A DNA stretch of 64,000 bases from Xylophilus sp. GOD-11R (GTDB taxonomy: Bacteria; Pseudomonadota; Gammaproteobacteria; Burkholderiales; Burkholderiaceae_C). Positions 1-64,000 of the stretch are shown here, piece by piece. Within the stretch, counting starts at the first letter, position 1. Each line of letters starts with the position of its first letter. The notes beneath the pieces are model-generated. The model did not search any database. It saw only the letters and a program-made list of their open reading frames with translations, and was not told the origin of the DNA. Both the position numbers and the translations under genes were made by a program. The stretch covers positions 4,526,001 through 4,590,000 of the forward strand of contig NZ_CP137854.1 in NCBI RefSeq assembly GCF_033546935.1. The letters are read 5' to 3'.

Positions 1-1461
1 GAGGTCGTCGGCATTTACCGGGATTTCGCAGCCCGCGCGTCGGCCATCGCGGCGTGGCTGATCGAGACCCACGGCTTCGAGCCCGGCGACCGCGCCGCCT
101 TCTTCATGGGCAACCGCATCGAATACCTGTGGCTGATGTACGGCGTGTGGTTCGCCGGCGGCGTGGTGGTGCCGGTGAATGCCAAGCTGCACTGGAAGGA
201 GCTCGGCGTGGTAGTGGAAGACAGCGAGCCGGCACTGCTCTTCGTGGAAGACACGCAGCCAGGCGAGCTGCCGCCGGGCAGCGCCACCGCCCTGGTGCGC
301 GTGGGCGAGGCGGCCCGCATCGCCGATGTCGCACGCGGCCCCGGCCGGCCGCCGCTGCCGCGCGCCGACGCCGACCTGGCCTGGCTCTTCTACACCTCCG
401 GCACCACCGGCAAACCCAAGGGTGTGATGCTGACCCACGGCAACCTGGTCGCCATGTCGCTCACCTACCTGGTCGACGTGGACGAGGTGTCGGCCGCCGA
501 CGCCACGCTGTACGCGGCGCCTATCTCGCACGGCGCAGGTCTCTACAACTTCGTGCACGTGCTGCGCGGCGCCCGGCACGTGGTGCCGCCTTCGGGCGGC
601 TTCGATGCCGACGAGGTGCTGGCGCTTGCGCGCGGCTGCGGCCGCTTGTCGATGTTCGCCGCGCCCACCATGGTGCGGCGGCTGACCGACACCGCGCGCC
701 GTACCGGCAGCGCTGCCGACGGACTGCGCACGCTCGTCTACGGCGGCGGCCCGATGTACGTGGCCGACATCCAGGAGGCGCTCGACGTGTTCGGCCCGCG
801 CTTCGTGCAGATCTACGGCCAGGGCGAGTCACCGATGTGCATCACCGTGCTGCCGCGCGCGGACATCGCCGGCTGCGGCCATCCGAACTGGCTGCAGCGC
901 CTCGGCGGCGTCGGCCGAGCGCAGAGCTGCGTCGAGGTGGCGGTGGTGGATGCCGAAGGCCATGCGCTGGCCGCCGGGCAGATCGGCGAGATCGTGGTGC
1001 GGGGCCCGACCGTCATGGCCGGCTACTGGCGCAACCCGACCGGTACCGCATCGGCCCTGCGCCACGGCTGGCTGTGGACCGGCGACGTCGGCTCGCTCGA
1101 TACCGACGGACATCTCACGCTGATGGACCGCTCCAAGGACGTGATCATCTCGGGCGGCTCCAACATCTATCCGCGCGAGGTCGAGGAATGCCTGCTGCTT
1201 CACCCGGCCGTGCACGAGGCCTGCGCCATCGGCGAACCCGACCGCGAGTGGGGCGAGAAGGTGGTGGCCTTCGTGGTGCCGCGCTCCGGTCAGGCGCTGG
1301 ACGAAGCAGCGCTGGAGGCGCATTGCCTGGCGCACATGGCGCGTTTCAAGCGCCCCAAGCGCTACCGCTTCGTGCTGGAGCTGCCGAAGAACCACAACGG
1401 CAAGGTCATGAAATCGGAATTACGAGCGGCCACCAGCCTGGTTGCCTCACTTCGGAGCTAA
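1..1461 (+). CDS. Acyl-CoA synthetase (AMP-dependent ligase), 5' end outside window
   Basis: Class I adenylate-forming enzyme that would activate a carboxylic acid with ATP and CoA. The frame is open from base 1, so the start lies upstream and about 486 codons are present. Visible signatures are the P-loop TSGTTGKPKG (about 394-423), the region GQGESPMC, the YWRNP...WLWTGDVG segment with the ATP-binding Asp, the hinge motif DRSKDVIISGGSNIYPREVE, and the C-terminal catalytic Lys in the NHNGKVMK motif. The substrate cannot be read from the sequence; a medium- or long-chain fatty acid or an aromatic acid is possible. Its stop codon overlaps the convergent GT61 stop by three bases. Confidence 0.93.
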   Translation, partial: EVVGIYRDFAARASAIAAWLIETHGFEPGDRAAFFMGNRIEYLWLMYGVWFAGGVVVPVNAKLHWKELGVVVEDSEPALLFVEDTQPGELPPGSATALVRVGEAARIADVARGPGRPPLPRADADLAWLFYTSGTTGKPKGVMLTHGNLVAMSLTYLVDVDEVSAADATLYAAPISHGAGLYNFVHVLRGARHVVPPSGGFDADEVLALARGCGRLSMFAAPTMVRRLTDTARRTGSAADGLRTLVYGGGPMYVADIQEALDVFGPRFVQIYGQGESPMCITVLPRADIAGCGHPNWLQRLGGVGRAQSCVEVAVVDAEGHALAAGQIGEIVVRGPTVMAGYWRNPTGTASALRHGWLWTGDVGSLDTDGHLTLMDRSKDVIISGGSNIYPREVEECLLLHPAVHEACAIGEPDREWGEKVVAFVVPRSGQALDEAALEAHCLAHMARFKRPKRYRFVLELPKNHNGKVMKSELRAATSLVASLRS

Positions 1462-2534
1462 GGAATCACTTTTTCAAGTCGCTCCAGCCCCCGCTCGATC
1501 TGGTCAAGCCCGATGGTGAAGCCACCGGGCGCAGGCTTCGCGACCACGAACGAATACTTGATTCCTGATAGGTCGCAACGCTCTTTGTAAGCATTGTCGA
1601 AACGACCAGGAGGTTGTATTACGAGAAAAGCTCCCGCCTCCCGCACGCCGAAGAAGCCATGAGCCAGTTGGCTGCCCTCCACGCCCACGACGATCCGCGC
1701 GCCAGCGACGGCAGCCATGATCTCAGGCAATTCCGCCTCGCCGGGATTGATGACTTTGAAACCGATCGAACGGAAATAATCTGCCACCGCGGCCTCGTTG
1801 ACCAACTGACGGTTCTGCCCCGTCGCGCCCCGCGCCAGGAAAACACCGGGATGATCGGCTTGTCCCGCCGCGTGCCGCACCATGGCTCGCATCTGCTTCC
1901 AGCGTCCGACCTTGGACAAACTGTAGGCGTCGTCAACCAATATCTCCAGCTTTGCAATCCACGCACGCGCCGGCAACATCTCGCTGGCGACACCGAAAAG
2001 ATTCAGGTAAGCGAGTTGTTGGGCGGTCAGCCGACGTTCTGTGCCAATGAGTTTTCCCCGCTGCATGCCCAGCAGGGCCATCGGCGCTTCCTCATGCAGC
2101 GAATGTCCGAAATATTTCGCACCAAGCCAGCATTGCGCCAAAACACCTCCCGACACCCATGGCGCGCGCCCGTAATTGATCCAGCCGCCCCGATGCGTCG
2201 TAACGTTATGTCGGTAGCGTGAGCCGTAGAAAATGCCGTCGCAATGGAACACGTCTTTTAGCGTATAGGCAATAGACGCCCCATGATCCGACCATTGCCC
2301 GCGCGCGATGCGCAACTGCTCGGCAATATTCGAGGTTTCCGCCGTGCCGAGGATGCCTTCCAACTCACGCTCGTCGAATATCGCGGGCGGGTGCTGGAAA
2401 CGATGACCGGCTGAGATGACTTCGTGCGACTCGGAAACGTTCGCAATCCTCTTTCCGGCTACTTTCGAGATCACCTTGGTCAAAGGCGGCGACAACAGGA
2501 AAGGCGATGGCCGACGATTGAACGATGCGCTCAT
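1458..2534 (-). CDS. Glycosyltransferase family 61 (DUF563-like) protein
   Basis: A 358-residue protein with the GT61/capsular-polysaccharide signature: an Arg/Asn-rich segment with NRQLVNE (about residues 230-240), then a basic/hydrophobic stretch ending in AGARIVVGVEGSQLAHGFF, which corresponds to the family's conserved 'A..vvg.hGa.l.n..f' block. It probably transfers a sugar during surface polysaccharide assembly; donor and acceptor are unknown. Its start overlaps the stop of the upstream GT4 gene by four bases, so the two are likely cotranscribed and translationally coupled. Base composition is visibly less GC-rich than in the flanking core genes, consistent with acquired surface-polysaccharide genes. 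Confidence 0.75.
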   Translation of the reverse strand: MSASFNRRPSPFLLSPPLTKVISKVAGKRIANVSESHEVISAGHRFQHPPAIFDERELEGILGTAETSNIAEQLRIARGQWSDHGASIAYTLKDVFHCDGIFYGSRYRHNVTTHRGGWINYGRAPWVSGGVLAQCWLGAKYFGHSLHEEAPMALLGMQRGKLIGTERRLTAQQLAYLNLFGVASEMLPARAWIAKLEILVDDAYSLSKVGRWKQMRAMVRHAAGQADHPGVFLARGATGQNRQLVNEAAVADYFRSIGFKVINPGEAELPEIMAAVAGARIVVGVEGSQLAHGFFGVREAGAFLVIQPPGRFDNAYKERCDLSGIKYSFVVAKPAPGGFTIGLDQIERGLERLEKVIP

Positions 2535-3682
2535 TGAAACACCTTGCCCAGCGCTTGGGTAAAAGTCAGTGACGGGTTCATGTGTTCTTGGCCGGATGCT
2601 GCCGCGCCGGCATGAACGCGTGTGCGGAGGTTTTCGTCGGCAAAGTATTTGTGCAGCGCGGCAGTCAGCGATGCGACGGAGTCATGCGCAAACAGCAATC
2701 CGTTGCTCCCGTCTTTCACGATATAGGGGAACGGACCGAAATCAGGCGCGATGACAGGCTTGCCCGCATAGAAACTTTCAATGACGGACTGGCAAAGACC
2801 CTCGGCGAAAGTCGAGCGCGTAGGCGTCACCACGACTGACGCATTGACGATGTACGAGAACATATCTTCGAAACGGACGTGCCCGACGACGTCTATATTT
2901 TCTCGAACAGCGGAGCCGGCAGCAGTAGCCCGCAAACGCTCCAACGCTGAGCCTCCGCCGATGAATTGCAACTTAAGGTTTGCATTCTGGGGTAGGGCAT
3001 TGAATGCTTCCAGCAGATCAAAAATTCCTTTGTCTTCCTCCATTCGGCCGAAATACAGAATGGTCGACGCCGTCGCGTGCGTCGACTCGATCGAGGCGAG
3101 AAATCTCCTGTCACTTTCGTCAAGGCCGTTGTTCCACTCCACGATTTTGTCGGCGCGCGCGCCCAGCATCGCGGCCTGGTCATGCAGAAAAGGGCCGTGC
3201 ACGATTACCAAATCGGAATGACGACACAATATCGAATTGGCTTTTTTGGTGGCACTAGACAAGGAATCGATGGCAAGAGCGCAATGCGCCAGAAAAACAA
3301 ACTGCGCTCCACTCAAGCGCGCTACGAGCAATGCCAACAGGCCGAAAGCGCCCTCAAATCCACATAATATTTTTGACGGCCGAAAACGCAACGCGTCGAA
3401 AAAGAAACGTGCGCTCGACGCAAAATATTTCAACCGCCTTGCCACACGTCCAAGACCCGCCGGGCGCAGTACGTACGCAGCCACTTGACGCCCGGACACA
3501 GCGCGACGACCGGGAACCTGGGCTTCGCCAACAAGAAAGAGCCGCTTGTTGTCAGTAAAATGCAGAACTGAGAGAAGGAATTTATCAGGACCACCATCAG
3601 GCAAATCACCAGCCTTCGGAAATAATTTCTCCGATTCACGAAGGACATCTCCACCCTTCATGTAAATTACCCGCTCTTCCAT
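2531..3682 (-). CDS. Glycosyltransferase family 4 (GT-B) protein
   Basis: A 383-residue GT-B glycosyltransferase. The C-terminal Rossmann domain is clear: ILYFGRMEEDKGIFDLLEAF (the usual 'GRl...KG...l..A' block), LQFIGGGS, then VVVTPTRSTFAEGLCQSVIE with the nucleotide-sugar-binding E-x7-E (FAEG...VIE), and GKPVIAPDFG...GLLF. It is a retaining transferase by family, acting on an unknown lipid-linked or lipopolysaccharide acceptor. The ATG at 3682 is preceded by GGAG at a suitable distance. It heads a two-gene unit with the GT61 gene. AT-rich patches and relaxed codon use suggest horizontal origin. Confidence 0.85.
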   Translation of the reverse strand: MEERVIYMKGGDVLRESEKLFPKAGDLPDGGPDKFLLSVLHFTDNKRLFLVGEAQVPGRRAVSGRQVAAYVLRPAGLGRVARRLKYFASSARFFFDALRFRPSKILCGFEGAFGLLALLVARLSGAQFVFLAHCALAIDSLSSATKKANSILCRHSDLVIVHGPFLHDQAAMLGARADKIVEWNNGLDESDRRFLASIESTHATASTILYFGRMEEDKGIFDLLEAFNALPQNANLKLQFIGGGSALERLRATAAGSAVRENIDVVGHVRFEDMFSYIVNASVVVTPTRSTFAEGLCQSVIESFYAGKPVIAPDFGPFPYIVKDGSNGLLFAHDSVASLTAALHKYFADENLRTRVHAGAAASGQEHMNPSLTFTQALGKVFQ

Positions 3683-4104
3683 TTAGCTATACTCCGACAA
3701 TAGAGAAATATGCACCTCAAAACCAACCATTCATCAAATCATAATAGCACGACTATCCACTTCGTTCTCGAAAGCGCGCCCCGCATGAATGAAAATACCT
3801 GTATGCGCGCGGCGTGAAGGGGCGTGCCACGCAAAGATTTGAGCCGAAAGAAACCTTGCGCCTCGCACGACTGATCAGGAGGTGCGCATCGAATGACACC
3901 CCTCCCAACTTGACCCGCTTACCAGGCGCTCGCATCATGCCGCTTCGACCTGGCCTCGCAATTTGCGGGCCTGGACGCGGCCGTGCGGCGTCGACAGAAG
4001 CGATGAAAATGTTTGCTCACGGTCGGACGCACCAAGGCAGGTGCATCACCAGGCTGGTGCTTTCCGTTGAATAATCCATCTGAATTTCAGTTCCAGGCGC
4101 CAAT
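3683..4104. other. Intergenic region between divergent glycosyltransferase genes
   Basis: A 422-base gap between the start of the GT4 gene (minus strand) and the GT2 gene (plus strand). The part near 3690-3760 is unusually AT-rich for this chromosome and probably carries the promoter of the GT4-GT61 unit. I see no credible coding region, RNA gene or clear terminator here. Confidence 0.5.
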
Positions 4105-5103
4105 ATGATTTTCACCGTCGTTATTCCACTATTCAACAAGGCTCCATACATCGACACCACCATTTCATCGGTATTGAACCAGGAATTCTTGGATTTCGAG
4201 GTGGTCGTAGTAGATGACGGGTCGTCCGATGCGGGGCCCGACCTGATCGAAAAGCGAGGCGATCCTCGGATCCGGTTGATACGCCAACCAAACGGCGGGG
4301 TTTCCGCCGCACGGAACCACGGCATCGAACACGCAAGAGGCGCATGGATCGCATTCCTGGATGCGGACGACTGGTGGCATCCCGGTTATCTGGCAGCGCA
4401 ATTCGCCTCCATTTCGCAGTTTCCGGACGCCCACGTCGTGGCCACCGGTTTTGTCTCGCGACGCGATAGCGAGGACTGGCGCCCGACGCCGTGGGCTCTC
4501 GCCAGCCCATCGCCACCTCGCACGCTGGAGGACGATCTACCGCGGCGCTTCATGAAAGAGCTGCCGTTCTTCACCGGTTCCGTCGCGGTAAATACCGCGC
4601 TTCTGCGCACCATGCAACCGTGCTTCGCACCAGGAGAGACGGTGGGCGAGGATCTCGATCTCTGGTTTCGGCTCGGAGAGATGGGTCCCGTCGTTCTTTG
4701 CGCCGCTCCCCTGGTTGCGTACCGCGATGCGGCCGGCGAAAGCCTGAGTTCCAAGCACCGCTTCGATGCCCTTCCGCCTTATCTGCAACGGATGCAGGCA
4801 CGCGCGTCCTCCGGCAGGCTGACTTTCCGGCAAGTGCATTCCGCCATGGGCTTCGTGAGGCACCAACGAATCAACTTTGCCCGCAAGGCCCTCGGCGCCG
4901 GCCAAAGGATCCAAGCGTTCAAATGGCTTTCGCGAGCAGGCCTGCCCGCGCTTAAAGAAAAACGTTGGTGGGTCATATTTTTCATGGCCTCCCTGGTTCC
5001 AACGACCTGGGTTTCACTATGGCAAAGGTTCCGGTGGCGTCGCGCGCTGCAACGTCAAGCGCAAGGCTCATTTCCGTACGCAAATGAGTCCGACGGCCAT
5101 TGA
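4105..5103 (+). CDS. Glycosyltransferase family 2 (GT-A) protein
   Basis: A 332-residue GT-A fold glycosyltransferase. Residues 1-120 hold the catalytic domain: FTVVIPLFNKAPYI at the N-terminus, VVVVDDGSSD (nucleotide-sugar binding), NGGVSAARNHGI, and the metal-binding DxD-type motif in IAFLDADDWWHP. A later GEDLDLWFRLGEMG segment matches the conserved ED...W region with the catalytic-base Asp. A hydrophobic stretch near residues 290-310 may associate with the membrane. It lies alone on the plus strand, divergent from the GT4-GT61 pair, and probably belongs to the same polysaccharide patch. The initiation site is only weakly supported, with no clear Shine-Dalgarno sequence. Confidence 0.87.
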   Translation: MIFTVVIPLFNKAPYIDTTISSVLNQEFLDFEVVVVDDGSSDAGPDLIEKRGDPRIRLIRQPNGGVSAARNHGIEHARGAWIAFLDADDWWHPGYLAAQFASISQFPDAHVVATGFVSRRDSEDWRPTPWALASPSPPRTLEDDLPRRFMKELPFFTGSVAVNTALLRTMQPCFAPGETVGEDLDLWFRLGEMGPVVLCAAPLVAYRDAAGESLSSKHRFDALPPYLQRMQARASSGRLTFRQVHSAMGFVRHQRINFARKALGAGQRIQAFKWLSRAGLPALKEKRWWVIFFMASLVPTTWVSLWQRFRWRRALQRQAQGSFPYANESDGH

Positions 5104-5627
5104 ACCCATAAACACCGATGCGTCAGCTGGTTATCCGGCGTTCATTGCCGACCGCCCCATCGCTGTCGCCAGCCATCGGGGTTTCGATGACCTTGCGCGC
5201 CGGCTACCCACTGGGCCACGCTGTTTTCGGCACACGTCGAATCCTTCAGCGCCCAGGTCCATCGATCGCGCTGGCATTTCCACCGAGAGGCCTTGATTTT
5301 CGCCAGCGCTCGCCGTTGTGAGGCACTGCACGACAGCGGCTCGAACGGGTTGGATAACCGAGGTGCAGATGCTTGGCCGGCTGACTCAGCCGGGTCGATC
5401 GGGCGAAAAAAATGCGGATTTTGCAAACGACGACGGACGACCGGGTAGAAACGCGGCATTCCGGTCTTTCATACTGAGGTGGTCGACGGCTATCAATGAA
5501 TGCCGAGAACTACCGCAAGGCCTGCGCGACAGGTTGATCGAGCCATTCGGCAGTCGCGGGGCTGGTACGCCTGCCGACAAGGTTGAGCGCCGTCAGGCGA
5601 TAACTCACCACGATTTTTGCTATGCGG
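5104..5627. other. Gene-poor stretch between GT2 gene and tRNA-Met
   Basis: About 520 bases without a recognisable gene. Short open frames exist on both strands, but none gives a protein I recognise, and the longest plus-strand one runs into the tRNA. The stretch abuts the 3' end of the tRNA, where integrative elements often insert, but I found no integrase remnant and no direct repeat of the tRNA end. Confidence 0.5.
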
Positions 5628-5704
5628 TGGTAGGCCGTATAGGACTTGAACCTATGACCAAAGGATTATGAGTCCTCTGCTCTAACCAACTGAGCTAACG
5701 GCCC
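5628..5704 (-). tRNA. tRNA with CAT anticodon, probably elongator tRNA-Met
   Basis: A 77-base cloverleaf on the minus strand with encoded CCA at 5628-5630. The acceptor stem pairs GGGCCGT with ACGGCCT (G1:U72 wobble). The D-arm has TAGCTCAGTTGGTTAGAGC, the anticodon loop reads CTCATAA (anticodon CAT), and the T-loop contains GGTTCAAGTCC. A CAT anticodon can also be tRNA-Ile2 after lysidine modification. I favour elongator Met from overall resemblance but cannot separate the two with certainty. Confidence 0.9.
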
Positions 5705-5867
5705 GCCAGCCCGCGATTGTCGCATCTCCTCGCCGCCCTTCCGGCCACGCCACCCGGGCCGACCGGTGCGTTTTGCTCACAATCTGCGAGACTCGGACTT
5801 TCGCGCGGCGCCGCCGCAGCGGTCTTTCTTTCCCCCCGCCACGGGCCGCCCGGCCCGGGAGCCTTTC

Positions 5868-6953
5868 TTGCGTTCCGACGACTTTCGCCGCTGGCTGCAA
5901 CTGCTGGCCGGCACTCTTGCCATTTCCCTCGCGCTGCTGGCAGCGGGCCTGCCGGCCGCCTGGTTGATCGGGTCGATGGCCGCCTCCATCGTGATGAGCG
6001 TACGGGGCGTGGCACCTTCGCTGTCCCGGCCGGCGGTGAGTTTCTCCCAGGGCATGGTCGGCCTGCTGATCGCCACCGGCCTGCATGCGCAGGCCCTGCG
6101 CGAAGTCGCGCTCCACGGCGCGCTGTTCGGCACCGTGGTGCTGGCGGTGATCGCGCTGAGCGTGCTGCTCGGCACCGTGCTGTACCGGCTGCGGGTGCTG
6201 CCGGGCACCAGCGCGCTGTGGGGCGTGTTCCCCGGCGGCGCTTCCGGCATGGTGCTGATGGCAGAAGCCCACGGCGCCGACGTGCGTTACGTGGCGCTGA
6301 TGCAGTACCTGCGGGTGGCGGCGGTGGTGATGGTGGCCACATCGGTGATGCACGTGGCGCCGGTCGACGAGACCGTGGCGGTGGCAGCGCCGGACGCGGT
6401 GCAGTGGCTGCACCGGCTGGCCATCGCACCGTTCGACGCCGTCGAGCTGGTCAAGACCCTGCTGCTGGCCGGCGTGTCGGTGTGGGCCGGTGTGCGGCTG
6501 CGCTGGCCGTCGGGCTCGCTGCTCGTGCCCATCATCACCGGCGCACTGGCGCAGCACCTGGGCTGGGTGCGGCTGACGCAGCCGGCCTGGCTGATGGTGC
6601 TGGTGTATTGCCTGATCGGCTGGAGCATCGGCCGGCGTTTCAGCCGCGACGTGGTGCGCCACGCCTGGCGTTCCCTGCCCTGGCTGATGGCGTCTATCGC
6701 CGCACTCATCCTGGCCTGCGCCGGGCTGGGCTGGGCGCTGTCGCGCTGGGCCGGCATCGATCCGCTCACGGCATATCTCGCCACCAGCCCGGGCGGCATC
6801 GACGCGGTGGCCATCCTGGCGGCGTCGGCCCATGTCGACCTGCCCTTCGTGATGGGCCTGCAGACCGCCCGCCTGCTGTGCCTGCTGCTGCTCGGGCCGC
6901 TGATCGTGCGGGGCGTGGTGCGACTGGTGGCCGGGCGTCAGCCGCCGGCGTAA
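5868..6953 (+). CDS. AbrB-family (duplicated-domain) integral membrane protein
   Basis: A hydrophobic protein of about 361 residues with the pattern of the membrane 'AbrB duplication' family. This is unrelated to the Bacillus DNA-binding AbrB, although databases often call it a regulator or ammonia monooxygenase. Two homologous halves are visible: each has a run of helices and a glycine-rich motif, [16 protein letters not shown] in the first half and [18 protein letters not shown] in the second. Many hydrophobic helices suggest a transporter-like inner membrane protein. I chose the TTG at 5868 because GGGAG lies seven bases upstream; the frame is open to an ATG at 5766, but that extension is low-complexity and hydrophilic. 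Its 3' end overlaps the convergent acyl-CoA dehydrogenase by 16 bases. Confidence 0.8.
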
Positions 6954-8092
6954 TCGGCCAGCCCACGCGCGATGACCAGGCGCTGGATCTCGCTGGAGCC
7001 TTCGTAGATCTGCGTGATGCGGGCGTCGCGGTAGTAGCGCTCCACTTCGTAGTCCTCCAGGTAGCCGTAGCCGCCGTGGATCTGGATGGCGTGCGAGCAC
7101 ACCTGCTCGGCCATCTCGGAGGCGAACAGCTTGGCCTGCGAGGCTTCCGACAGGCAGGGCAGTCCCGCCGTGCGCAGCTGCGCCGCATGCAGCACCAACA
7201 GGCGGGCGGCGTTGATGCGGGTGTGCATGTCGGCCAGCATGTTGGCGATGCTCTGGTGCTCGCCGATCGCCTTGCCGAACTGCTGGCGTTCGCGTGAATA
7301 CGCCAGCGCCCGCTCGAAGGCCGCGCGGGCGATGCCGACGGCCTGCGCCGCGATGCCGATGCGCCCGCCTTCCAGGTTGGACAGCGCGATCGCCAGGCCC
7401 CGGCCGCGTTCGCCGAGCAGCGCGTCTTCGGGCACACGGCAGCCGTCGAGCGCGATGGCGCAGGTGTCCGACGCGCGGATGCCCATCTTGTGTTCCACCC
7501 GCTGCACCACGAAGCCGGAAGTGTCGGTGGGCACCAGGAACGCGGAGATGCCTTTCTTGCCCGCGTCCGGATCGGTCACGGCAAAGACGATGGCCAAGCC
7601 CGCCCGCTTGCCGTTGGTGACGAACTGCTTGGCGCCGTCGAGCACCCAGTGGCCGTCGCGCAGGACCGCGCGGGTCTTGAGCGCATGGGCCTCGGAGCCG
7701 GCTTGCGGCTCGGTGAGGCAGAAGCAGGCGATGACCTCGCCGGTGGCCAGTGGCCGCAGCCAGCGCGCCTGCTGCGCCGGGCTGCCGTAGCGCAGCACCG
7801 GGCCGCAGCCGACCGAGTTGTGCACGCTCATCAGCGCGCCCAGGGCTCCATCGGCGGCGGAGATTTCTTCCACCGCCAGGGCATAGGCGGTGCAGTCGGT
7901 GAAGGAGCCGCCGAACTCTTCGGGCACCACCATGCCGAGCAGGCCGAGCCCGCCCATCTGGGCGACGACGGCTTCGTCGATCCAGCCGGCTTCGGCCCAG
8001 GCGGCGGCCCGGGGCGCGACCTCGCCGCGGGCGAAGTCGCGGGCCATGTCGCGCACCATGCGCTGCTCTTCGGTCAGGAGCCGGTCATGCAT
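6938..8092 (-). CDS. Acyl-CoA dehydrogenase, probable isobutyryl-CoA dehydrogenase
   Basis: A 384-residue flavin-dependent acyl-CoA dehydrogenase, normal length for the short/branched-chain class. Motifs include [13 protein letters not shown] (FAD-binding and substrate entry), [23 protein letters not shown], and the C-terminal [22 protein letters not shown], where the Glu of IYEG is the usual catalytic base. It would oxidise an acyl-CoA to the 2-enoyl-CoA and pass electrons to ETF. As the last gene of a cluster holding mmsA, mmsB and a 3-hydroxyisobutyryl-CoA hydrolase, isobutyryl-CoA is the most likely substrate; this is inferred from context. The ATG at 8092 overlaps the upstream stop by eight bases. 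Confidence 0.9.
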
Positions 8093-9194
8093 GGCGCGAC
8101 TCCTCGACGGCGGCAGGTTCGAAGAAGGACTGGATGAGCGGCTCGTCGACCTGCTCCAGCGTGGGCGGGTTCCAGCGCGGGGCGTGGTCCTTGTCGACGA
8201 GCAGCGCGCGCACGCCTTCGATGAGGTCGCCACGCGGCAGCCAGGCGCGGTCGAGCGCCAGCTCCAGCCGCAGGCAGTCTTCGAGCGGCGCGCCGGAGCC
8301 CCGGCTCAGCAGCTCCCAGGTCACCGCCACCGCCAGCGGCGAGCGTTTGCCGATGAGTTCCAGCGTGTCGCGCGCCCACTGCTGGAACTGCGGCCGCTGC
8401 TCGGTGCGCAGCGAGGCCACGATGGCGGCGGCGCCTCGCTGGCCGAAATGCTGGGCGATCGGCTCGCTGAAGGCCGCCAGCGGCGGCTCGCCGATGTCCG
8501 TCGGCGTGGTCCAGCCGTGCAGCCGTTGCGGCGGCGGACGGTGCCAGGGAATGCGGTGCATGCGGGCGATGAGCGCGGGCATGTCGGCGACGTCGGCCGA
8601 TGGAATGCAGACGTCGGCCAAGCCCGCGAAGAGCGCGTCGGCCGGCCCGATCTGCACGCCGGTCATGCCCAGATAAAAGCCGATGAAGCCCGGCAGGCGC
8701 GGCAGGAAGAAGCTGCCGCCGACGTCGGGAAAATAGCCGATGCCGACCTCCGGCATCGCCATGCGGGTGCGGCCGGTGACGATGCGCAGCGTGGCCGGCT
8801 GGCCGATGCCCATGCCGCCGCCCATGGTGTAGCCGTCCATCAGCGCGACGTAGGGCTTGGGATATTCCGAGATGAACAGGTCGAGCGCGTATTCCTCTTC
8901 GAAGAAACGCAGCCATTGGCCGTCGCCGGCCTGGTAGCTGTCGTGCAGCGCGCGGATGTCGCCGCCGGCACAGAAGGCCTTGTCGCCGGCGCCGCGCACC
9001 AGCACGGCGCGCACCTGGTTGTCTTCGGCCCAGAGCGAGAGTTGTGCGTACATCGTCCGCACCATTTCCAGCGAGAGGGCATTGAGCGCCTTGGGCCGGT
9101 TGAGGGTGAGCACACCGACGCCGTCGACCACCTCGGCGAGGACGGTGGAAGACGTGCAAGCGTTGGAAGGGATGGAGGCAACCGTGTCGTTCAT
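8085..9194 (-). CDS. 3-hydroxyisobutyryl-CoA hydrolase (enoyl-CoA hydratase/isomerase family)
   Basis: A 369-residue crotonase-fold protein, longer than true hydratases and typical of the HIBYL-CoA hydrolase subgroup. The N-terminal core shows [25 protein letters not shown] (oxyanion hole and CoA contact), [11 protein letters not shown] and [23 protein letters not shown], in which the Glu and Asp are the family's catalytic residues. The C-terminal extension includes the hydrolase-type segment with [19 protein letters not shown]. It would hydrolyse 3-hydroxyisobutyryl-CoA to the free acid, the substrate of MmsB encoded just upstream. The start overlaps the mmsB stop as ATGA. Confidence 0.9.
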
Positions 9195-10090
9195 GCGGCC
9201 GTCTTTCCCTGCACCGACCGGATGATGGCCGAGAAGTCCAGCCCGCCATGGCCCTGCGCGCTGAAGGCCTGGTAGAGCTGCTGCGCCAGCGCGCCCATGG
9301 CCACCGGCAGGTGCGCGGCGCGCGCGGCCTCGGTGGCCAGGCCCAGGTCCTTGAGCATCAGGTCGGCGCCGAAGCCGCCGGTGTAGCCGCGCGCGGCCGG
9401 CGCGTTGGGCAGCACGCCGGGATAGGGGTTGTAGGTGTCGGTGCTCCAGCAGCGGCCGCTGCTGGTGTTGATGATGCCGGCCAGCACGGCCGGGTCCATG
9501 CCCAGCGCTACGCCGAGCGACATCGCCTCGGCCGCGCCGATCATCGAGATGCCCAGCAGCATGTTGTTGGCCACCTTGGCGACCTGGCCGTTGCCCGCGC
9601 CGCCGCAGTGCACGATGTTGCGGCCCATCTGTGCGAGCACCGGCTGCGCCGTGGCGAAGTCAGCCTCGGCGCCGCCGACCATGAAGGTCAGCGTGCCGGC
9701 TTCAGCCCCGCCGGTGCCGCCGGAGACCGGCGCGTCGAGCATCGGATTGCCCTGGCGCGCGGCGGCGGCGGCCACTTCGCGGGCGGTCATCGGATCGATG
9801 GTGGAACAGTCGACCAGCAACACGCCTTGGCCCACCGCGGCCAACACGCCGTCGTCGCCCAGGTAGACCGACCGCACATGCGCCGCGGCCGGCAGCATGG
9901 TGACCAACAGGTCCAGCCCCGGCGTGGCCGCCACCGCGCGCGCCGAAGCGCCCGCCGTGGCGCCGGCTTCGGCCAGCGCCTGCAGCGCGGTGGCGACTGG
10001 GTCGAAGACGACCAGCGAATGCCCCGCTCGGGCGAGGTTGAGGGCCATGGGCCGGCCCATGTTGCCCAGTCCGATGAAACCGATCTTCAT
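9191..10090 (-). CDS. mmsB: 3-hydroxyisobutyrate dehydrogenase
   Basis: A 299-residue beta-hydroxyacid dehydrogenase that oxidises 3-hydroxyisobutyrate to methylmalonate semialdehyde with NAD+. The N-terminal Rossmann motif is IGFIGLGNMGRPMALNLARAGH. The substrate-binding signature DAPVSGGTGGAEAGTL is present, as is the catalytic Lys in GNGQVAKVANNMLLGIS. The C-terminal LMLKDLGLATEAA block is typical. GAGGAG lies about ten bases upstream of the ATG at 10090. It sits between an enoyl-CoA hydratase and the HIBYL-CoA hydrolase, completing the valine-degradation order. Confidence 0.95.
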   Translation of the reverse strand: MKIGFIGLGNMGRPMALNLARAGHSLVVFDPVATALQALAEAGATAGASARAVAATPGLDLLVTMLPAAAHVRSVYLGDDGVLAAVGQGVLLVDCSTIDPMTAREVAAAAARQGNPMLDAPVSGGTGGAEAGTLTFMVGGAEADFATAQPVLAQMGRNIVHCGGAGNGQVAKVANNMLLGISMIGAAEAMSLGVALGMDPAVLAGIINTSSGRCWSTDTYNPYPGVLPNAPAARGYTGGFGADLMLKDLGLATEAARAAHLPVAMGALAQQLYQAFSAQGHGGLDFSAIIRSVQGKTAA

Positions 10091-10140
10091 GCTGCTGCGT
10101 CTCCTCTGTTGTTCGTCAGGCGCCCGGTCGGTGGGCGGCC

Positions 10141-10917
10141 TCAGCGGTGCTTGAACGCCGGCTTGCGCTTCTCGGCGAAGGCGGCCATGCCTTCCTTCTG
10201 GTCTTCGGTGCCGAAGGTGGAGTGAAACAGCCGGCGCTCGAAGTGGATGCCTTCGGCCAGCGTGGTTTCAAAGGCGCGGTTGACCGATTCCTTGGCCATC
10301 ATCACTACCGGCTGCGACAGCTCGGCGATGCGTGCGGCGGTCTTCATCACGTCGTCAAGCAGTTCGGCGGCCGGCACGATGCGCGACACCAGGCCGCAGC
10401 GCTCGGCTTCGGCGGCGTCCATGGTGCGGCCGGTGAGCACCATCTCCATCGCCTTCGATTTGCCGATGAACCGCGTCAGCCGCTGGGTGCCGCCGGCGCC
10501 GGGAATGGTGCCGATGGTGATCTCGGGCTGGCCGAACTTGGCGGTGTCGGCGGCGATGATGAAGTCGCACATCATGGCCAGCTCGCAGCCGCCGCCGAGC
10601 GCGTAGCCGGCCACCGCCGCGATGGTCGGCTTGCGGCAACGCGCCAGGCGCTCCCAGGTGGCAGTGATGAAGTCGGCCTTGTAGACGTCCATGTACGTCC
10701 AGTCCTTCATCGCCTTGATGTCGGCGCCGGCCGCGAAGGCCTTCTCGCTGCCGGTGACCACGATCACCGCCACGCCGTCGTTGGCCTCCAGCGCGTCGAG
10801 CGCGGTGGCCAGCTCGGCGGTGAGGTCGGGCGACAGCGCGTTGAGCGCCTTGGGCCGGTTGAGGGTGATGAGCGCGACCGCGCCCCGCTGTTCGAGGAGG
10901 ATGTTGGTGTATTCCAT
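10141..10917 (-). CDS. Enoyl-CoA hydratase
   Basis: A 258-residue crotonase with the complete short-chain hydratase pattern: [27 protein letters not shown], the oxyanion-hole segment [15 protein letters not shown] with the first catalytic Glu, and [22 protein letters not shown] with the second. It would add water to methacrylyl-CoA, or another short enoyl-CoA, in the valine route. I prefer the ATG at 10917 (MEYTN); an in-frame ATG three codons upstream is also possible, and neither has a strong ribosome-binding site. The gene begins 23 bases after the mmsA stop, so it is almost certainly in the same operon. Confidence 0.92.
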
Positions 10918-10940
10918 GGACCGCATTCTGGCCGCGTGGC

Positions 10941-12470
<1,530 letters not shown>

Positions 12471-12521
12471 GGTGCTTGTCTCCTGTCGTGTCTGGAATGG
12501 GCTGGCGGGCCATCCTATGCC

Positions 12522-12575
12522 TGCGAAATTGCGACCACAACAGGGAAAGCGGCAGGTGCCCCTTGCAAATTCGCA
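12522..12575. promoter_or_regulatory. Candidate LysR operator pair between mmsA and its divergent regulator
   Basis: In the 121-base divergent gap, TGCGAAATTGC (12522-12532) and GCAAATTCGCA (12565-12575) form an inverted pair with one mismatch. The arms are 43 bases apart start to start, close to four helical turns. The right copy is itself nearly palindromic (TGC-RAATTY-GCA). This is the layout expected for a LysR tetramer controlling both genes; binding is inferred. Confidence 0.45.
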
Positions 12576-12591
12576 CGGCAGCATCGCGGCC

Positions 12592-13521
12592 ATGACGATC
12601 GACTGGGACAACCTGCGCTTCTTCCTCGAAACAGCCCGCGCCGGCACGCTGGCGGCGGCCGCGCGGCGGCTGGAGGTGGACCACACCACCGTGTCGCGGC
12701 GCATCCAGGCCTTGGAAAAATCGCTCGGCCGGCCGCTTTTCGTGCGCAGCGCCACGGGCTTCGCGCCGACCGAAGCCGGGCGCGAGCTGCTGCCGCACGC
12801 CGAGGCCATGGAAGCTGCCAGCCGCGCGATCGACGCCGACCGCGCCGCGCACCGGCCGCCCGGCGAGTTGGCCGGCACCGTGCGTATCGGCACGACGGAA
12901 GGCTTCGGTGCGGCGGTGCTGGCGCCGCGTCTGGCGGCCTTCGGCGCCGCGCAGCCGAAGCTGCTGGTCGACCTGCTCGCCGTGCCGCGCACCGTCAACC
13001 TGGGGCGGCGCGAGGCCGACATCGTGGTTGGCCTGGAGCGCCCCGCGCGGGGCGAGGTGATCGCGGTGCGGCTCTGCGACTACGCGCTGCGCCTCTACGC
13101 GTGCGCCGACTATCTGCGCGCCCACGCCGCCATCGAGCGCACCGAAGACCTCGCCCAGCACCCCTTCGTCGGCTACATCGACGACCTGCTCTTCAGCCGC
13201 GAACTGCAATACCTGCGCGAGATGGGGCCGCCACGCCGCTTCGCGCTGCGCAGCACCAGCATCGTGGCGCAATGGCAGGCGGTGGCTGCCGGCGCAGGCC
13301 TGGGCGTGCTGCCCGTCTTTCTGGCCGGCGCGGATCCGAGGTTGCGCGAAGTGCTGCCCGGCCAGGCATCGCTCACGCGCACGTTCTGGATGTCGATGCC
13401 GGTCGAGAACAAGGGCCTGCCGCGCATGCAGGCGGTGTGGGAATTTCTCAAGCAGGTGGCGGCCGACAGCGGAGCCCTGCTGCGCGGGCCGGACGCGGCG
13501 GCCGCTACTTCGGGTGGCTGA
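12592..13521 (+). CDS. LysR-family regulator, divergent from mmsA operon
   Basis: A 309-residue LysR-type regulator. The N-terminal winged helix-turn-helix covers [42 protein letters not shown], with the 'DHTTVSRRI' recognition helix seen in a subgroup that also has short effector domains. The C-terminal substrate-binding domain follows, including [11 protein letters not shown]. The ATG at 12592 gives the normal family start; upstream extensions lie in the shared promoter. The divergent arrangement makes it the likely regulator of mmsA and the four genes behind it, with a valine-derived metabolite as possible inducer. Its 3' end overlaps hrcA (convergent) by 17 bases. Confidence 0.92.
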
Positions 13522-14509
13522 GCGCGTTGCCCAGCAGGCGCGAGGTGATGTCGACGATCTGGATCATGCGGTCGTAGGCCATGCGCGTCGGGCCGATCAC
13601 GCCGAGCGTGCCGACGACCTGGCCGTTGACCTCGTAGGGCGCGCTCACCACCGAGAGTTCTTCGATCGGCACCACCCGGCTTTCGCCGCCGATGTAGATG
13701 CGCACGCCCTCGGCCTGGCTCGACACTTCCAGCAGCCGCATCAGCTGCGTCTTCTGCTCGAACAGGTCGAATGCGCGGCGCAGCTGGCCCATGTCGCTGG
13801 AGAAATCGCTCACCGCGAGCAGGTTGCGCTCGCCCGAGATCACCACCTCGTCGGCTTCGGCCGAGGCATCGGAGCTGGCGTCGACCGCCGCCTGCATCAG
13901 GCTGGCGATTTCGTTCTGCAACGCCTGCACCTCGGACTTGATGCGCTCGCGCACCTGCTCGATGGCCAGGCCCGCGTAGTTCTGGTTGAGGAAGTTGGCG
14001 GCCTCCACCAGGCGCGGCTGGGCGATGTCGGCTTCGGTGACGACGACGCGGTTCTGCACGTCGCCGTCGGGCGAGACGATGATCACCAGGATGCGCTTGA
14101 CCGACAGGCGCAGAAATTCGATGTGCCGGAACACCGAGCTGCGGCGCGGCGCCATCACCACACCGACGAATTGCGACAGGTTCGACAGCACCTGCGCTGC
14201 GTTGGCGATGACCTTCTGCGGCTGGTCGCCGATGATCGCCGGCGGCTCGGTCATGGCCGGCCGCTCGGCGGTGAGCATGGTGTCGACGAAGAGACGGTAG
14301 CCGCGCGCGGTCGGAATGCGTCCGGCGGAGGTGTGGGGGCTGGCGATGAGGCCGAGCTCTTCGAGGTCGGCCATCACGTTGCGTACCGTGGCCGGGGAGA
14401 GCTCGATGCCGGCGGCCCGCGAAAGTGTGCGCGAACCCACCGGCTGACCGTCAGCGATGTACCGTTCCACCAGGGCTTTGAGCAGCAGCTTGGCACGGTC
14501 GTCGAGCAT
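13505..14509 (-). CDS. hrcA: Heat-inducible transcription repressor HrcA
   Basis: A 334-residue HrcA, full length. The N-terminal winged helix reads [23 protein letters not shown], then [40 protein letters not shown], the most conserved segment of the family. A GAF-like middle domain and C-terminal region follow ([40 protein letters not shown]). HrcA binds the CIRCE operator and is usually kept active by GroEL. An exact CIRCE sits upstream of rpoH at 48285-48311. I found no CIRCE in the 118-base gap between hrcA and the divergent nadK, so autoregulation through CIRCE is not supported here. Confidence 0.97.
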
Positions 14510-14627
14510 GGCTTCATTCTAGTGTGCCCGGGCGGCAAGGCGGTCACTTGAACAAGCGCGCCGAAGTCCTTTCGACCCCGGTGATTTCGACATCGGGCCG
14601 TCGGTGCAAGCGTGGTGTAATTTCCCG

Positions 14628-15518
14628 ATGAATACGCGTTTTCGCCATGTGGCGCTGATCGGGAAATACTTCTTTCCCGTTGGCGACGCCCTCGCCGACA
14701 CGGTGCGCACCACGATGGCCGACATCGGTGCCTTCCTCAAGAGCCAGGGTTGCCAGGTGTCGATGGAGTCGGCCACCGCCGCTGGCAGCGGCCTCGACTA
14801 TCCCGCACTCGACGCCGCAGGCATCGGCCGGCACTGCGACCTGGCGCTGGTGGTCGGCGGCGACGGCACCATGCTGGGCATCGGCCGCGAACTGGCGAAA
14901 TACGGCACGCCACTGATCGGCATCAACCAGGGCCGGCTCGGCTTCATCACCGACATCGCGCTGGACAACTTCGCCAACACCCTGGCGCCGATGCTCGCCG
15001 GCCTCTACACCGAGGACCGCCGCAGCCTGATGCAGGCGCAGGTGATCCGCGAGGGCAAGGTGGTGTTCGAGGCGCCGGCCATGAACGACGTGGTGGTGAA
15101 CCGGGGCGCCACGTCGGGCATGGTGGAACTGCGGGTGAAGGTGGACGGGCATTTCGTCGCCAGCCAGCGCGCCGACGGATTGATCATCGCCTCGCCCACC
15201 GGTTCTACCGCCTATTCGCTGTCGGCCGGCGGCCCGATGCTGCACCCCTCCCTGCCCGGCTGGGTGCTGGTGCCGATCGCGCCGCACATGCTGTCGAACC
15301 GGCCGATCGTGCTGGCCGACGTGTCCGAGATCGAGGTCGAGCTCGTCGCCGGCCGGGGCGCCAGCGCGAACTTCGACATGCAGTCGCTCGCCTCGCTGCT
15401 GCACGGCGACCGGGTGGTGGTGCGGCGCTCCGAACACCAGGCGCGGTTCCTGCACCCGCTCGGCTGGAATTACTTCGACACCCTGCGCAAGAAGCTGCAC
15501 TGGAACGAGGGAGTCTGA
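14628..15518 (+). CDS. nadK: NAD kinase
   Basis: A 296-residue NAD kinase that phosphorylates NAD+ to NADP+. The hallmark GGDGT is in [17 protein letters not shown], followed by [13 protein letters not shown], the [13 protein letters not shown] segment and [21 protein letters not shown], all conserved. I take the ATG at 14628 ([12 protein letters not shown]) because it matches the usual start just ahead of the first beta strand. It is divergent from hrcA and four bases upstream of recN, a common betaproteobacterial order. Confidence 0.97.
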
Positions 15519-15522
15519 CGCC

Positions 15523-17184
15523 GTGGCCCTGAAACGCATCGCCCTGCGCGACTTCGTCATCGTGCGCGCCCTGGAGCTCGACCTGTCGGCCGGCTTCACC
15601 GTGCTGACCGGCGAGACCGGCGCCGGCAAATCCATCCTGATCGACGCCTTGCAACTGGCGCTCGGCAGCCGCGCCGACGCCGGCGTGGTGCGCGAGGGCG
15701 CGACACGGGCCGAGATCAGCGTGGAGTTCGACCTCGTCGCCGCGCTCGCGCCCTGGCTCGACGAGGCCGGCTTCGAGGCCCACGAATCCCTGCTGCTGCG
15801 CCGCACCATCGACGCCCAGGGCAAGAGCCGCGCCTGGGTCAACGGCAGCCCGGCGACCGCCGGCCAGCTGCGCGAACTCGGCGAGCGCCTGGTCGACATC
15901 CACGGCCAGCATGCCTGGCAAAGCCTGACCCGGCCCGACGCGGTGCGCGGCCTGCTCGACGCCTACGCCGCCATCGAGTTGGCAACCATGGGCACGCGCT
16001 GGACCGCCTGGCGCACCGCCCGCCGCACACTCGACGAAGCGCGTGCCGCCCAGGAGTCGCTGCTGCGTGAACGCGAACGGCTGGCCTGGCAGATCGGCGA
16101 GGTCGACAAGCTCGCGCCCGGCGCCGACGAATGGCCCGAACTCAATGCGCAGCACAGCCGGCTGTCGAACGCGCAGGCGCTGATTGACGCGGCGCAGAAC
16201 GCGCTGGAAGCACTGGAAGGCGATGACGGCGGCGCCACCTCGGGCCTGGCGCGGGCGCAGTCGCTGCTGGAAGAAAAGAACGACGTCGATCCGGAATTCC
16301 GCAGCCTGGCCGAAACGCTCGCGACCAGCCTGGCGCAGATTGAGGACGCGGCGCATTCGCTGCACGCCTGGCTGCGGCGCACCGATCCCGATCCGCAGGC
16401 GCTCGCCGGCCTCGACGACCGGCTTTCGTCCTGGGTGTCGCTGGCGCGGCGCTACCGGCGCAAGCCCGAGGAACTGGCTGCGCTGCTGGCCGGCTGGCGC
16501 GACGACCTCGCACGGCTCGATGCGGCGTCCGACCTCGACGCGCTGGAGGCCGCGGAGGCCAAGGCGGCCGATGGCTTCAAGGCCGAGGCACGCAAGGTGT
16601 CGCAGGCGCGGTCCAAGGCCGCACCCCGGCTGTCGCGCGCGGTGACCGACGCCATGCAGGGCCTGGGCATGCAGGGCGGGCGCTTCGAGGTGGCGCTGCA
16701 AACCCTGGACGCACCCACGGCCGGCGGCATGGAGGAAGTCGCCTTCCTGGTGGCCGGCCATGCGGGCAGTACGCCGCGCCCGGTCGGCAAGGTGGCTTCC
16801 GGCGGCGAGCTTTCGCGCATCGCGCTGGCCATCGCGGTCACCACCAGCCAGCTCGGCACGGCACAGACGCTGATCTTCGACGAGGTCGATTCCGGCGTGG
16901 GCGGCACGGTGGCCGACACGGTCGGGCGGCTGATGCAGCAGCTCGGCCGCGACCGCCAGGTGCTGGCCGTCACCCACCTGCCGCAGGTGGCCGCCTGCGC
17001 GGATCACCACCTCGTCGTCGCCAAGCAGCAGACTGCCGGCGGCACCGGCAGCGGCGTGCTGCCCGCTGCGGGCGAGGCGCGCGTGGCCGAACTGGCGCGC
17101 ATGCTGGGCGGCGACCGCCCTTCGGGCACCAGCCGCGCCCATGCGCGCGACCTGCTGCAGCACGCCGGAACGGCGGCGACATGA
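15523..17184 (+). CDS. recN: DNA repair protein RecN
   Basis: A 553-residue SMC-like ATPase of double-strand break repair. Walker A is GETGAGKS near residue 30, followed by [13 protein letters not shown] and the GQHAWQSL motif. A long, charged coiled-coil middle (about residues 150-360) carries repeated Ala/Glu/Arg heptads. The C-terminal half has the ABC signature [15 protein letters not shown], Walker B with [13 protein letters not shown], and the [12 protein letters not shown] switch. Translation starts at a GTG, four bases after the nadK stop. The stop overlaps rapZ by four bases, so nadK-recN-rapZ form one unit. Confidence 0.97.
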
Positions 17185-18071
17185 GCGCGATGCAGCACCC
17201 TGGCGCGCCGGAAGGCGCACTCGAACTCATCCTCATCACCGGCCTGTCGGGCTCGGGCAAATCGGTCGCGCTCAATGCGCTGGAAGACGCTGGCTATTAC
17301 TGCGTCGACAACCTGCCGCCCGAACTGCTGCTGCCTTTCGTGGCGCTGGAACAGCGCCAGGGCGCGCGGCGGGTGGCGGTCGCCATGGACGCCCGCAGCG
17401 CCGGCGCGTTGCCGCTGGTGCCGCAACATCTGGCGGTGCTGCGCGCCCAGGGCGTGGCGGTGCGGCTGCTCTTTCTGGACGCGAGCCTCGATACGCTGGT
17501 GCGCCGCTATTCCGAAACACGGCGCCGGCATCCGCTGTCGCGGCGCGACATCGCCGACCAGCAACTGGCGCTGGTCCAGGCGATCGAACTCGAACGCGAA
17601 CTGCTGGCCGACCTGCGCGAACAGGCGCACGTGGTCGATTCGAGCCTGATGCTGCGCGCGCAGCTGCAGCGCTACATCAAGACCGTCATCACCGCGCTGC
17701 CGGACCAGCTCCTGCTGGTCTTCCAGTCCTTCGCGTTCAAGCGCGGCATTCCGGTGGACGCCGACTACATCTTCGACGTGCGCATGCTGCCCAACCCGCA
17801 CTACGTCGCCGAACTGCGCCCGCTCACCGGTCGCGACGAGCCGGTGGCCGCCTTCCTGAGCGCCCAGCCGGAGGTCGACCGCATGTTCGGCGACATCGCC
17901 GGCTTCGTCGGCGGCTGGCTCGACGCGATGGCGCGCGACCACCGCAGCTATGTCACCGTGGGCATCGGATGCACCGGCGGCCAGCACCGCTCGGTCTACC
18001 TGGTGGAGCGGCTGGCCGAGCATTTCGGCGGCGACTGGACCGCGCTCAAGCGGCACCGCGAGATCGACTGA
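17181..18071 (+). CDS. rapZ: RNase adapter protein RapZ (YvcJ-type nucleotide-binding)
   Basis: A 296-residue RapZ/YvcJ family protein. The P-loop is in [20 protein letters not shown], followed by [13 protein letters not shown]. The family's second signature lies toward the C-terminus in [26 protein letters not shown], and the end has [18 protein letters not shown]. In E. coli it steers RNase E processing of the glmZ small RNA; the betaproteobacterial role is less clear. It starts inside the recN stop (ATGA). No hprK gene lies between recN and rapZ here, although rapZ often follows hprK in related bacteria. Confidence 0.95.
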
Positions 18072-18077
18072 TTCCGC

Positions 18078-19172
18078 TCAGGTCTCGGCAAGCAGGCGCC
18101 GCACCGGGGTAGGCAAGCCGAGTTCGGCCCATTCCTCGCGCGATGCCCAGCGTGTGCCTTCGGGCTCGTCCTGAGCAGGCGGCGTAACGACCGTCACGTC
18201 CACCGGGTGCAAGTGCAGATCCTTGTGGGTGAGCACATGCAGGAACACCGGCAGATCCTGCGCCGCGTCGGCCGTGGCATATCGCGCGACGAAGGCATCG
18301 AGCTGCGCCCGGTCCTGGAAGATCGGCGTGCAATGAAGCCCCGCCCAGATGCCCCGGTCCGGCCGGCGCTCCAGCAGCACCCGGCCCTGCGCATCGCGCA
18401 GCACCAGCAGCCACCACGATTCGGCACTGCGCTTGAGCGTCTTCGTCTTGACCGGATACGCCTCCGGCCGGCCCTCGGCGCGTCCGGCGCAGACATCGCC
18501 CACCGGGCACAACAGACACAGCGGATTGCGTTGCACGCAGACGGTGGCGCCGAGGTCCATCATTCCCTGGGTATAGCGCGGCATCTGCGATTGCAGGGTC
18601 GGCGCATCGCCCCGGGGCAGCAGATCGGTCGCGATCTCCCACAGGGCCCGCTCGGCGGCCGGCCGGGCCAGGTCGGCACCGTAGGCCATGACGCGGGTCA
18701 GCACCCGCTTGACGTTGGCGTCGAGGATGGCGGCGCGCTCGCCCCAGCAGAAGGAGGCGATCGCCGATGCCGTCGATCGCCCGATGCCGGGCAGCGTGGC
18801 CAGTTGCTCGGCGCTGCGGGGAAATTCGCCGCCGAAGTCCGACATGACCCTCTGCGCGCATCGATGCAGATTGCGCGCCCGGCTGTAGTAACCCAGGCCG
18901 CTCCACAGGCCGAGCACCACGTCGGCCGGCGCCTCGGCCAGCGAGCGCACGTCGGGCAGTCGCGCCAGGAAGCGCGGAAAGTAGTCCAGCACGGTCGCGA
19001 CCTGGGTCTGCTGCAACATGATTTCCGACAGCCACACCCGGTAGGGGTCGCGCGTGCCCTGCCAGGGCAGGCCGCTGCGGCCGTGGGAGGACTGCCAGGC
19101 GGTGATGCGGCCGGCGAAATCGATGCCGGTGGCAGCCGGCGCCGCGGCTCGCTGGGCGATGGTGGGTGCCAT
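18078..19172 (-). CDS. mutY: A/G-specific adenine glycosylase
   Basis: A 364-residue base-excision repair glycosylase that removes adenine mispaired with 8-oxoguanine. Features are LPWQGTRDPYRVWLSEIMLQQTQVATVLDYF with the catalytic Glu, the helix-hairpin-helix LATLPGIGRSTASAIASFCWG followed by the catalytic Asp in ILDANVKRVL, and the [4Fe-4S] cysteines spaced C-x6-C-x2-C-x5-C in CVQRNPLCLLCPVGDVC. A MutT-like C-terminal domain follows. The ATG at 19172 is the natural start; the longer open frame upstream overlaps the next gene. It converges on rapZ and follows the dynamin-like gene with four bases between them. Confidence 0.96.
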   Translation of the reverse strand: MAPTIAQRAAAPAATGIDFAGRITAWQSSHGRSGLPWQGTRDPYRVWLSEIMLQQTQVATVLDYFPRFLARLPDVRSLAEAPADVVLGLWSGLGYYSRARNLHRCAQRVMSDFGGEFPRSAEQLATLPGIGRSTASAIASFCWGERAAILDANVKRVLTRVMAYGADLARPAAERALWEIATDLLPRGDAPTLQSQMPRYTQGMMDLGATVCVQRNPLCLLCPVGDVCAGRAEGRPEAYPVKTKTLKRSAESWWLLVLRDAQGRVLLERRPDRGIWAGLHCTPIFQDRAQLDAFVARYATADAAQDLPVFLHVLTHKDLHLHPVDVTVVTPPAQDEPEGTRWASREEWAELGLPTPVRRLLAET

Positions 19173-19176
19173 CAAA

Positions 19177-21183
19177 TCAGGCGGCAGCCGGCAGTGCGTC
19201 GGGTTCCGGGCGGCTGCCGGCTGCAGCGATCGGCGCGCCATCCGCGTCGTTGACGCTCTCGGCCCCGCTGGCCACGACCGACGCCCATTCCCGCAGCTGC
19301 GCCTCGAGCGCCGTGAGGTCGGCCGCCTGTTTTTCGAGCTCGCCCAGGCGTTCGCCCAGCCCGGATGCCGCGTCACGGATTCGGTCGATGGCCTCGATGC
19401 GGCGCACGAAGCCGCTGCGGCGCTCGCGCAATTGCGTGTCGACCGGCGCCATCGCCGAGCGGCACCAGCTGGTGATTTCTTCTGCCGCCTCGACCAGCAC
19501 CGACTGCACCCGCGCCTGCAGGGCACGCGACAGCCGCTCCCCGGCGGCCGGCTGCGCCAGCCGCAGTGCCTGGCCCACGCCGACATAGGCCGCGTGCGCA
19601 CGCTCGATCCGCTCGATTTCATGCGCCCACATGCCGACGGCGGGCTGCGCCGGCACCTGCAGCGCGAAGCCGAAGTCGGCGTTGAGCTGGCGGAACGCGG
19701 CGGTCAGCATCGCGTGTATTTCGCCGACCGTCTTGTCGGCCTGCTGCATCCGCGCGGCCGATCGGGCGAACGCTTCCTGGTAGAGACGCCGTGCGCCGAG
19801 CTTGAGCCCGGACTGGCCGAGCACGCGCTGCAGTTCGGCGAAATCACCGGCCATGTCGTCCTGCAGAAACGCGCGGGCGCTCGACTCGAGCCGGTTGCGC
19901 ACCGCGTGCAGCGCCTGGATGCGCCCTTCGCTGGCGTCGAACTCCTGGCGCTCCTGGTCGACACGAAAGCGCATGCCCGCGATCACCTGGTCGTTCTTGC
20001 CGCGCAGTCCACGCAGCTCCTGGGCCTGCTCGTCGATCTCGCGCCGGCGCGTGGTCAGCAGCCGCACCGTGTCGACGCGGACCCGGGCGACGGCGACCTC
20101 GATCGCGTCGCGCAGGATGGCGTGCCGCGAAGCCACCAGTTCCTGCGCCAGCACCGCCTCGAGCAACGGCAGGCCGCTGGCCTGCAGCAGGCCGGCGTCG
20201 TGCTGGATGCGAGCGACCAGCCCGCGCTGGGCCGACACCGGAATCACCCGCGCCGGCACCACGCCGAGCAGCGATGCGGACGTGGCGCGTTGCCGGTCGG
20301 TCTGCGCCCGAATCTGCGCGCCGCTGCTGATGCCGTCCCACAGCACGTCGATCTTGTTGAGCACCACCACGCGGTTGTCCGCGCGCGCGCCGTCGCCGTC
20401 GCGCGGCGCCAGGTATTGGCGCCAGAGCTGCAGGTCGGAACGGGTCACGCCGGTGTCGGCCGCCAGCAAAAAAACGCTGGCGTGCGCCTCGGCGAGCAGC
20501 TGCACCGTCAGGTCGGGCTCGGCGCCCACGGCGTTCAAGCCCGGCGTGTCGAGCACCACCAGGCCCTGGCGCAGCAGCGGGTGGTCGATGTTGACCAGCG
20601 CATGGCGCCACATCGGAATCTCGACCAGGCCGTCGGCCGCGCGCGGCGGGTTGTCGTCGGGCTCGTCGTCGTCCCAGAAACCCAGATCGCGCGCCGATTC
20701 CACCGACACCCGGCGCACCTGGGCGACCGTCTCCATGGCCTGCGCCATGCCGGCCGGATCCGAGGTGTCGAAGCGCATCGAGGTCCAGGCGGGCGGCTCG
20801 GCGCGCCAGGCCGAGAGCGGCCGCGAATCCGTGCGGGTCTCGATTGGCAGCAGGCGGATGCCCGGCTCCAGGCCGGACTCGAAGCCGAACTCGGTCGGGC
20901 ACATGGTCGTGCGGCCGGCGCTCGCCGGCACGATGCGGCGACCGTAGTGGGCAAAGAAGATGGCGTTGATGAGCTCGGACTTGCCGCGCGAGAACTCGGC
21001 GACGAAGGCGACCATGACCTTGTCGCGCTGCAGGCCATCGGCGATTTGCGCGAGGCGGGCCAGCATGGGGGCGTCGGCCAGGCGGTGTTCGGTGAGCCAC
21101 GCCGACAGTTGCGCGATGCGTTGTGCGCAGCCGGTGCGCCAGGCGCCGTGACGGTCGAACTGGTCTGGAAAGGAGTGGATCAC
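19177..21183 (-). CDS. Bacterial dynamin-like GTPase
   Basis: A large GTPase of about 668 residues. The G1 P-loop is FVAEFSRGKSELINAIF (about residues 60-76), then a switch region with TTMCPTEF, G3 as VVLDTPGLNAVG and G4 as VVVLNKIDVLWDG. The C-terminal half is long, helical and rich in Gln/Arg/Glu (REIDEQAQELRGLRGKNDQVIAG, then many coiled-coil heptads), as in bacterial dynamin-like proteins that act on membranes or chromosomes. The specific role is unknown. A GTG at 21183 is the best start, since upstream codons run into mutM. It sits between mutM and mutY on the same strand, apparently as one unit. Confidence 0.82.
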   Translation of the reverse strand: MIHSFPDQFDRHGAWRTGCAQRIAQLSAWLTEHRLADAPMLARLAQIADGLQRDKVMVAFVAEFSRGKSELINAIFFAHYGRRIVPASAGRTTMCPTEFGFESGLEPGIRLLPIETRTDSRPLSAWRAEPPAWTSMRFDTSDPAGMAQAMETVAQVRRVSVESARDLGFWDDDEPDDNPPRAADGLVEIPMWRHALVNIDHPLLRQGLVVLDTPGLNAVGAEPDLTVQLLAEAHASVFLLAADTGVTRSDLQLWRQYLAPRDGDGARADNRVVVLNKIDVLWDGISSGAQIRAQTDRQRATSASLLGVVPARVIPVSAQRGLVARIQHDAGLLQASGLPLLEAVLAQELVASRHAILRDAIEVAVARVRVDTVRLLTTRRREIDEQAQELRGLRGKNDQVIAGMRFRVDQERQEFDASEGRIQALHAVRNRLESSARAFLQDDMAGDFAELQRVLGQSGLKLGARRLYQEAFARSAARMQQADKTVGEIHAMLTAAFRQLNADFGFALQVPAQPAVGMWAHEIERIERAHAAYVGVGQALRLAQPAAGERLSRALQARVQSVLVEAAEEITSWCRSAMAPVDTQLRERRSGFVRRIEAIDRIRDAASGLGERLGELEKQAADLTALEAQLREWASVVASGAESVNDADGAPIAAAGSRPEPDALPAAA

Positions 21184-21241
21184 GATGGCGCGCCGGGTCG
21201 AATTTTTGAATATAGCACCGCACTTTCGCGGTCTATCGCGC

Positions 21242-22057
21242 TCAGGATTTCTGGCAATGCGGGCAGAAGAAGGTGGAGCGCTGGCCCTGCCGGATCGCGC
21301 GGATCGGCGTGGCGCAGACGTGGCAAGGCAGGCCTTCGCGACCATAGACCATGGCCTGCAATTGAAAATAGCCGCCCTTGCCTTCGGCGCTCTGGAAGTC
21401 ACGCAAGGTGCTGCCACCCGCCTCGACCGCCCGCGCCAGCACCTCGCGGATGGCACGCCACAGCCGCTCGGCCCGGGGCCGGGAGATTTTCGCGGCCTTC
21501 ATCGTCGGGCGGATGCCGGCGCCGAACAGGGCTTCTGAACAATAGATGTTGCCCACACCCACCACCACGTCGCCGGCCAGCAGCACCTGCTTGATCGCCG
21601 CGTTGCGCACGTGCAGCCCGGCGTAGAAACGCATCGGATCGAAATCCTCGGACAGCGGCTCCACGCCCAGGTGGCCGAGCAGCTTCTGCGCCTCGGCCGA
21701 TGCCTGGTCGGGCGCGAACACCACTGCGCCGAATCGACGCGGATCGTGCAGCCGCAGCACGCCGCGATCGGTGACGAGCTCGAAATGGTCGTGCGGCCCG
21801 GCTGGCGGCAGCGTGTCGGCGAAAGCCAGGCTGCCCGACATGCCGAGGTGCACCAGCAGCAGCCCGTCGTCGAGCTCGACCAGCAGGTACTTGCCGCGCC
21901 GCCCCACGCGCAGCACCTGCCGGCCGGTCAGTTCCTGCGGATCGCAGCCGAGCGCCCAGCGCAAGGGTTTGCCGATGCGGGCGGACAGCACACGCGCGCC
22001 GGCGATACGGTCGGCAAAACTGAGGCGGGTGACCTCGACTTCCGGGAGTTCTGGCAT
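21242..22057 (-). CDS. mutM: Formamidopyrimidine-DNA glycosylase
   Basis: A 271-residue Fpg/MutM that excises 8-oxoguanine and nicks the DNA. The mature N-terminus [10 protein letters not shown] supplies the catalytic Pro and Glu. The conserved Lys lies in [15 protein letters not shown], followed by VHLGMSGSL, and the helix-two-turns-helix region has [21 protein letters not shown]-terminal zinc finger has CHVC...CPHC spacing (C-x2-C-x16-C-x2-C). Grouped with mutY, it deals with the same lesion from the other side. Confidence 0.97.
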
Positions 22058-22154
22058 GGGGTGAAATACAGCCGTCGCGCGTCGCGCCGCAACAGGATGA
22101 AAGCGAGGCCGGCACTGACGGCGCGGGTTATGGGCCTTGAATTATTATGGGTCG

Positions 22155-24032
22155 ATGCACCTTCATCGCATCGCCGCCGCAGCCATCCTCGCATGCCTCG
22201 CTGCGGCAAGTCAGGCCCAGCCCCGCACCCTGCCCGCCGCCGCGCCGTCCTGGCCGATGGCGCAGTCCACCACGCCGGAGCCGGCCGGCCAGCCGCCGCA
22301 GCCCAGCGCGGCCACTGCCGAAAAAGTGGAGAAGGTGCCCGACGACCCGAGCGCCGACGAGCAACGCGATGCCCAGCTGATGTATGAAGTGCTGGTCGGT
22401 GAGATCAGCGCCGAGGGCGGCGACGCCGCCAGCGCCTACCAACTGCTGCTCGACGCTGCCCGGCGCAGTGGCGACGACCGATTGTTCCGCCGCGCGGCCG
22501 AGGTCGCCCTGCAGGCCCGCGCCGGCGACTCGGCGCTCATCGCCGCACGCGCCTGGAAAGACGCCAAGCCCGCCTCGCGCGAAGCCAACAGCATGGTGCT
22601 GCAGATCCTCGTCGCACTGAACCGGGTCGAGGAATCGTCACTGCCGCTCGCCCGGGAAATGGCGTTGACCGAGCCTGCGGAGCGCATTCGCGCACTCAAC
22701 GCCGTGCCGCAGCTCTACGCCCGGGTGACCGACAAGAAGGCGGCGCAGGCCGTCGTCGAGCGCGCGCTCGCGCAGGATCTCGAAAAGCCCAACTCGCCGG
22801 CCGAAGGCACCGCCGCCTGGACCACCGTGGGCCGCATGCGCCTGGCGGCCGGCGACATTTCCGGCACGCTCGAAGCGGCCCGGCGCGCGCAGGCGCTCGA
22901 TGCGCAATCCGATGGCGCGGCCATCCTGGCGCTGGAACTCATGGCCGGCAAGACGCCCGAGGCCGAAGACGTGGTCAAGCGCTATCTCGTCGCCGGCAAG
23001 CCGCCGGCGCCCGAGATTCGCCTGGCCTACGCGCGCACCCTGGTCGACGCGCAACGCTCCACCGATGCCAAGCGCGAGATCCAGACCGTCACCACCGAAA
23101 GCCCGCAGTACGCCGAAGGCTGGCTGGTGCGCGGCTCACAGGAAGCGCAGGACGGGCAACTGGCCGATGCCGAGAAGTCGGTCGGCACCTTTCTCGAACT
23201 GCTTCCTGCCTCGGTCGGCGCGTCCAGCTCGCCCGCAGCCTCCCCTGCGGCGGCCGCGCTGGCCCGCAGCCGCGACCAGGCCTACCTGATCATGGCGCAG
23301 GCGGCAGAAAAACGCGGTGATGCCGCAGCGGCCAACGCCTGGCTCGACCGCATCTCGAGCCCGCAGGCCGTCGCGTCGGTCCAGCTGCGCCGCGCCTCGC
23401 TGCTGGCCAGCCAGGGCAAGCTCGACGAAGCACGCGCCCTGCTGCGCGCCCTGCCCGAACGCACGCCGGCCGACGCCAAGCTGAAGCTGCAGGCCGAGGT
23501 CCAGCTGCTGCGCGACAACAACCGTCCCGAAGACGCCTACCAACTGCTCGCGCAGGCGCACCGCCAGAACCCCGATGACGTCGAGCTGACCTACGACCTC
23601 GCCATGAACGCCGAAAAGCTCGGCCGACCCGAGGAGATGGAAAAGCTGCTGCGCGAAGTCATCGCCAAGAAGCCCGATTTCCACCATGCGTACAACGCGC
23701 TGGGCTATTCACTGGCCGATCGCGGCGTGCGCCTGCCCGAAGCCCGCGAGCTCATCATGAAGGCGCTGAGCTTCACGCCCGACGACCCCTTCATTCGCGA
23801 CAGCCTGGGCTGGGTCGAATACCGCATGGGCCATATCGACGAGGCCCTGCGCATTCTGGAAGCCGCCTACAAGACACGGCCCGATCCCGAGATCGCCGCG
23901 CATCTGGGCGAGGTCCTCTGGAAAGCAGGCAAGCGCGATCGCGCCACCGAAGTGTTGAAGGAAGGCCTGTCGCTCAACAGCGGCAACGACACGCTGCAGC
24001 AGGTCATCAAGCGGCTGCAGGTCCGGCTGTGA
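22155..24032 (+). CDS. Secreted or periplasmic TPR-repeat protein
   Basis: A protein of about 625 residues made largely of tetratricopeptide-type helices (for example, LDEARALLRALPERTPADAKLKLQAEVQLLRDNNRPEDAYQLLAQA is read as paired helices, and a clear TPR run covers residues 480-600 with YNALGYSLADRG and DSLGWVEYRMGHIDEALRILEAAY). The N-terminus MHLHRIAAAAILACLAAASQA is a good Sec signal peptide, so I take the ATG at 22155 over a TTG six codons upstream. It is translationally coupled to lolB (GTGA overlap). That pairing suggests an outer-membrane or lipoprotein-related scaffold role, but function is not established. Confidence 0.87.
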   Translation: MHLHRIAAAAILACLAAASQAQPRTLPAAAPSWPMAQSTTPEPAGQPPQPSAATAEKVEKVPDDPSADEQRDAQLMYEVLVGEISAEGGDAASAYQLLLDAARRSGDDRLFRRAAEVALQARAGDSALIAARAWKDAKPASREANSMVLQILVALNRVEESSLPLAREMALTEPAERIRALNAVPQLYARVTDKKAAQAVVERALAQDLEKPNSPAEGTAAWTTVGRMRLAAGDISGTLEAARRAQALDAQSDGAAILALELMAGKTPEAEDVVKRYLVAGKPPAPEIRLAYARTLVDAQRSTDAKREIQTVTTESPQYAEGWLVRGSQEAQDGQLADAEKSVGTFLELLPASVGASSSPAASPAAAALARSRDQAYLIMAQAAEKRGDAAAANAWLDRISSPQAVASVQLRRASLLASQGKLDEARALLRALPERTPADAKLKLQAEVQLLRDNNRPEDAYQLLAQAHRQNPDDVELTYDLAMNAEKLGRPEEMEKLLREVIAKKPDFHHAYNALGYSLADRGVRLPEARELIMKALSFTPDDPFIRDSLGWVEYRMGHIDEALRILEAAYKTRPDPEIAAHLGEVLWKAGKRDRATEVLKEGLSLNSGNDTLQQVIKRLQVRL

Positions 24033-24538
24033 ATTGCGGCCGCCGGCGCGCGGGCGCCCTTGCCGTTTGGGCCGCGCTCGCGGTCGCCGGTTGCGCGGCC
24101 CCGCCGCGCACAGCCGACAGCGCCAAGGTCGCGGCCGACCAGCGCTGGAGCGGCCGGCTCGCCCTGCAGGTCGAGGACGCGCCTTCGCAATCGTTCTATG
24201 CGTCGTTCGAGCTGCTCGGCGCCGCCGATCGCGGATCGCTCACGCTCACCACCCCCATCGGCAGCACCGCTGCCGTGCTGCGCTGGGAGCCCGGCAGCGC
24301 GACCTTGCAGCAAGGCGGCAATGCAGAAGTCCGACGGTTCGCATCGCTGGACGAACTTGCCGCGCGGGCGACCGGCACGCCGATCCCGGTGGCCGGTCTT
24401 TTCGACTGGCTGGCGGGCAAGCCGAGCGCCATACCGGGCTGGGAGCCCGATCTGTCGGCCCAGCCGGAAGGCCGCATCGTCGCCACGCGGCGCCAGCCCT
24501 TGCCGGTCGCGACCCTGCGCGTCGTGCTGGAGCGCTGA
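24029..24538 (+). CDS. lolB: Outer-membrane lipoprotein receptor LolB
   Basis: A 169-residue lipoprotein that accepts lipoproteins from LolA and inserts them in the outer membrane. It has a short basic N-terminus and a lipobox ALAVAGC with the lipidated Cys at about residue 22. The mature domain has RWSGRLALQVED, SFYASFELLG...GSLTLTTPIGSTAAVLRWEPG, and the characteristic IPVAGLFDWLAGKP segment. The start is a GTG overlapping the TPR gene's stop. The order TPR-lolB-ispE-tRNA-prs is typical of betaproteobacteria and supports the assignment. Confidence 0.9.
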   Translation: MNCGRRRAGALAVWAALAVAGCAAPPRTADSAKVAADQRWSGRLALQVEDAPSQSFYASFELLGAADRGSLTLTTPIGSTAAVLRWEPGSATLQQGGNAEVRRFASLDELAARATGTPIPVAGLFDWLAGKPSAIPGWEPDLSAQPEGRIVATRRQPLPVATLRVVLER

Positions 24539-24592
24539 CCCGCTTTCGAATCGGTTTCCCGCTTTCGTTCCCCTTTATCTCGTCACGTCAGC

Positions 24593-25462
24593 ATGCGCGC
24601 GCTCTACGACGTCCCGGCCCCGGCCAAGCTCAATCTTTTTCTGCACATCACCGGCCGGCGCGACGACGGCTATCACCTGCTGCAATCGGTCTTCATGCTG
24701 ATCGACTGGTGCGACACGCTGCATTTCGAACGCCGTGACGACGGGCAGCTGAGCCGCGAAGACCTGACCACCGAGCTCCCGCCGGAAGACCTGGTGCTGC
24801 GCGCCGCCCGCGCCCTGCAGTCCCATGCGGGTTGCAGCCTCGGTGCGCACATCGGCGTGGCCAAGCAGGTGCCCGCGCAGGCCGGCATGGGCGGCGGATC
24901 GTCCGATGCGGCGTCCTGCCTGCTCGCGCTCAATCGCCTGTGGGCGCTGAACCTGCCGCTGGCCACGCTCGAGACGATCGGCCTGCGGCTCGGCGCCGAT
25001 GTCCCGTTTTTCCTGCGCGGTCACAACGCCTGGGTCGAGGGAATCGGCGAGCAGATCACGCCGCTCGTCGGAGAATTCGCGTTGCGCAAACAGCGTTTCG
25101 CCGTGCTCAAACCGTCGGCCGGAATCGACACGCCTTCAATTTTTTCTTCGCCGCATTTGAAACGCGATTCGAATACTGCTAACATCGCGGGCTTCGCTGC
25201 AGACACAACGGCGGATCTCACCAGATTCGGCCGAAACGACTTGCAGCCTGTTGCCCAAGCGCTTTGCCCCGCGGTTTCGCAAGCCATCGACTGGTTTGCA
25301 TCGCAAGGTCTCAAAGCCCGGATGACAGGTTCTGGAAGTGCGGTTTTTGCAGCGGCATCGCAAGATGTCGATTGGAGCTCGGCCCCTCTGGGCAGCACCG
25401 GCAGGCAGTGCGATAATCTGGATCTCCATCCTCTGGCGGGGTGGGCGTCCAGCGACAGATAA
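24593..25462 (+). CDS. ispE: 4-diphosphocytidyl-2-C-methyl-D-erythritol kinase
   Basis: A 289-residue GHMP kinase of the MEP isoprenoid pathway. Motif 1 is [26 protein letters not shown], motif 2 (ATP-binding loop) is [15 protein letters not shown], and motif 3 near the C-terminus is [13 protein letters not shown]. The [20 protein letters not shown] segment is also typical. Length is normal. The ATG at 24593 has no obvious Shine-Dalgarno sequence, but the protein begins right at the family's N-terminus. The 3' third is less GC-rich than its surroundings. Confidence 0.96.
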
Positions 25463-25490
25463 CGGTTCGTGGTTTTCCACGGACCCGTGT

Positions 25491-25567
25491 AGGGGAGTCG
25501 CCAAGCTGGTTAAGGCACTGGATTTTGATTCCAGCATGCGAAGGTTCGAATCCTTCTTCCCCTGCCA
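25491..25567 (+). tRNA. tRNA-Gln (TTG)
   Basis: A 77-base tRNA with encoded CCA. Acceptor strands AGGGGAG and TTCCCCT pair with G73 as discriminator. The anticodon stem CTGGA/TCCAG encloses the loop TTTTGAT, giving anticodon TTG. The T-arm is GAAGGTTCGAATCCTTC. It lies between ispE and prs, a conserved betaproteobacterial position. Confidence 0.96.
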
Positions 25568-25641
25568 AACACCCACATGCGCCGCCACGAAGAACCGTGG
25601 TGGGCATTCAGGCAGTTTTTCCTAGGTCGCCGGTACCGCTC

Positions 25642-26613
25642 ATGCAGGCTCATCACCCTGACTTTCTCGTCTTCACCGGCAACGCCAATCCCGGCATGGC
25701 TGGCGAGCTCGCCAACCACCTCGGCATCCAACTCGGCAACGCCAAGATCGGCCGTTTTTCCGACGGCGAGATCACCGTCGAAATCAACCAGAACGTTCGC
25801 GCCCGCGATGTCTTCGTGGTGCAGTCGACCTGCGCACCGACGAACGACAACCTGATGGAACTGCTGGTCATGGTCGACGCGCTCAAGCGCTCCTCGGCCG
25901 ACCGCATCAGCGCTGTCATCCCGTATTTCGGCTACGCCCGCCAGGATCGCCGCCCCCGCTCGTCGCGGGTGCCCATTTCCGCCAAGGTGGTCGCCAATCT
26001 GCTGCAGACCGTCGGCGTCGATCGCGTCCTCACCATGGACCTGCACGCCGACCAGATCCAGGGCTTCTTCGACATTCCGGTCGACAACATCTACGCCTCG
26101 CCCACCCTGCTCGGCGACCTGCGCCAGAAGAACTACGACGATCTGATGGTCGTCTCGCCCGACGTCGGCGGCGTGGTGCGCGCACGCGCCCTGGCCAAGC
26201 AGCTCAACTGCGACCTGGCCATCATCGACAAGCGCCGCCCCAAGGCCAACGTCAGCGAAGTCATGAACGTCATCGGCGAGATCGACGGCCGCAACTGCGT
26301 CATCATGGACGACATGATCGACACGGCCGGCACGCTGGTGAAAGCCGCAGAGGTCCTGAAGGAACGCGGCGCCAAGAAGGTGTACGCGTATTGCACGCAC
26401 CCGGTGTTTTCCGGTCCGGCGGTCGACCGCATCACCGCGTCGGCGCTGGACGAAGTCGTGGTGACCAACACGATTCCACTGTCGGATGCTGGCAAGAACT
26501 GCAGCAAGATCCGCCAGTTGTCGATTGCGCCGCTCTTCGGTGAGACGATCCAGCGTATCGCCAAGGGCGAATCGGTCATGAGCCTGTTCTCCGACCAGAG
26601 CGATCTTTTCTAA
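25642..26613 (+). CDS. prs: Ribose-phosphate pyrophosphokinase
   Basis: A 323-residue PRPP synthetase that makes PRPP from ribose 5-phosphate and ATP for nucleotide, His, Trp and NAD synthesis. Visible motifs are [20 protein letters not shown], the GRFSDGEI flexible loop, the ATP-binding [10 protein letters not shown], the divalent-metal site in [12 protein letters not shown], and the PRPP-binding [14 protein letters not shown]. The ATG at 25642 gives the usual N-terminus, though the frame is open further upstream through the tRNA. It is followed by two hairpins and then rplY. Confidence 0.97.
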
Positions 26614-26632
26614 AGATATTCACAGAGTTCGG

Positions 26633-26656
26633 CAGTGCCCCGTTTTCGGGGAACTG
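26633..26656 (+). other. Hairpin in the prs-rplY leader
   Basis: CAGT(G)CCCCG-TTTT-CGGGG(A)ACTG folds into a nine-pair stem with a four-base loop and a bulge on each side. There is no T-run directly after it. Together with the terminator-like hairpin ten bases downstream it forms a tandem structure ahead of rplY. Confidence 0.5.
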
Positions 26657-26666
26657 TCTTGCAAGC

Positions 26667-26688
26667 GGCGCCCTGAGGGGCGCCTTTT
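26667..26688 (+). terminator. Rho-independent terminator or attenuator between prs and rplY
   Basis: Stem GGCGCCC (26667-26673) pairs with GGGCGCC (26678-26684) around TGAG, followed by TTTT. It ends only 50 bases before the rplY start, so it may attenuate readthrough into rplY rather than simply end prs. Confidence 0.7.
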
Positions 26689-26738
26689 CATCAACGGAGC
26701 CGTACTGGTCGCGGTCGGCTTCCACAGGAGTAATCAAT

Positions 26739-27374
26739 ATGAAGTTCGTAGCCTTCGAACGCAGCAAGCAGGGCACGGGTGCGAGCCGCCGTCTCCGCAA
26801 TTCGGGCAAGGCCCCCGGCATCGTCTACGGTGGTGAAGGCCAGGAGCCCAAGCTGGTCGAACTCGACCACAACGCGCTCTGGCACGCCCTGAAGAAGGAA
26901 GCGTTCCACGCCTCCATCCTCGACATGGAAATCGGCGAAGCCACCTCCAAGGTGCTGCTGCGCGACGTGCAATACCACCCCTACAAGCAGCAAGTGCTGC
27001 ACGTGGACTTCCAGCGCGTCGACGCCAAGACCCGCCTGCACATGAAGGTGCCACTGCACTTCAAAGGCCAGGAAGAGTCGCAAGCCGTCAAGACCCACGC
27101 CAACCTGGTCAACCACACGATGACCGAAATCGAAGTGGCGTGCTTCCCGGGCGACCTGCCGGAATTCATCGAAGTCGACCTGTCCGGCCTGGACAACGCC
27201 GGCACCGTGCACGTCAACGACATCAAGTTCCCCAAGGGCGTGAAGTTCGTGAGCCACGGCAAGGCCAATCCGGTGATCGCATCGGCCGTTCCGCCGGTGG
27301 TGGAAGAAGAAATCGTGGCCCCGGTCGCAGCGCCTGCTGCTGACGCCAAGGGCAAGGGCAAGGGCAAGAAGTAA
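26739..27374 (+). CDS. rplY: 50S ribosomal protein L25/general stress protein Ctc
   Basis: A 211-residue bL25 of the long Ctc type. The N-terminal 5S rRNA-binding domain has [32 protein letters not shown], then [24 protein letters not shown]. The C-terminal TL5-like beta domain has [24 protein letters not shown]. The tail is Ala/Val-rich and ends in a run of Lys/Gly. A strong AGGAG precedes the ATG. In many betaproteobacteria rplY is followed by pth; here the next gene is gpsA on the opposite strand. Confidence 0.97.
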
Positions 27375-27401
27375 GCCCTGCGCTGCTCTCGCTCCCCATG
27401 C

Positions 27402-27426
27402 AAAAGGGCCCCGACGGGGCCCTTTT
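27402..27426. terminator. Bidirectional terminator between rplY and gpsA
   Basis: AAAAGGGCCCC (27402-27412) pairs with GGGGCCCTTTT (27416-27426) around GAC. The A-run and T-run make it effective in both directions, which suits the convergent rplY and gpsA. Confidence 0.9.
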
Positions 27427-27470
27427 TCATTGCGCTTCTGTTTGGACACGCCCTTCAGCGTGCCGCCGAT

Positions 27471-28490
27471 TCAGCGGGACTCGAAAACCGGACCGCGCTC
27501 CATCAGCGCCGCCACGGCCTCGGCCGGTCTTAGCCGTCCGTCGAGCAAGGCGACGACCGCCTCGGCAATCGGCATCTCGACACCCAACGCGCGCGCACGC
27601 CGAACCACCGACCGGGCGCAATAGACGCCCTCCGCCACATGCCCGAGCGATGCGACCGCCTGCTGCTCGTCGAGGCCCTGCGCCAGCAGCAGGCCGACCT
27701 TGCGGTTGCGACTCAGGTTGCCGGTGGCGGTCAGCACCAGATCGCCGAGGCCGGAGAGACCATGGAAGGTTTCGACCCGCCCGCCGAGTGCAACACCGAG
27801 CCGCGCCATCTCGACCAGCCCCCGGGTGACCAGCGCCGCCCGGGCGTTGAGCCCAAGGCCCAGGCCATCGCACAGGCCGGTGGCGATCGCCAGCACGTTC
27901 TTCACCGCGCCGCCCACCTCGATGCCGACGATGTCGTCGTTGGCGTAGACCCGCAGGCTCCGACCGTGGAAGGCCGACACCAGGGCTTCGCGCAATTCGG
28001 CGTCGGCACTTCCCGCCACCAAGGCGGTTGGTTGTTCGCGCGCGACCTCCTGTGCAAAGCTGGGGCCGCTGAGCACCGCCGCCCGAAGCTCCGGCGCCAC
28101 GGCGGCACACACCTCATGCGCCAGCAGACCATCGTCCGCCGGCCCGCGCACGGGCAAGGCTTGCGGCGCTTCGAACCCCTTGCAAAGCCATGCGACAGGC
28201 CGACGCAGCGGGCGGACCGACGTCAACATGGACCGCAGGCCCGCCATCGGCGTCGCGATCACGACGAGATCGCAAGTGGACGCGACCGACGCCACGTCTC
28301 CGGAAACTACCGCGAGCGACTCGGGCAGCGGGATGTCGGCGAGATAGCGTGCGTTCTGTCGCGACGCCTGCATGGCGGCAGCCTGCGCCGGGGACCTGGA
28401 CCAAAGCGCCACGTCGTGGTGGCGGTTGCGGCTGGCGGCGATCGCGAGCGCCGTGCCCCACGCTCCCGCGCCCAGTACCGCGATCTTCAT
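27471..28490 (-). CDS. gpsA: Glycerol-3-phosphate dehydrogenase [NAD(P)+]
   Basis: A 339-residue enzyme that reduces dihydroxyacetone phosphate to sn-glycerol 3-phosphate for phospholipid synthesis. The Rossmann motif is [20 protein letters not shown]. It also shows [18 protein letters not shown] and [33 protein letters not shown], with the catalytic Lys and substrate-binding Asn/Arg. The C-terminus has ESR as the last residues after MERGPVF. It follows secB on the minus strand with 61 bases between. Confidence 0.96.
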
Positions 28491-28551
28491 CGGCGACCAG
28501 CGGGCAACGCCAGCGACACCGGGGTGCCGCTTCGCGATGCGCCCGCCATGC

Positions 28552-29016
28552 TTACTGCGGCAGGCCGGTCGGGGCCGAGGCGGCGGCAGCGGCTTGCGCC
28601 TGCTGCTGTTCGTACATGGCCTGGAAGTTGATCTCGGCCAGGTGCACCGGCGGGAAACCGCCGCGCTGGATCACGTCGGCCACGTTGCCGCGCAGGTACG
28701 GGTAGACGATCTGCGGGCAGGCGATGCCCAGCAGCTGGCCGACCTGCTCTTCGGCCAGGTTGCGGATCTCGAAGATGCCGGCCTGCTTGGCCTCGACCAG
28801 GAAGACGGTCTTGTCCTTGATCTTGGTCTGGACGGTGGCGGTGACCGACACCTCGTAGATGCCTTCGGTCACCACCGTCGCGTCCACGCCGAGCTGGATG
28901 TCGACGCTGGGCTGCTCCTGCTCCAGCAGGATGCCGGGGGAATTCGGCTGTTCCAGCGAAAGGTCCTTCAGGTAGACGCGCTGGATCTGGAACTGGGGGG
29001 TGGCTTGGTCGGACAT
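28552..29016 (-). CDS. secB: Protein-export chaperone SecB
   Basis: A 154-residue SecB that keeps preproteins unfolded and delivers them to SecA. Conserved blocks are [53 protein letters not shown] and the SecA-contact and tetramer segment [33 protein letters not shown]. The C-terminal tail is Gln/Ala-rich, as is common in the family. It lies in the grxC-secB-gpsA block typical of betaproteobacteria. Confidence 0.97.
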
Positions 29017-29129
29017 GGATGCGTTGATTGCGTTTTCGTGCGGGACACGTGGTCAAGACAAAGCCTGCGGGAAACCATCCGGTTCCCACGCAGGCGCTCG
29101 AATTCGATTATGGCAGGCGCGCCTTCGTA

Positions 29130-29390
29130 TCAGGCAGGCTGCAGCAGGGCCGTCAGGCCCCCGCGGCCGTCGAGGGCCATGAGGTCGTCGCAGCCACCGA
29201 CGTGGGTTTCACCGATGAAGATTTGCGGCACGGTGCGGCGACCGGTGCGCTCCATCATCGCGGCGCGGGCGGCCGGGTCGGAATCGATCCGGATCTCGTG
29301 GATTTCTTCCACGCCCTTGGACTTGAGGATCTGCTTGGCGCGAATGCAATAAGGGCAAACGGCCGTCGTGTACATGGTGACGTTTTGCAT
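29130..29390 (-). CDS. grxC: Glutaredoxin 3
   Basis: An 86-residue dithiol glutaredoxin. The active site is CPYC in MYTTAVCPYCIRAKQILKSKG. The glutathione-binding TVPQIFIGETHVGGCDDL follows. I take the ATG at 29390 (MQNVTMYTTAVCPYC); an upstream in-frame ATG would add nine polar residues without homology. It lies between the rhodanese gene and secB. Confidence 0.95.
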   Translation of the reverse strand: MQNVTMYTTAVCPYCIRAKQILKSKGVEEIHEIRIDSDPAARAAMMERTGRRTVPQIFIGETHVGGCDDLMALDGRGGLTALLQPA

Positions 29391-29450
29391 GGGGCTATTC
29401 CGCTTCGATGGTTGCAAGCGCCTCGGCGAGGGTCTGTTGCGACCGCCGCT

Positions 29451-29861
29451 TCAGGCTTTTTCGAGCGGCAGGTTAGCTTCTTTCCAGGCCTTGAGCCCGC
29501 CGGCCAGCACTTGAGCCTGTTCGTAACCCAGTTTCTTGACGGTCGACAGCGCACGCGAGGCACGGCCTCCGGTCGGGCAGACGATGATCACCGGCAAGGC
29601 CTTGTTCTTCACCGCGCCGGGAAGCTTGGCTTCCAGTTCGCCCAGCGGAATGTTGCGGGCACCGGCCAGGCGGGTGCCCGCGGCGAATTCCTCGGTTTCA
29701 CGCACGTCGATCACGACGGCTTTCTGCTGGTTGATCAGTTGCACCGCGCGGGCCGGCGTGAGGTCACCGCCGACGGCGCCCCGGATCAGGGGCCAGATCA
29801 ACAGGGCGCCGGATACGATGGCGATGAGAAAGAGCGACCAGTTGTCGATGACGAATTTCAC
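29451..29861 (-). CDS. Membrane-anchored rhodanese-like protein
   Basis: A 136-residue single-domain rhodanese with one N-terminal transmembrane helix (WSLFLIAIVSGALLIWPLI, about residues 8-27). The domain has VVIDVRETEEFAAGTRLAGARNIPLGEL and an active-site loop starting with Cys in IIVCPTGGRASRALSTVKKLGY, then VLAGGLKAW. The helix and preceding acidic residue suggest an inner-membrane anchor; side is not certain. It likely handles sulfur transfer or sulfide. The start codon is GTG at 29861. It is divergent from gpmA and upstream of grxC. Confidence 0.88.
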   Translation of the reverse strand: MKFVIDNWSLFLIAIVSGALLIWPLIRGAVGGDLTPARAVQLINQQKAVVIDVRETEEFAAGTRLAGARNIPLGELEAKLPGAVKNKALPVIIVCPTGGRASRALSTVKKLGYEQAQVLAGGLKAWKEANLPLEKA

Positions 29862-29961
29862 ACGGTTCCTTCATGGGCTGAGTCCTCGATTCTAGAATGT
29901 CGCGTTTTCCCCAGTGCCCCGGCTCCTCGGAGTCACCCTCGACCGCATCGAAAGGCGCCCC

Positions 29962-30705
29962 TTGTACAAGCTCGTTCTCATCCGCCACGGCGAATCGACC
30001 TGGAATCTCGAAAACCGCTTCACCGGGTGGACCGACGTGGACCTCACCGACACCGGGATCGAGCAGGCCAAGCAGGCCGGCCGGCTGCTGAAGGCCGAAG
30101 GCTACGACTTCGACATCGCCCACACCAGCGTGCTCAAACGCGCCACCCGGACGCTCTGGCACGTGCTCGACGAGCTCGACCGCACCTGGCTGCCGGTGGT
30201 GCACAGCTGGCGCCTGAACGAGCGCCACTACGGCGGACTGCAGGGCCTGAACAAGTCGGACATGGCCAAGCAGTTCGGCGATGAGCAAGTGCTGGTCTGG
30301 CGCCGCAGCTACGACACGCCGCCGCCGCCGCTGGCGTCCGACGACCCGCGCAGCGAAGCCGGCGATCGCCGCTATGCCAAACTGGCCGCCGGCGAGATGC
30401 CGCTGACCGAATGCCTGAAGGACACCGTCGCGCGCGTGCTGCCCTTCTGGAACGAATCCATGGCACCGGCCATCAAGAGCGGCAAGCGGCTGGTGGTGGC
30501 GGCGCACGGCAATTCGATCCGCGCGCTCGTCAAATACCTCGACGACGTGTCCGAGGCCGACATCGTGGGCCTGAACATTCCGAACGGCATTCCGCTGGTC
30601 TACGAACTCGATGCCGATCTCAAGCCACTGCGCCATTACTACCTGGGCGACCAGGAGGCGGCCGCCAAGGCCGCAGCTGCCGTCGCGGCGCAGGGCAAGC
30701 GTTGA
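29962..30705 (+). CDS. gpmA: 2,3-bisphosphoglycerate-dependent phosphoglycerate mutase
   Basis: A 247-residue glycolytic/gluconeogenic mutase. The phosphohistidine loop is [23 protein letters not shown], with the catalytic His at about residue 9. The second His lies in [20 protein letters not shown]. The [20 protein letters not shown] segment is specific to the cofactor-dependent family. I take the TTG at 29962 (Tyr-Lys-Leu follow), which places the protein at the family's usual N-terminus; an ATG at 29914 would add 16 residues without homology. The C-terminus ends in an Ala-rich tail. Confidence 0.95.
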
Positions 30706-30749
30706 AATTCACGCTTTTCCTTACACAGCGCTCCATCTGTACGGAACCC

Positions 30750-30780
30750 TTACGTAGCGCAGTATTCCTAGGTGTATATT
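30750..30780 (+). promoter_or_regulatory. Candidate sigma-70 promoter of ctpA
   Basis: TTACGT (30750-30755) and TATATT (30775-30780) are separated by 19 bases, within an AT-richer patch between gpmA and ctpA. The spacing is wider than ideal and the -35 is weak, so this is only a candidate. Confidence 0.3.
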
Positions 30781-30823
30781 GATTCGCGCCTTCGGGCTTT
30801 CGCATAGGTTGCACAGGGTTTCT

Positions 30824-32260
30824 ATGAGCCAGAAATTGAAGACGGCGGGCTGGATTTCGGTAGGCGTCATCGCCGGCGCGCTGACGACCGTATCGCTGCA
30901 GACGGTCGCGCGGGGTGCCATGACGCCACTGCCGCTCGAAGAATTGCAGCAACTCGCCGCCGTCTACGGCATGGTCAAGACCGATTACGTCGAGCCGGTA
31001 GATGACAAGAAGCTGATCTCCGATGCCATTTCGGGCATGGTGGCCAGCCTCGATCCGCATTCGCAGTATTTCGACAAGAAGTCCTTCAAGGAATTCCGGG
31101 AAGGCACAACCGGCCGATTCGTCGGCGTGGGCATCGAAATCACCCAGGAAGACGGCTTGATCAAGGTGGTTTCGCCGATCGAGGGGTCGCCGGCCTTCCG
31201 GGCGGGCATCAAGACCAACGACCTGATCACGAAGATCGACGACACCGCCGTCAAGGGGCTGGCGCTCAACGACGCGGTCAAGCGCATGCGCGGCGAGCCG
31301 GGCACCAAGGTCACGCTCACGCTGTTCCGCAAGGACGAATCGCGCACCTTCCCGGTCACGATCACCCGCGAAGAGATCCGCACGCAGTCGGTGCGCGCCA
31401 AGATGATCGAGCCGGGCTACGCCTGGATTCGTCTCTCGCAATTCCAGGAACGCACGGTCGACGACTTCGTCACGAAGATCGACGACCTGTACAAGCAGGA
31501 CCCGAACATCAAGGGCATCGTGCTGGATCTGCGCAACGACCCGGGCGGTCTGCTCGACGCGGCCGTGGCGGTTTCGGCAGCCTTTTTGCCGGAAAACTCC
31601 ACCGTCGTTTCCACCAACGGCCAGCTCGCCGAGAGCAAGGCGGTCTACAAGGCGACGCCGGAGTTCTACCAGCGCCGCAGCGGTCCCGACCCCTTGCGCA
31701 GCCTGCCGGCCGCACTCAAGACGGTGCCGCTGATCGTGCTGGTGAACGAAGGCTCGGCTTCGGCCAGCGAAATCGTCGCCGGCGCGCTGCAGGACCACAA
31801 GCGCGCCACGCTGATGGGCAATCAAACCTTCGGCAAGGGCTCGGTGCAGACCGTGCGCCCACTCGGTCCGGATACGGGCCTGAAGATCACCACCGCGCGC
31901 TACTACACGCCGAGCGGCAAGTCGATCCAGGCGACCGGCATCGTGCCCGACGTGATGCTCGACGAGACGGCCGACGGCAATCTCTTTGCCGCGCTGCGCA
32001 CGCGTGAGGCCGATCTGGAGAAGCATCTGGCCAGCGGTCAGGGTGCCGAAGTGAAGGACGAAGGGCGCGAGAAGGCCCGCGAAGAAGCGCGCAAGCGCCT
32101 TGAAGCGGAAGCCGAGTCCAAGAAGCCGCCGCCGAAGATGCCGGAATTCGGCACCGACCAGGACTTCCAGCTGAAGCAGGCGATCAACCGCTTCAAGGGC
32201 CAGCCGGTCATGGTCAGTAAGACGCTCGTCGAACGCAAGGACGAGAAGAAAGAGAACTGA
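30824..32260 (+). CDS. ctpA: S41 family C-terminal processing peptidase
   Basis: A 478-residue periplasmic serine protease. The N-terminal hydrophobic segment (about residues 6-26) is a signal peptide or anchor. A PDZ domain follows (GIEITQEDGLIKVVSPIEGSPAFRAGIKTNDLITKIDD), then the S41 core with the catalytic Ser in LVNEGSASASEIVAGALQDHKRA and the Lys in GNQTFGKGSVQTVRPL. The C-terminal tail is charged. The enzyme trims the C-termini of envelope proteins. I take the ATG at 30824 (MSQKLKTAGW). A strong terminator follows at 32283. Confidence 0.95.
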   Translation: MSQKLKTAGWISVGVIAGALTTVSLQTVARGAMTPLPLEELQQLAAVYGMVKTDYVEPVDDKKLISDAISGMVASLDPHSQYFDKKSFKEFREGTTGRFVGVGIEITQEDGLIKVVSPIEGSPAFRAGIKTNDLITKIDDTAVKGLALNDAVKRMRGEPGTKVTLTLFRKDESRTFPVTITREEIRTQSVRAKMIEPGYAWIRLSQFQERTVDDFVTKIDDLYKQDPNIKGIVLDLRNDPGGLLDAAVAVSAAFLPENSTVVSTNGQLAESKAVYKATPEFYQRRSGPDPLRSLPAALKTVPLIVLVNEGSASASEIVAGALQDHKRATLMGNQTFGKGSVQTVRPLGPDTGLKITTARYYTPSGKSIQATGIVPDVMLDETADGNLFAALRTREADLEKHLASGQGAEVKDEGREKAREEARKRLEAEAESKKPPPKMPEFGTDQDFQLKQAINRFKGQPVMVSKTLVERKDEKKEN

Positions 32261-32282
32261 GGCCGCCTTTCGCGGCGCCCAG

Positions 32283-32317
32283 GGCCCCGTACGGACCTCG
32301 TCCGACGGGGCCTTTTT
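32283..32317 (+). terminator. Rho-independent terminator after ctpA
   Basis: GGCCCCGT (32283-32290) pairs with ACGGGGCC (32305-32312), extended inward by CGGAC/GTCCG around CTC, and followed by TTTTT (32313-32317). Confidence 0.9.
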
Positions 32318-32330
32318 CATGGTGAACCGG

Positions 32331-33119
32331 ATGAACGACGACGAACTGCTGCGCTACTCGCGGCATATCCTGCTGGACGCGATCGGCATCGAAGGACAGG
32401 AGCGTTTCGCTCACGCGCACCTGCTCATCGTCGGCGCCGGCGGCCTGGGCTGCGCGGCCGGCCTCTACCTGGGTGCGGCCGGCGTCGGCCGCGTCACCCT
32501 GGTCGACGACGACCGCGTCGACCTGACCAACCTGCAGCGGCAGATCGCCCATGGCACGGCCAGCGTCGGCAGCTTCAAGGTCGATTCGCTCGCGGCATCC
32601 ATCACGGCAATCAACCCGCTGGTCACGATCGAACGGCGGTACGAGCGCGCGGACGCGGCCTGGCTCGAGGCTCTGTTGCCGACCTGCGATCTGGTCGTGG
32701 ATTGCTGCGACAACTTCGCCACGCGTCAACTCGTCAATGCAGCCTGCGTTCAGGCAGGCAAGCCGCTCGTGTCGGGTGCCGCCATCGGCTTCGACGGGCA
32801 GTTGGCTATCTATGACCCGGCGCAGGCCGACAGCCCCTGCTATGCCTGCGTGTTCCCGCCGACCGCATCGGTTGAGGAAGTCGCCTGCGCGACCATGGGC
32901 GTGTTTGCGCCTCTCGTCGGCATGATCGGTACCGCGCAGGCGGCGTTGGCATTGCAATGGCTGCTGGCACACGGCGCGCCCAAATACGCCCAAACGATGG
33001 CGGCGTCACGCGGCGGCACCTTGCGCATGCTCGATGGCCGCAGCCTCGAATGGTCGAGCATGCGCATCGCCCGCGACCCGGGCTGCCCGGTGTGCGGCGG
33101 GCGGCACCTCAACGGTTGA
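32331..33119 (+). CDS. ThiF/MoeB/HesA family adenylyltransferase (E1-like)
   Basis: A protein of about 262 residues that adenylates the C-terminal Gly-Gly of a sulfur-carrier protein such as MoaD or ThiS. ATP binding is in LLIVGAGGLGCAAGLYLGAAGVGRVTLVDDDRVDLTNLQRQI, including the arginine finger. DLVVDCCDNFATRQLVNAAC is conserved. Two CxxC pairs for structural zinc are present, CYAC near the middle and CPVC near the C-terminus. I prefer the ATG at 32331; an ATG at 32319 starts immediately after the ctpA terminator. MoeB and ThiF cannot be separated from sequence alone. It overlaps the convergent AsmA gene by 11 bases. Confidence 0.9.
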   Translation: MNDDELLRYSRHILLDAIGIEGQERFAHAHLLIVGAGGLGCAAGLYLGAAGVGRVTLVDDDRVDLTNLQRQIAHGTASVGSFKVDSLAASITAINPLVTIERRYERADAAWLEALLPTCDLVVDCCDNFATRQLVNAACVQAGKPLVSGAAIGFDGQLAIYDPAQADSPCYACVFPPTASVEEVACATMGVFAPLVGMIGTAQAALALQWLLAHGAPKYAQTMAASRGGTLRMLDGRSLEWSSMRIARDPGCPVCGGRHLNG

Positions 33120-35130
33120 CAGGCTTTGGTGCGTCGGTCTGCACCAGCAGGCGCTGGCAATCGGCGTCCTCGCCCGGACCGGTCTCGATAGTGGCAGCCA
33201 GCGCCAGGAAGGGATTGATCAGGCCGAGCGCGACCGCTGCCGCCGCCCTGCCCGCCAGCGCGCCCTTGTCGGGGAACGCCGACGGATCGCCCAGCGTGCC
33301 CTGGATGATCAGCGGCGAACGCAGGCTCAGGATGCTCATGTCCTTGGGCTGCGGCTTGAGCGTGATGTAGAGGCTTTCGTCCTGCAGGTTGATGCGGCCA
33401 TCGCCGTTGACCACCGTGTCGGTCGTGTCGAAGACGATGCCCTTGCTGGTCATCAGGCCGTCTTTCACGTCGAAGGCCGCCGCGCCGCAACGCATGCGCA
33501 CTTCCTTGTCGCCGCGCAGGAAGAACTTGATCACCTCGCCGCCGTCGAGGCCCACGAACTCCAGCAGGATGTTGCTGAACTGCCCGCTGCCCACGAGCAC
33601 GCCGGTTTCGCCGTTGGCGTGGGCCAGCATGGTGGCGACTGAGTCGCCACGCGCCTTCAGGTCAACCCGCAGGCTGACATTTCCGAAGCTGCTCTTGCTG
33701 CTTTCAATGGCCGGGAAGAGGCGATTGATCTGCAGGGCGCGCGCTTCCAGCTTGGTCGATACCGCCGGTGGCTTCTGGGCGCTGTCGACATGGATGTTGC
33801 CCACGATATGCCCGCCCGCCACGCCGAGGTCCAGGGGATCGAGCACCAGCACGCCGTCGGTCAACTTGACGTGGACCTTGCCGCTGTCGAGCGGCAGCTC
33901 CTTGATGTGCTGGATCTTCTGCGCTGAGTAGCTCACGTCGGCATTCATGGCGTTGAGCTTTTCCAGGTCGAGCTTGGCAGTCGGCAGCACCTTGCCGCCT
34001 CCGCGCTTGCCCTTCTGGGCGGAGGCGGCCGTCACGGCCGGCACGGTGCCGGCCGAGCTCTCACGGCTGCCCTTGGTGGGCGTCGGCGCCAGGCCGATGA
34101 CCGGCGCGAGATCGTTGAAGTCGAGCAGCTTGGACTGCACCTCGCCCGACAGCTTGGCCTTAGAACCCCCGCCGTCGTAGCGAAGATGACCGCCCAGGTC
34201 GGAGCTGCCGAGCTTGCCTTCCATGTCGGCCACATCCCAGGCGTCGCCCTGCTTGCGCAGATGGCCTTTGAGCGCATAGGGCGGTGTGTCCGGCAGCACC
34301 ACGCCGATGAGCTGGTAGAGGTCGGCCAGGTTCTGACCCTGGATCTGCGCCTGTGCGTCCACGCCCTCGAGTGTGGACAGGTTGCCGATGCTGCCCTTGG
34401 CAGCCAACCGGGTCTGGCCGGCAGACGCCTTGAGCTCGACCGGAAACGGCGCCGTCTGCGCGCCCGGAGACAGTTGCAGCAGGCTGCCGGTGCGCCCGGC
34501 TGCGGCGAAGGGCTGTTTTTGCCAGGTGCCCTTGGCATCGAAGGTGAACGGCATCGCGCCGGGCACGTCCTTGTCCAGTTGCTGGTCGATGCCGAACGCC
34601 ACCGTGATGTCGGCGCCCTTCTCAGCGGCCAGGAAATGCAGGCGGCCCCGGTCGACCAGGAGATGGCCGATGTCCGGCGTAGTGCTGGTGTCCGACGTGT
34701 CCTTGCCGAAGGCCCAGGTGCGCCGGCCGTCCGGCTCCATCTGCAAGCCGATCTCTGGCTGCTGCAGGGTCACCGAGGGCAGCACCACCTTGCCGCTGAC
34801 CAACGGCCACAGCCGGATGCCGATTTCCGCCTTTTCGGCCTTCACCAGATAGGGATCCTTGGCCCAGGACGGGTTGGCGAATTCGATGCCGTCGGCGATG
34901 ACAGTAGTCGTACGCCCCAGCTTCACGTCCAGATGACGGGTAATGGCGAAATGGCGTCCCGTCTTATCGCTCACATACCGGTTGATCGGGCCCCGCAACC
35001 AGTCCCACGGGAAGAAAATCACCAGCAGCACCAGCGCCAGCACGATGACGACCAACGTGACCAGGATGCGCGCGGCCAGGCTTTTGCGAGGCTCATGCGG
35101 CGCGGTTGGTGGTGATGTGACGGCGTTCAT
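33109..35130 (-). CDS. AsmA family protein
   Basis: A 673-residue envelope protein with an N-terminal transmembrane helix (ILVTLVVIVLALVLLVIFFPW, about residues 22-42) and a long periplasmic region rich in beta structure. AsmA hallmarks include GRHFAITRHLDVKLGRTTTVIADGIEFANPSW, KAEIGIRLWPLVSGKVVLPSVTLQQPEI, and in the C-terminal part DVSYSAQKIQHIKELPLDSGKVHVKLTDGVL and GTLGDPSAFPDKG. AsmA-like proteins are linked to phospholipid transport and outer-membrane homeostasis. GGAG precedes the ATG at 35130. The gene overlaps the upstream lipocalin stop by four bases. Confidence 0.9.
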   Translation of the reverse strand: MNAVTSPPTAPHEPRKSLAARILVTLVVIVLALVLLVIFFPWDWLRGPINRYVSDKTGRHFAITRHLDVKLGRTTTVIADGIEFANPSWAKDPYLVKAEKAEIGIRLWPLVSGKVVLPSVTLQQPEIGLQMEPDGRRTWAFGKDTSDTSTTPDIGHLLVDRGRLHFLAAEKGADITVAFGIDQQLDKDVPGAMPFTFDAKGTWQKQPFAAAGRTGSLLQLSPGAQTAPFPVELKASAGQTRLAAKGSIGNLSTLEGVDAQAQIQGQNLADLYQLIGVVLPDTPPYALKGHLRKQGDAWDVADMEGKLGSSDLGGHLRYDGGGSKAKLSGEVQSKLLDFNDLAPVIGLAPTPTKGSRESSAGTVPAVTAASAQKGKRGGGKVLPTAKLDLEKLNAMNADVSYSAQKIQHIKELPLDSGKVHVKLTDGVLVLDPLDLGVAGGHIVGNIHVDSAQKPPAVSTKLEARALQINRLFPAIESSKSSFGNVSLRVDLKARGDSVATMLAHANGETGVLVGSGQFSNILLEFVGLDGGEVIKFFLRGDKEVRMRCGAAAFDVKDGLMTSKGIVFDTTDTVVNGDGRINLQDESLYITLKPQPKDMSILSLRSPLIIQGTLGDPSAFPDKGALAGRAAAAVALGLINPFLALAATIETGPGEDADCQRLLVQTDAPKPVNR

Positions 35131-35822
35131 GGTTCGTCTCCGACGGATGGTGTTGTGGCGCCTGGCTCGCTGGGAGCGTGGGCAGGTGATTCGGCAGGTG
35201 ATTCCGGGGGAGCCGTCGGCACCGCGTTGGGTTCGGTTTGCGTCGTGCGCACGACTCGACGGGCATCGAAGCCCAGCGCCGCCGCCCGTTCGATCCAGGC
35301 ATTGATTTCCGCTTCGGGGCGTTGCGGCGAGCGGGACAAGAGCCAGAGATATTCGCGGTCTGGCGTGCCGACCAGCGCGGTACGGTAGTCCTCGTCGAGG
35401 CCGAACACCCAATAGTCGCCCCATACCGCTGGCAGCCAGGACAACCAGCGTGGCGCGAAGCGCACTTTCAGTTTTCCGGCGTCGCCATGGGTGCGCCGGG
35501 CATCCCCGGTTGCGATGTCCGCAGAAGCATCGCTGCGGTCACATTGATTGACGACTTGCAGGCGCCCGTCGGGCAAGGCCCGGTACTCCGCCGTGACGTT
35601 GGCTGCGCACTTTCGCTGAAAGCTGTTGGGCAACCTCGCCAACTCATACCACTTGCCCGCATAACGCGGCCAGTCGACATGGGGGACGACCGGCACCGCC
35701 ACGGGCTGGGCGGCGAGCGTTGCAAGCGGCAGGATCGACATCCCCAACGCCAGCACCCATCGCATCGGTCGGCTGGGAATACGCAGTGCTGGAGGCATGG
35801 CGAGGGACGGTGAAAACCGCAT
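35127..35822 (-). CDS. Lipocalin family protein (Blc-like)
   Basis: A lipocalin of up to 231 residues. The core has the family signature WPRYAGKWYELARLPNSFQRKC, the middle VTAEYRALPDGRLQVVNQC, and YWVFGLDEDYRTALVGTPDREYLWLLSRSPQ, which is typical of bacterial Blc. The N-terminal stretch MRWVLALGMSILPLATLAAQ is a signal peptide. No lipobox Cys is visible, so it looks secreted rather than lipidated. The true start may be at 35765 (MRWVLA); 35822 is the longest option. The Pro/Ser/Ala-rich C-terminal tail is an extra compared with short Blc. It is likely cotranscribed with the AsmA gene, so both could act in envelope lipid handling. Confidence 0.87.
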   Translation of the reverse strand: MRFSPSLAMPPALRIPSRPMRWVLALGMSILPLATLAAQPVAVPVVPHVDWPRYAGKWYELARLPNSFQRKCAANVTAEYRALPDGRLQVVNQCDRSDASADIATGDARRTHGDAGKLKVRFAPRWLSWLPAVWGDYWVFGLDEDYRTALVGTPDREYLWLLSRSPQRPEAEINAWIERAAALGFDARRVVRTTQTEPNAVPTAPPESPAESPAHAPSEPGATTPSVGDEP

Positions 35823-36083
35823 GTAGGCGTCTGCTTTCTTCTTATCGGTAACAGACCCTGCATGGTGGGCGCAGGCACACCCGCAGACGGTCGTCCCAGG
35901 CGAGAAATGACCGTCGTCCCCTGCCTACAGCCCCGCGCGAAACGATCACACAATGACACACGCGACACCACTGGCACAATGTTCAGGCACGGCTCACAAT
36001 GTTCGAACGCCGGCTTTTTCACTTGGGCCCCGGCCTGCGAGCCGAGGTATGCAATCGATCTGGATGGACGAAAAACCTTGGGA

Positions 36084-36506
36084 TTGAGAACGTACATCGT
36101 TGAAGACAACGTCACGATTCGCGAGAACCTGATCGGTACGCTCGAGGAACTGGCACGGATCCAGACGGTCGGCATTGCGGAAACGGAAAACGAAGGCCGG
36201 CACTGGCTCGAGCACCATCCCGAGATGTGGGACCTGGCCATCGTCGACCTGTTCCTCAAGCAGGGAAGCGGGCTGGGAATTCTGGCCGCATGCAAACAGC
36301 GGCTTCCGCATCAAAAGGTGGCCGTCCTCAGCAACTACGCCACGCCGGATATCCGCACCCGTTGCGCGCAACTCGGCGTGGACGCCGTGTTTGACAAATC
36401 CAACGAGATCGACGCCCTGGTCGACTACTGCATCCAGCACAGCGTGCGCGCGTCGGCCGACGCGGCGAGCGCGACGACGGCCGACGCGCGACCCACTGCG
36501 GGCTGA
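36084..36506 (+). CDS. Stand-alone response-regulator receiver protein
   Basis: A single receiver domain of about 140 residues without an output domain. RTYIVEDNVTIRENLIGTLEEL supplies the acidic Glu-Asp pair. The phosphoacceptor Asp is in LAIVDLFLKQGSGLGIL, the Ser in VAVLSNYATPDIR, and the conserved Lys in DAVFDKSNEIDALVDYC. The C-terminal tail is Ala/Thr-rich. The start is uncertain: TTG at 36084 places it at the family N-terminus, and upstream ATGs in the same frame lead into non-homologous sequence. It lies beside, and convergent with, a NarL-type regulator whose divergent neighbour is a histidine kinase, so it may act in the same phosphorelay. Confidence 0.82.
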   Translation: MRTYIVEDNVTIRENLIGTLEELARIQTVGIAETENEGRHWLEHHPEMWDLAIVDLFLKQGSGLGILAACKQRLPHQKVAVLSNYATPDIRTRCAQLGVDAVFDKSNEIDALVDYCIQHSVRASADAASATTADARPTAG

Positions 36507-36526
36507 ACGCGTTCCGCCAAACGTGG

Positions 36527-36560
36527 CAAGGCCCTGGCAGCTCGCGCTGCCAGGGCCTTG
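36527..36560. terminator. Bidirectional terminator between convergent response-regulator genes
   Basis: CAAGGCCCTGGCAGC (36527-36541) pairs perfectly with GCTGCCAGGGCCTTG (36546-36560) around TCGC. No long T-run follows, but the 15-base perfect stem between convergent stops makes a terminator the likely role. Confidence 0.75.
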
Positions 36561-36582
36561 TCGTTGAAGCGAAGCGCGGTGA

Positions 36583-37215
36583 TCAGTCGATCAGCTTGTT
36601 CTTCAGTGCGTAGTAGGTGAGATCGCTGTTGGAAGCGAGATTCATCTTTTCCATCAAGCGGGTGCGGTAGGTGCTGACCGTCTTCACGCTGAGCGACAAG
36701 GACTTGGCGATGTCGCCGGCCGTCTCGCCCTTGGCGAGTTTGAGGAACACCTGAAATTCGCGCTCGGACAGCAGTTCGTGTGCCGGCGCGTCATCCTTGC
36801 GATTGAGCTGCTGGGCCAGCAGGTCGGCCACGGCCGGCGTGATGTAGCGGCGGCCCAGCGAGATGGTGCGCACCGCGTTCACGATCTCCATCGGATCGCA
36901 TTCCTTGTTGAGATAGCCGCTGGCGCCCTGACGGATCAGGTTCATCGCGTAATGCTCTTCGGGATAGCCGCTGAGGATGAGGATGCCGACGTCCGGCGCC
37001 TTGGCGCGGATCATGCCGAGGGCGTCGAGGCCGGTCTGGCCGGGCATCGACAAATCCATCACCAGGACGTCTATCTCGGTAGTACGGATGAGGTCGATGG
37101 CTTCGCGGCCGTTGGAGGCTTCACCGACGACACGAAGATCGACGTGGTCCGAGAAAAACTGCTTGAGACCTGAACGCACGATCGCGTGGTCGTCCACAAT
37201 TCCGATTTTGATCAT
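36583..37215 (-). CDS. NarL/FixJ-family response regulator
   Basis: A 210-residue response regulator. The N-terminal receiver has IKIGIVDDHAIVRSGLKQFF, the phosphoacceptor Asp in VLVMDLSMPGQTGLDAL, and GASGYLNKECDP with the conserved Lys. A LuxR-type helix-turn-helix follows: LSEREFQVFLKLAKGETAGDIAKSLSLSVKTVSTYRTRLMEKMNL. AGGAAG lies seven bases before the ATG. It is divergent from the CHASE3 histidine kinase, which is its probable partner. Possible targets include the neighbouring small envelope-protein genes; no operator was identified. Confidence 0.94.
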   Translation of the reverse strand: MIKIGIVDDHAIVRSGLKQFFSDHVDLRVVGEASNGREAIDLIRTTEIDVLVMDLSMPGQTGLDALGMIRAKAPDVGILILSGYPEEHYAMNLIRQGASGYLNKECDPMEIVNAVRTISLGRRYITPAVADLLAQQLNRKDDAPAHELLSEREFQVFLKLAKGETAGDIAKSLSLSVKTVSTYRTRLMEKMNLASNSDLTYYALKNKLID

Positions 37216-37341
37216 TTAGAGTCTTCCTGGGCTGCCCGGGACGGGATCGCGGGCACAATGCCTGAAGCCAACACGCTGAGGCGTCGTTTAAGCTTTCCTG
37301 TCGATTATTCACGAAATATCCCACGGGACTCCGAGTTTTCG

Positions 37342-38682
37342 ATGCGAAGGTTTTCTCTGCCAAAACTGATGATCAGCCTGCCCGCCGCGGTCCTCGCGGC
37401 CGTGGTGCTGGTGGGCATCAACGAGACGGGATACCGGCGCTCCACCGAAGCGCTCGAAGAGATCGAACGTGCCCAGCAGACCCGTGTCGAACTCAGCCGG
37501 CTGCTGCAGCAGATGCTCGACGCGGAAACCGGCCAGCGCGGCTTTCTGCTGACCGGCGACGAGCGCTACCTGCAGCCCTACAGCGGCGCGACCGCCGGCC
37601 TCAACCAGACCATCGACCGGCTGCGCAACTCCTACCTCAAGACGCCCGAAGAGATCGGCAAGCTGGCCGAACTGTCGCGCAACATCTCCCGCAAGCTCGC
37701 CGAGATGGACCTCAGCGTGCGGCTGCGCAAGCAGGGCAACGATGAAGCCTGGCGCTTCATCCTGCTGACGGACGTCGGGCGCGAGCACATGGATTCGATC
37801 CGTGCCCAGGTCACCCAGCTGGTGGAGAGCCGCTCGCAGGCGGTCGATGCGGGCCAGCGGCAGGTGGTTCAGGCGCTGCAACTGGCCAGGCTCGGCATCG
37901 CGGCCGTGGCGCTGATCGGCCTGCTGGCGTTCTACATGTACCTGCGCCAGACCCGCGCGCTCGAAATCGCCGGACGCCAGCAGCAGGAAGAACTCAAGCG
38001 CGAACGCGATCGCCTGGGCGACCAGGTGCGCGAGCGAACCGCATCGCTCGCCGAACTCGCCACCCATCTCCAGCAGGTGCGCGAGGACGAACGCGCCTAC
38101 CTGGCGCGGGAGCTGCACGACGAGCTCGGCTCGCTGCTGACTGCGGCCAAGCTCGACGTGGCTCGCATCAAGTCCAAGATCGGGCCGGACAACGTCGAGC
38201 TGCAGGCCCGGCTTCAGCATCTGACCGAAACGCTCAACAGCGGCATCGCGCTCAAGCGCAACATCATCGAAGACCTGCGGCCATCATCGCTCTCCAACCT
38301 GGGGCTGGTGGCCGCGCTGGAAATCCTGGCGCGCGAAACCGGTGACCGCAACAACCTCAGCATCCACTGCCGTCTCGAGAAACCGCCGCTCGACGACTCC
38401 GCCCAACTGACGGTTTACCGCATGGTCCAGGAGGCGTTGACCAACATCAGCAAGTACGCCCATGCGCACGAGGTGCAGGTGCGGGTCGGCGTGCATCCGA
38501 CCTATGTGCTCGTCGAGATCCAGGACGACGGGGCGGGCTTCGAGAAAGAACGCATCGACCCGTCCACCCATGGACTGCAGGGCATGCGCCACCGGGTCGA
38601 AACCGCCGGCGGAAGGCTCACGATCACGACCGCTCCGGGCGCCGGCACGCGCGTCACCGCAACGTTGCCGCACTCCGCCTGA
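37342..38682 (+). CDS. Sensor histidine kinase with CHASE3 domain (NarL-type)
   Basis: A membrane sensor kinase of about 446 residues. TM1 lies near residues 11-25 (ISLPAAVLAAVVLVGI). A periplasmic CHASE3 domain follows with LLQQMLDAETGQRGFLLTGDERYLQPY, TM2 is near residues 180-195 (LGIAAVALIGLLAFYMYL), then a coiled coil. The HisKA_3 region has DERAYLARELHDELGSLLTAAKLDVARIK, with phosphoacceptor His in ELHDELG. The ATPase domain has VYRMVQEALTNISKYAHA and GAGFEKE. The family pairs with LuxR-type regulators, as here. I prefer the ATG at 37342; the frame is open further upstream into the promoter region. Confidence 0.93.
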   Translation: MRRFSLPKLMISLPAAVLAAVVLVGINETGYRRSTEALEEIERAQQTRVELSRLLQQMLDAETGQRGFLLTGDERYLQPYSGATAGLNQTIDRLRNSYLKTPEEIGKLAELSRNISRKLAEMDLSVRLRKQGNDEAWRFILLTDVGREHMDSIRAQVTQLVESRSQAVDAGQRQVVQALQLARLGIAAVALIGLLAFYMYLRQTRALEIAGRQQQEELKRERDRLGDQVRERTASLAELATHLQQVREDERAYLARELHDELGSLLTAAKLDVARIKSKIGPDNVELQARLQHLTETLNSGIALKRNIIEDLRPSSLSNLGLVAALEILARETGDRNNLSIHCRLEKPPLDDSAQLTVYRMVQEALTNISKYAHAHEVQVRVGVHPTYVLVEIQDDGAGFEKERIDPSTHGLQGMRHRVETAGGRLTITTAPGAGTRVTATLPHSA

Positions 38683-38707
38683 AGCGTCCCGCCCGACGGG
38701 TTAGGGC

Positions 38708-38729
38708 GCTAGTCGGTCGCTAGTCGGTC
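38708..38729. repeat. Tandem 11-base direct repeat upstream of the DUF1328 gene
   Basis: GCTAGTCGGTC occurs twice in direct succession (38708-38718 and 38719-38729), in the 188-base gap between the histidine kinase and the first small membrane-protein gene. One helical turn per copy is the spacing of a regulator site, possibly for the adjacent NarL-type regulator. Confidence 0.5.
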
Positions 38730-38870
38730 AACTCCTACAGGGGGCGGCCTCCGGGGATGACACCCCTGCGCGCCAGCAGCCGATCGGGTCCGAAGCCCTC
38801 GGCATCTACGCTATGACCCATGCTGAACAGACCCCTGTTTAGCGGCCAAACCAACCTTGAGGAGAACAAC

Positions 38871-39035
38871 ATGCTGCATTACGCTGTGGTGTTTCTTGTG
38901 ATCGCGCTGATTGCCGCCGTCTTCGGATTCGGTGGCATCGCCGCCGGTGCCGTCGGGATCGCCAAGGTTCTGTTTTTCGTGTTCGTCATCATGGCGATCG
39001 TCAGTTTCGTGGTCAGCCTGGTCCGCCGCGGCTAG
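38871..39035 (+). CDS. DUF1328 small membrane protein (YtjA-like)
   Basis: A 54-residue protein made of two hydrophobic helices ([21 protein letters not shown] and [24 protein letters not shown]) and ending RRG. This is the DUF1328/YtjA pattern with the [15 protein letters not shown] turn. GAGGAG lies six bases upstream of the ATG at 38871. Function is unknown; family members are often stress-induced. It begins a run of small envelope proteins. Confidence 0.9.
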
Positions 39036-39098
39036 GTCCCGTCACCTGATCGTTTCCCGAGTCCGTCCATCCATCAACAACTGAATCAGGAGCACTTC

Positions 39099-39491
39099 AT
39101 GACCCTCAACACCACCAAGGCCGCCAACACCGTTCGTGACGCTTCGGACGACGCGCTGCAAAGCGCCCAGAGCGCTGTCGAAACCACCCGTGGCTACGCC
39201 AACGAAGCGCTCGACAAGGCTGGCGAAAAGGTGCGCGACCTGCGCGGCAGCGTGGACCCGTTGGTCGACCAGATCACGGCCAAGGTGCAACAGCTGGCCA
39301 GCCGTGGCTTCGAATACGCCCACGACGCCAAGTCGCGTGCCCAGCAGCAGATCACCCGCTACGGCGACGTCACCGGCCGTTATGTGGCCGAGCAGCCGGT
39401 CAAGTCTGTGTTGATCGCCGCGGCCACCGGCGCCGCCATCGCTGCCGCGATCCTGATTGCCACGCGCAGCAACAACCGCAACCGCTACTGA
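39099..39491 (+). CDS. DUF883 family protein (ElaB/YqjD-like)
   Basis: A 130-residue protein with a long amphipathic, Ala/Gln/Lys-rich helical region (residues 1-95) and a C-terminal transmembrane helix (VLIAAATGAAIAAAILIATR) followed by SNNRNRY. This is the layout of ElaB/YqjD, inner-membrane proteins that bind ribosomes and are induced in stationary phase in E. coli. A good AGGAG lies upstream of the ATG. It precedes the YqjE- and YqjK-like genes, matching the yqjCDEK order in outline. Confidence 0.85.
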   Translation: MTLNTTKAANTVRDASDDALQSAQSAVETTRGYANEALDKAGEKVRDLRGSVDPLVDQITAKVQQLASRGFEYAHDAKSRAQQQITRYGDVTGRYVAEQPVKSVLIAAATGAAIAAAILIATRSNNRNRY

Positions 39492-39536
39492 TCCGCGACC
39501 TGACGACCTTCTGCCCGCGACCCGACAAAGACGACC

Positions 39537-39911
39537 ATGCTGCATCCCGTGTTCAAGCTTCTCATCCGCAAGCCGGAACTCGTGATGGAGCATCTGGCAG
39601 GCTACGGCTCGCTGGTCCACGAAGAGGTCTCGGACGTTGGTGTGCAGCTGGGAACCCGGCTTGCAGCATGGGGCGCCATGGTCGTCATGGCGTCGGTCTT
39701 CGTCACGCTCACCGGCGTGGCCGTGATGATCGGGTTTTCGACCGGGGCCTTTCACTGGGCACTGTTGGTCGTACCCCTGATTGCACTTTTGGCCACGCTG
39801 GGTTGCTACCTCTACGCTCGAACACCCATGCCGGCCACCCGATTCGATAGCCTCAAAGCCCAGATCGACGCCGATGTGCAGGCACTGCGCATTGCCGGAG
39901 AAAACCGGTGA
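39537..39911 (+). CDS. YqjE-like phage-holin-superfamily membrane protein
   Basis: A 124-residue protein with a soluble N-terminal part and two central transmembrane helices (MVVMASVFVTLTGVAVMIGF and HWALLVVPLIALLATLGCYLY), the pattern of the 'phage holin family'/YqjE proteins. The charged N-terminus has PVFKLLIRKPELVMEHLAGYGSLVHEEV. The C-terminus is short and polar. It overlaps the next gene by four bases (GTGA) and follows the YqjD-like gene. Confidence 0.8.
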   Translation: MLHPVFKLLIRKPELVMEHLAGYGSLVHEEVSDVGVQLGTRLAAWGAMVVMASVFVTLTGVAVMIGFSTGAFHWALLVVPLIALLATLGCYLYARTPMPATRFDSLKAQIDADVQALRIAGENR

Positions 39912-40405
39912 GCCGCCCCGAAGGCCCCGTCGAGCCGACCGCCAAGCAGCGCCTGCAGGCGACACGCCAGGCCATGATGAACGAGCTCGTTCCGTCCACT
40001 CGCCCCAGCGCGCCCCGAAAGTCGATCGAGCCGCTGGTGCAACGCCCTTCAGCCGACGCCTCCCCAGAACAACTCGGATATGAGGCAGCCATCGGTCAGG
40101 ACGAAGCGGATCGACTGGACACGGGTACCGGATGGTTTTCGGTGGCTCGCCGTTCGCTCAGGGCCTGGTGGGAGTTCCACCCCGTCCGGGTGGTCGGCTC
40201 GATCGCCGAACCGGTGCTGGTCGAATACGCACGGCAGCGCCCGCTCAAGCTCATGGGCATCGCGGCGGGCGTCGGTGCCGTCCTGGTCATCACACGACCG
40301 TGGCGTCTGGTGTCGATCGGCGGCCTCGCTGTCGCGGCACTCAAGTCATCGCAGGTTTCCAACTTCGCCCTGTCGCTGTTAAGCAGCCGGGGTGGCAAAG
40401 GTTAG
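39908..40405 (+). CDS. YqjK-like small membrane protein, hypothetical
   Basis: A 165-residue protein starting at a GTG overlapping the YqjE-like stop. The N-terminal half is polar, with Pro/Arg-rich segments. The C-terminal half has two hydrophobic segments (LMGIAAGVGAVLVIT and IGGLAVAALKSSQVSNFALSLL) separated by RPWRLVS. Sequence similarity to YqjK is weak; position after YqjD- and YqjE-like genes is the main evidence. Function unknown. Confidence 0.7.
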   Translation: MSRPEGPVEPTAKQRLQATRQAMMNELVPSTRPSAPRKSIEPLVQRPSADASPEQLGYEAAIGQDEADRLDTGTGWFSVARRSLRAWWEFHPVRVVGSIAEPVLVEYARQRPLKLMGIAAGVGAVLVITRPWRLVSIGGLAVAALKSSQVSNFALSLLSSRGGKG

Positions 40406-40522
40406 CCATGCAGACCCATTTTTCTTCCATGCCGGGCATCGCGCATCGTGCGACGCGAAATCCGGTCCATCCACTGTCGCACTGATCTTTCGAACAAGAC
40501 TCCACAATCCGAGGACACCATC

Positions 40523-40837
40523 ATGAAGTACGCACGCGCCCTTGCTTTCGCCGCCATCGCCGGCGTCACCGTTGTCACCGCCGGCTGCTCGGTGGCCCGC
40601 CATCAACAGACCGTCGGCTCCTACGTCGACGATGCCGGCATCACCACCGCCGTGAAGGCCAAGATGGCCGAAGACAAGTCGGTCTCTGCTTCTTCCATCA
40701 GCGTCGAGACGCTGAACGGAACGGTGCAGCTGTCGGGCTTCGCCAAGTCGCAAGCCGAGAAGAACCAGGCCGAAGTCATCGCGAAGAACACCAAGAACGT
40801 GCGCGACGTCCGCAACAACATCGTCGTGCGTCCGTAA
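40523..40837 (+). CDS. BON-domain lipoprotein
   Basis: A 104-residue lipoprotein. The signal sequence ends with VVTAGC (lipidated Cys near residue 22). One BON domain follows with VGSYVDDAGITTAVKAKMAED, ISVETLNGTVQLSGFAKS and VRDVRNNIVV, matching OsmY/DolP-type domains that bind phospholipid. It probably protects the outer membrane under stress. GAGG precedes the ATG at 40523. A terminator follows at 40886. Confidence 0.9.
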   Translation: MKYARALAFAAIAGVTVVTAGCSVARHQQTVGSYVDDAGITTAVKAKMAEDKSVSASSISVETLNGTVQLSGFAKSQAEKNQAEVIAKNTKNVRDVRNNIVVRP

Positions 40838-40885
40838 ACAGGACCCCGCGCGGCGCCGGACCGGCCCGCGCGGACCTGACAGGCC

Positions 40886-40922
40886 AGGCAGGCTGGAGTC
40901 ACGACTCCTCGCCTGCCTTTTT
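40886..40922 (+). terminator. Rho-independent terminator after BON-domain gene
   Basis: AGGCAGGC (40886-40893) pairs with GCCTGCCT (40911-40918), with an inner GGAGT/ACTCC stem, followed by a T-run to 40922. It ends the small envelope-protein cluster. Confidence 0.85.
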
Positions 40923-40975
40923 CATGCCGCTCGCAACGGCTCGCCCCTTCCTGTCGTGACCCGAAGCAGAACACC

Positions 40976-42175
40976 ATGAAGATCTTCAATTGCGATAACT
41001 GCGGCCACCCCGTTTTCTTCGAGAACGTGCAGTGCCTGAATTGCGGATGCGCCCTGGCCTTCCTGCCCGACCAGCTGTCGATGGCCGCCCTCCTCGCACC
41101 CGCAGGCCCCGCCGCCGACGGCTCGCCGGGCCTGTGGGTGCGCAGCCATCCGCCCGAGGGCGTGCCGCTGCAATACCGGATGTGCCTCAACCACGACCTG
41201 CACCAGAGCTGCAATTTCGCGGTGCCGCCGGAAGACCCCAACCACCTGTGCGTGTCATGCCGCCAGACGCGTGTATTCCCCGACCTGTCCATCCCGGAAA
41301 ACAGCCAGCGCTGGTACCGAATCGAGGTAGCCAAGCGCCGCCTGTTCTACACACTCGCGCGACTCGGCCTGGCATCGACCACGCCGCCGGCCGCCGGCAG
41401 CATGCAGGACGGACCGGTCTACGAATTCCTCGCCGACGTACCGGGCGGGCCACGCGTGATGACTGGCCACAACCAGGGCCTGATCACGCTCAACATCGCC
41501 GAAGCCGACGACGACGAGCGTGAGCGCCGCCGTGTCCAGCTGGGCGAGCCCTACCGCACACTGCTCGGCCACCTGCGCCATGAGTCGGGGCATTTCTATT
41601 GGGACCGGCTGATCCGCGAGGGCAATCGCATCGATGATTTCCGCGCGGTCTTCGGCGACGAATCGCTCGACTACCAACAGGCGCTGCAGGCCCATTACGC
41701 AGCCGACCACAGCGCCAACGAGTGGCAGGTGGACTTCGTCAGTGCCTATGCCACCTCCCACCCCTGGGAAGACTGGGCAGAGACCTGGGCGCACTATCTG
41801 CACATGGTCGATCTGCTCGAAACTGCTGCGGCCTATGGCACGCAAGTCGAGGTCCCGGGCATGTCGGGCGGCACTGGGAGCGGACCGGACACGGTGACCA
41901 ACCCCTTCTCTTCGGCGGTGACCGACTTCGACCAGCTGGTGCAGCAATGGGTGCCGGTGACCTTGATGCTCAACAGCCTCAACCGCAGCCTGGGTCAGGA
42001 CGACGCCTATCCCTTCGCGCTGTCGCAGGGTGCCCTGCACAAGCTGCGCTTCGTGCACGACGTGATCCACCAGGCGGTCGACATTCCCTTGATCGATGAC
42101 AAGGCCGACATGACCAAGCCGGCCGACTCGCAGCCTGCGGACACGACAGCTCCAGCCGCCGTGCCTGCGGCCTGA
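40976..42175 (+). CDS. Putative zinc-binding metallopeptidase with N-terminal zinc ribbon
   Basis: A 399-residue protein. The N-terminal zinc ribbon is CDNCGHPVFFENVQCLNCGCALAF (two CxxC pairs). A second Cys pair occurs near residue 98 (LCVSCRQTR). The centre has LLGHLRHESGHFYWDRLIRE, a HExxH-like motif written HESGH, followed downstream by conserved Glu in DWAETWAHYLHMVD. This matches the family annotated 'putative zinc-binding metallopeptidase' (Peptidase_Mx type). The C-terminal tail is Ala/Pro-rich. Substrate and role are unknown. It lies between the envelope-stress cluster and coaD. Confidence 0.78.
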   Translation: MKIFNCDNCGHPVFFENVQCLNCGCALAFLPDQLSMAALLAPAGPAADGSPGLWVRSHPPEGVPLQYRMCLNHDLHQSCNFAVPPEDPNHLCVSCRQTRVFPDLSIPENSQRWYRIEVAKRRLFYTLARLGLASTTPPAAGSMQDGPVYEFLADVPGGPRVMTGHNQGLITLNIAEADDDERERRRVQLGEPYRTLLGHLRHESGHFYWDRLIREGNRIDDFRAVFGDESLDYQQALQAHYAADHSANEWQVDFVSAYATSHPWEDWAETWAHYLHMVDLLETAAAYGTQVEVPGMSGGTGSGPDTVTNPFSSAVTDFDQLVQQWVPVTLMLNSLNRSLGQDDAYPFALSQGALHKLRFVHDVIHQAVDIPLIDDKADMTKPADSQPADTTAPAAVPAA

Positions 42176-42178
42176 AAA

Positions 42179-42664
42179 TCAGCGGCCGACCTTGGTCATC
42201 AGCCGCTGATGGACGGCGGGCGACACGAACTTGTCGACCTCGCCGCCCAGTTGCGCGATCTCGCGCACGAAAGTGCTGGAAATGAACTGGTACTTGTCGC
42301 CCGGCGTCAGGAACACGGTTTCGACGTCGGGCATGAGCGTGCGGTTCATGCCGGCGAGCTGGAACTCGTAGTCGAAATCGGTCACGGCCCGCAGGCCACG
42401 CACCATGGCCCGTGCACCGCGCGCGACCACGAAATCGCGCAGCAGCCCGGCAAAACTTTCCACCTCGACATGTCCGTAGGGCGCCACCGCCTCTCGAACC
42501 ATCGCGATGCGTTCCTCCAGCGGAAACATCGTCTTCTTGTGGTGGCCCGCAGCGACCGCCACGATGACCCGGCCGAACAGCTGGGTGGCCCGGCGCACCA
42601 CGTCCTCATGGCCGAGGGTGATCGGGTCGAAGGTGCCGGGGTAGACGGCGATGAGAGGGGCCAT
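42179..42664 (-). CDS. coaD: Phosphopantetheine adenylyltransferase
   Basis: A 161-residue enzyme that makes dephospho-CoA from 4'-phosphopantetheine and ATP. The nucleotidyltransferase T/HxGH motif is in VYPGTFDPITLGHEDVVRRA. RGLRAVTDFDYEFQLAGMNRTL and the ISSTFVRE motif are conserved. It begins the coaD-rsmD-M16-M16-ftsY block but is transcribed away from ftsY, last in its direction. Confidence 0.97.
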   Translation of the reverse strand: MAPLIAVYPGTFDPITLGHEDVVRRATQLFGRVIVAVAAGHHKKTMFPLEERIAMVREAVAPYGHVEVESFAGLLRDFVVARGARAMVRGLRAVTDFDYEFQLAGMNRTLMPDVETVFLTPGDKYQFISSTFVREIAQLGGEVDKFVSPAVHQRLMTKVGR

Positions 42665-42694
42665 TCGGCGATGCTCCTGGATGACGTCGCGCGA

Positions 42695-43297
42695 TTATGG
42701 CGAGCGACGCAGCAGATGCGCATGCACCGCGCCGGCCCGCACATGGCGGTCGAGGGTCCAGCCCAGCGGAGACAGGCGCTCCTCGCTCCAGGCTTCGGGC
42801 GCCTCCAGGTACACACGGCCCTCCGCCGCGAGCCCGACGGCGGCCGCCTTGAGGGCTGCGCCGAACAGGTCGGCCTCAAAGGGCGGATCGATCAGGGCCA
42901 GATCCCAGGCGGCCGGCGCCTCGCGCAGAGCCGCGATGCCGTCGCCGCGCCGCACTTCCACGGTCGGTGCAGACAGACGTGCGGCGATTGCCTTGATGGC
43001 TGCCACCAGCTTCACGTCCTGCTCGCACAGCAGCACCCGTGCCGCGCCGCGCGAGGCGCATTCGAGGCCGAGCGCGCCGCTGCCGGCGAAGGCGTCGATG
43101 CAGCGCCAGCCAGTCAGGTCCTGGCCAAGCCAGTTGAACAGCGTCTCGCGTACGCGGCCCGGCGTGGGGCGCAGGCCGGGAAGATCGGGCACCGGCAGCG
43201 GCGTGCGCTTCCAGGCACCGCCGAGGATGCGCACCTCGCCGGGCCCGCCGTGCGGCCTGGGCGATGCGAGCATCCTGGGATTGCCAGGCTTCCTCAT
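42695..43297 (-). CDS. rsmD: 16S rRNA (guanine(966)-N(2))-methyltransferase
   Basis: A 200-residue SAM-dependent methyltransferase. RILGGAWKRTPLPVPDLPGLRPTPGRVRETLFNWL is the RsmD N-terminal signature. SAM motif I is in CIDAFAGSGALGLECASRGA, and the catalytic DPPF is in LALIDPPFEADLF. The ATG at 43297 overlaps the upstream M16 peptidase stop (ATGA). The frame stays open far upstream, but that is a shadow of the peptidase gene. Confidence 0.95.
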   Translation of the reverse strand: MRKPGNPRMLASPRPHGGPGEVRILGGAWKRTPLPVPDLPGLRPTPGRVRETLFNWLGQDLTGWRCIDAFAGSGALGLECASRGAARVLLCEQDVKLVAAIKAIAARLSAPTVEVRRGDGIAALREAPAAWDLALIDPPFEADLFGAALKAAAVGLAAEGRVYLEAPEAWSEERLSPLGWTLDRHVRAGAVHAHLLRRSP

Positions 43298-44634
43298 GAC
43301 GCACCTCCGACCACCACGGTGACCATGCGCTCGGGCTGCAGCACCCGCTGAAAGGCAGCGCGGATGTCCGCCACACCGACCGCTTCGACCCGTGCGGTCC
43401 AGGTGTCCAGATAGTCGAGCGGCAGGTGGTTCCAGGCGATGTTGGCGACGTTGCCGACCAGCTTGGCATTGCTGTCGAGCCGCAGCGGAAAGCCGCCGAC
43501 GAGGTTGTCCTTGGCGGCCTTCAGCTCCGCCTCGGTCGGGCCGTCGGCCACGAACGTCGCGAGCACCTCGCGAACCACGCCGACCGCCTGAGCGGCCTGG
43601 TCCGGCCGCGTCTGCAGGCCGATGGTGAAGGCGCCCGCGTCGAGTGCCGGGTCGAAGCTCGAATACACGCTGTAGCTCAGCCCCCGCTGTTCGCGCACCT
43701 GCTGGGTGAGGCGCGACACGAAGCCGCCACCGCCGAGGATGTAGTTGCCGACGGTGAGCGCGAAGTAGTCCGGATCGGCGCGGGCGATGCCCGGTTGGCC
43801 GATGTAGACGTGCGCCTGCGCCGACTTGAACGGCTGGCGGATGTCCTGTGCCAGCGCCAGCGGCTGCACGCGCGGCACGGCCGGCAGGGGGGCACAGGCC
43901 TGGGCCTTCAGGCGCGAGAGCAGCGCCGAGGCGAGCTGGTCGGCCTGGCTGCGGTCGAGCGCACCGACGATGCTGATCTTGGCGCCGCAAGGCCGAAGGC
44001 GCGCATGGAATTCGCGCATCGCGGCGGTAGTGATGGCCTGCAGGCTGGCTTCGGTGGTTTCGCTGCCGTAGGGATGTTGGCCGAAGACCGCCTTGTCGTA
44101 GAGACGGGCCGCGCGCGTGCCGGGCCGCGTCTCGGCCTCGCGCAAGGCGGCGGCGATGCGTTGGCGCTCGGTGGTCCAGACCGCATCGGGGAACGAGGGT
44201 TCGCCGATCTGGCGTGCCGCGAGCGCGGCAGCTCGGGCCAGCAGCGCCGGGTCGGCGAGCGAGCGCAGTGTGAAGCTGAAGCGGTCGTTGCCCGCTCCCG
44301 CGCCGAACTGCGCACCGAGGTCGGCCCAGGCGTCGTCGAGCGCGTCCTCGTTCATCGGGGGCGCGTTGCCATCGGCGCGCACACCCTTGTCGAGCATGCC
44401 GGCGGTGACGCTGGCGAGGCCGGCCATCGGCGCGGGTTCACGGCGCGAGCCGGCGTCGAAGTCGATCTGCGCGTCGATGATGGGCACCGCCCGGCTTTCG
44501 ACGAAGAACACTTCGGCGCCGTCGGGGCGCGACCAGTGCTCGATCGGCAAGGCCGCATGCGCGGTGGCGGCCATCACGGCCAGGCAGGCGGCGAGCAGGC
44601 GCAGGCCGATGGAGAGAGAGGGTCGTGCCAGCAT
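43294..44634 (-). CDS. M16 family peptidase-like protein, lacking HxxEH
   Basis: A 446-residue M16 protein with a signal peptide (LSIGLRLLAACLAVMAATAHA). The first half lacks the HxxEH zinc motif expected near residue 70, where it reads GLASVTAGMLDKG. The second half has YILGGGGFVSRLTQQVREQRGLSYSVYSSF, the family's substrate-binding R/Y motif. It is probably the non-catalytic partner of the upstream M16 protease, as in many two-gene systems. I prefer the ATG at 44634, which has AGGA upstream; a TTG at 44655 would overlap the upstream stop. Confidence 0.9.
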   Translation of the reverse strand: MLARPSLSIGLRLLAACLAVMAATAHAALPIEHWSRPDGAEVFFVESRAVPIIDAQIDFDAGSRREPAPMAGLASVTAGMLDKGVRADGNAPPMNEDALDDAWADLGAQFGAGAGNDRFSFTLRSLADPALLARAAALAARQIGEPSFPDAVWTTERQRIAAALREAETRPGTRAARLYDKAVFGQHPYGSETTEASLQAITTAAMREFHARLRPCGAKISIVGALDRSQADQLASALLSRLKAQACAPLPAVPRVQPLALAQDIRQPFKSAQAHVYIGQPGIARADPDYFALTVGNYILGGGGFVSRLTQQVREQRGLSYSVYSSFDPALDAGAFTIGLQTRPDQAAQAVGVVREVLATFVADGPTEAELKAAKDNLVGGFPLRLDSNAKLVGNVANIAWNHLPLDYLDTWTARVEAVGVADIRAAFQRVLQPERMVTVVVGGAS

Positions 44635-44651
44635 GGATGTCCTGCGTTCGT

Positions 44652-46163
44652 TCAATGGACCACCGCGCCCGGACGGGCTTCATCGGCTTGCGTGCGCGGA
44701 AGCTTGGCCGGATCGCGCGGCAAAGGCACCAGGGTGCCGACGGTCAGCTGGTCGTCGCCGAAATAGCGCGACGCCACCGACTTCAGTTGATCGGAGGTGA
44801 CGGTTTCCAGCCGGTCGAGCAGCTGGCTGTCGGCGTCCGGCGGCAGGCCCTGGACCCAGTTGCTGCCGAGGTCGCGCGCCTGCGAGAAAACCGAGTCGCG
44901 CTGGAAGATCTCGCCCGCACGCCATTGCGTCTTGACCCGGCGCAGCTCGGCCTCGTCGACGCCCTCGCGGGCGATGCGCGCCACCTCGCCGCGCAGCGCG
45001 GCTTCCAGCTGGGCAGCCGTGTGGCCCTGGGCCGGGATGCCGGCGAGGTAGAACACCCGAGGGCCGCGCGCCACCGGCGAATAGGAGGCGTCGACGCCAT
45101 CGGCCACGCGCTTGGGGCCACGTGCCAGGGTGCGTCCGAGGCGGGCACCGGAGTAGCCGTCGAGCACGGCCGACAGCATGGTCAGTGCCAGAGCGTCCTG
45201 CGAATCCGGGGTCTTGATCGCGTCGGGCTCCAGCGATTCGAGCCCGGGCGCGCGGAACGCCATCGCCACGTAAGCCTGGTCGGCCGGCGCGCGGAAGTCG
45301 AACCGGCGCATGCCCACCTGTGGCGGCTCGGGGCGCGGCTTGCGCGCGGGCACCGCCGCCGAGCTTGCGCGGCCGTAGGTCTGCTCCGCCCAATCGCGCA
45401 CCTGCTGCACATCGACATCGCCAGCGATGACCACCGCTGCATTGGCCGGCACATACCAGCGCCGATAGAAGTCGCGCACGTCTTCAGCGGTGAAGGCGGC
45501 GATGTCACCCATCCAGCCGACCACCGGCCGGTGGTAGGGCGACGCGGTCCAGATCTGCGCGGAGAGCGCCTCGTAGAGCCGGCTGCGCGGGTTGTCTTCG
45601 GTGCGCATGCGGCGCTCTTCGGCGACGACTTCGCGCTCTTTCAGAAACTCCGCGTCGGGCCAACTGTTGTGCGCGAAGCGGTCGGCTTCGAGCTTCATCA
45701 CGTCCTGCAGGCGATTGACCGGTACCTGCTGGTAGTAGCCGGTGTAGTCGGCGGTGGTGAAGGCGTTCTCCCGACCACCCAGCGCCGCGACCCGCCGCGA
45801 GAACTCGCCGACCGGCACGTCCGGCGTGCCCTTGAACATCATGTGCTCGAGCATGTGGGCGATGCCCGAGATGCCGTCGACTTCGTCCATGGCGCCGGCG
45901 CGCACCCACAGCATGTTGACCGCCGTCGGGGCTCGGCGGTCGACGCGCACGATGAGCGTCATGCCGTTGGACAGGGTGAACTGCTGCGTCTCGGCCCGCA
46001 CGGCCGGGCGTGCCGGGGATGCGAGCGCCGACCCGGAAGGCGGCGTGTCGGGGCCCGTGGGTTGGGCGACGGCATGTGCCGTCGCAACGACCATGGCGGT
46101 CAGGAAAAGCAGGCCGCGCGAAGCACGACGGGCGGCTCTGCCGCGCTCGAATAGTCGTTTCAT
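44652..46163 (-). CDS. M16 family zinc protease
   Basis: A 503-residue processing-peptidase-like protease. The signal peptide lies in the first 34 residues (LFLTAMVVATAHAVAQ). The inverted zinc motif HxxEH is in GISGIAHMLEHMMFKGTPD, with the downstream Glu in LKEREVVAEERRMR. The second half has LGRTLARGPKRVADGVDASYSP. It likely acts in the periplasm. The ATG at 46163 is 27 bases from the divergent ftsY start. It pairs with the HxxEH-less paralogue just downstream. Confidence 0.94.
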   Translation of the reverse strand: MKRLFERGRAARRASRGLLFLTAMVVATAHAVAQPTGPDTPPSGSALASPARPAVRAETQQFTLSNGMTLIVRVDRRAPTAVNMLWVRAGAMDEVDGISGIAHMLEHMMFKGTPDVPVGEFSRRVAALGGRENAFTTADYTGYYQQVPVNRLQDVMKLEADRFAHNSWPDAEFLKEREVVAEERRMRTEDNPRSRLYEALSAQIWTASPYHRPVVGWMGDIAAFTAEDVRDFYRRWYVPANAAVVIAGDVDVQQVRDWAEQTYGRASSAAVPARKPRPEPPQVGMRRFDFRAPADQAYVAMAFRAPGLESLEPDAIKTPDSQDALALTMLSAVLDGYSGARLGRTLARGPKRVADGVDASYSPVARGPRVFYLAGIPAQGHTAAQLEAALRGEVARIAREGVDEAELRRVKTQWRAGEIFQRDSVFSQARDLGSNWVQGLPPDADSQLLDRLETVTSDQLKSVASRYFGDDQLTVGTLVPLPRDPAKLPRTQADEARPGAVVH

Positions 46164-46190
46164 AGAATGGTTGATTCTAAGAACGCGCCC

Positions 46191-47495
46191 ATGTTCAGTT
46201 TTTTCAAGAAAAAGCCACCGACGCCCGCGCCGGAACCCACACCATCGCCGCCAGCGTCTTCGGCGGAGGAGCCGGCTGCCGCCGGTGCCCTCGGCTGGCT
46301 GAAGAACCAGTTCGGCCTGGCGCCGCCACCACCCTCGCCCGCTCCGGCCCTGGCGCCGGTCGAGCCGCCGGCACCGCCGGCCTGGTCGCCGGCAGCGACG
46401 CCTGCGCCGACGCGCGCACCCGAACCCGCGCCGGCTCCGATCGTCCAGCCACCGGCGCCATCGGCCGTGCCGACTCCGGTGCCGCCAGCGCCTTCGCCCG
46501 CTGCGGTCGCGCCATCCGTCGCCCCCACTCCGCACTTCCAGCCCACCATGCCGGCGACGCCGGTCTCACCTGTTTCCGCCGAGCTGGCAGCGCCCGAACG
46601 CGCCGGCTGGATGCAGCGCCTGCGCGGCGGCCTGCGCAAGACCAGCGGCAGCATCACCTCGGTCTTCGTCGGCGCGCGGATCGACGACGCGCTCTACGAC
46701 GAGCTCGAAGACGCCCTGCTGATGGCCGACACCGGCGTCAAGGCCACGCAGCACCTGCTCGACGACCTTCGCCGTCGGGTGAAGGAACAACGCAGTGGCG
46801 ACCCCGCGGTCGTCAAGACGCTTTTGGCCGACGCCATCGCCGACCTGCTCAAGCCGCTGGAAAAAAGCCTGGAAGTGGGGCGCCACACGCCCACCGTGAT
46901 CATGGTCGCGGGCGTCAACGGCGCCGGCAAGACGACCTCCATCGGCAAGCTCACCAAGCACCTGGCCGACGCCGGCGCCACGGTGCTGCTGGCAGCGGCC
47001 GACACCTTCCGCGCCGCCGCCCGCGAGCAACTGGGCGTGTGGGCCGACCGCAACCTGGTCGAGATCATCGGCCAGCAGGGCGGCGACCCGGCGGCGGTCA
47101 GCTACGACGCGGTCACCGCCGGCAAGGCGCGCGGCAAGGACGTGGTGCTGGTCGACACCGCCGGCCGCCTGCCCACGCAGCTGCACCTGATGCAGGAGCT
47201 GCAGAAGATCAAACGGGTAGTGCAGAAGGCCGACGCCAGCGCACCGCACGAGGTGCTGCTGGTGATCGACGGCAACACCGGCCAGAACGCGCTGGCGCAG
47301 GTGCGCGCCTTCGACGACGCGCTGGGCCTGACCGGCCTCATCGTCACCAAGCTCGACGGCACCGCCAAGGGCGGCGTGCTGGCCGCCATCGCGCAGGAGC
47401 GGCCGATTCCGGTCTATTTCGTGGGCGTGGGCGAGAAGCTCGAAGACCTCGAAACCTTCAACGCACGCGAATTCGCGCAGGCCCTGCTGGGCTGA
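46191..47495 (+). CDS. ftsY: Signal recognition particle receptor FtsY
   Basis: A 434-residue SRP receptor GTPase. MFSFFKKKPP is the amphipathic membrane-targeting start. A Pro/Ala-rich A region runs to about residue 130, unusually Pro-rich and poor in acidic residues. The N domain begins at about 145 (LRGGLRKTSGSITSVFVGARIDDALYDELEDALLMADTG). The G domain has VAGVNGAGKTTSIGKL (G1), the DTFRAAAREQL switch, LVDTAGRLPTQ (G3) and VTKLDGTAKGGVL (G4). The ATG at 46191 is chosen because FtsY normally starts MF-hydrophobic-K. Confidence 0.97.
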   Translation: MFSFFKKKPPTPAPEPTPSPPASSAEEPAAAGALGWLKNQFGLAPPPPSPAPALAPVEPPAPPAWSPAATPAPTRAPEPAPAPIVQPPAPSAVPTPVPPAPSPAAVAPSVAPTPHFQPTMPATPVSPVSAELAAPERAGWMQRLRGGLRKTSGSITSVFVGARIDDALYDELEDALLMADTGVKATQHLLDDLRRRVKEQRSGDPAVVKTLLADAIADLLKPLEKSLEVGRHTPTVIMVAGVNGAGKTTSIGKLTKHLADAGATVLLAAADTFRAAAREQLGVWADRNLVEIIGQQGGDPAAVSYDAVTAGKARGKDVVLVDTAGRLPTQLHLMQELQKIKRVVQKADASAPHEVLLVIDGNTGQNALAQVRAFDDALGLTGLIVTKLDGTAKGGVLAAIAQERPIPVYFVGVGEKLEDLETFNAREFAQALLG

Positions 47496-47555
47496 GTCCG
47501 GCTGCCCGGCTTTGTCGGGCCGCGAGTGCCAGGGGGCGTTCGGCGCCCGGCAGCC

Positions 47556-48114
47556 GGAACACGGTGCGCTCGATGGTCTGGCCGGCGGCGTCGACCTGCG
47601 TCGCGCCCTGGGCCGTGCTGGCGACGCTCTGCGCCACCAGCCCCTTGATCTCCCGCGCGGCCTCGACCGCCGCGTGGAGCGCCACGATGTTGGCCTGAAA
47701 GGCGATGCTGTCGATCATCCCGAGGTGTCGCCCACCCGGGCCACGTTAGCCCAGGCCCATGCCCACGTGGGCCTTGCCGGGAGTACACGACGACGCCACG
47801 CGCCTCGCCCGGCGGCAGGTCGGCCGTCAGTGCGGCACCTGCCTCGGCGACCCTGGCCCGCTCGGTCTGGAAGGCCTTCCAGGTGGCGAGCAATGCGGAG
47901 TCGGCACCGCCCAGCAAGCTGTTCTTCCATTTTTATTCCGGGTCTTGAAGGCGGCCTCCGTCGCCCGCATCTCCCGTTCTTGAGACACGTTTTCTGCACG
48001 TCGACCGAGAAGGTGTCGAGGCAATGGCAAGGCCTGGATGCGGAACAGCGCAGCGAGCAGCAGGAGCAGCAGGAGCGTCAGGTACGCGGCTCGGCCGCCG
48101 CAAAGCGTAACCAC
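47556..48114 (-). pseudogene. Decayed methyl-accepting chemotaxis protein
   Basis: Pieces of one chemoreceptor lie on the minus strand in different frames. First is a membrane helix (LTLLLLLLLAALFRIQAL) and RATEAAFKT. Then, after a frameshift and an in-frame stop, WKNSLLGGADSALLATWKAFQ, a ligand-binding segment of Comamonadaceae-type receptors, ending near GEARGVV. After a further frameshift comes the signalling segment IDSIAFQANIVALHAAVEAAR, which joins directly to EIKGLVAQSVAST and VDAAGQTIERTV. The HAMP region and the conserved hairpin tip (EQGRGFAVVAGEVR) are gone. No intact product can be made. Boundaries are approximate. Confidence 0.8.
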
Positions 48115-48284
48115 GGGCCGCGCCTGATCGACGAGTGACTTTTGTGCGACTGCGCTTGTCTGCCGAGTCGGAATTTTCCGCTCTTCCGCAAGCGTCTTTC
48201 CTACGGATGCGGCGCTCGCCCGCGCGCTGAATAAATCAACCCCCTGGCGCTATCCATTCGATAGGAAGGTGGGGAACTCGGGCC

Positions 48285-48311
48285 TTAGCACTCTCTCTAA
48301 CCGAGTGCTAA
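48285..48311. promoter_or_regulatory. CIRCE operator (HrcA site) upstream of rpoH
   Basis: TTAGCACTC (48285-48293), nine bases TCTCTAACC, then GAGTGCTAA (48303-48311). This is the exact CIRCE consensus, a perfect 9-base inverted repeat with the canonical spacer. It ends 31 bases before the chosen rpoH start. Confidence 0.93.
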
Positions 48312-48314
48312 TAT
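48285..48314 (+). promoter_or_regulatory. Candidate sigma-70 promoter of rpoH, embedded in CIRCE
   Basis: TTAGCA (48285-48290) as -35 and TAATAT (48309-48314) as -10 are 18 bases apart. The left CIRCE arm covers the -35 and the right arm enters the -10, so HrcA binding would block RNA polymerase. Start of transcription would fall near 48321. Confidence 0.5.
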
Positions 48315-48342
48315 GGTTCGCTATGAGGAAAGGATGCCTGGT

Positions 48343-49284
48343 ATGAACTACCCCGCTGGAGCTGCCACTGCCGTCGCCACCGCCAATCCGTGGTCGATGG
48401 TGCCGCCCCTGGGCAACCTCGACGCCTATATCTCGGCGGTCAACCGCCTGCCGCTACTCACCCTTGAGGAAGAGCAGCGTTTCGCCCGTGAGTTGCGCGA
48501 CGAGAACAAGGTCGAGTCCGCCGGTAAGTTGGTGCTCTCCCACTTGCGCCTGGTCGTGTCGATCTCGCGCCAATATCTCGGTTACGGCCTGCCGCACGGC
48601 GACCTGATCCAGGAAGGCAATGTCGGCCTGATGAAGGCCGTCAAGCGATTCGACCCCGAACAGGGCGTGCGGCTGGTGAGCTATGCCCTGTACTGGATCA
48701 AGGCCGAGATCCACGAATACATCCTGAAGAACTGGCGCATGGTGAAAGTGGCCACCACCAAGAGCCAGCGCAAGCTGTTCTTCAACCTGCGTTCGATGAA
48801 GCAGGCCTTCAAAGCCAACTCGGCGCTGGATGTGGAACTCGACACCCACCGCGACACCCTGAGCGCGAGCCAGGTGGAAACGGTGGCCGAGCGCCTGAAC
48901 GTGAAGCCCGAGGAAGTCACCGAAATGGAGATGCGTCTGGCCGGCGGCGACGTGCTGCTCGACCCGTCTCCGTCGGACGACGGCGAGCAGGCTTTCGGCC
49001 CGATCGCCTACCTGGCCGACGTGGCCCACGAGCCGACCGCCATGATCGAATCGCACCAGCGTGACGTGATGGCCACCGACGGCATCGCCACCGCGCTGGA
49101 GGCGCTGGACGACCGCAGCCGCCGCATCGTGGAAGAGCGCTGGCTCAAGGTGAACGACGACGGCTCGGGCGGCATGACGCTGCACGAACTCGCCGCCGAA
49201 TACCACGTGAGCGCCGAGCGCATCCGCCAGATCGAATCGGCCGCCATGAAGAAGATGAAGAAGGCGCTGGCCGAATACGCCTGA
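48343..49284 (+). CDS. rpoH: RNA polymerase sigma-32 factor
   Basis: A 313-residue heat-shock sigma factor. Region 2 has LVLSHLRLVVSISRQYLGYGLPHGDLIQEGNVGLMKAVKRFDPEQGVRLVSYALYWIKAEIHEYILKNWR. The RpoH box QRKLFFNLR is intact and separates it from housekeeping sigma factors. Region 4 ends in a helix-turn-helix (TLHELAAEYHVSAERIRQIESAAMKKMKKAL). I chose the ATG at 48343 because AAAGGA lies eight bases upstream; an ATG at 48313 lies in the CIRCE/-10 and is not credible. Regulation by HrcA is likely from the operator. Confidence 0.97.
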   Translation: MNYPAGAATAVATANPWSMVPPLGNLDAYISAVNRLPLLTLEEEQRFARELRDENKVESAGKLVLSHLRLVVSISRQYLGYGLPHGDLIQEGNVGLMKAVKRFDPEQGVRLVSYALYWIKAEIHEYILKNWRMVKVATTKSQRKLFFNLRSMKQAFKANSALDVELDTHRDTLSASQVETVAERLNVKPEEVTEMEMRLAGGDVLLDPSPSDDGEQAFGPIAYLADVAHEPTAMIESHQRDVMATDGIATALEALDDRSRRIVEERWLKVNDDGSGGMTLHELAAEYHVSAERIRQIESAAMKKMKKALAEYA

Positions 49285-49303
49285 GGCCGGGCCGCTTCTG
49301 CCC

Positions 49304-49345
49304 CGAGGGGCCGTTTCCGCGAGGAAACGGCCCCTCGCGTTTTTC
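49304..49345 (+). terminator. Rho-independent terminator after rpoH
   Basis: CGAGGGGCCGTTTCC (49304-49318) pairs perfectly with GGAAACGGCCCCTCG (49323-49337) around GCGA, followed by CG and a T-run. Confidence 0.95.
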
Positions 49346-49365
49346 TGCGGCACACTCCGCAGCCC

Positions 49366-50358
49366 ATGAACAAGACCGCCACTCGCCGCGCCGCGCTGCT
49401 CGCCCTGGCCGCCACCTGGGCCGGCGCCCGCGCCCAGGCGCCGGCCGGCCCCAAACCAACGCTCTGGCCGACCCGGCCACTGCACATCGTGGTGGGTTTT
49501 CCGGCGGGATCCTCGCCCGACATCACCGCCCGCACGCTGGCCGAACCGCTGTCGCGTGCGCTCGGCCAACCGGTGATCGTCGACAACAAGGTCGGCGCCG
49601 GCGGCAACATCGCGGCGGAGTTCGTGGCGCGGGCCACGGACGACCACACCATCGGCCTGATGATCAACGGCAATCTCACGATCGCCCGGCTGATCAATCC
49701 CCGCATCCATTACGACCCGCTGCGCGATTTCGCCCCGATCGGCCTGATCGGCACCTCGCCGCTGGTGCTGGCGGCGCCCATCCAGTCACCAGGCGCCGAC
49801 GCCCGCGCCTTCCTTCAGGCGGCGCGGCAGGCAGGCGACCGCTGGAGCTACGGCACACCCGGTGTGGGCACGGTCGGCCACGTGGGTATGGAACTGCTCA
49901 AGCGGCGCCTGCGGATAGCCCCGGTGCATGTGCCCTACCCCGGCTATCCGCAAGTGGCCAACGCGATGATCGCGGGCGAACTGCAGCTCGCCCTGCTGCC
50001 ACCCAGCCTCGCGGCGGCACAGGCCCGGGCCGGCAAGCTGCGCGCGCTCGGCGTGACAGCCCGCACCCGCAGCACGCTGGTGCCGGAAATTCCGAGCTTG
50101 AAGGAAGCCGGCGTCGACGATTTCGAACTGGAGATCTGGAACGCGGTCGCGGCCCCCGCCGGCATGCCGCGTGCGGTGGTCGAGCGGCTGTCGACCTTGT
50201 TTTCGGAGATCGTGCGCACGCCCGACATGCGCACCCGGCTGTTCCAGCAGGGCTGGCAGGCGGTGGGCGGATCGTCGGAGGGCCTGACGCTGCGCATGCG
50301 CTCGGACGCCGTGACGATGGGCGAGGTGATCCGCAGCGCGCGGATCACCGCCGAATGA
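49366..50358 (+). CDS. Bug-family (tripartite tricarboxylate) solute-binding receptor
   Basis: A 330-residue periplasmic binding protein. A signal peptide precedes residue 25 (LLALAATWAGARAQA). The mature part begins with WPTRPLHIVVGFPAGSSPDITARTLAEPLSRALGQPVIVDNKVGAGGNIAAEFVARA, the Bug signature. DPLRDFAPIGLIGTSPLVL and GELQLALLPPSLAAAQ are also typical. The ligand is unknown, perhaps a carboxylate. No TctA/TctB membrane genes are adjacent, as is usual for the many orphan Bug receptors of Burkholderiales. Confidence 0.93.
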   Translation: MNKTATRRAALLALAATWAGARAQAPAGPKPTLWPTRPLHIVVGFPAGSSPDITARTLAEPLSRALGQPVIVDNKVGAGGNIAAEFVARATDDHTIGLMINGNLTIARLINPRIHYDPLRDFAPIGLIGTSPLVLAAPIQSPGADARAFLQAARQAGDRWSYGTPGVGTVGHVGMELLKRRLRIAPVHVPYPGYPQVANAMIAGELQLALLPPSLAAAQARAGKLRALGVTARTRSTLVPEIPSLKEAGVDDFELEIWNAVAAPAGMPRAVVERLSTLFSEIVRTPDMRTRLFQQGWQAVGGSSEGLTLRMRSDAVTMGEVIRSARITAE

Positions 50359-50367
50359 GGCGCCGGC

Positions 50368-50985
50368 TCAGGCCTGCTGCTGCAGCAGCAGCTTGATGTC
50401 GGCCGCCAGCGGCGCGCTGCCGCCGCCGTACTTGGCGTAGAGCCGCAGCCGGCCCTGGGGGTCGTAGAGGTAGGTGGCGGCGGAATGGTCCATCGAATAG
50501 CTGCCCGGCGCGGTGCCTTCGACCTTCTTGTAGTAGACCTTGAAGTCCTTGGCCACGGCGACCAGCTGCTCCGGACTCGGCCGCAGCGCGATGAAGCCGG
50601 GGTCGAAGTTGGCCATGTAGGCCTGGAGGATCTCGGGCGTGTCGCGCTCCGGATCCACGGTGATGAAGACCGTCTGCAGCTTGTCGGCGTCGGCGCCGAG
50701 CTGCGTCTTGATCTCGACCATCTCGGCCAGCGTGGTCGGGCACACGTCCGGACACTGGGTGTAGCCGAAGAACACCGCGACCACCTTGCCCTTGAACTCG
50801 TCGAGCGTGCGGACCTTGCCGTTGGCGTCCGGCAGGCTGAAGCCCTTGGCGTATTCGGCGCCGGTCAGGTCGACCGCCTGGAAGGCCGGGCCGGGTGGCG
50901 CCGCCTTGGAGCAGGCGGCCAGGACGGCAGCCAGGCCGGCGCCGGCGGTCATGCGGAGAAAGGTGCGAGTCTTCATCGGCGGCAT
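50368..50985 (-). CDS. SCO1/SenC family copper chaperone
   Basis: A 205-residue lipoprotein for CuA assembly. The lipobox is VLAAC (Cys 25). The thioredoxin-like core has the copper-binding CxxxC in VFFGYTQCPDVCPTTLAEM (Cys 78 and 82) and the ligand His in YSMDHSAATYLYDPQGR (His 167). ITVDPERDTPE is conserved. The start at 50985 shares one base with the ctaB stop (TGATG); an internal ATG at 50976 is an equally good signal-peptide start. It is the last gene of the cox assembly operon. Confidence 0.94.
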   Translation of the reverse strand: MPPMKTRTFLRMTAGAGLAAVLAACSKAAPPGPAFQAVDLTGAEYAKGFSLPDANGKVRTLDEFKGKVVAVFFGYTQCPDVCPTTLAEMVEIKTQLGADADKLQTVFITVDPERDTPEILQAYMANFDPGFIALRPSPEQLVAVAKDFKVYYKKVEGTAPGSYSMDHSAATYLYDPQGRLRLYAKYGGGSAPLAADIKLLLQQQA

Positions 50986-51899
50986 CAGAAAAGGTAGTGG
51001 TCCACCAGCAGGGCTGCGAACAGCACGCTCAGGTGGATCAGCGAAAAACGGAAGGTGCGGCGCGCGAGGCCGTCGGAATAGTGGCGCCAGAGCGCGAAGG
51101 CGTAGCCGCAGAAGCCGATCGACAACACGATCGCCACCACCAGGTACAGCCAGGAGCTCATGCCGTAGGCGAAGGGCATCAGGCAGCCGGCGAACAGCAC
51201 GAAGGTGTAGAGCAGCACCTGCAGCCGGGTGAATTCGTTGCCGTGGGTCACGGGCAGCATCGGCAGGCCGGATTTGCGGTAGTCCTCCACGCGGTAGAGG
51301 GCCAGCGCCCAGAAGTGCGGCGGTGTCCACAGAAAGATGATGAGAAACAGAATCAGCGCTTCCGGGCCGACGTCGCCGGTCATGGCCGCCCAGCCGAGCA
51401 CCGGCGGCATGGCGCCCGAGGCACCGCCGATCACGATGTTCTGCGGCGTCATCGGCTTGAGGATCACGGTGTAGATCACCGCGTAGCCGACGAAGGTGGC
51501 GAAGGTGAGCCACATGGTCAGCGGGTTGATCCACACATACAGGATGGCCGAGCCGACCGCGCAGAGCAGGCCGGAAAACAGCAGGGTCTGGCCGTCGCCG
51601 AGTTCGCCGCGCGCGGTGGGGCGCCAGGCGGTGCGGCGCATGCGGGCGTCGATGCCTTTTTCGACCAGGCAGTTGAACGCGGCCGCCGCGCCCGCCACCA
51701 GCCAGATGCCGAAGCAGGCGACCACCGCGCGCTGTACTTCGGCCCAGGTGGGCGCGCCGGGCACGGCCAGCACCATGCCGATCAGCGCGCAGAAGACGAT
51801 GAGCTGCACCACCCGCGGCTTGGTGAGGGCGTAGAACTGCCGCACCCGCGATGGCGGTGCGGCGGAGGGCGGATGGACGGCGGGCGTAGCGGGATTCAT
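50985..51899 (-). CDS. ctaB: Protoheme IX farnesyltransferase
   Basis: A 304-residue integral membrane prenyltransferase that makes heme O from heme B. The N-terminal [23 protein letters not shown] starts the UbiA-type fold. Asp-rich motifs are in [16 protein letters not shown] and in [31 protein letters not shown], the latter a COX10 hallmark. Seven or more hydrophobic helices follow. The ATG at 51899 overlaps the ctaA stop by four bases. Confidence 0.96.
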
Positions 51900-53056
51900 G
51901 CGGGAAGCGAGGATAAGCGGCCCTGCGGCTGCGTGGCCGCACGGCAGGAAGACAGGGTCCAGACCAGGGCGGCCACCAGCGCGGCGGCGCCACCGGTGTG
52001 CAGCACCGCGGCGACGAGCGGCCAGTCGAGGACGACGTTGGACAGCCCGGTGACGAGCTGCAGCGCGGCGAGCGCGGCCACCGTGCGCACCGGCCGGCGC
52101 AGCGCCTCGATGCGCCAAAGGCGCCAGGCGACGACGACCAGCAGCAGGAAAACGACGTAGGCGAACAGGCGGTGGGCGTAGTGGATGGCGGTGAGCGCGG
52201 CGAAGTCGATCGGGCTGCCGTCGGCGAGCTGGCCGAGCGGGCGCCAGATTTCGAAGCCACGGGCAAAGTCCATCGGCGGCCACCACTGGCCCTGGCAGGT
52301 GGGAAAACCGTCGCAGACCAGCACGGCGTAATTGGTGCTGACCCAGCCGCCCAGCAGCACCTGCAGCCCCACCGCCGCCAGCGTGGCCAGCAGCAGCGCA
52401 TGCTGGCCCGGCGACACGGGCGCTTCGGCGACCCCGCGCTGCGCCAGGCCGTGGCGCGCCGCCTGACGCGCGAGCAGGGCCAACAGCACCACGCCACCGG
52501 CCAGATGCATCACCACGATGGCGGGAAAGAGCTTCCAGGTCACGGTCCAGGCGCCGAACGCCCCTTGTATGCAGACCCAGACCAGCGTGGCCGTCGGCCA
52601 CCAGGGATGCACCGCCGGCACGGCGCCGCCGTGCAGCCGTCGGCGCCAGGCGCGCCAGTTGACGATGGTGAGCGCGATGATCAGCACGCCCACGCCGGTG
52701 GCGAGATAGCGGTGCACCATCTCCACCCAGGCCTTGCGATGGGTCACCGGGCCGTCGGGCATGGCGGCCTGGGCCGCGTCGATCTGGCTGCGTGCCGCGA
52801 CCGGGTGCGCTTCGCCATAGCAGCCGGGCCAGTCGGGGCAGCCCAGACCGGAATCGGTGAGACGGGTGAAGGCGCCGAACAGCACCAGGTCGAAGGTGAG
52901 GAACAGGGTGAGCACCGTCAGCGCCTGCAGCCGGCGGGCCGGGCCGGCGCGGCGGTTGCGAAAGGCCAGCCACAGTAGCGGTCCGAGCGCGATCAGCAAG
53001 CCGGTGAGCATCATCTGCACCAGCGGCGAATAGTCGTAGAGAGGCGTGGGGTTCAT
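51896..53056 (-). CDS. ctaA: Heme A synthase (COX15/CtaA)
   Basis: A 386-residue eight-helix membrane enzyme that converts heme O to heme [26 protein letters not shown] is the first-loop signature with its Cys pair. [16 protein letters not shown], the conserved [25 protein letters not shown] loop and [13 protein letters not shown] give the heme-ligating His residues. The start at 53056 is [14 protein letters not shown]. It lies 14 bases downstream of the SCO-like gene. Confidence 0.96.
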
Positions 53057-53070
53057 CGGGAAAATGCGGC

Positions 53071-53856
53071 TCAGCGGCCCGGCTGGTCCCAGGAGACGGC
53101 GGCGCGCAGCAAGCGATCGAGGTCGCGCTTGGCCTTGGCGGCGCCGGCCATGTCGAGACCGGCGGGAAACCGCATCATCCAGTGGCCGAGCGGGTCGACC
53201 AGGTAGAGGTGGTCGGCCAGCGCGTGGCCGGCCTCGGGCTGCAGCCAGCCCGCGATGGCATCGGCCGGCAGGCGCAGCACGGTCGCCTGCTGCAGCGCCG
53301 GTCGCAGCCCGGCCGAGACCGGCGCGTCGTCGTCGACCAGCCAGACCCAGTCGAGCCGGTCGCGTTCGCGGCCCAGGCTCTCGCGCAGCTGGCGCTGCAG
53401 GTAGAGGCGTTTTTCGCAGTCGGCCGTGCAGGCGCCGCCGGCCACGCTCACCAGCAGCCACTGGCCGGCCAGGGCGGGCAGGCGCACCGTATCGCCGTCG
53501 AGCGTGCGCGCGGCGATGTCGGGCAGTGAAGGCTGCTGGCCGATGAGCGTACCGAAGCTGCGGTGGCCCTGCGGCCGGATCACGTAGTAGGTGAAGTACG
53601 AGGCCACCACCGGCGCGGCGCACATGGCCATCACCAGCAGCATCTTCCAGCGGCCCCGCGAGGTGCGGCCGGCGGCGTCGAGCGCCGCGCCGGGCAAGGG
53701 CATGGAGTGCACCGCCAGGTCCAGGAACTGGTCGGCTACGGCGCCACTGGCAGCGCCGGCCTTGTCAGGCAGCGCGCGGGCGTCGGATGAATTGGAACCA
53801 GGCATAGAGGACGACGATGAGGGCGCAGAGCCCGAACCATTGGAAGGCGTAGCCAT
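53071..53856 (-). CDS. Membrane-anchored SCO-like protein of the cox assembly operon
   Basis: A protein of up to 261 residues that I cannot name from a characterised family. After a Ser/Gly-rich N-terminus, a basic segment (RGRWK) leads into one transmembrane helix (about residues 71-91). The remainder looks like a thioredoxin fold: [31 protein letters not shown], then a CxxxC motif, CTADC (Cys 143 and 147), then [10 protein letters not shown], and [17 protein letters not shown] with His 211 and 216 nearby. That layout parallels SCO1, suggesting copper or thiol handling for oxidase assembly. The start is uncertain: 53856 overlaps the SURF1 gene by 92 bases, and 53805 is an alternative. Confidence 0.72.
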
Positions 53857-54496
53857 AGTGGCGCTCGACGCCGGAGGTGACCGGCGTCCAGTCGCGCTGC
53901 AAGCCTTCGCTGGCGGCGCCGGTCTGCACGACGGTCCACGGCACCAGCGGCAGGCCGGTGTCGCGACGGAAGGCGGACAGGTCGAGATTTTGCCGGATCG
54001 GCGAATCCCCCTGCGGCGCGGCGGCGAAGTCGTAGAGCCGGGCGGGCGGCGGGGCGACGCGACCGGCGACCTCGACCGGGCCTTCGGGCGTGGCGACCGG
54101 CAGCAGGTGGGCGCGATCCTGGAAGTCGCGCGGGATCCAGCCGCGCTGCACCATCACCACCGCGCCGGGCGACAGTTCGAGCGGCGTCAACACGAAGAAA
54201 CCCGGGCGGCCGAACATCTGGCGGTTGTCGAGGTAGACGGTGCGCTGCGCCAGCCAGCGACCGTGCAGGGCCACGCGGCGATGGATCAGCGTGTCGGCGT
54301 CGGCACCGGCGAGAGCGCTGTCGGCCAGCACCGGCAAGGCGGCGCGGCCGACGATCTCGGCCTCGATCGCCTCTTTCTGCGCCGCGCGCTGCAGCTGCCA
54401 GCGGCCGAGCGACGCCGTGACGGCCAAGCCGAGCAGCGCGGCCACGTTGATCGTCCAGAAACGCCACCCGCGCCGAGGAAAACCCGGGCCGGCCAT
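53765..54496 (-). CDS. SURF1 family cytochrome oxidase assembly protein
   Basis: A 243-residue protein with two transmembrane helices at the ends: FWTINVAALLGLAVTASLGRWQL near the N-terminus and [23 protein letters not shown] at the C-terminus. Between them lie LHGRWLAQRTVYLDNRQMFGRPGFFVLTPLEL, VMVQRGWIPRDFQDR and NLDLSAF, all typical of SURF1, which helps insert heme A into subunit I. The ATG at 54496 is chosen; the divergent DUF2909 gene starts 27 bases away. Its 3' end overlaps the SCO-like gene. Confidence 0.92.
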   Translation of the reverse strand: MAGPGFPRRGWRFWTINVAALLGLAVTASLGRWQLQRAAQKEAIEAEIVGRAALPVLADSALAGADADTLIHRRVALHGRWLAQRTVYLDNRQMFGRPGFFVLTPLELSPGAVVMVQRGWIPRDFQDRAHLLPVATPEGPVEVAGRVAPPPARLYDFAAAPQGDSPIRQNLDLSAFRRDTGLPLVPWTVVQTGAASEGLQRDWTPVTSGVERHYGYAFQWFGLCALIVVLYAWFQFIRRPRAA

Positions 54497-54523
54497 CACC
54501 GGGTCGGCCGGATAATCCGCGCC

Positions 54524-54745
54524 ATGAAGCTGATCGTCGCCCTCGCCTTCCTGGCCATCATCGCCAGCCTGGGCGCAGCGCTGTTCTTCATGCTGCGCGA
54601 CGGCTGCAACGGGCGGGCCAAGACGAGCTCGATGGCGCGTGCGCTCGCCTTGCGGGTGGGTTTCTCGATCGCGCTGTTCATCTGCATCCTGGTGGCCTGG
54701 AAGCTCGGTTATATCCACCCGACCGGCCTGCCGGTGGGCGGCTGA
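54524..54745 (+). CDS. DUF2909 twin-transmembrane protein
   Basis: A 73-residue protein with two hydrophobic helices, LIVALAFLAIIASLGAALFFML and VGFSIALFICILVAWKLGYI, joined by a polar loop with RDGCNGRAKTSSMARAL. This is the DUF2909 pattern commonly encoded inside betaproteobacterial cox loci. It is the only plus-strand gene in the locus, divergent from SURF1. Function is unknown; an accessory role in oxidase biogenesis is inferred from location only. Confidence 0.85.
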   Translation: MKLIVALAFLAIIASLGAALFFMLRDGCNGRAKTSSMARALALRVGFSIALFICILVAWKLGYIHPTGLPVGG

Positions 54746-54755
54746 GCGCACGCAA

Positions 54756-54779
54756 AAAAGGCGCCGCGCGGCGCCTTTT
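54756..54779. terminator. Bidirectional terminator between DUF2909 and ctaE
   Basis: AAAAGGCGCC (54756-54765) pairs with GGCGCCTTTT (54770-54779) around GCGC. It serves both convergent genes and separates the ctaC-ctaE unit from the downstream assembly genes. Confidence 0.9.
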
Positions 54780-54802
54780 CCATTCGGTGCCGTACAGCCC
54801 GG

Positions 54803-55684
54803 TCACATCCAGTAGACCAGCGTATAGAGCCCGAGCCACACCACGTCGACGAAGTGCCAGTACCAGGCGGCGCCCTCGAAGCCGAAATGGCGCTCCGGCG
54901 TGAAATGCCCCTTGCGCAGCCGCAGGGTGATGAACAGCAGCATCAGCATGCCGATGAACACATGGAAGCCGTGGAAGCCGGTGAGCATGAAGAAGGTGGA
55001 GCCGTACACGCCCGAGTTGAGCTTCAGGTTCAGTTCGGTGTAGAGATGGTGGTATTCGTAGCCCTGCACCGCAAGGAAGACGATTCCCAGCGCCACCGTC
55101 GCCCACATGAAGGCGAGCGTGCGGTCGCGGTGGCCTTCGCGCAGCGCATGGTGCGCGATGGTGAGCGTGACGCCCGAGCTCAGCAGCAGCGCGGTGTTGA
55201 TGGTGGGCAGCCAGAAGGGCCCAACCGTCTGGAAGGGCTCGACCAGACCGCCGGGCGCTGCCGTGGCGCCGGCCGCCACGCTGGGCCACACGGCCTTGAA
55301 ATCGGGCCACAGCAGGGCGTTGTCGAGGCTGCCGAGCGCCGGCACCGAATGCATGCGCGCCCACCACAGCGCGGTGAAGAAGGCTCCGAAGAACATCACC
55401 TCCGAGAAGATGAACCACGACATGCTCCAGCGAAAGGACAGGTCGATCTTGTAGCCGTAGAGCCCGCCCTCGCTTTCGGCCACCGCGTCGCGGAACCACT
55501 GGAAGAGCACGAACAGCCAGCCGATCATGCCGGCGGCCAGGCTGTACATGCCCCAGTCGTGGCCGTTGATCCACTGCGAGGCGCCAAGGATCACGAAGAA
55601 CAGGCCGGCGGCGGCCAGCGCCGGATGGCGCGAGGCGGCCGGCACGAAGTAATAAGGGGTGGCGCTGCTGCTCGGGGCACTCAT
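54803..55684 (-). CDS. ctaE: Cytochrome c oxidase subunit III
   Basis: A 293-residue seven-helix subunit III. FVILGASQWINGHDWGMY, FRWSMSWFIFSEVMFFGAFFTALWWAR with the conserved Glu, GVTLTIAHHALREG, and TGFHGFHVFIGMLMLL are diagnostic. The C-terminus WHFVDVVWLGLYTLVYWM is invariant in the family. AGGAG lies upstream of the ATG. It is the last gene of the oxidase structural unit. Confidence 0.97.
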   Translation of the reverse strand: MSAPSSSATPYYFVPAASRHPALAAAGLFFVILGASQWINGHDWGMYSLAAGMIGWLFVLFQWFRDAVAESEGGLYGYKIDLSFRWSMSWFIFSEVMFFGAFFTALWWARMHSVPALGSLDNALLWPDFKAVWPSVAAGATAAPGGLVEPFQTVGPFWLPTINTALLLSSGVTLTIAHHALREGHRDRTLAFMWATVALGIVFLAVQGYEYHHLYTELNLKLNSGVYGSTFFMLTGFHGFHVFIGMLMLLFITLRLRKGHFTPERHFGFEGAAWYWHFVDVVWLGLYTLVYWM

Positions 55685-55714
55685 GGTTGTGTCGCTCCTG
55701 TTCTTGTATTTCGC

Positions 55715-55903
55715 TCAGACGATCCAGCGCACCAGCGCCATCAGCGCCAGCACCAGGACCACCGCCGCGCCGAAGCCGACGGCCAGCACCAGCAGCGGAT
55801 GGAGATGGGCGTCTTCTTCCAGGCCGCTGGCCTTGCGCAGCCCGAGAAAAGACCACGCCACCGCCCGCACGCTGCGCAGAAAGCCGGGCCGGCGCGCGCT
55901 CAC
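55715..55903 (-). CDS. DUF2970 small membrane protein
   Basis: A 62-residue protein. A basic N-terminus (SARRPGFLRSVRAVAWSFLGLRK) leads to one transmembrane helix (LLVLAVGFGAAVVLVLALMALVRWIV). This is the DUF2970 pattern, found between ctaG and ctaE in many betaproteobacteria. It starts with GTG overlapping the ctaG stop (GTGA), so it is translated with ctaG. Its short length and non-ATG start make it easy to miss. Function unknown. Confidence 0.85.
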   Translation of the reverse strand: MSARRPGFLRSVRAVAWSFLGLRKASGLEEDAHLHPLLVLAVGFGAAVVLVLALMALVRWIV

Positions 55904-56514
55904 GATCCGGCTCCCGGCAGCGCGGCATGCACCGCCACCTGCGCCGCGCCGGCATCGGCCAGCGGCGCGGGCGGCGTGCGGCCGCCGACCTCGAAGAAGG
56001 TGTAGGAGAGCGTGATGGTGTTGACGTCCTTCGACAGCTTGGGGTCGATGACGAAGGCGACCGGCCACTGCTTCTTCTCGCCCGGCTCCAGCGTGTACTG
56101 GTTGAAGCAGAAGCACTGCAGCTTGTTGAAGTGCGCCATGGCCTGCTGCGGCGCGTAGCTGGGAATGGCCTGGGCCGACATGCGCCGGTCCTGGGTGTTC
56201 TGGAACTCGTACATCACCGTGGCGAGTTCGCCCGGATGCACCTTCACCGAGGCCACCGCCGGCCGGAACGACCACGGCCCGCGCGCATTGGCGTCGAACT
56301 CCACGGTGATGGTGCGGCTCGTGTCCACCTGCGTGTTGGCCGGCAGGCGCGCGGCGCCGGGCAGGTTGAGCTCGGAGCGGGCCAGCACATTGATGCCGGT
56401 GGCCTCGCAGATCGCGTTGTAGAGCGGCACCAGCGCATAGCCGAAGGCGAACATGCCGCAGGTCACCACCAGCAGCTTGCCCAGCATGCGTGCGTTGTGG
56501 CCGCGCAGTTTCAT
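55900..56514 (-). CDS. ctaG: Cytochrome c oxidase assembly protein CtaG/Cox11
   Basis: A 204-residue copper chaperone for the CuB site of subunit I. One N-terminal helix is in LGKLLVVTCGMFAFGYALVPLYNAICEATG. The periplasmic Ig-like domain has VEFDANARGPWSF and HFNKLQCFCFNQYTLEPGEKKQWPVAFVIDP, where the CxC pair binds copper. ITLSYTFFEV is conserved near the end. It sits 12 bases after the 36-residue small protein gene. Confidence 0.96.
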   Translation of the reverse strand: MKLRGHNARMLGKLLVVTCGMFAFGYALVPLYNAICEATGINVLARSELNLPGAARLPANTQVDTSRTITVEFDANARGPWSFRPAVASVKVHPGELATVMYEFQNTQDRRMSAQAIPSYAPQQAMAHFNKLQCFCFNQYTLEPGEKKQWPVAFVIDPKLSKDVNTITLSYTFFEVGGRTPPAPLADAGAAQVAVHAALPGAGS

Positions 56515-56526
56515 GGCGTGGACGCC

Positions 56527-56637
56527 CTAGCGGCCGACCAGCGCGGCACGCGCCAGGAAGCCGATGAAAAAGGCCACCGCGATCGAGGCCAGGATCAGCC
56601 CGAGGCGGCGGTTGGCGCGTTTCTGTTCGGGCGTCAT
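56527..56637 (-). CDS. Cytochrome oxidase small assembly protein, 36 residues
   Basis: A very short protein with a basic, hydrophilic N-terminus (MTPEQKRANRRLG) and one transmembrane helix (LILASIAVAFFIGFLARAAL), ending VGR. Homologous tiny proteins lie between ctaD and ctaG in many Burkholderiales. GAGG precedes the ATG at 56637. Position and composition support a role in oxidase assembly, but its mechanism is unknown. Confidence 0.82.
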   Translation of the reverse strand: MTPEQKRANRRLGLILASIAVAFFIGFLARAALVGR

Positions 56638-56654
56638 GGGGTGGCCTCGAGGCA

Positions 56655-58295
56655 TCAACCGACGATGCGGGTGGCGGTGGCGTCGAGCTTGGGCGGCGTC
56701 TCGAAGGTATGGAAGGGCGCCGGCGACGGCACCTCCCATTCCAGACCCTCGGCCGCTTCCCAGGGCCGCTGCGGCGCCGGCTCGCCCTTGCCGCGCATCA
56801 TGGGCAGCACGATGAAGACGAAGAAGTAGACCTGGGCGAAGCCGAAGAAGAAGGCGCCGACCGAGGCCACCGCGTTGAAGTCGGCGAACTGCATCGGGTA
56901 GTCGGCGTAACGGCGCGGCATGCCGGCCAGGCCCAGGAAGTGCATCGGGAAGAAGGTGACGTTGAAGCTGATCAGCGACCACCAGAAATGCAGCTTGCCG
57001 CGACGCTCGTCGTACATCACGCCGGTCCACTTGGGCGCCCAGTAGTACACGGCCGAGAACATCGAGAACAGGCTGCCCGCCACCAGCACGTAGTGGAAAT
57101 GCGCCACCACGTAGTAGGTGTCCTGCAGCTGGATGTCGACCGGCGCCATCGCCAGGATGAGCCCGGTGAAGCCGCCCATGGTGAACACGAAGATGAAGCC
57201 GACCGCGAACAGCATCGGCGTCTCGAAGGTCATGGAGCCCTGCCACATGGTGGCGATCCAGTTGAAGATCTTCACCGCCGTCGGCACCGCGATCAGCATG
57301 GTGGCGTACATGAAGAACAGCTGGCCGGTCACCGGCATGCCGGTGGTGAACATGTGATGCGCCCAGACGATGAAGGAGAGGATCGCGATCGACGAGGTCG
57401 CATACACCATGGAGGCATAGCCGAAGAGCTTCTTGCGGGCGAAGGCCGGCACCACCTGGCTGATGATGCCGAAGGCCGGCAGGATCATGATGTAGACCTC
57501 GGGGTGGCCGAAGAACCAGAAGATGTGCTGGTACATCACCGGGTCGCCGCCGCCGGCGGGGTTGAAGAAGCTGGTGCCGAAATGACGGTCGGTCAGCGTC
57601 ATGGTGATGGCGCCCGCCAGGACCGGCATCACCGCGATCAGCAGGTAGGCGGTGATCAGCCAGGTCCAGGCGAACATCGGCATCTTCATCAGCGTCATGC
57701 CCGGGGCGCGCATGTTGAGGATGGTCACGATGATGTTGATCGAGCCCATGATCGAGCTGGCGCCGAGGATGTGCATCGCGAAGATGCCCGAGTCCATGGA
57801 CGGGCCCATCTGCAGCGTCAGCGGCGCATAGAGCGTCCAGCCGGCGGCCGGCGCGCCGCCCGGCAGGAAGAAGCTGGTGACCAGCATGATGGCCGCCGGA
57901 ATCATCAGCCAGAAGCTGAAGTTGTTCATGCGCGCGAAGGCCATGTCGGAGGCGCCGATCTGCAGTGGGATCATCCAGTTCGCGAAGCCCACGAAGGCCG
58001 GCATGATCGCGCCGAACACCATGATCAGCCCGTGCATGGTGGTGAGCTGGTTGAACAGCTCGGGGTTGACCAGTTGCAGCCCGGGCTGGAACAGCTCGGC
58101 GCGGATCAGCAGCGCCAGCAGGCCGCCCACCATCAGCATGGTGAAGCTGAACAGCAGGTAGAGCGTGCCGATGTCCTTGTGGTTGGTCGCGAACACCCAT
58201 CGGCGCCAGCCGTGCGGCGCGCCATGGTGCTCGTCGTGGCCCGCGGCGTGCCCGTGGCCGTGGTCGGTGGGACTGTGGTCGATGACTGCGCTCAT
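56655..58295 (-). CDS. ctaD: Cytochrome c oxidase subunit I
   Basis: A 546-residue heme-copper oxidase subunit I. An N-terminal His-rich stretch precedes [15 protein letters not shown]. Heme and copper ligands are visible in [33 protein letters not shown] (with the His-Tyr crosslink pair), [11 protein letters not shown] and [12 protein letters not shown]. The K-channel segment is [18 protein letters not shown]. It is an A-type, proton-pumping oxidase. AGGA precedes the ATG at 58295. The longer frame upstream is a shadow of ctaC. Confidence 0.98.
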
Positions 58296-58327
58296 GGTGT
58301 TTTTTCCTGGTGGCTCAGTGCCGTCTC

Positions 58328-59503
58328 TTACTTGTTGCGCTGCGCCAGCACTTCGGAGGGCTGCACCAGCTGACCGGTCTTGTTGGACCAGCTGTTCTTG
58401 GTATAGGTGGCGACCGCCGCGAGGTCGGTGTCGCTCAGCTGTTTCCAGGACGGCATGGTGTTGTTGTTCTGGCCGTTGAGCAGCACGTGGATCTGCACCG
58501 TGTGGTCGGCGTCGGTCACCTTGGCGCTGCCGTCGAGCGGCTTGATCGGACCGCCGCCCTTGCCGTTGGCCTGGTGGCAGACGGCGCAGTTGGCGGTGTA
58601 GACCTTCTCGCCGCGCGGCAGCATGTCGGCCAGCGTCCAGACCTTGTTGGGGTCGTCCTGCTTGGCCGCCGCCTTTTTCTGCTGGTCGGTCACCCAGGCG
58701 GTGTAGTCGGCGGCGGACACCACCTTCACGTGGATCGGCATGTAGGCGTGCTCCTTGCCGCAGAGCTCCTGGCATTGGCCGTAGTAGTCGCCGGTCTTCT
58801 CGGCGCGGAACCAGGTGTCGCGCACGAAGCCGGGAATCGCGTCCTGCTTGATGCCGAACTGAGGCACCGCGAAAGCGTGGATCACGTCGTTGGCGGTGGT
58901 GATGATGCGGATCTTCTTGTCGACCGGCACCACCAGCGGGTTGTCGACCTCCAGCAGGTAGTTGTCGGGGATCTGTCCCTTGGCGCCGTTGTTGGACAGC
59001 TCGCGGTGCGCCGGCAGCAGCGTCGAGACGAAACCCAGGCCGGCGCCCTCCCCGTTGAGGTAGTCGTAACCCCATTTCCACTGGTAGCCGGTGGCTTTGA
59101 TGGTGAGGTCGGCGTTGCTGGTGTCCTTCTGCGCCACCAGCGTGCGGGTGGCGGTGAGCGCCATCACGATCACGATGAGGAACGGGATCACGGTCCAGGC
59201 GATTTCCACGAACACCGACTCGTGGAAGTTGGCGGCCTGGTAGCCCTTGGACTTGCGGTGCTTCCAGATGGAATAGAACATCACCGCGAACACCGCCACG
59301 AAGATCACGGTGCAGGTGATGAGCATGCCGGAGTGCAGCAGATGCTGGTCTTCCGAAATCTTGGTGACACCCACCGGAAGATTGAGCTGGCGCACCGCCG
59401 GCCCACCCGGCAGGTCGCCCACCGCATGCGCGGCGGTGGCGATGCCGGCGGCGGCCAGGGGCAGGACCCGGGCGACTGTGGGGATGCGCTTCATCGTCTT
59501 CAT
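58328..59503 (-). CDS. ctaC: Cytochrome c oxidase subunit II with C-terminal cytochrome c domain
   Basis: A subunit II of about 391 residues. A signal peptide precedes residue 27, and two helices follow (residues 58-78 and 99-118). The CuA domain has the ligands His 209, Cys 244, Cys 248, His 252 and Met 255 in VIHAFAVPQ and [18 protein letters not shown] fused cytochrome c domain follows with CAVCH (Cys 306, Cys 309, His 310) and a likely axial Met in NTMPSW (350). It accepts electrons and passes them to subunit I. Starts at 59512, 59503 and 59494 are all possible; none has a strong ribosome-binding site. Confidence 0.95.
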
Positions 59504-59576
59504 TTGTGTCATTCTTAAAACCAAACTTCCGCCGCGCCGCACGCCGCCGGGACGAGATCCGCGCAACCGGCGCGCC

Positions 59577-60053
59577 TCAGGCGGCGCGCAGGGCCCGGCG
59601 GATCTCGGTGGCCAGCGCGGGCCGCAGTTCCGGCCGGACGAAGCGCCCCACCTCGACCGACCTGCCCCGGGCCGACACGCGGATCAGCGAACGATCGCCG
59701 ACCGTCGGTTCAACCCGCACCCATTCGCGACGGAATTCGGCCCGCTCCAGCCGGCCGGCGGTTTCACATTCGATGACCAGACCGGCGTCGGTGAGCGAGA
59801 TGCGCTCGCCGTCGGTGGCGTGGCGCGCATAGGCCAGGAAGGCCGCGCCCACGGCGACCAGCTCGATCCCGGCGAAGGGCATGACCAGGCGTGCGCCCAT
59901 CGACCAGAAGAATCCGGCGATGGTCAGCGAGACCAGGCACAGCGAGACATACACCCACGCCAGCTGCGTCGGCGTGACCGAGCAGTTGCGCTTGAGCCAC
60001 CAGTGCAGGCCCTGACCCGAGACGGTAGCGAAGCGAAGAACGAGGTTCGACAC
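59577..60053 (-). CDS. DUF2244 domain membrane protein
   Basis: A 158-residue protein. WWLKRNCSVTPTQLAWVYVSLCLVSLTIAGFFWSMGARLVMPFAGIELVAVGAAFLAYARHATDGERI is the DUF2244 signature with two transmembrane helices. The C-terminal half is a soluble beta-rich domain (VEPTVGDRSLIRVSARGRSVEVGRFV). The best start is GTG at 60053. It lies just upstream of ctaC, where it often occurs, and may support the oxidase; function is not known. Confidence 0.85.
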   Translation of the reverse strand: MSNLVLRFATVSGQGLHWWLKRNCSVTPTQLAWVYVSLCLVSLTIAGFFWSMGARLVMPFAGIELVAVGAAFLAYARHATDGERISLTDAGLVIECETAGRLERAEFRREWVRVEPTVGDRSLIRVSARGRSVEVGRFVRPELRPALATEIRRALRAA

Positions 60054-60205
60054 GGATGTGAGGGGGATAGAACGGCGCCGGAAGCCACCGCGCGCAGGGA
60101 GGATTCCCAAAGCCCGAGTAGCGACGATTCTATCCCGGGGCTTACCTTCGGATACCCGTGCAACCCCGGTGTCGCGCCTGGGTAAATGCGGTTCGACCGA
60201 GTCCG

Positions 60206-61246
60206 TCAGGCCCCGGCGGCGGGGCCTCGGCGCAGCATGCGGCGCATGTCCTCCAGCCCCACGGAGCTCTCCGGCGCCAGGCGCGCCTTGGGCAGCGGCT
60301 TGAAGGCGTGGCCGTAGACGATCTCGAAGGTGACGCTCAGACGCCCGCCCTCGGCCGGGGTGGCGAGCGCCTCGGCCAGGGCGTGGAGCAGCCGCGCGCG
60401 AAAGCCCCGCCCACGCAGCGCGGGAAAGCGCGCCGGATGCAGGTTGCGGCCGATCTCGCGCAGTTCGGCGAGCAGGCGCTCCGGGTTTTCGTAGGTGAGC
60501 ACGATGCGCTCCATGTCCATCACCGGTTCGGCAAAGCCGGCGTGCACCAGCATGTCGCCCCAGTCGTGCATGTCGGTGAAGGCGTGGCCGGCGGCCGGCC
60601 AGCCGTGGGCGGCGTACACCCGGTGCAACTCGCGCAGCGTGTCCGGGCCGAAGCAGGAAAACATCAGATAGCCGTCGACCGCCAACGCCTGGTGCCACTG
60701 GCCGATGAGCGCCTGCGGGTCGGCCGCCGCGTGCAGGGCCATGTTGGCCCAGAGCATGTCGACGCTGCGAGGCGCCGGCAGTTGCGCGGGCGCGGCCAGG
60801 AAGCGGGGCGCGGCGGCGCCGACGCCCCAGCGGCGCGGACTCCACCAGGGCGCCTCCAGCGCGGTGCGCGCGGCGGCCGCCCGCTCCGGCGTGGACTCGA
60901 CCACATCGAAGCCGGCATCCGGAAAACGCCGCTGCACTGCCGCGTGGCCCTCGAGCCCGCCACGCAGCGGGAACCAGTGCGCCCAGCGGCCGGGCTTGGC
61001 GACGATCCACTCCAGGCGCTGCTCCATGCGCCGGGCGACCTCCTCGTGCAGCCAGGGCGATGCGGCGGACGCCGCCGGCGGCAGGCGCAGCCAGCGGTCG
61101 GCGGCAGGTGGGGCGATGGTGGGAGGCAGGTCGGAGGGCACTGTTCGGGCCAGAAGGGCCAGGAGGGGGCCAGCAAAGGCCAGGAAAAAGGGGCCGGCGG
61201 AACGCCTGGATGGCCTGAGGGCGCCGAGTATATTGAGCCGCTCCAT
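60206..61246 (-). CDS. BioC-like methyltransferase family protein
   Basis: A protein of up to 346 residues related to malonyl-ACP O-methyltransferase. The C-terminal half fits the family: SVDMLWANMALHAAADPQALIGQWHQALAVDGYLMFSCFGPDTLRELHRVY, FTDMHDWGDMLVHAGFAEPVMDMERIVLTYENPERLLAELREIGRN and LSVTFEIVYGHAFKP. The expected glycine-rich SAM motif I is not evident; the position reads LRGGLEGHAAVQRRF. The start is uncertain. The ATG at 61246 has AGGAGG upstream but adds a hydrophobic stretch; a GTG at 61141 gives the more usual N-terminus. Confidence 0.78.
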   Translation of the reverse strand: MERLNILGALRPSRRSAGPFFLAFAGPLLALLARTVPSDLPPTIAPPAADRWLRLPPAASAASPWLHEEVARRMEQRLEWIVAKPGRWAHWFPLRGGLEGHAAVQRRFPDAGFDVVESTPERAAAARTALEAPWWSPRRWGVGAAAPRFLAAPAQLPAPRSVDMLWANMALHAAADPQALIGQWHQALAVDGYLMFSCFGPDTLRELHRVYAAHGWPAAGHAFTDMHDWGDMLVHAGFAEPVMDMERIVLTYENPERLLAELREIGRNLHPARFPALRGRGFRARLLHALAEALATPAEGGRLSVTFEIVYGHAFKPLPKARLAPESSVGLEDMRRMLRRGPAAGA

Positions 61247-61267
61247 GTTTCGCCCGCCTCCTCCCGC

Positions 61268-61991
61268 ATGACCCGGTCGACCCGCTGGATCGCCGCCCTG
61301 CCCCGGCTGTCCGGCCTGAAGGGTCCGGCGGGCATCTGCACCATCTGCGCGGCCTGGCCGGCGCGCACCTTCTGCGACGACTGCGTGCGCCGTTTCGCGC
61401 GACCGGTGGCCGCGCTGCACCACCTGCGCCAGCGAGGTGCCCGCCGGCATCGCCCGCTGCGGCGCCTGCCTGCGCGAGCCGCCGCCGCTCGACGGCTGCG
61501 TGGCTGCCGTCGGCTACGGCTACCCGTGGGACCGCAGCATCGTCGCGCTGAAGTTCCGGGGCGAGCCCGGCCTCGCCCGGGCGCTGTCGCAGTTGCTGCG
61601 CAGCGCGCCCTGGGTGGAGCCGGCGCTGGAAGCCGCCGACGTGGTGTGCGCGATGCCGTTGTCGGCCGAGCGTCTGCGCGAGCGGGGATTCAACCAGTCC
61701 GCACTGCTCGTGCGCCGCCTCGCCCCCGCGCACGGCGACGTCTCGACGCTGCTGCGCATCCGGCACACCCCGGCGCTCAGCGGCATGGACCGCCGCTCGC
61801 GCCAGGCGCAGGTGCGCGGCGCCTTCGCGGTCGAACCGTCGCGCATCGGACGCATCGCCGGGCGACGGGTGCTGTTGGTTGACGACGTCATGACCAGCGG
61901 CGCCACCCTGCACGAAGCAGCGCGCACGCTGCGGCAGGCGGGCGCGGCGTCGGTGTCGGCGGTGGTGCTGGCGCGCACGCCGCGGGGCTGA
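61268..61991 (+). pseudogene. ComF family phosphoribosyltransferase, frameshifted
   Basis: The gene is split between two frames. From the ATG at 61268 one frame gives ICTICAAWPARTFCDDCVRRFARPVAA, the first half of the ComF zinc ribbon. At about 61412-61415 the reading must shift by one base to recover CTTCASEVPAGIARCGACLREPPP and then the full phosphoribosyltransferase domain, with FNQSALLVRRLA and the PRPP loop [18 protein letters not shown]. Either the gene is newly broken or the sequence has one extra base here. An internal GTG at 61437 could still give a shortened protein lacking the first Cys pairs. ComF proteins act in DNA uptake in competent bacteria. Confidence 0.85.
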
Positions 61992-62016
61992 ACCGCGCAC
62001 CGCGACAATCGCGGCC

Positions 62017-62493
62017 ATGTTCAACATCGTCCTCGTCCACCCGGAAATCCCGCCCAACACCGGCAACGTGATCCGGCTCGCGGCCAACACCGGCTGCCGC
62101 CTGCACCTGGTGGAGCCACTCGGTTTCTCCATGGAAGACCGCCTGCTGCGGCGCGCCGGGCTCGACTACCACGAGTTCGCCGAGGTGCAGCGCCATGCAG
62201 ACTGGCAGGCCCTGCTCGACCAGGCCAGACCCGAGGCTACCCGCATGTTCGCCCTCACCACCCGGGGCAGCCGACCGGCCCACGAAATCGCCTTCCAGCC
62301 TGGCGACTGGCTGGTCTTCGGCTCGGAGACGAGCGGTTTGCCGACAGATTTACGCGATGGATTCTTTCCACCGGAGCAACGGTTGCGCCTGCCGATGCGC
62401 GCCGGCCAGCGCAGCCTGAACCTCTCCAACGCGGTGGCGGTGACGGTGTTCGAAGCCTGGCGGCAGAACGGATTCGGCGGGGCTTCGGCCTAG
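62017..62493 (+). CDS. trmL: tRNA (cytidine(34)-2'-O)-methyltransferase
   Basis: A 158-residue SPOUT methyltransferase that modifies the wobble base of tRNA-Leu. [26 protein letters not shown] is the family start. The knot region has [12 protein letters not shown] and [28 protein letters not shown], the SAM-binding trefoil. Length is normal. The stop overlaps the convergent LysR gene by four bases. Confidence 0.96.
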
Positions 62494-63413
62494 ACGGTGA
62501 AGCGGCCCGGCGATTCGCGCACCGGCACGAAGGGCTCGCGCAGGAACTCCAGGAACGCATGGCTGCGTGCCGGCACCAGCTGGCGCGACGGCATGGCGCC
62601 GTAGAGCGTGTAGCGCCCGCCGACCCAGTCGGGCAGCACATGCACCAGCTCGCCGCTGGCGATCTGGTTGGTGGTGAGCAGGCGCGACAGCAACGCGATG
62701 CCGGCACCGTCGAGCGCCGCGCGGTGCAGTACGTCGGAGTGCATGGACTGCAGGGTGACGTTGGCGTCGACGTCGATCGCCTCGCCCGCACCGCTGGCCG
62801 GCAGCAGGCGGATGCGCCGGCCGCCGCCGCGCCGCTGCTGGCGCAGGAAATGGTGTTCGCGCAGGTCGTGCGGCACCAGGGGAATGCCGGCGCGAGCCAG
62901 GTAGCCGGGCGAGGCGCAGAACAGCCATTCGCCGTGCATCAGCGGGCGCGCCACCAGGTTGGCGTCGAAGTTCTCGTCCTCGATGAGGAAGGTGAGGTCG
63001 AACTCCTCCACCCGGGTCTGCGGAATCGCGTCGACGGTGATGTCGAGCACCACCTTCGGATGCCGCAGCGTCCACGCGGCCACGCGGGGTGCCAGGAAGT
63101 ACGAGGCGAGGACCGGCGTGGCGATCATGTGCAGCACACCGCGCAGCTCGCGGCTGTGGGCCGAGGCGGCGCTTTCGGCTTCGTCGAGCTCGGCGAGGAT
63201 GCCGCGCAGGCGGGTGAGGTAATGGTCGCCCGCCTCGGTGAGCGCGATGCGGCGGGTGGTGCGCTGCAGGAGCCGCGTGCCCAGGTGCTTTTCGAGGTCG
63301 ATCACGAAGCGGGTCACCGCCGCGGGCGACAGGTCGAGTGCGCGCGCCGCCGCCGCGAAGCTGCCCTCGTCGGCCACGCGCTGGAACACCTTCATCGACT
63401 GCAGCCGGTCCAT
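62490..63413 (-). CDS. LysR-family transcriptional regulator
   Basis: A 307-residue LysR regulator of the broad 'CrgA-like' group. The N-terminal helix-turn-helix is [56 protein letters not shown]. The effector domain has [36 protein letters not shown] and ends with REPFVPVRE. The ATG at 63413 (MDRLQSM) is the usual start. Targets are unknown; the divergent DUF4148 gene is one candidate, 240 bases away. Confidence 0.92.
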
Positions 63414-63653
63414 CTGGATATGCCTGGGGATGCCAGGGAAACGGCGTCCGGATGTCGGACGCACTCGCATGATTATTCCATTTGCAGCAACGGTGATTTG
63501 CCGGCCAACGGGTTTTCACCAACCCGTCACAGGCCTAAAGTCACTCCATCGATGAGCCGCAACCTAAACGCTACGACGCACCGAGACGCCCTTCCGGCCT
63601 GCAAGCGGGAGAAGCGGAAAACCAAAAGCAAACATCATCTGAAGGAAACCATC

Positions 63654-63983
63654 ATGAACGCACGTAATGTGATCAAGGCAAGTGTCATCGCAGCTCTTTT
63701 CGCCGCCGGCGCCGCCGCCCAGGCTGCTCCCATGGGTGAAGGCGACAGCCAGGCCGGCCAGCCGCTGCAAGTGCAGTCGGCCCGCTCCTTCGGCTCGGCC
63801 CAGGCCGCCAGCCTGGCATCGGCCCGCCGCGGTGGTGCATCCACCGTGGGTGAAGCCTACGGCTACAACGTGATCGCCGCCGCTCCTGGCGACAGCCATG
63901 TCGACCGTGCCGCCGTGCGCAGCGCCGCCGTCCAGGCCGAACGCTCGGGCGAAATCGAACGCGGCGACGCGTTGAGCTTCTAA
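63654..63983 (+). CDS. DUF4148 family secreted protein
   Basis: A 109-residue protein with a Sec signal peptide (IKASVIAALFAAGAAAQA). The mature part is Ala/Ser-rich, with GEAYGYNVIAAAPGDSHVDRAAVRSAAVQAERSGEIERGDALSF at the end, like the DUF4148 proteins abundant in Burkholderiales. GAAGGAA precedes the ATG at 63654. Function unknown. It is divergent from the LysR gene. Confidence 0.85.
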   Translation: MNARNVIKASVIAALFAAGAAAQAAPMGEGDSQAGQPLQVQSARSFGSAQAASLASARRGGASTVGEAYGYNVIAAAPGDSHVDRAAVRSAAVQAERSGEIERGDALSF

Positions 63984-64000
63984 GCCTTCCACTACAAAGC

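Follow-up and report, generated by a model that had tools for sequence, protein, structure and literature searches.

The rpoH gene of Xylophilus sp. GOD-11R, which encodes the heat-shock sigma factor sigma-32, lies in the 64,000-nucleotide stretch of DNA analysed here (the window) and is preceded by a perfect match to CIRCE, the operator pattern of the repressor HrcA (Table 1). The match, TTAGCACTC-TCTCTAACC-GAGTGCTAA, agrees with the HrcA/CIRCE pattern TTAGCACTC-N9-GAGTGCTAA at every arm position, and 31 nt separate its end from the likely rpoH start. This start is favoured because it is preceded by the Shine-Dalgarno sequence GAGGAAAGG; the earliest ATG in the reading frame (48313) was rejected, as it falls within a -10-like hexamer. 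The nearest named relatives of this rpoH (~80-84% identity) belong to the Comamonadaceae, e.g. Curvibacter, Variovorax, Diaphorobacter and Acidovorax, and three Acidovorax loci (L107, L109, L123) share the CIRCE/Shine-Dalgarno/rpoH layout of the window. Almost 800 bases lie between ftsY and rpoH (47496-48284), and three ORFs checked there gave no Pfam match.

Table 1. Features of the rpoH promoter region and of hrcA, in coordinates of the window
Feature	Position	Strand	Basis or remark
hrcA, repressor expected to read CIRCE	13505..14509	-	TIGR00331, 302 bits (cut-off 197)
Putative sigma-E-type -35, GGAACTC	48273..48279	+	GAAC at the same place in 42/79 named relatives with CIRCE
CIRCE, perfect HrcA operator pattern	48285..48311	+	9-bp arms, 9-nt loop; conserved before rpoH in relatives
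-35-like TTAGCA in the CIRCE left arm	48285..48290	+	Weak match, 4/6; 18 nt before the -10
Putative sigma-E-type -10, TCTAA	48296..48300	+	Inside the CIRCE loop, 16 nt past the -35
Putative extended -10, sigma-70-type, TGC + TAATAT	48306..48314	+	TAA closes the right arm; TAT follows directly after CIRCE
Shine-Dalgarno	48325..48333	+	Sequence; motif and spacing common to the Acidovorax relatives
rpoH (sigma-32)	48343..49284, likely start 48343	+	TIGR02392, 377 bits (cut-off 323); NF005143, 394 bits

The first-pass annotation had reported a perfect CIRCE before rpoH, and this observation is borne out: the operator is the single match in the window at up to 3 mismatches, and 100 dinucleotide shuffles of the window produced none, so that the number expected by chance is 0. 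At the same tolerance the 5.13-Mb genome (one contig) holds two matches, one ahead of rpoH and the other, with one mismatch, ahead of a groES gene with a 97-aa product, while a control pattern read backwards had no match in the whole genome. The same annotation had placed hrcA in the window and described it as devoid of a CIRCE of its own. Both statements are correct, since the gene, the single TIGR00331 match of the genome, scores above cut-off and the whole-genome scan at up to 3 mismatches found no operator there.

Spread of the operator and its tie to hrcA

CIRCE thus sits in the promoter region of a heat-shock gene, where it has been conserved. CIRCE (up to 2 mismatches) occurs somewhere in 117 of 120 genomes of the family, which represent 119 genera and include the source genome, and in all 105 genomes of good quality; exactly two such sites are present in 103 of the 120. 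Before rpoH, it was found in 108 of the 109 family genomes examined, the source genome included (98 and G110 read by sequence, 10 by coordinates only), at no more than 2 mismatches except for one site with 3 (G043). The sole miss, G019, offers only 41 nt before the contig end. Outside the 109 stand genomes whose rpoH DNA was left out (G029, G039, G045, G063, G093, G094, G113) and others without rpoH over the cut-off (G008, G083, G084, G104). Named relatives gave 79 of 80 with CIRCE before rpoH (up to 2 mismatches; perfect in 68), the miss (L150) having just 51 nt of upstream DNA, and since they probably overlap with the family sample the two counts are not additive. A layout peculiar to Xylophilus sp. 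GOD-11R was rejected, as these surveys show the CIRCE-rpoH arrangement widely.

All 11 family CIRCE loci inspected that are not at rpoH stand ahead of groES. The scan of relatives for CIRCE upstream of rpoH and groES, which the first-pass annotation had proposed as a check, is therefore positive for both genes. Because most genomes have exactly two sites and the others inspected are all at groES, rpoH looks like half of the HrcA regulon that a CIRCE search can find. The groES operator of the source genome (L002:1527-1554, minus strand) differs from that of rpoH in geometry: a promoter-like pair TTGAAC...TATGAT precedes it, and the -10-like hexamer TATGAT reaches as far as the first CIRCE base.

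Beyond the family, we searched for hrcA in order, class and phylum samples. The order sample comprises 80 genomes, 78 of them with rpoH over cut-off, and 77 loci from outside the family were read from 76 genomes. CIRCE precedes rpoH in 70 of these 77 when 4 mismatches are allowed (67 when only 2 are), and in plain locus tallies, for which Fisher tests ignore relatedness, it is present at 70/70 loci with hrcA and at 0/7 without. The seven loci lacking the operator (G137, G152, G158, G159, G162, G170, G183) are exactly those of the hrcA-less genomes, which are spread over six families. Two rpoH copies over cut-off were observed in G165 (L192, L196), both with CIRCE, and in G227 (L307, L345), only one with CIRCE.

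The class, which we take in the GTDB sense of Gammaproteobacteria, betas included, was sampled through 75 genomes, with 74 further families contributing one genome each beside the source genome. In its other orders CIRCE precedes rpoH at 46 of 69 loci: in tallies of the same kind, equally blind to relatedness, at 44/49 with hrcA (G256 being counted as positive from a partial match below cut-off at a contig edge) and at 2/20 without, each hrcA-less family being represented by one genome. The exceptions with hrcA but no operator are G208, G221, G231, G259 and one of the two G227 copies; those with the operator but no hrcA are G211 (1 mismatch) and G262 (3 mismatches). Class members in the phylum sample add nine hrcA-less genomes without CIRCE and one genome with both. 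The operator is thus mostly lost along with the repressor, hrcA-less loci retaining it in 0/7 cases in the order and 2/20 in the class, and this co-variation lends strong comparative support to the first-pass proposal that HrcA would gate rpoH and so connect the two heat-shock systems.

Outside the class, CIRCE preceded rpoH in 0 of the 15 loci read, which are the best-scoring rpoH among 45 such genomes, even though hrcA is present in 14 of the 15 genomes concerned. A phylum-wide origin of CIRCE at rpoH is accordingly unsupported. One of these loci (L376) matches CIRCE with 4 mismatches at a point 515 nt into the gene, and this match was left out of the count.

Promoter motifs overlapping the operator

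The first-pass annotation had described CIRCE as overlapping a candidate -35/-10 pair. The pair, TTAGCA (48285-48290) and TAATAT (48309-48314) with an 18-nt spacer, matches the consensus at 8 of 12 positions, which is modest, and it scores below the threshold of a promoter scan that listed no promoter. The overlap includes a conserved putative extended -10, TGCTAATAT, formed from the right arm of CIRCE, and the candidate pair is supported by this conservation, not by its consensus match. Among 214 aligned rpoH CIRCE sites, position 29, the last base of the -10 and outside CIRCE, is T in 212, and position 28 is A in 185. Constrained bases just past the operator imply that an extended -10 of the form TGC-TAAnAT straddles the right arm. 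Position 29 is T in none of the 7 oriented groES sites. The arms themselves are unequally constrained: base 2 of the left arm, third base of the -35-like hexamer, changes from A to G (giving TTGGCA) in 57/214 rpoH sites, whereas its mirror base in the right arm, T24, within the -10, changes to C in 1/214. This is the expectation if the right arm doubles as a -10.

The earlier description overlooked a second promoter-like element in this layout. GGAACTC-N16-TCTAA deviates by one -35 base from the sigma-E consensus, which consists of GGAACTT, a spacer of 16 nt and a TCTRA-type -10. The corresponding sigma factor, RpoE, is encoded in the genome (TIGR02939, 254 bits; cut-off 236). Within the family, the commonest place for the start of GGAAC(TT) is 12 nt ahead of CIRCE and that for TCNNA is loop position 11, where it is found in 40/97 rpoH sites vs 1/33 non-rpoH sites (0/33 when these are reversed) and in 0/7 oriented groES sites. 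In the remaining families of the order, the usual place of the -35 start is 16 or 17 nt ahead of CIRCE, with TCNNA at position 7, so that the sigma-E pair is displaced by ~4 nt at an unchanged spacer. TCNNA at position 7 is present in 47/70 other-family rpoH sites vs 8/33 and 5/33 in the controls (two orientations), a weaker contrast because CIRCE itself provides the TC there. The seven oriented groES sites have neither an extended -10 nor a sigma-E-type promoter of the rpoH kind.

The spacing between the two halves is itself non-random. They lie exactly 16 nt apart in 69/167 loci; when operators were dealt out among all loci in 2000 rounds, re-pairing gave a mean of 19.9 and a maximum of 32. 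The same procedure, again with 2000 rounds each, gave a maximum of 23 against 36/97 loci in the family and of 28 against 33/70 in the other families. A looser sigma-E pattern was detected in 56/98 family loci, 41/77 other-family loci and 35/49 hrcA-bearing class loci, for which base-shuffled maxima were 5, 6 and 4, respectively. Its frequency fell to 4/20 in hrcA-less class loci (shuffled maximum 3), and a similar pattern was seen in 4/9 further hrcA-less class loci of the phylum sample. Its occurrence in only part of the loci speaks against a general rule. In many hrcA-less lineages, both layers have accordingly disappeared or the promoter has shifted elsewhere.

A subgroup of the family (L060, with CIRCE at 1371; L223, L230, L237, L240, L244, L251, L252, L267, L269, L271 and others) lacks GAAC ahead of CIRCE. 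These loci carry GGAAC-N16/17-TCTGA instead, beginning 33-34 nt past the CIRCE start, with a -10 that overlaps or adjoins an rpoH start codon. As judged from these motifs, the sigma-E promoter may have shifted away from the operator here, and the transcript may start further downstream or be leaderless.

Natural losses of hrcA can separate the bases needed by the repressor from those needed by RNA polymerase. In the hrcA-less G152, CIRCE has decayed to 7 and 6 of 9 arm bases, and the sigma-E-type -35 and a TAAAAT -10 remain; its congener G195 has kept hrcA and a perfect CIRCE (L189, vs L202 of G152), which makes the pair a ready natural experiment. In two other hrcA-less genomes, G264 and G199, the left arm keeps 8 and 6 of 9 bases, respectively, and the right arm 4 and 3; in both, the TC of the sigma-E -10 belongs to the left arm. 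The trend is opposite in G262, also without hrcA (left 7, right 8 of 9), and in G226 both arms are gone (2 and 0 of 9).

A candidate repressor gate above sigma-32

The sequence of the operator, its position, its conservation, its co-loss with hrcA and the promoter motifs around it are established. Our main reading, to which we assign a probability of roughly 0.83, is that the rpoH CIRCE is a working HrcA operator placed over two overlapping promoters, both of which it would block until heat shock. One heat-shock system, HrcA, would then probably gate the other, sigma-32. We infer HrcA binding, promoter use and the heat signal as follows. At normal temperature, bound HrcA would exclude RNA polymerase from the basal sigma-70-type and the sigma-E-type promoters; as its footprint would span the sigma-E -10 together with the sigma-70 element from -35 to -10, the most straightforward view is that it would simply occlude both. 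HrcA generally loses activity at heat and is modulated by GroEL. Upon heat shock its activity would fall, or GroEL would be drawn off it, and the freed rpoH promoters would be transcribed by both holoenzymes, sigma-32 then driving the rest of the response. The other CIRCE target, groESL, would be derepressed in parallel. Transcription is predicted to start at ~48306 (sigma-E) and ~48320 (sigma-70), so that most or all of CIRCE would be absent from the mRNA.

HrcA might also bind the site to little effect. In E. coli, translation and turnover are the main controls on sigma-32, and under control of this style transcriptional release of rpoH could matter little: CIRCE would only trim basal mRNA or limit sigma-E-driven transcription, with rpoH output set at the translation and protein-turnover steps. 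E. coli K-12 indeed copes with a sigma-E-type promoter and no CIRCE (up to 3 mismatches) around rpoH, and the nine hrcA-less class genomes of the phylum sample likewise do without the operator. We nevertheless consider a minor role unlikely, as the site is near-unchanged wherever hrcA is kept in the order, and mostly so in the class, which points to a selected effect, albeit one whose size is unreadable from DNA. Far less probable is a function of the inverted repeat in RNA, as a hairpin in the leader that affects stability or senses heat: the repeat is able to pair, and CIRCE sits in the transcribed leaders of some groE operons, but here a predicted start ~7 nt past 48314 puts it outside the mRNA, its two arms differ in constraint in the way expected of a -10, and it mostly vanishes along with hrcA. 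That the site is a chance match or a functionless remnant is hardly credible, with 0 occurrences expected, presence in >100 genera of the family and a link to hrcA.

In E. coli K-12, GAACTT-N16-TCTGA starts 120 nt before the rpoH start codon; we take this sigma-E-type promoter to be P3. No CIRCE was found around that rpoH at up to 3 mismatches, and a profile search of an E. coli control genome returned no hrcA match. In Bordetella bronchiseptica, SigE transcribes rpoH (fam) in vitro, and HrcA is nowhere mentioned in the text of that report (PMC3490749). The E. coli and Bordetella promoters have the same -35 and -10 types and the same 16-nt spacer as the one described here, but in Xylophilus the -10 lies in a CIRCE loop, whereas E. 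coli K-12 rpoH has no CIRCE.

From the operator side, HrcA/CIRCE systems at groESL (PMC545781, PMC3989490, from the portions accessible) and at dnaK involve the same operator and repressor family, and groESL is a target here too. The rpoH case differs in that the target is a sigma factor gene and that CIRCE overlaps the promoter itself. A precedent is Geobacter sulfurreducens, in which a perfect CIRCE before rpoH, at -51, was predicted computationally (PMC545781, Table 8), together with operators at groESL and hrcA-grpE-dnaK-dnaJ. This is the single rpoH row of that table, Geobacter, classed there among the delta-proteobacteria, is from a distant group, and the accessible text describes no overlap with sigma-E or sigma-70 promoters. 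Neither PMC3989490 nor PMC10696704, as far as their accessible text goes, mentions an rpoH-associated CIRCE. Titles and abstract openings, with subscription literature outside the scope, yielded no other report of CIRCE at rpoH in Beta- or Gammaproteobacteria. A study by Permina and Gelfand (2003) reportedly covers, to go by its title, the same systems and groups, and may already list some of the sites. An operator at rpoH is therefore of an already known kind; the additions made here are its class-wide spread, its tie to the loss of hrcA and its overlap with two promoter-like elements.

We lean slightly towards a composite rpoH promoter as the ancestral state of the class, with one HrcA operator gating sigma-70 and sigma-E promoters; loss of HrcA would have removed the gate, and some lineages, such as E. 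coli, would have kept the sigma-E part. The presence of the sigma-E pattern in only 4/20 hrcA-less class loci weakens this view. If it is true, textbooks would describe a pared-down form of rpoH control, and gating by the repressor would be older and more widespread. On our main reading, rpoH would be, besides groESL, a main HrcA target across much of the Proteobacteria, and a cytoplasmic chaperone signal (HrcA/GroE) and an envelope signal (sigma-E) would be joined in one short promoter, which would reveal what sits above sigma-32 beyond the E. coli model.
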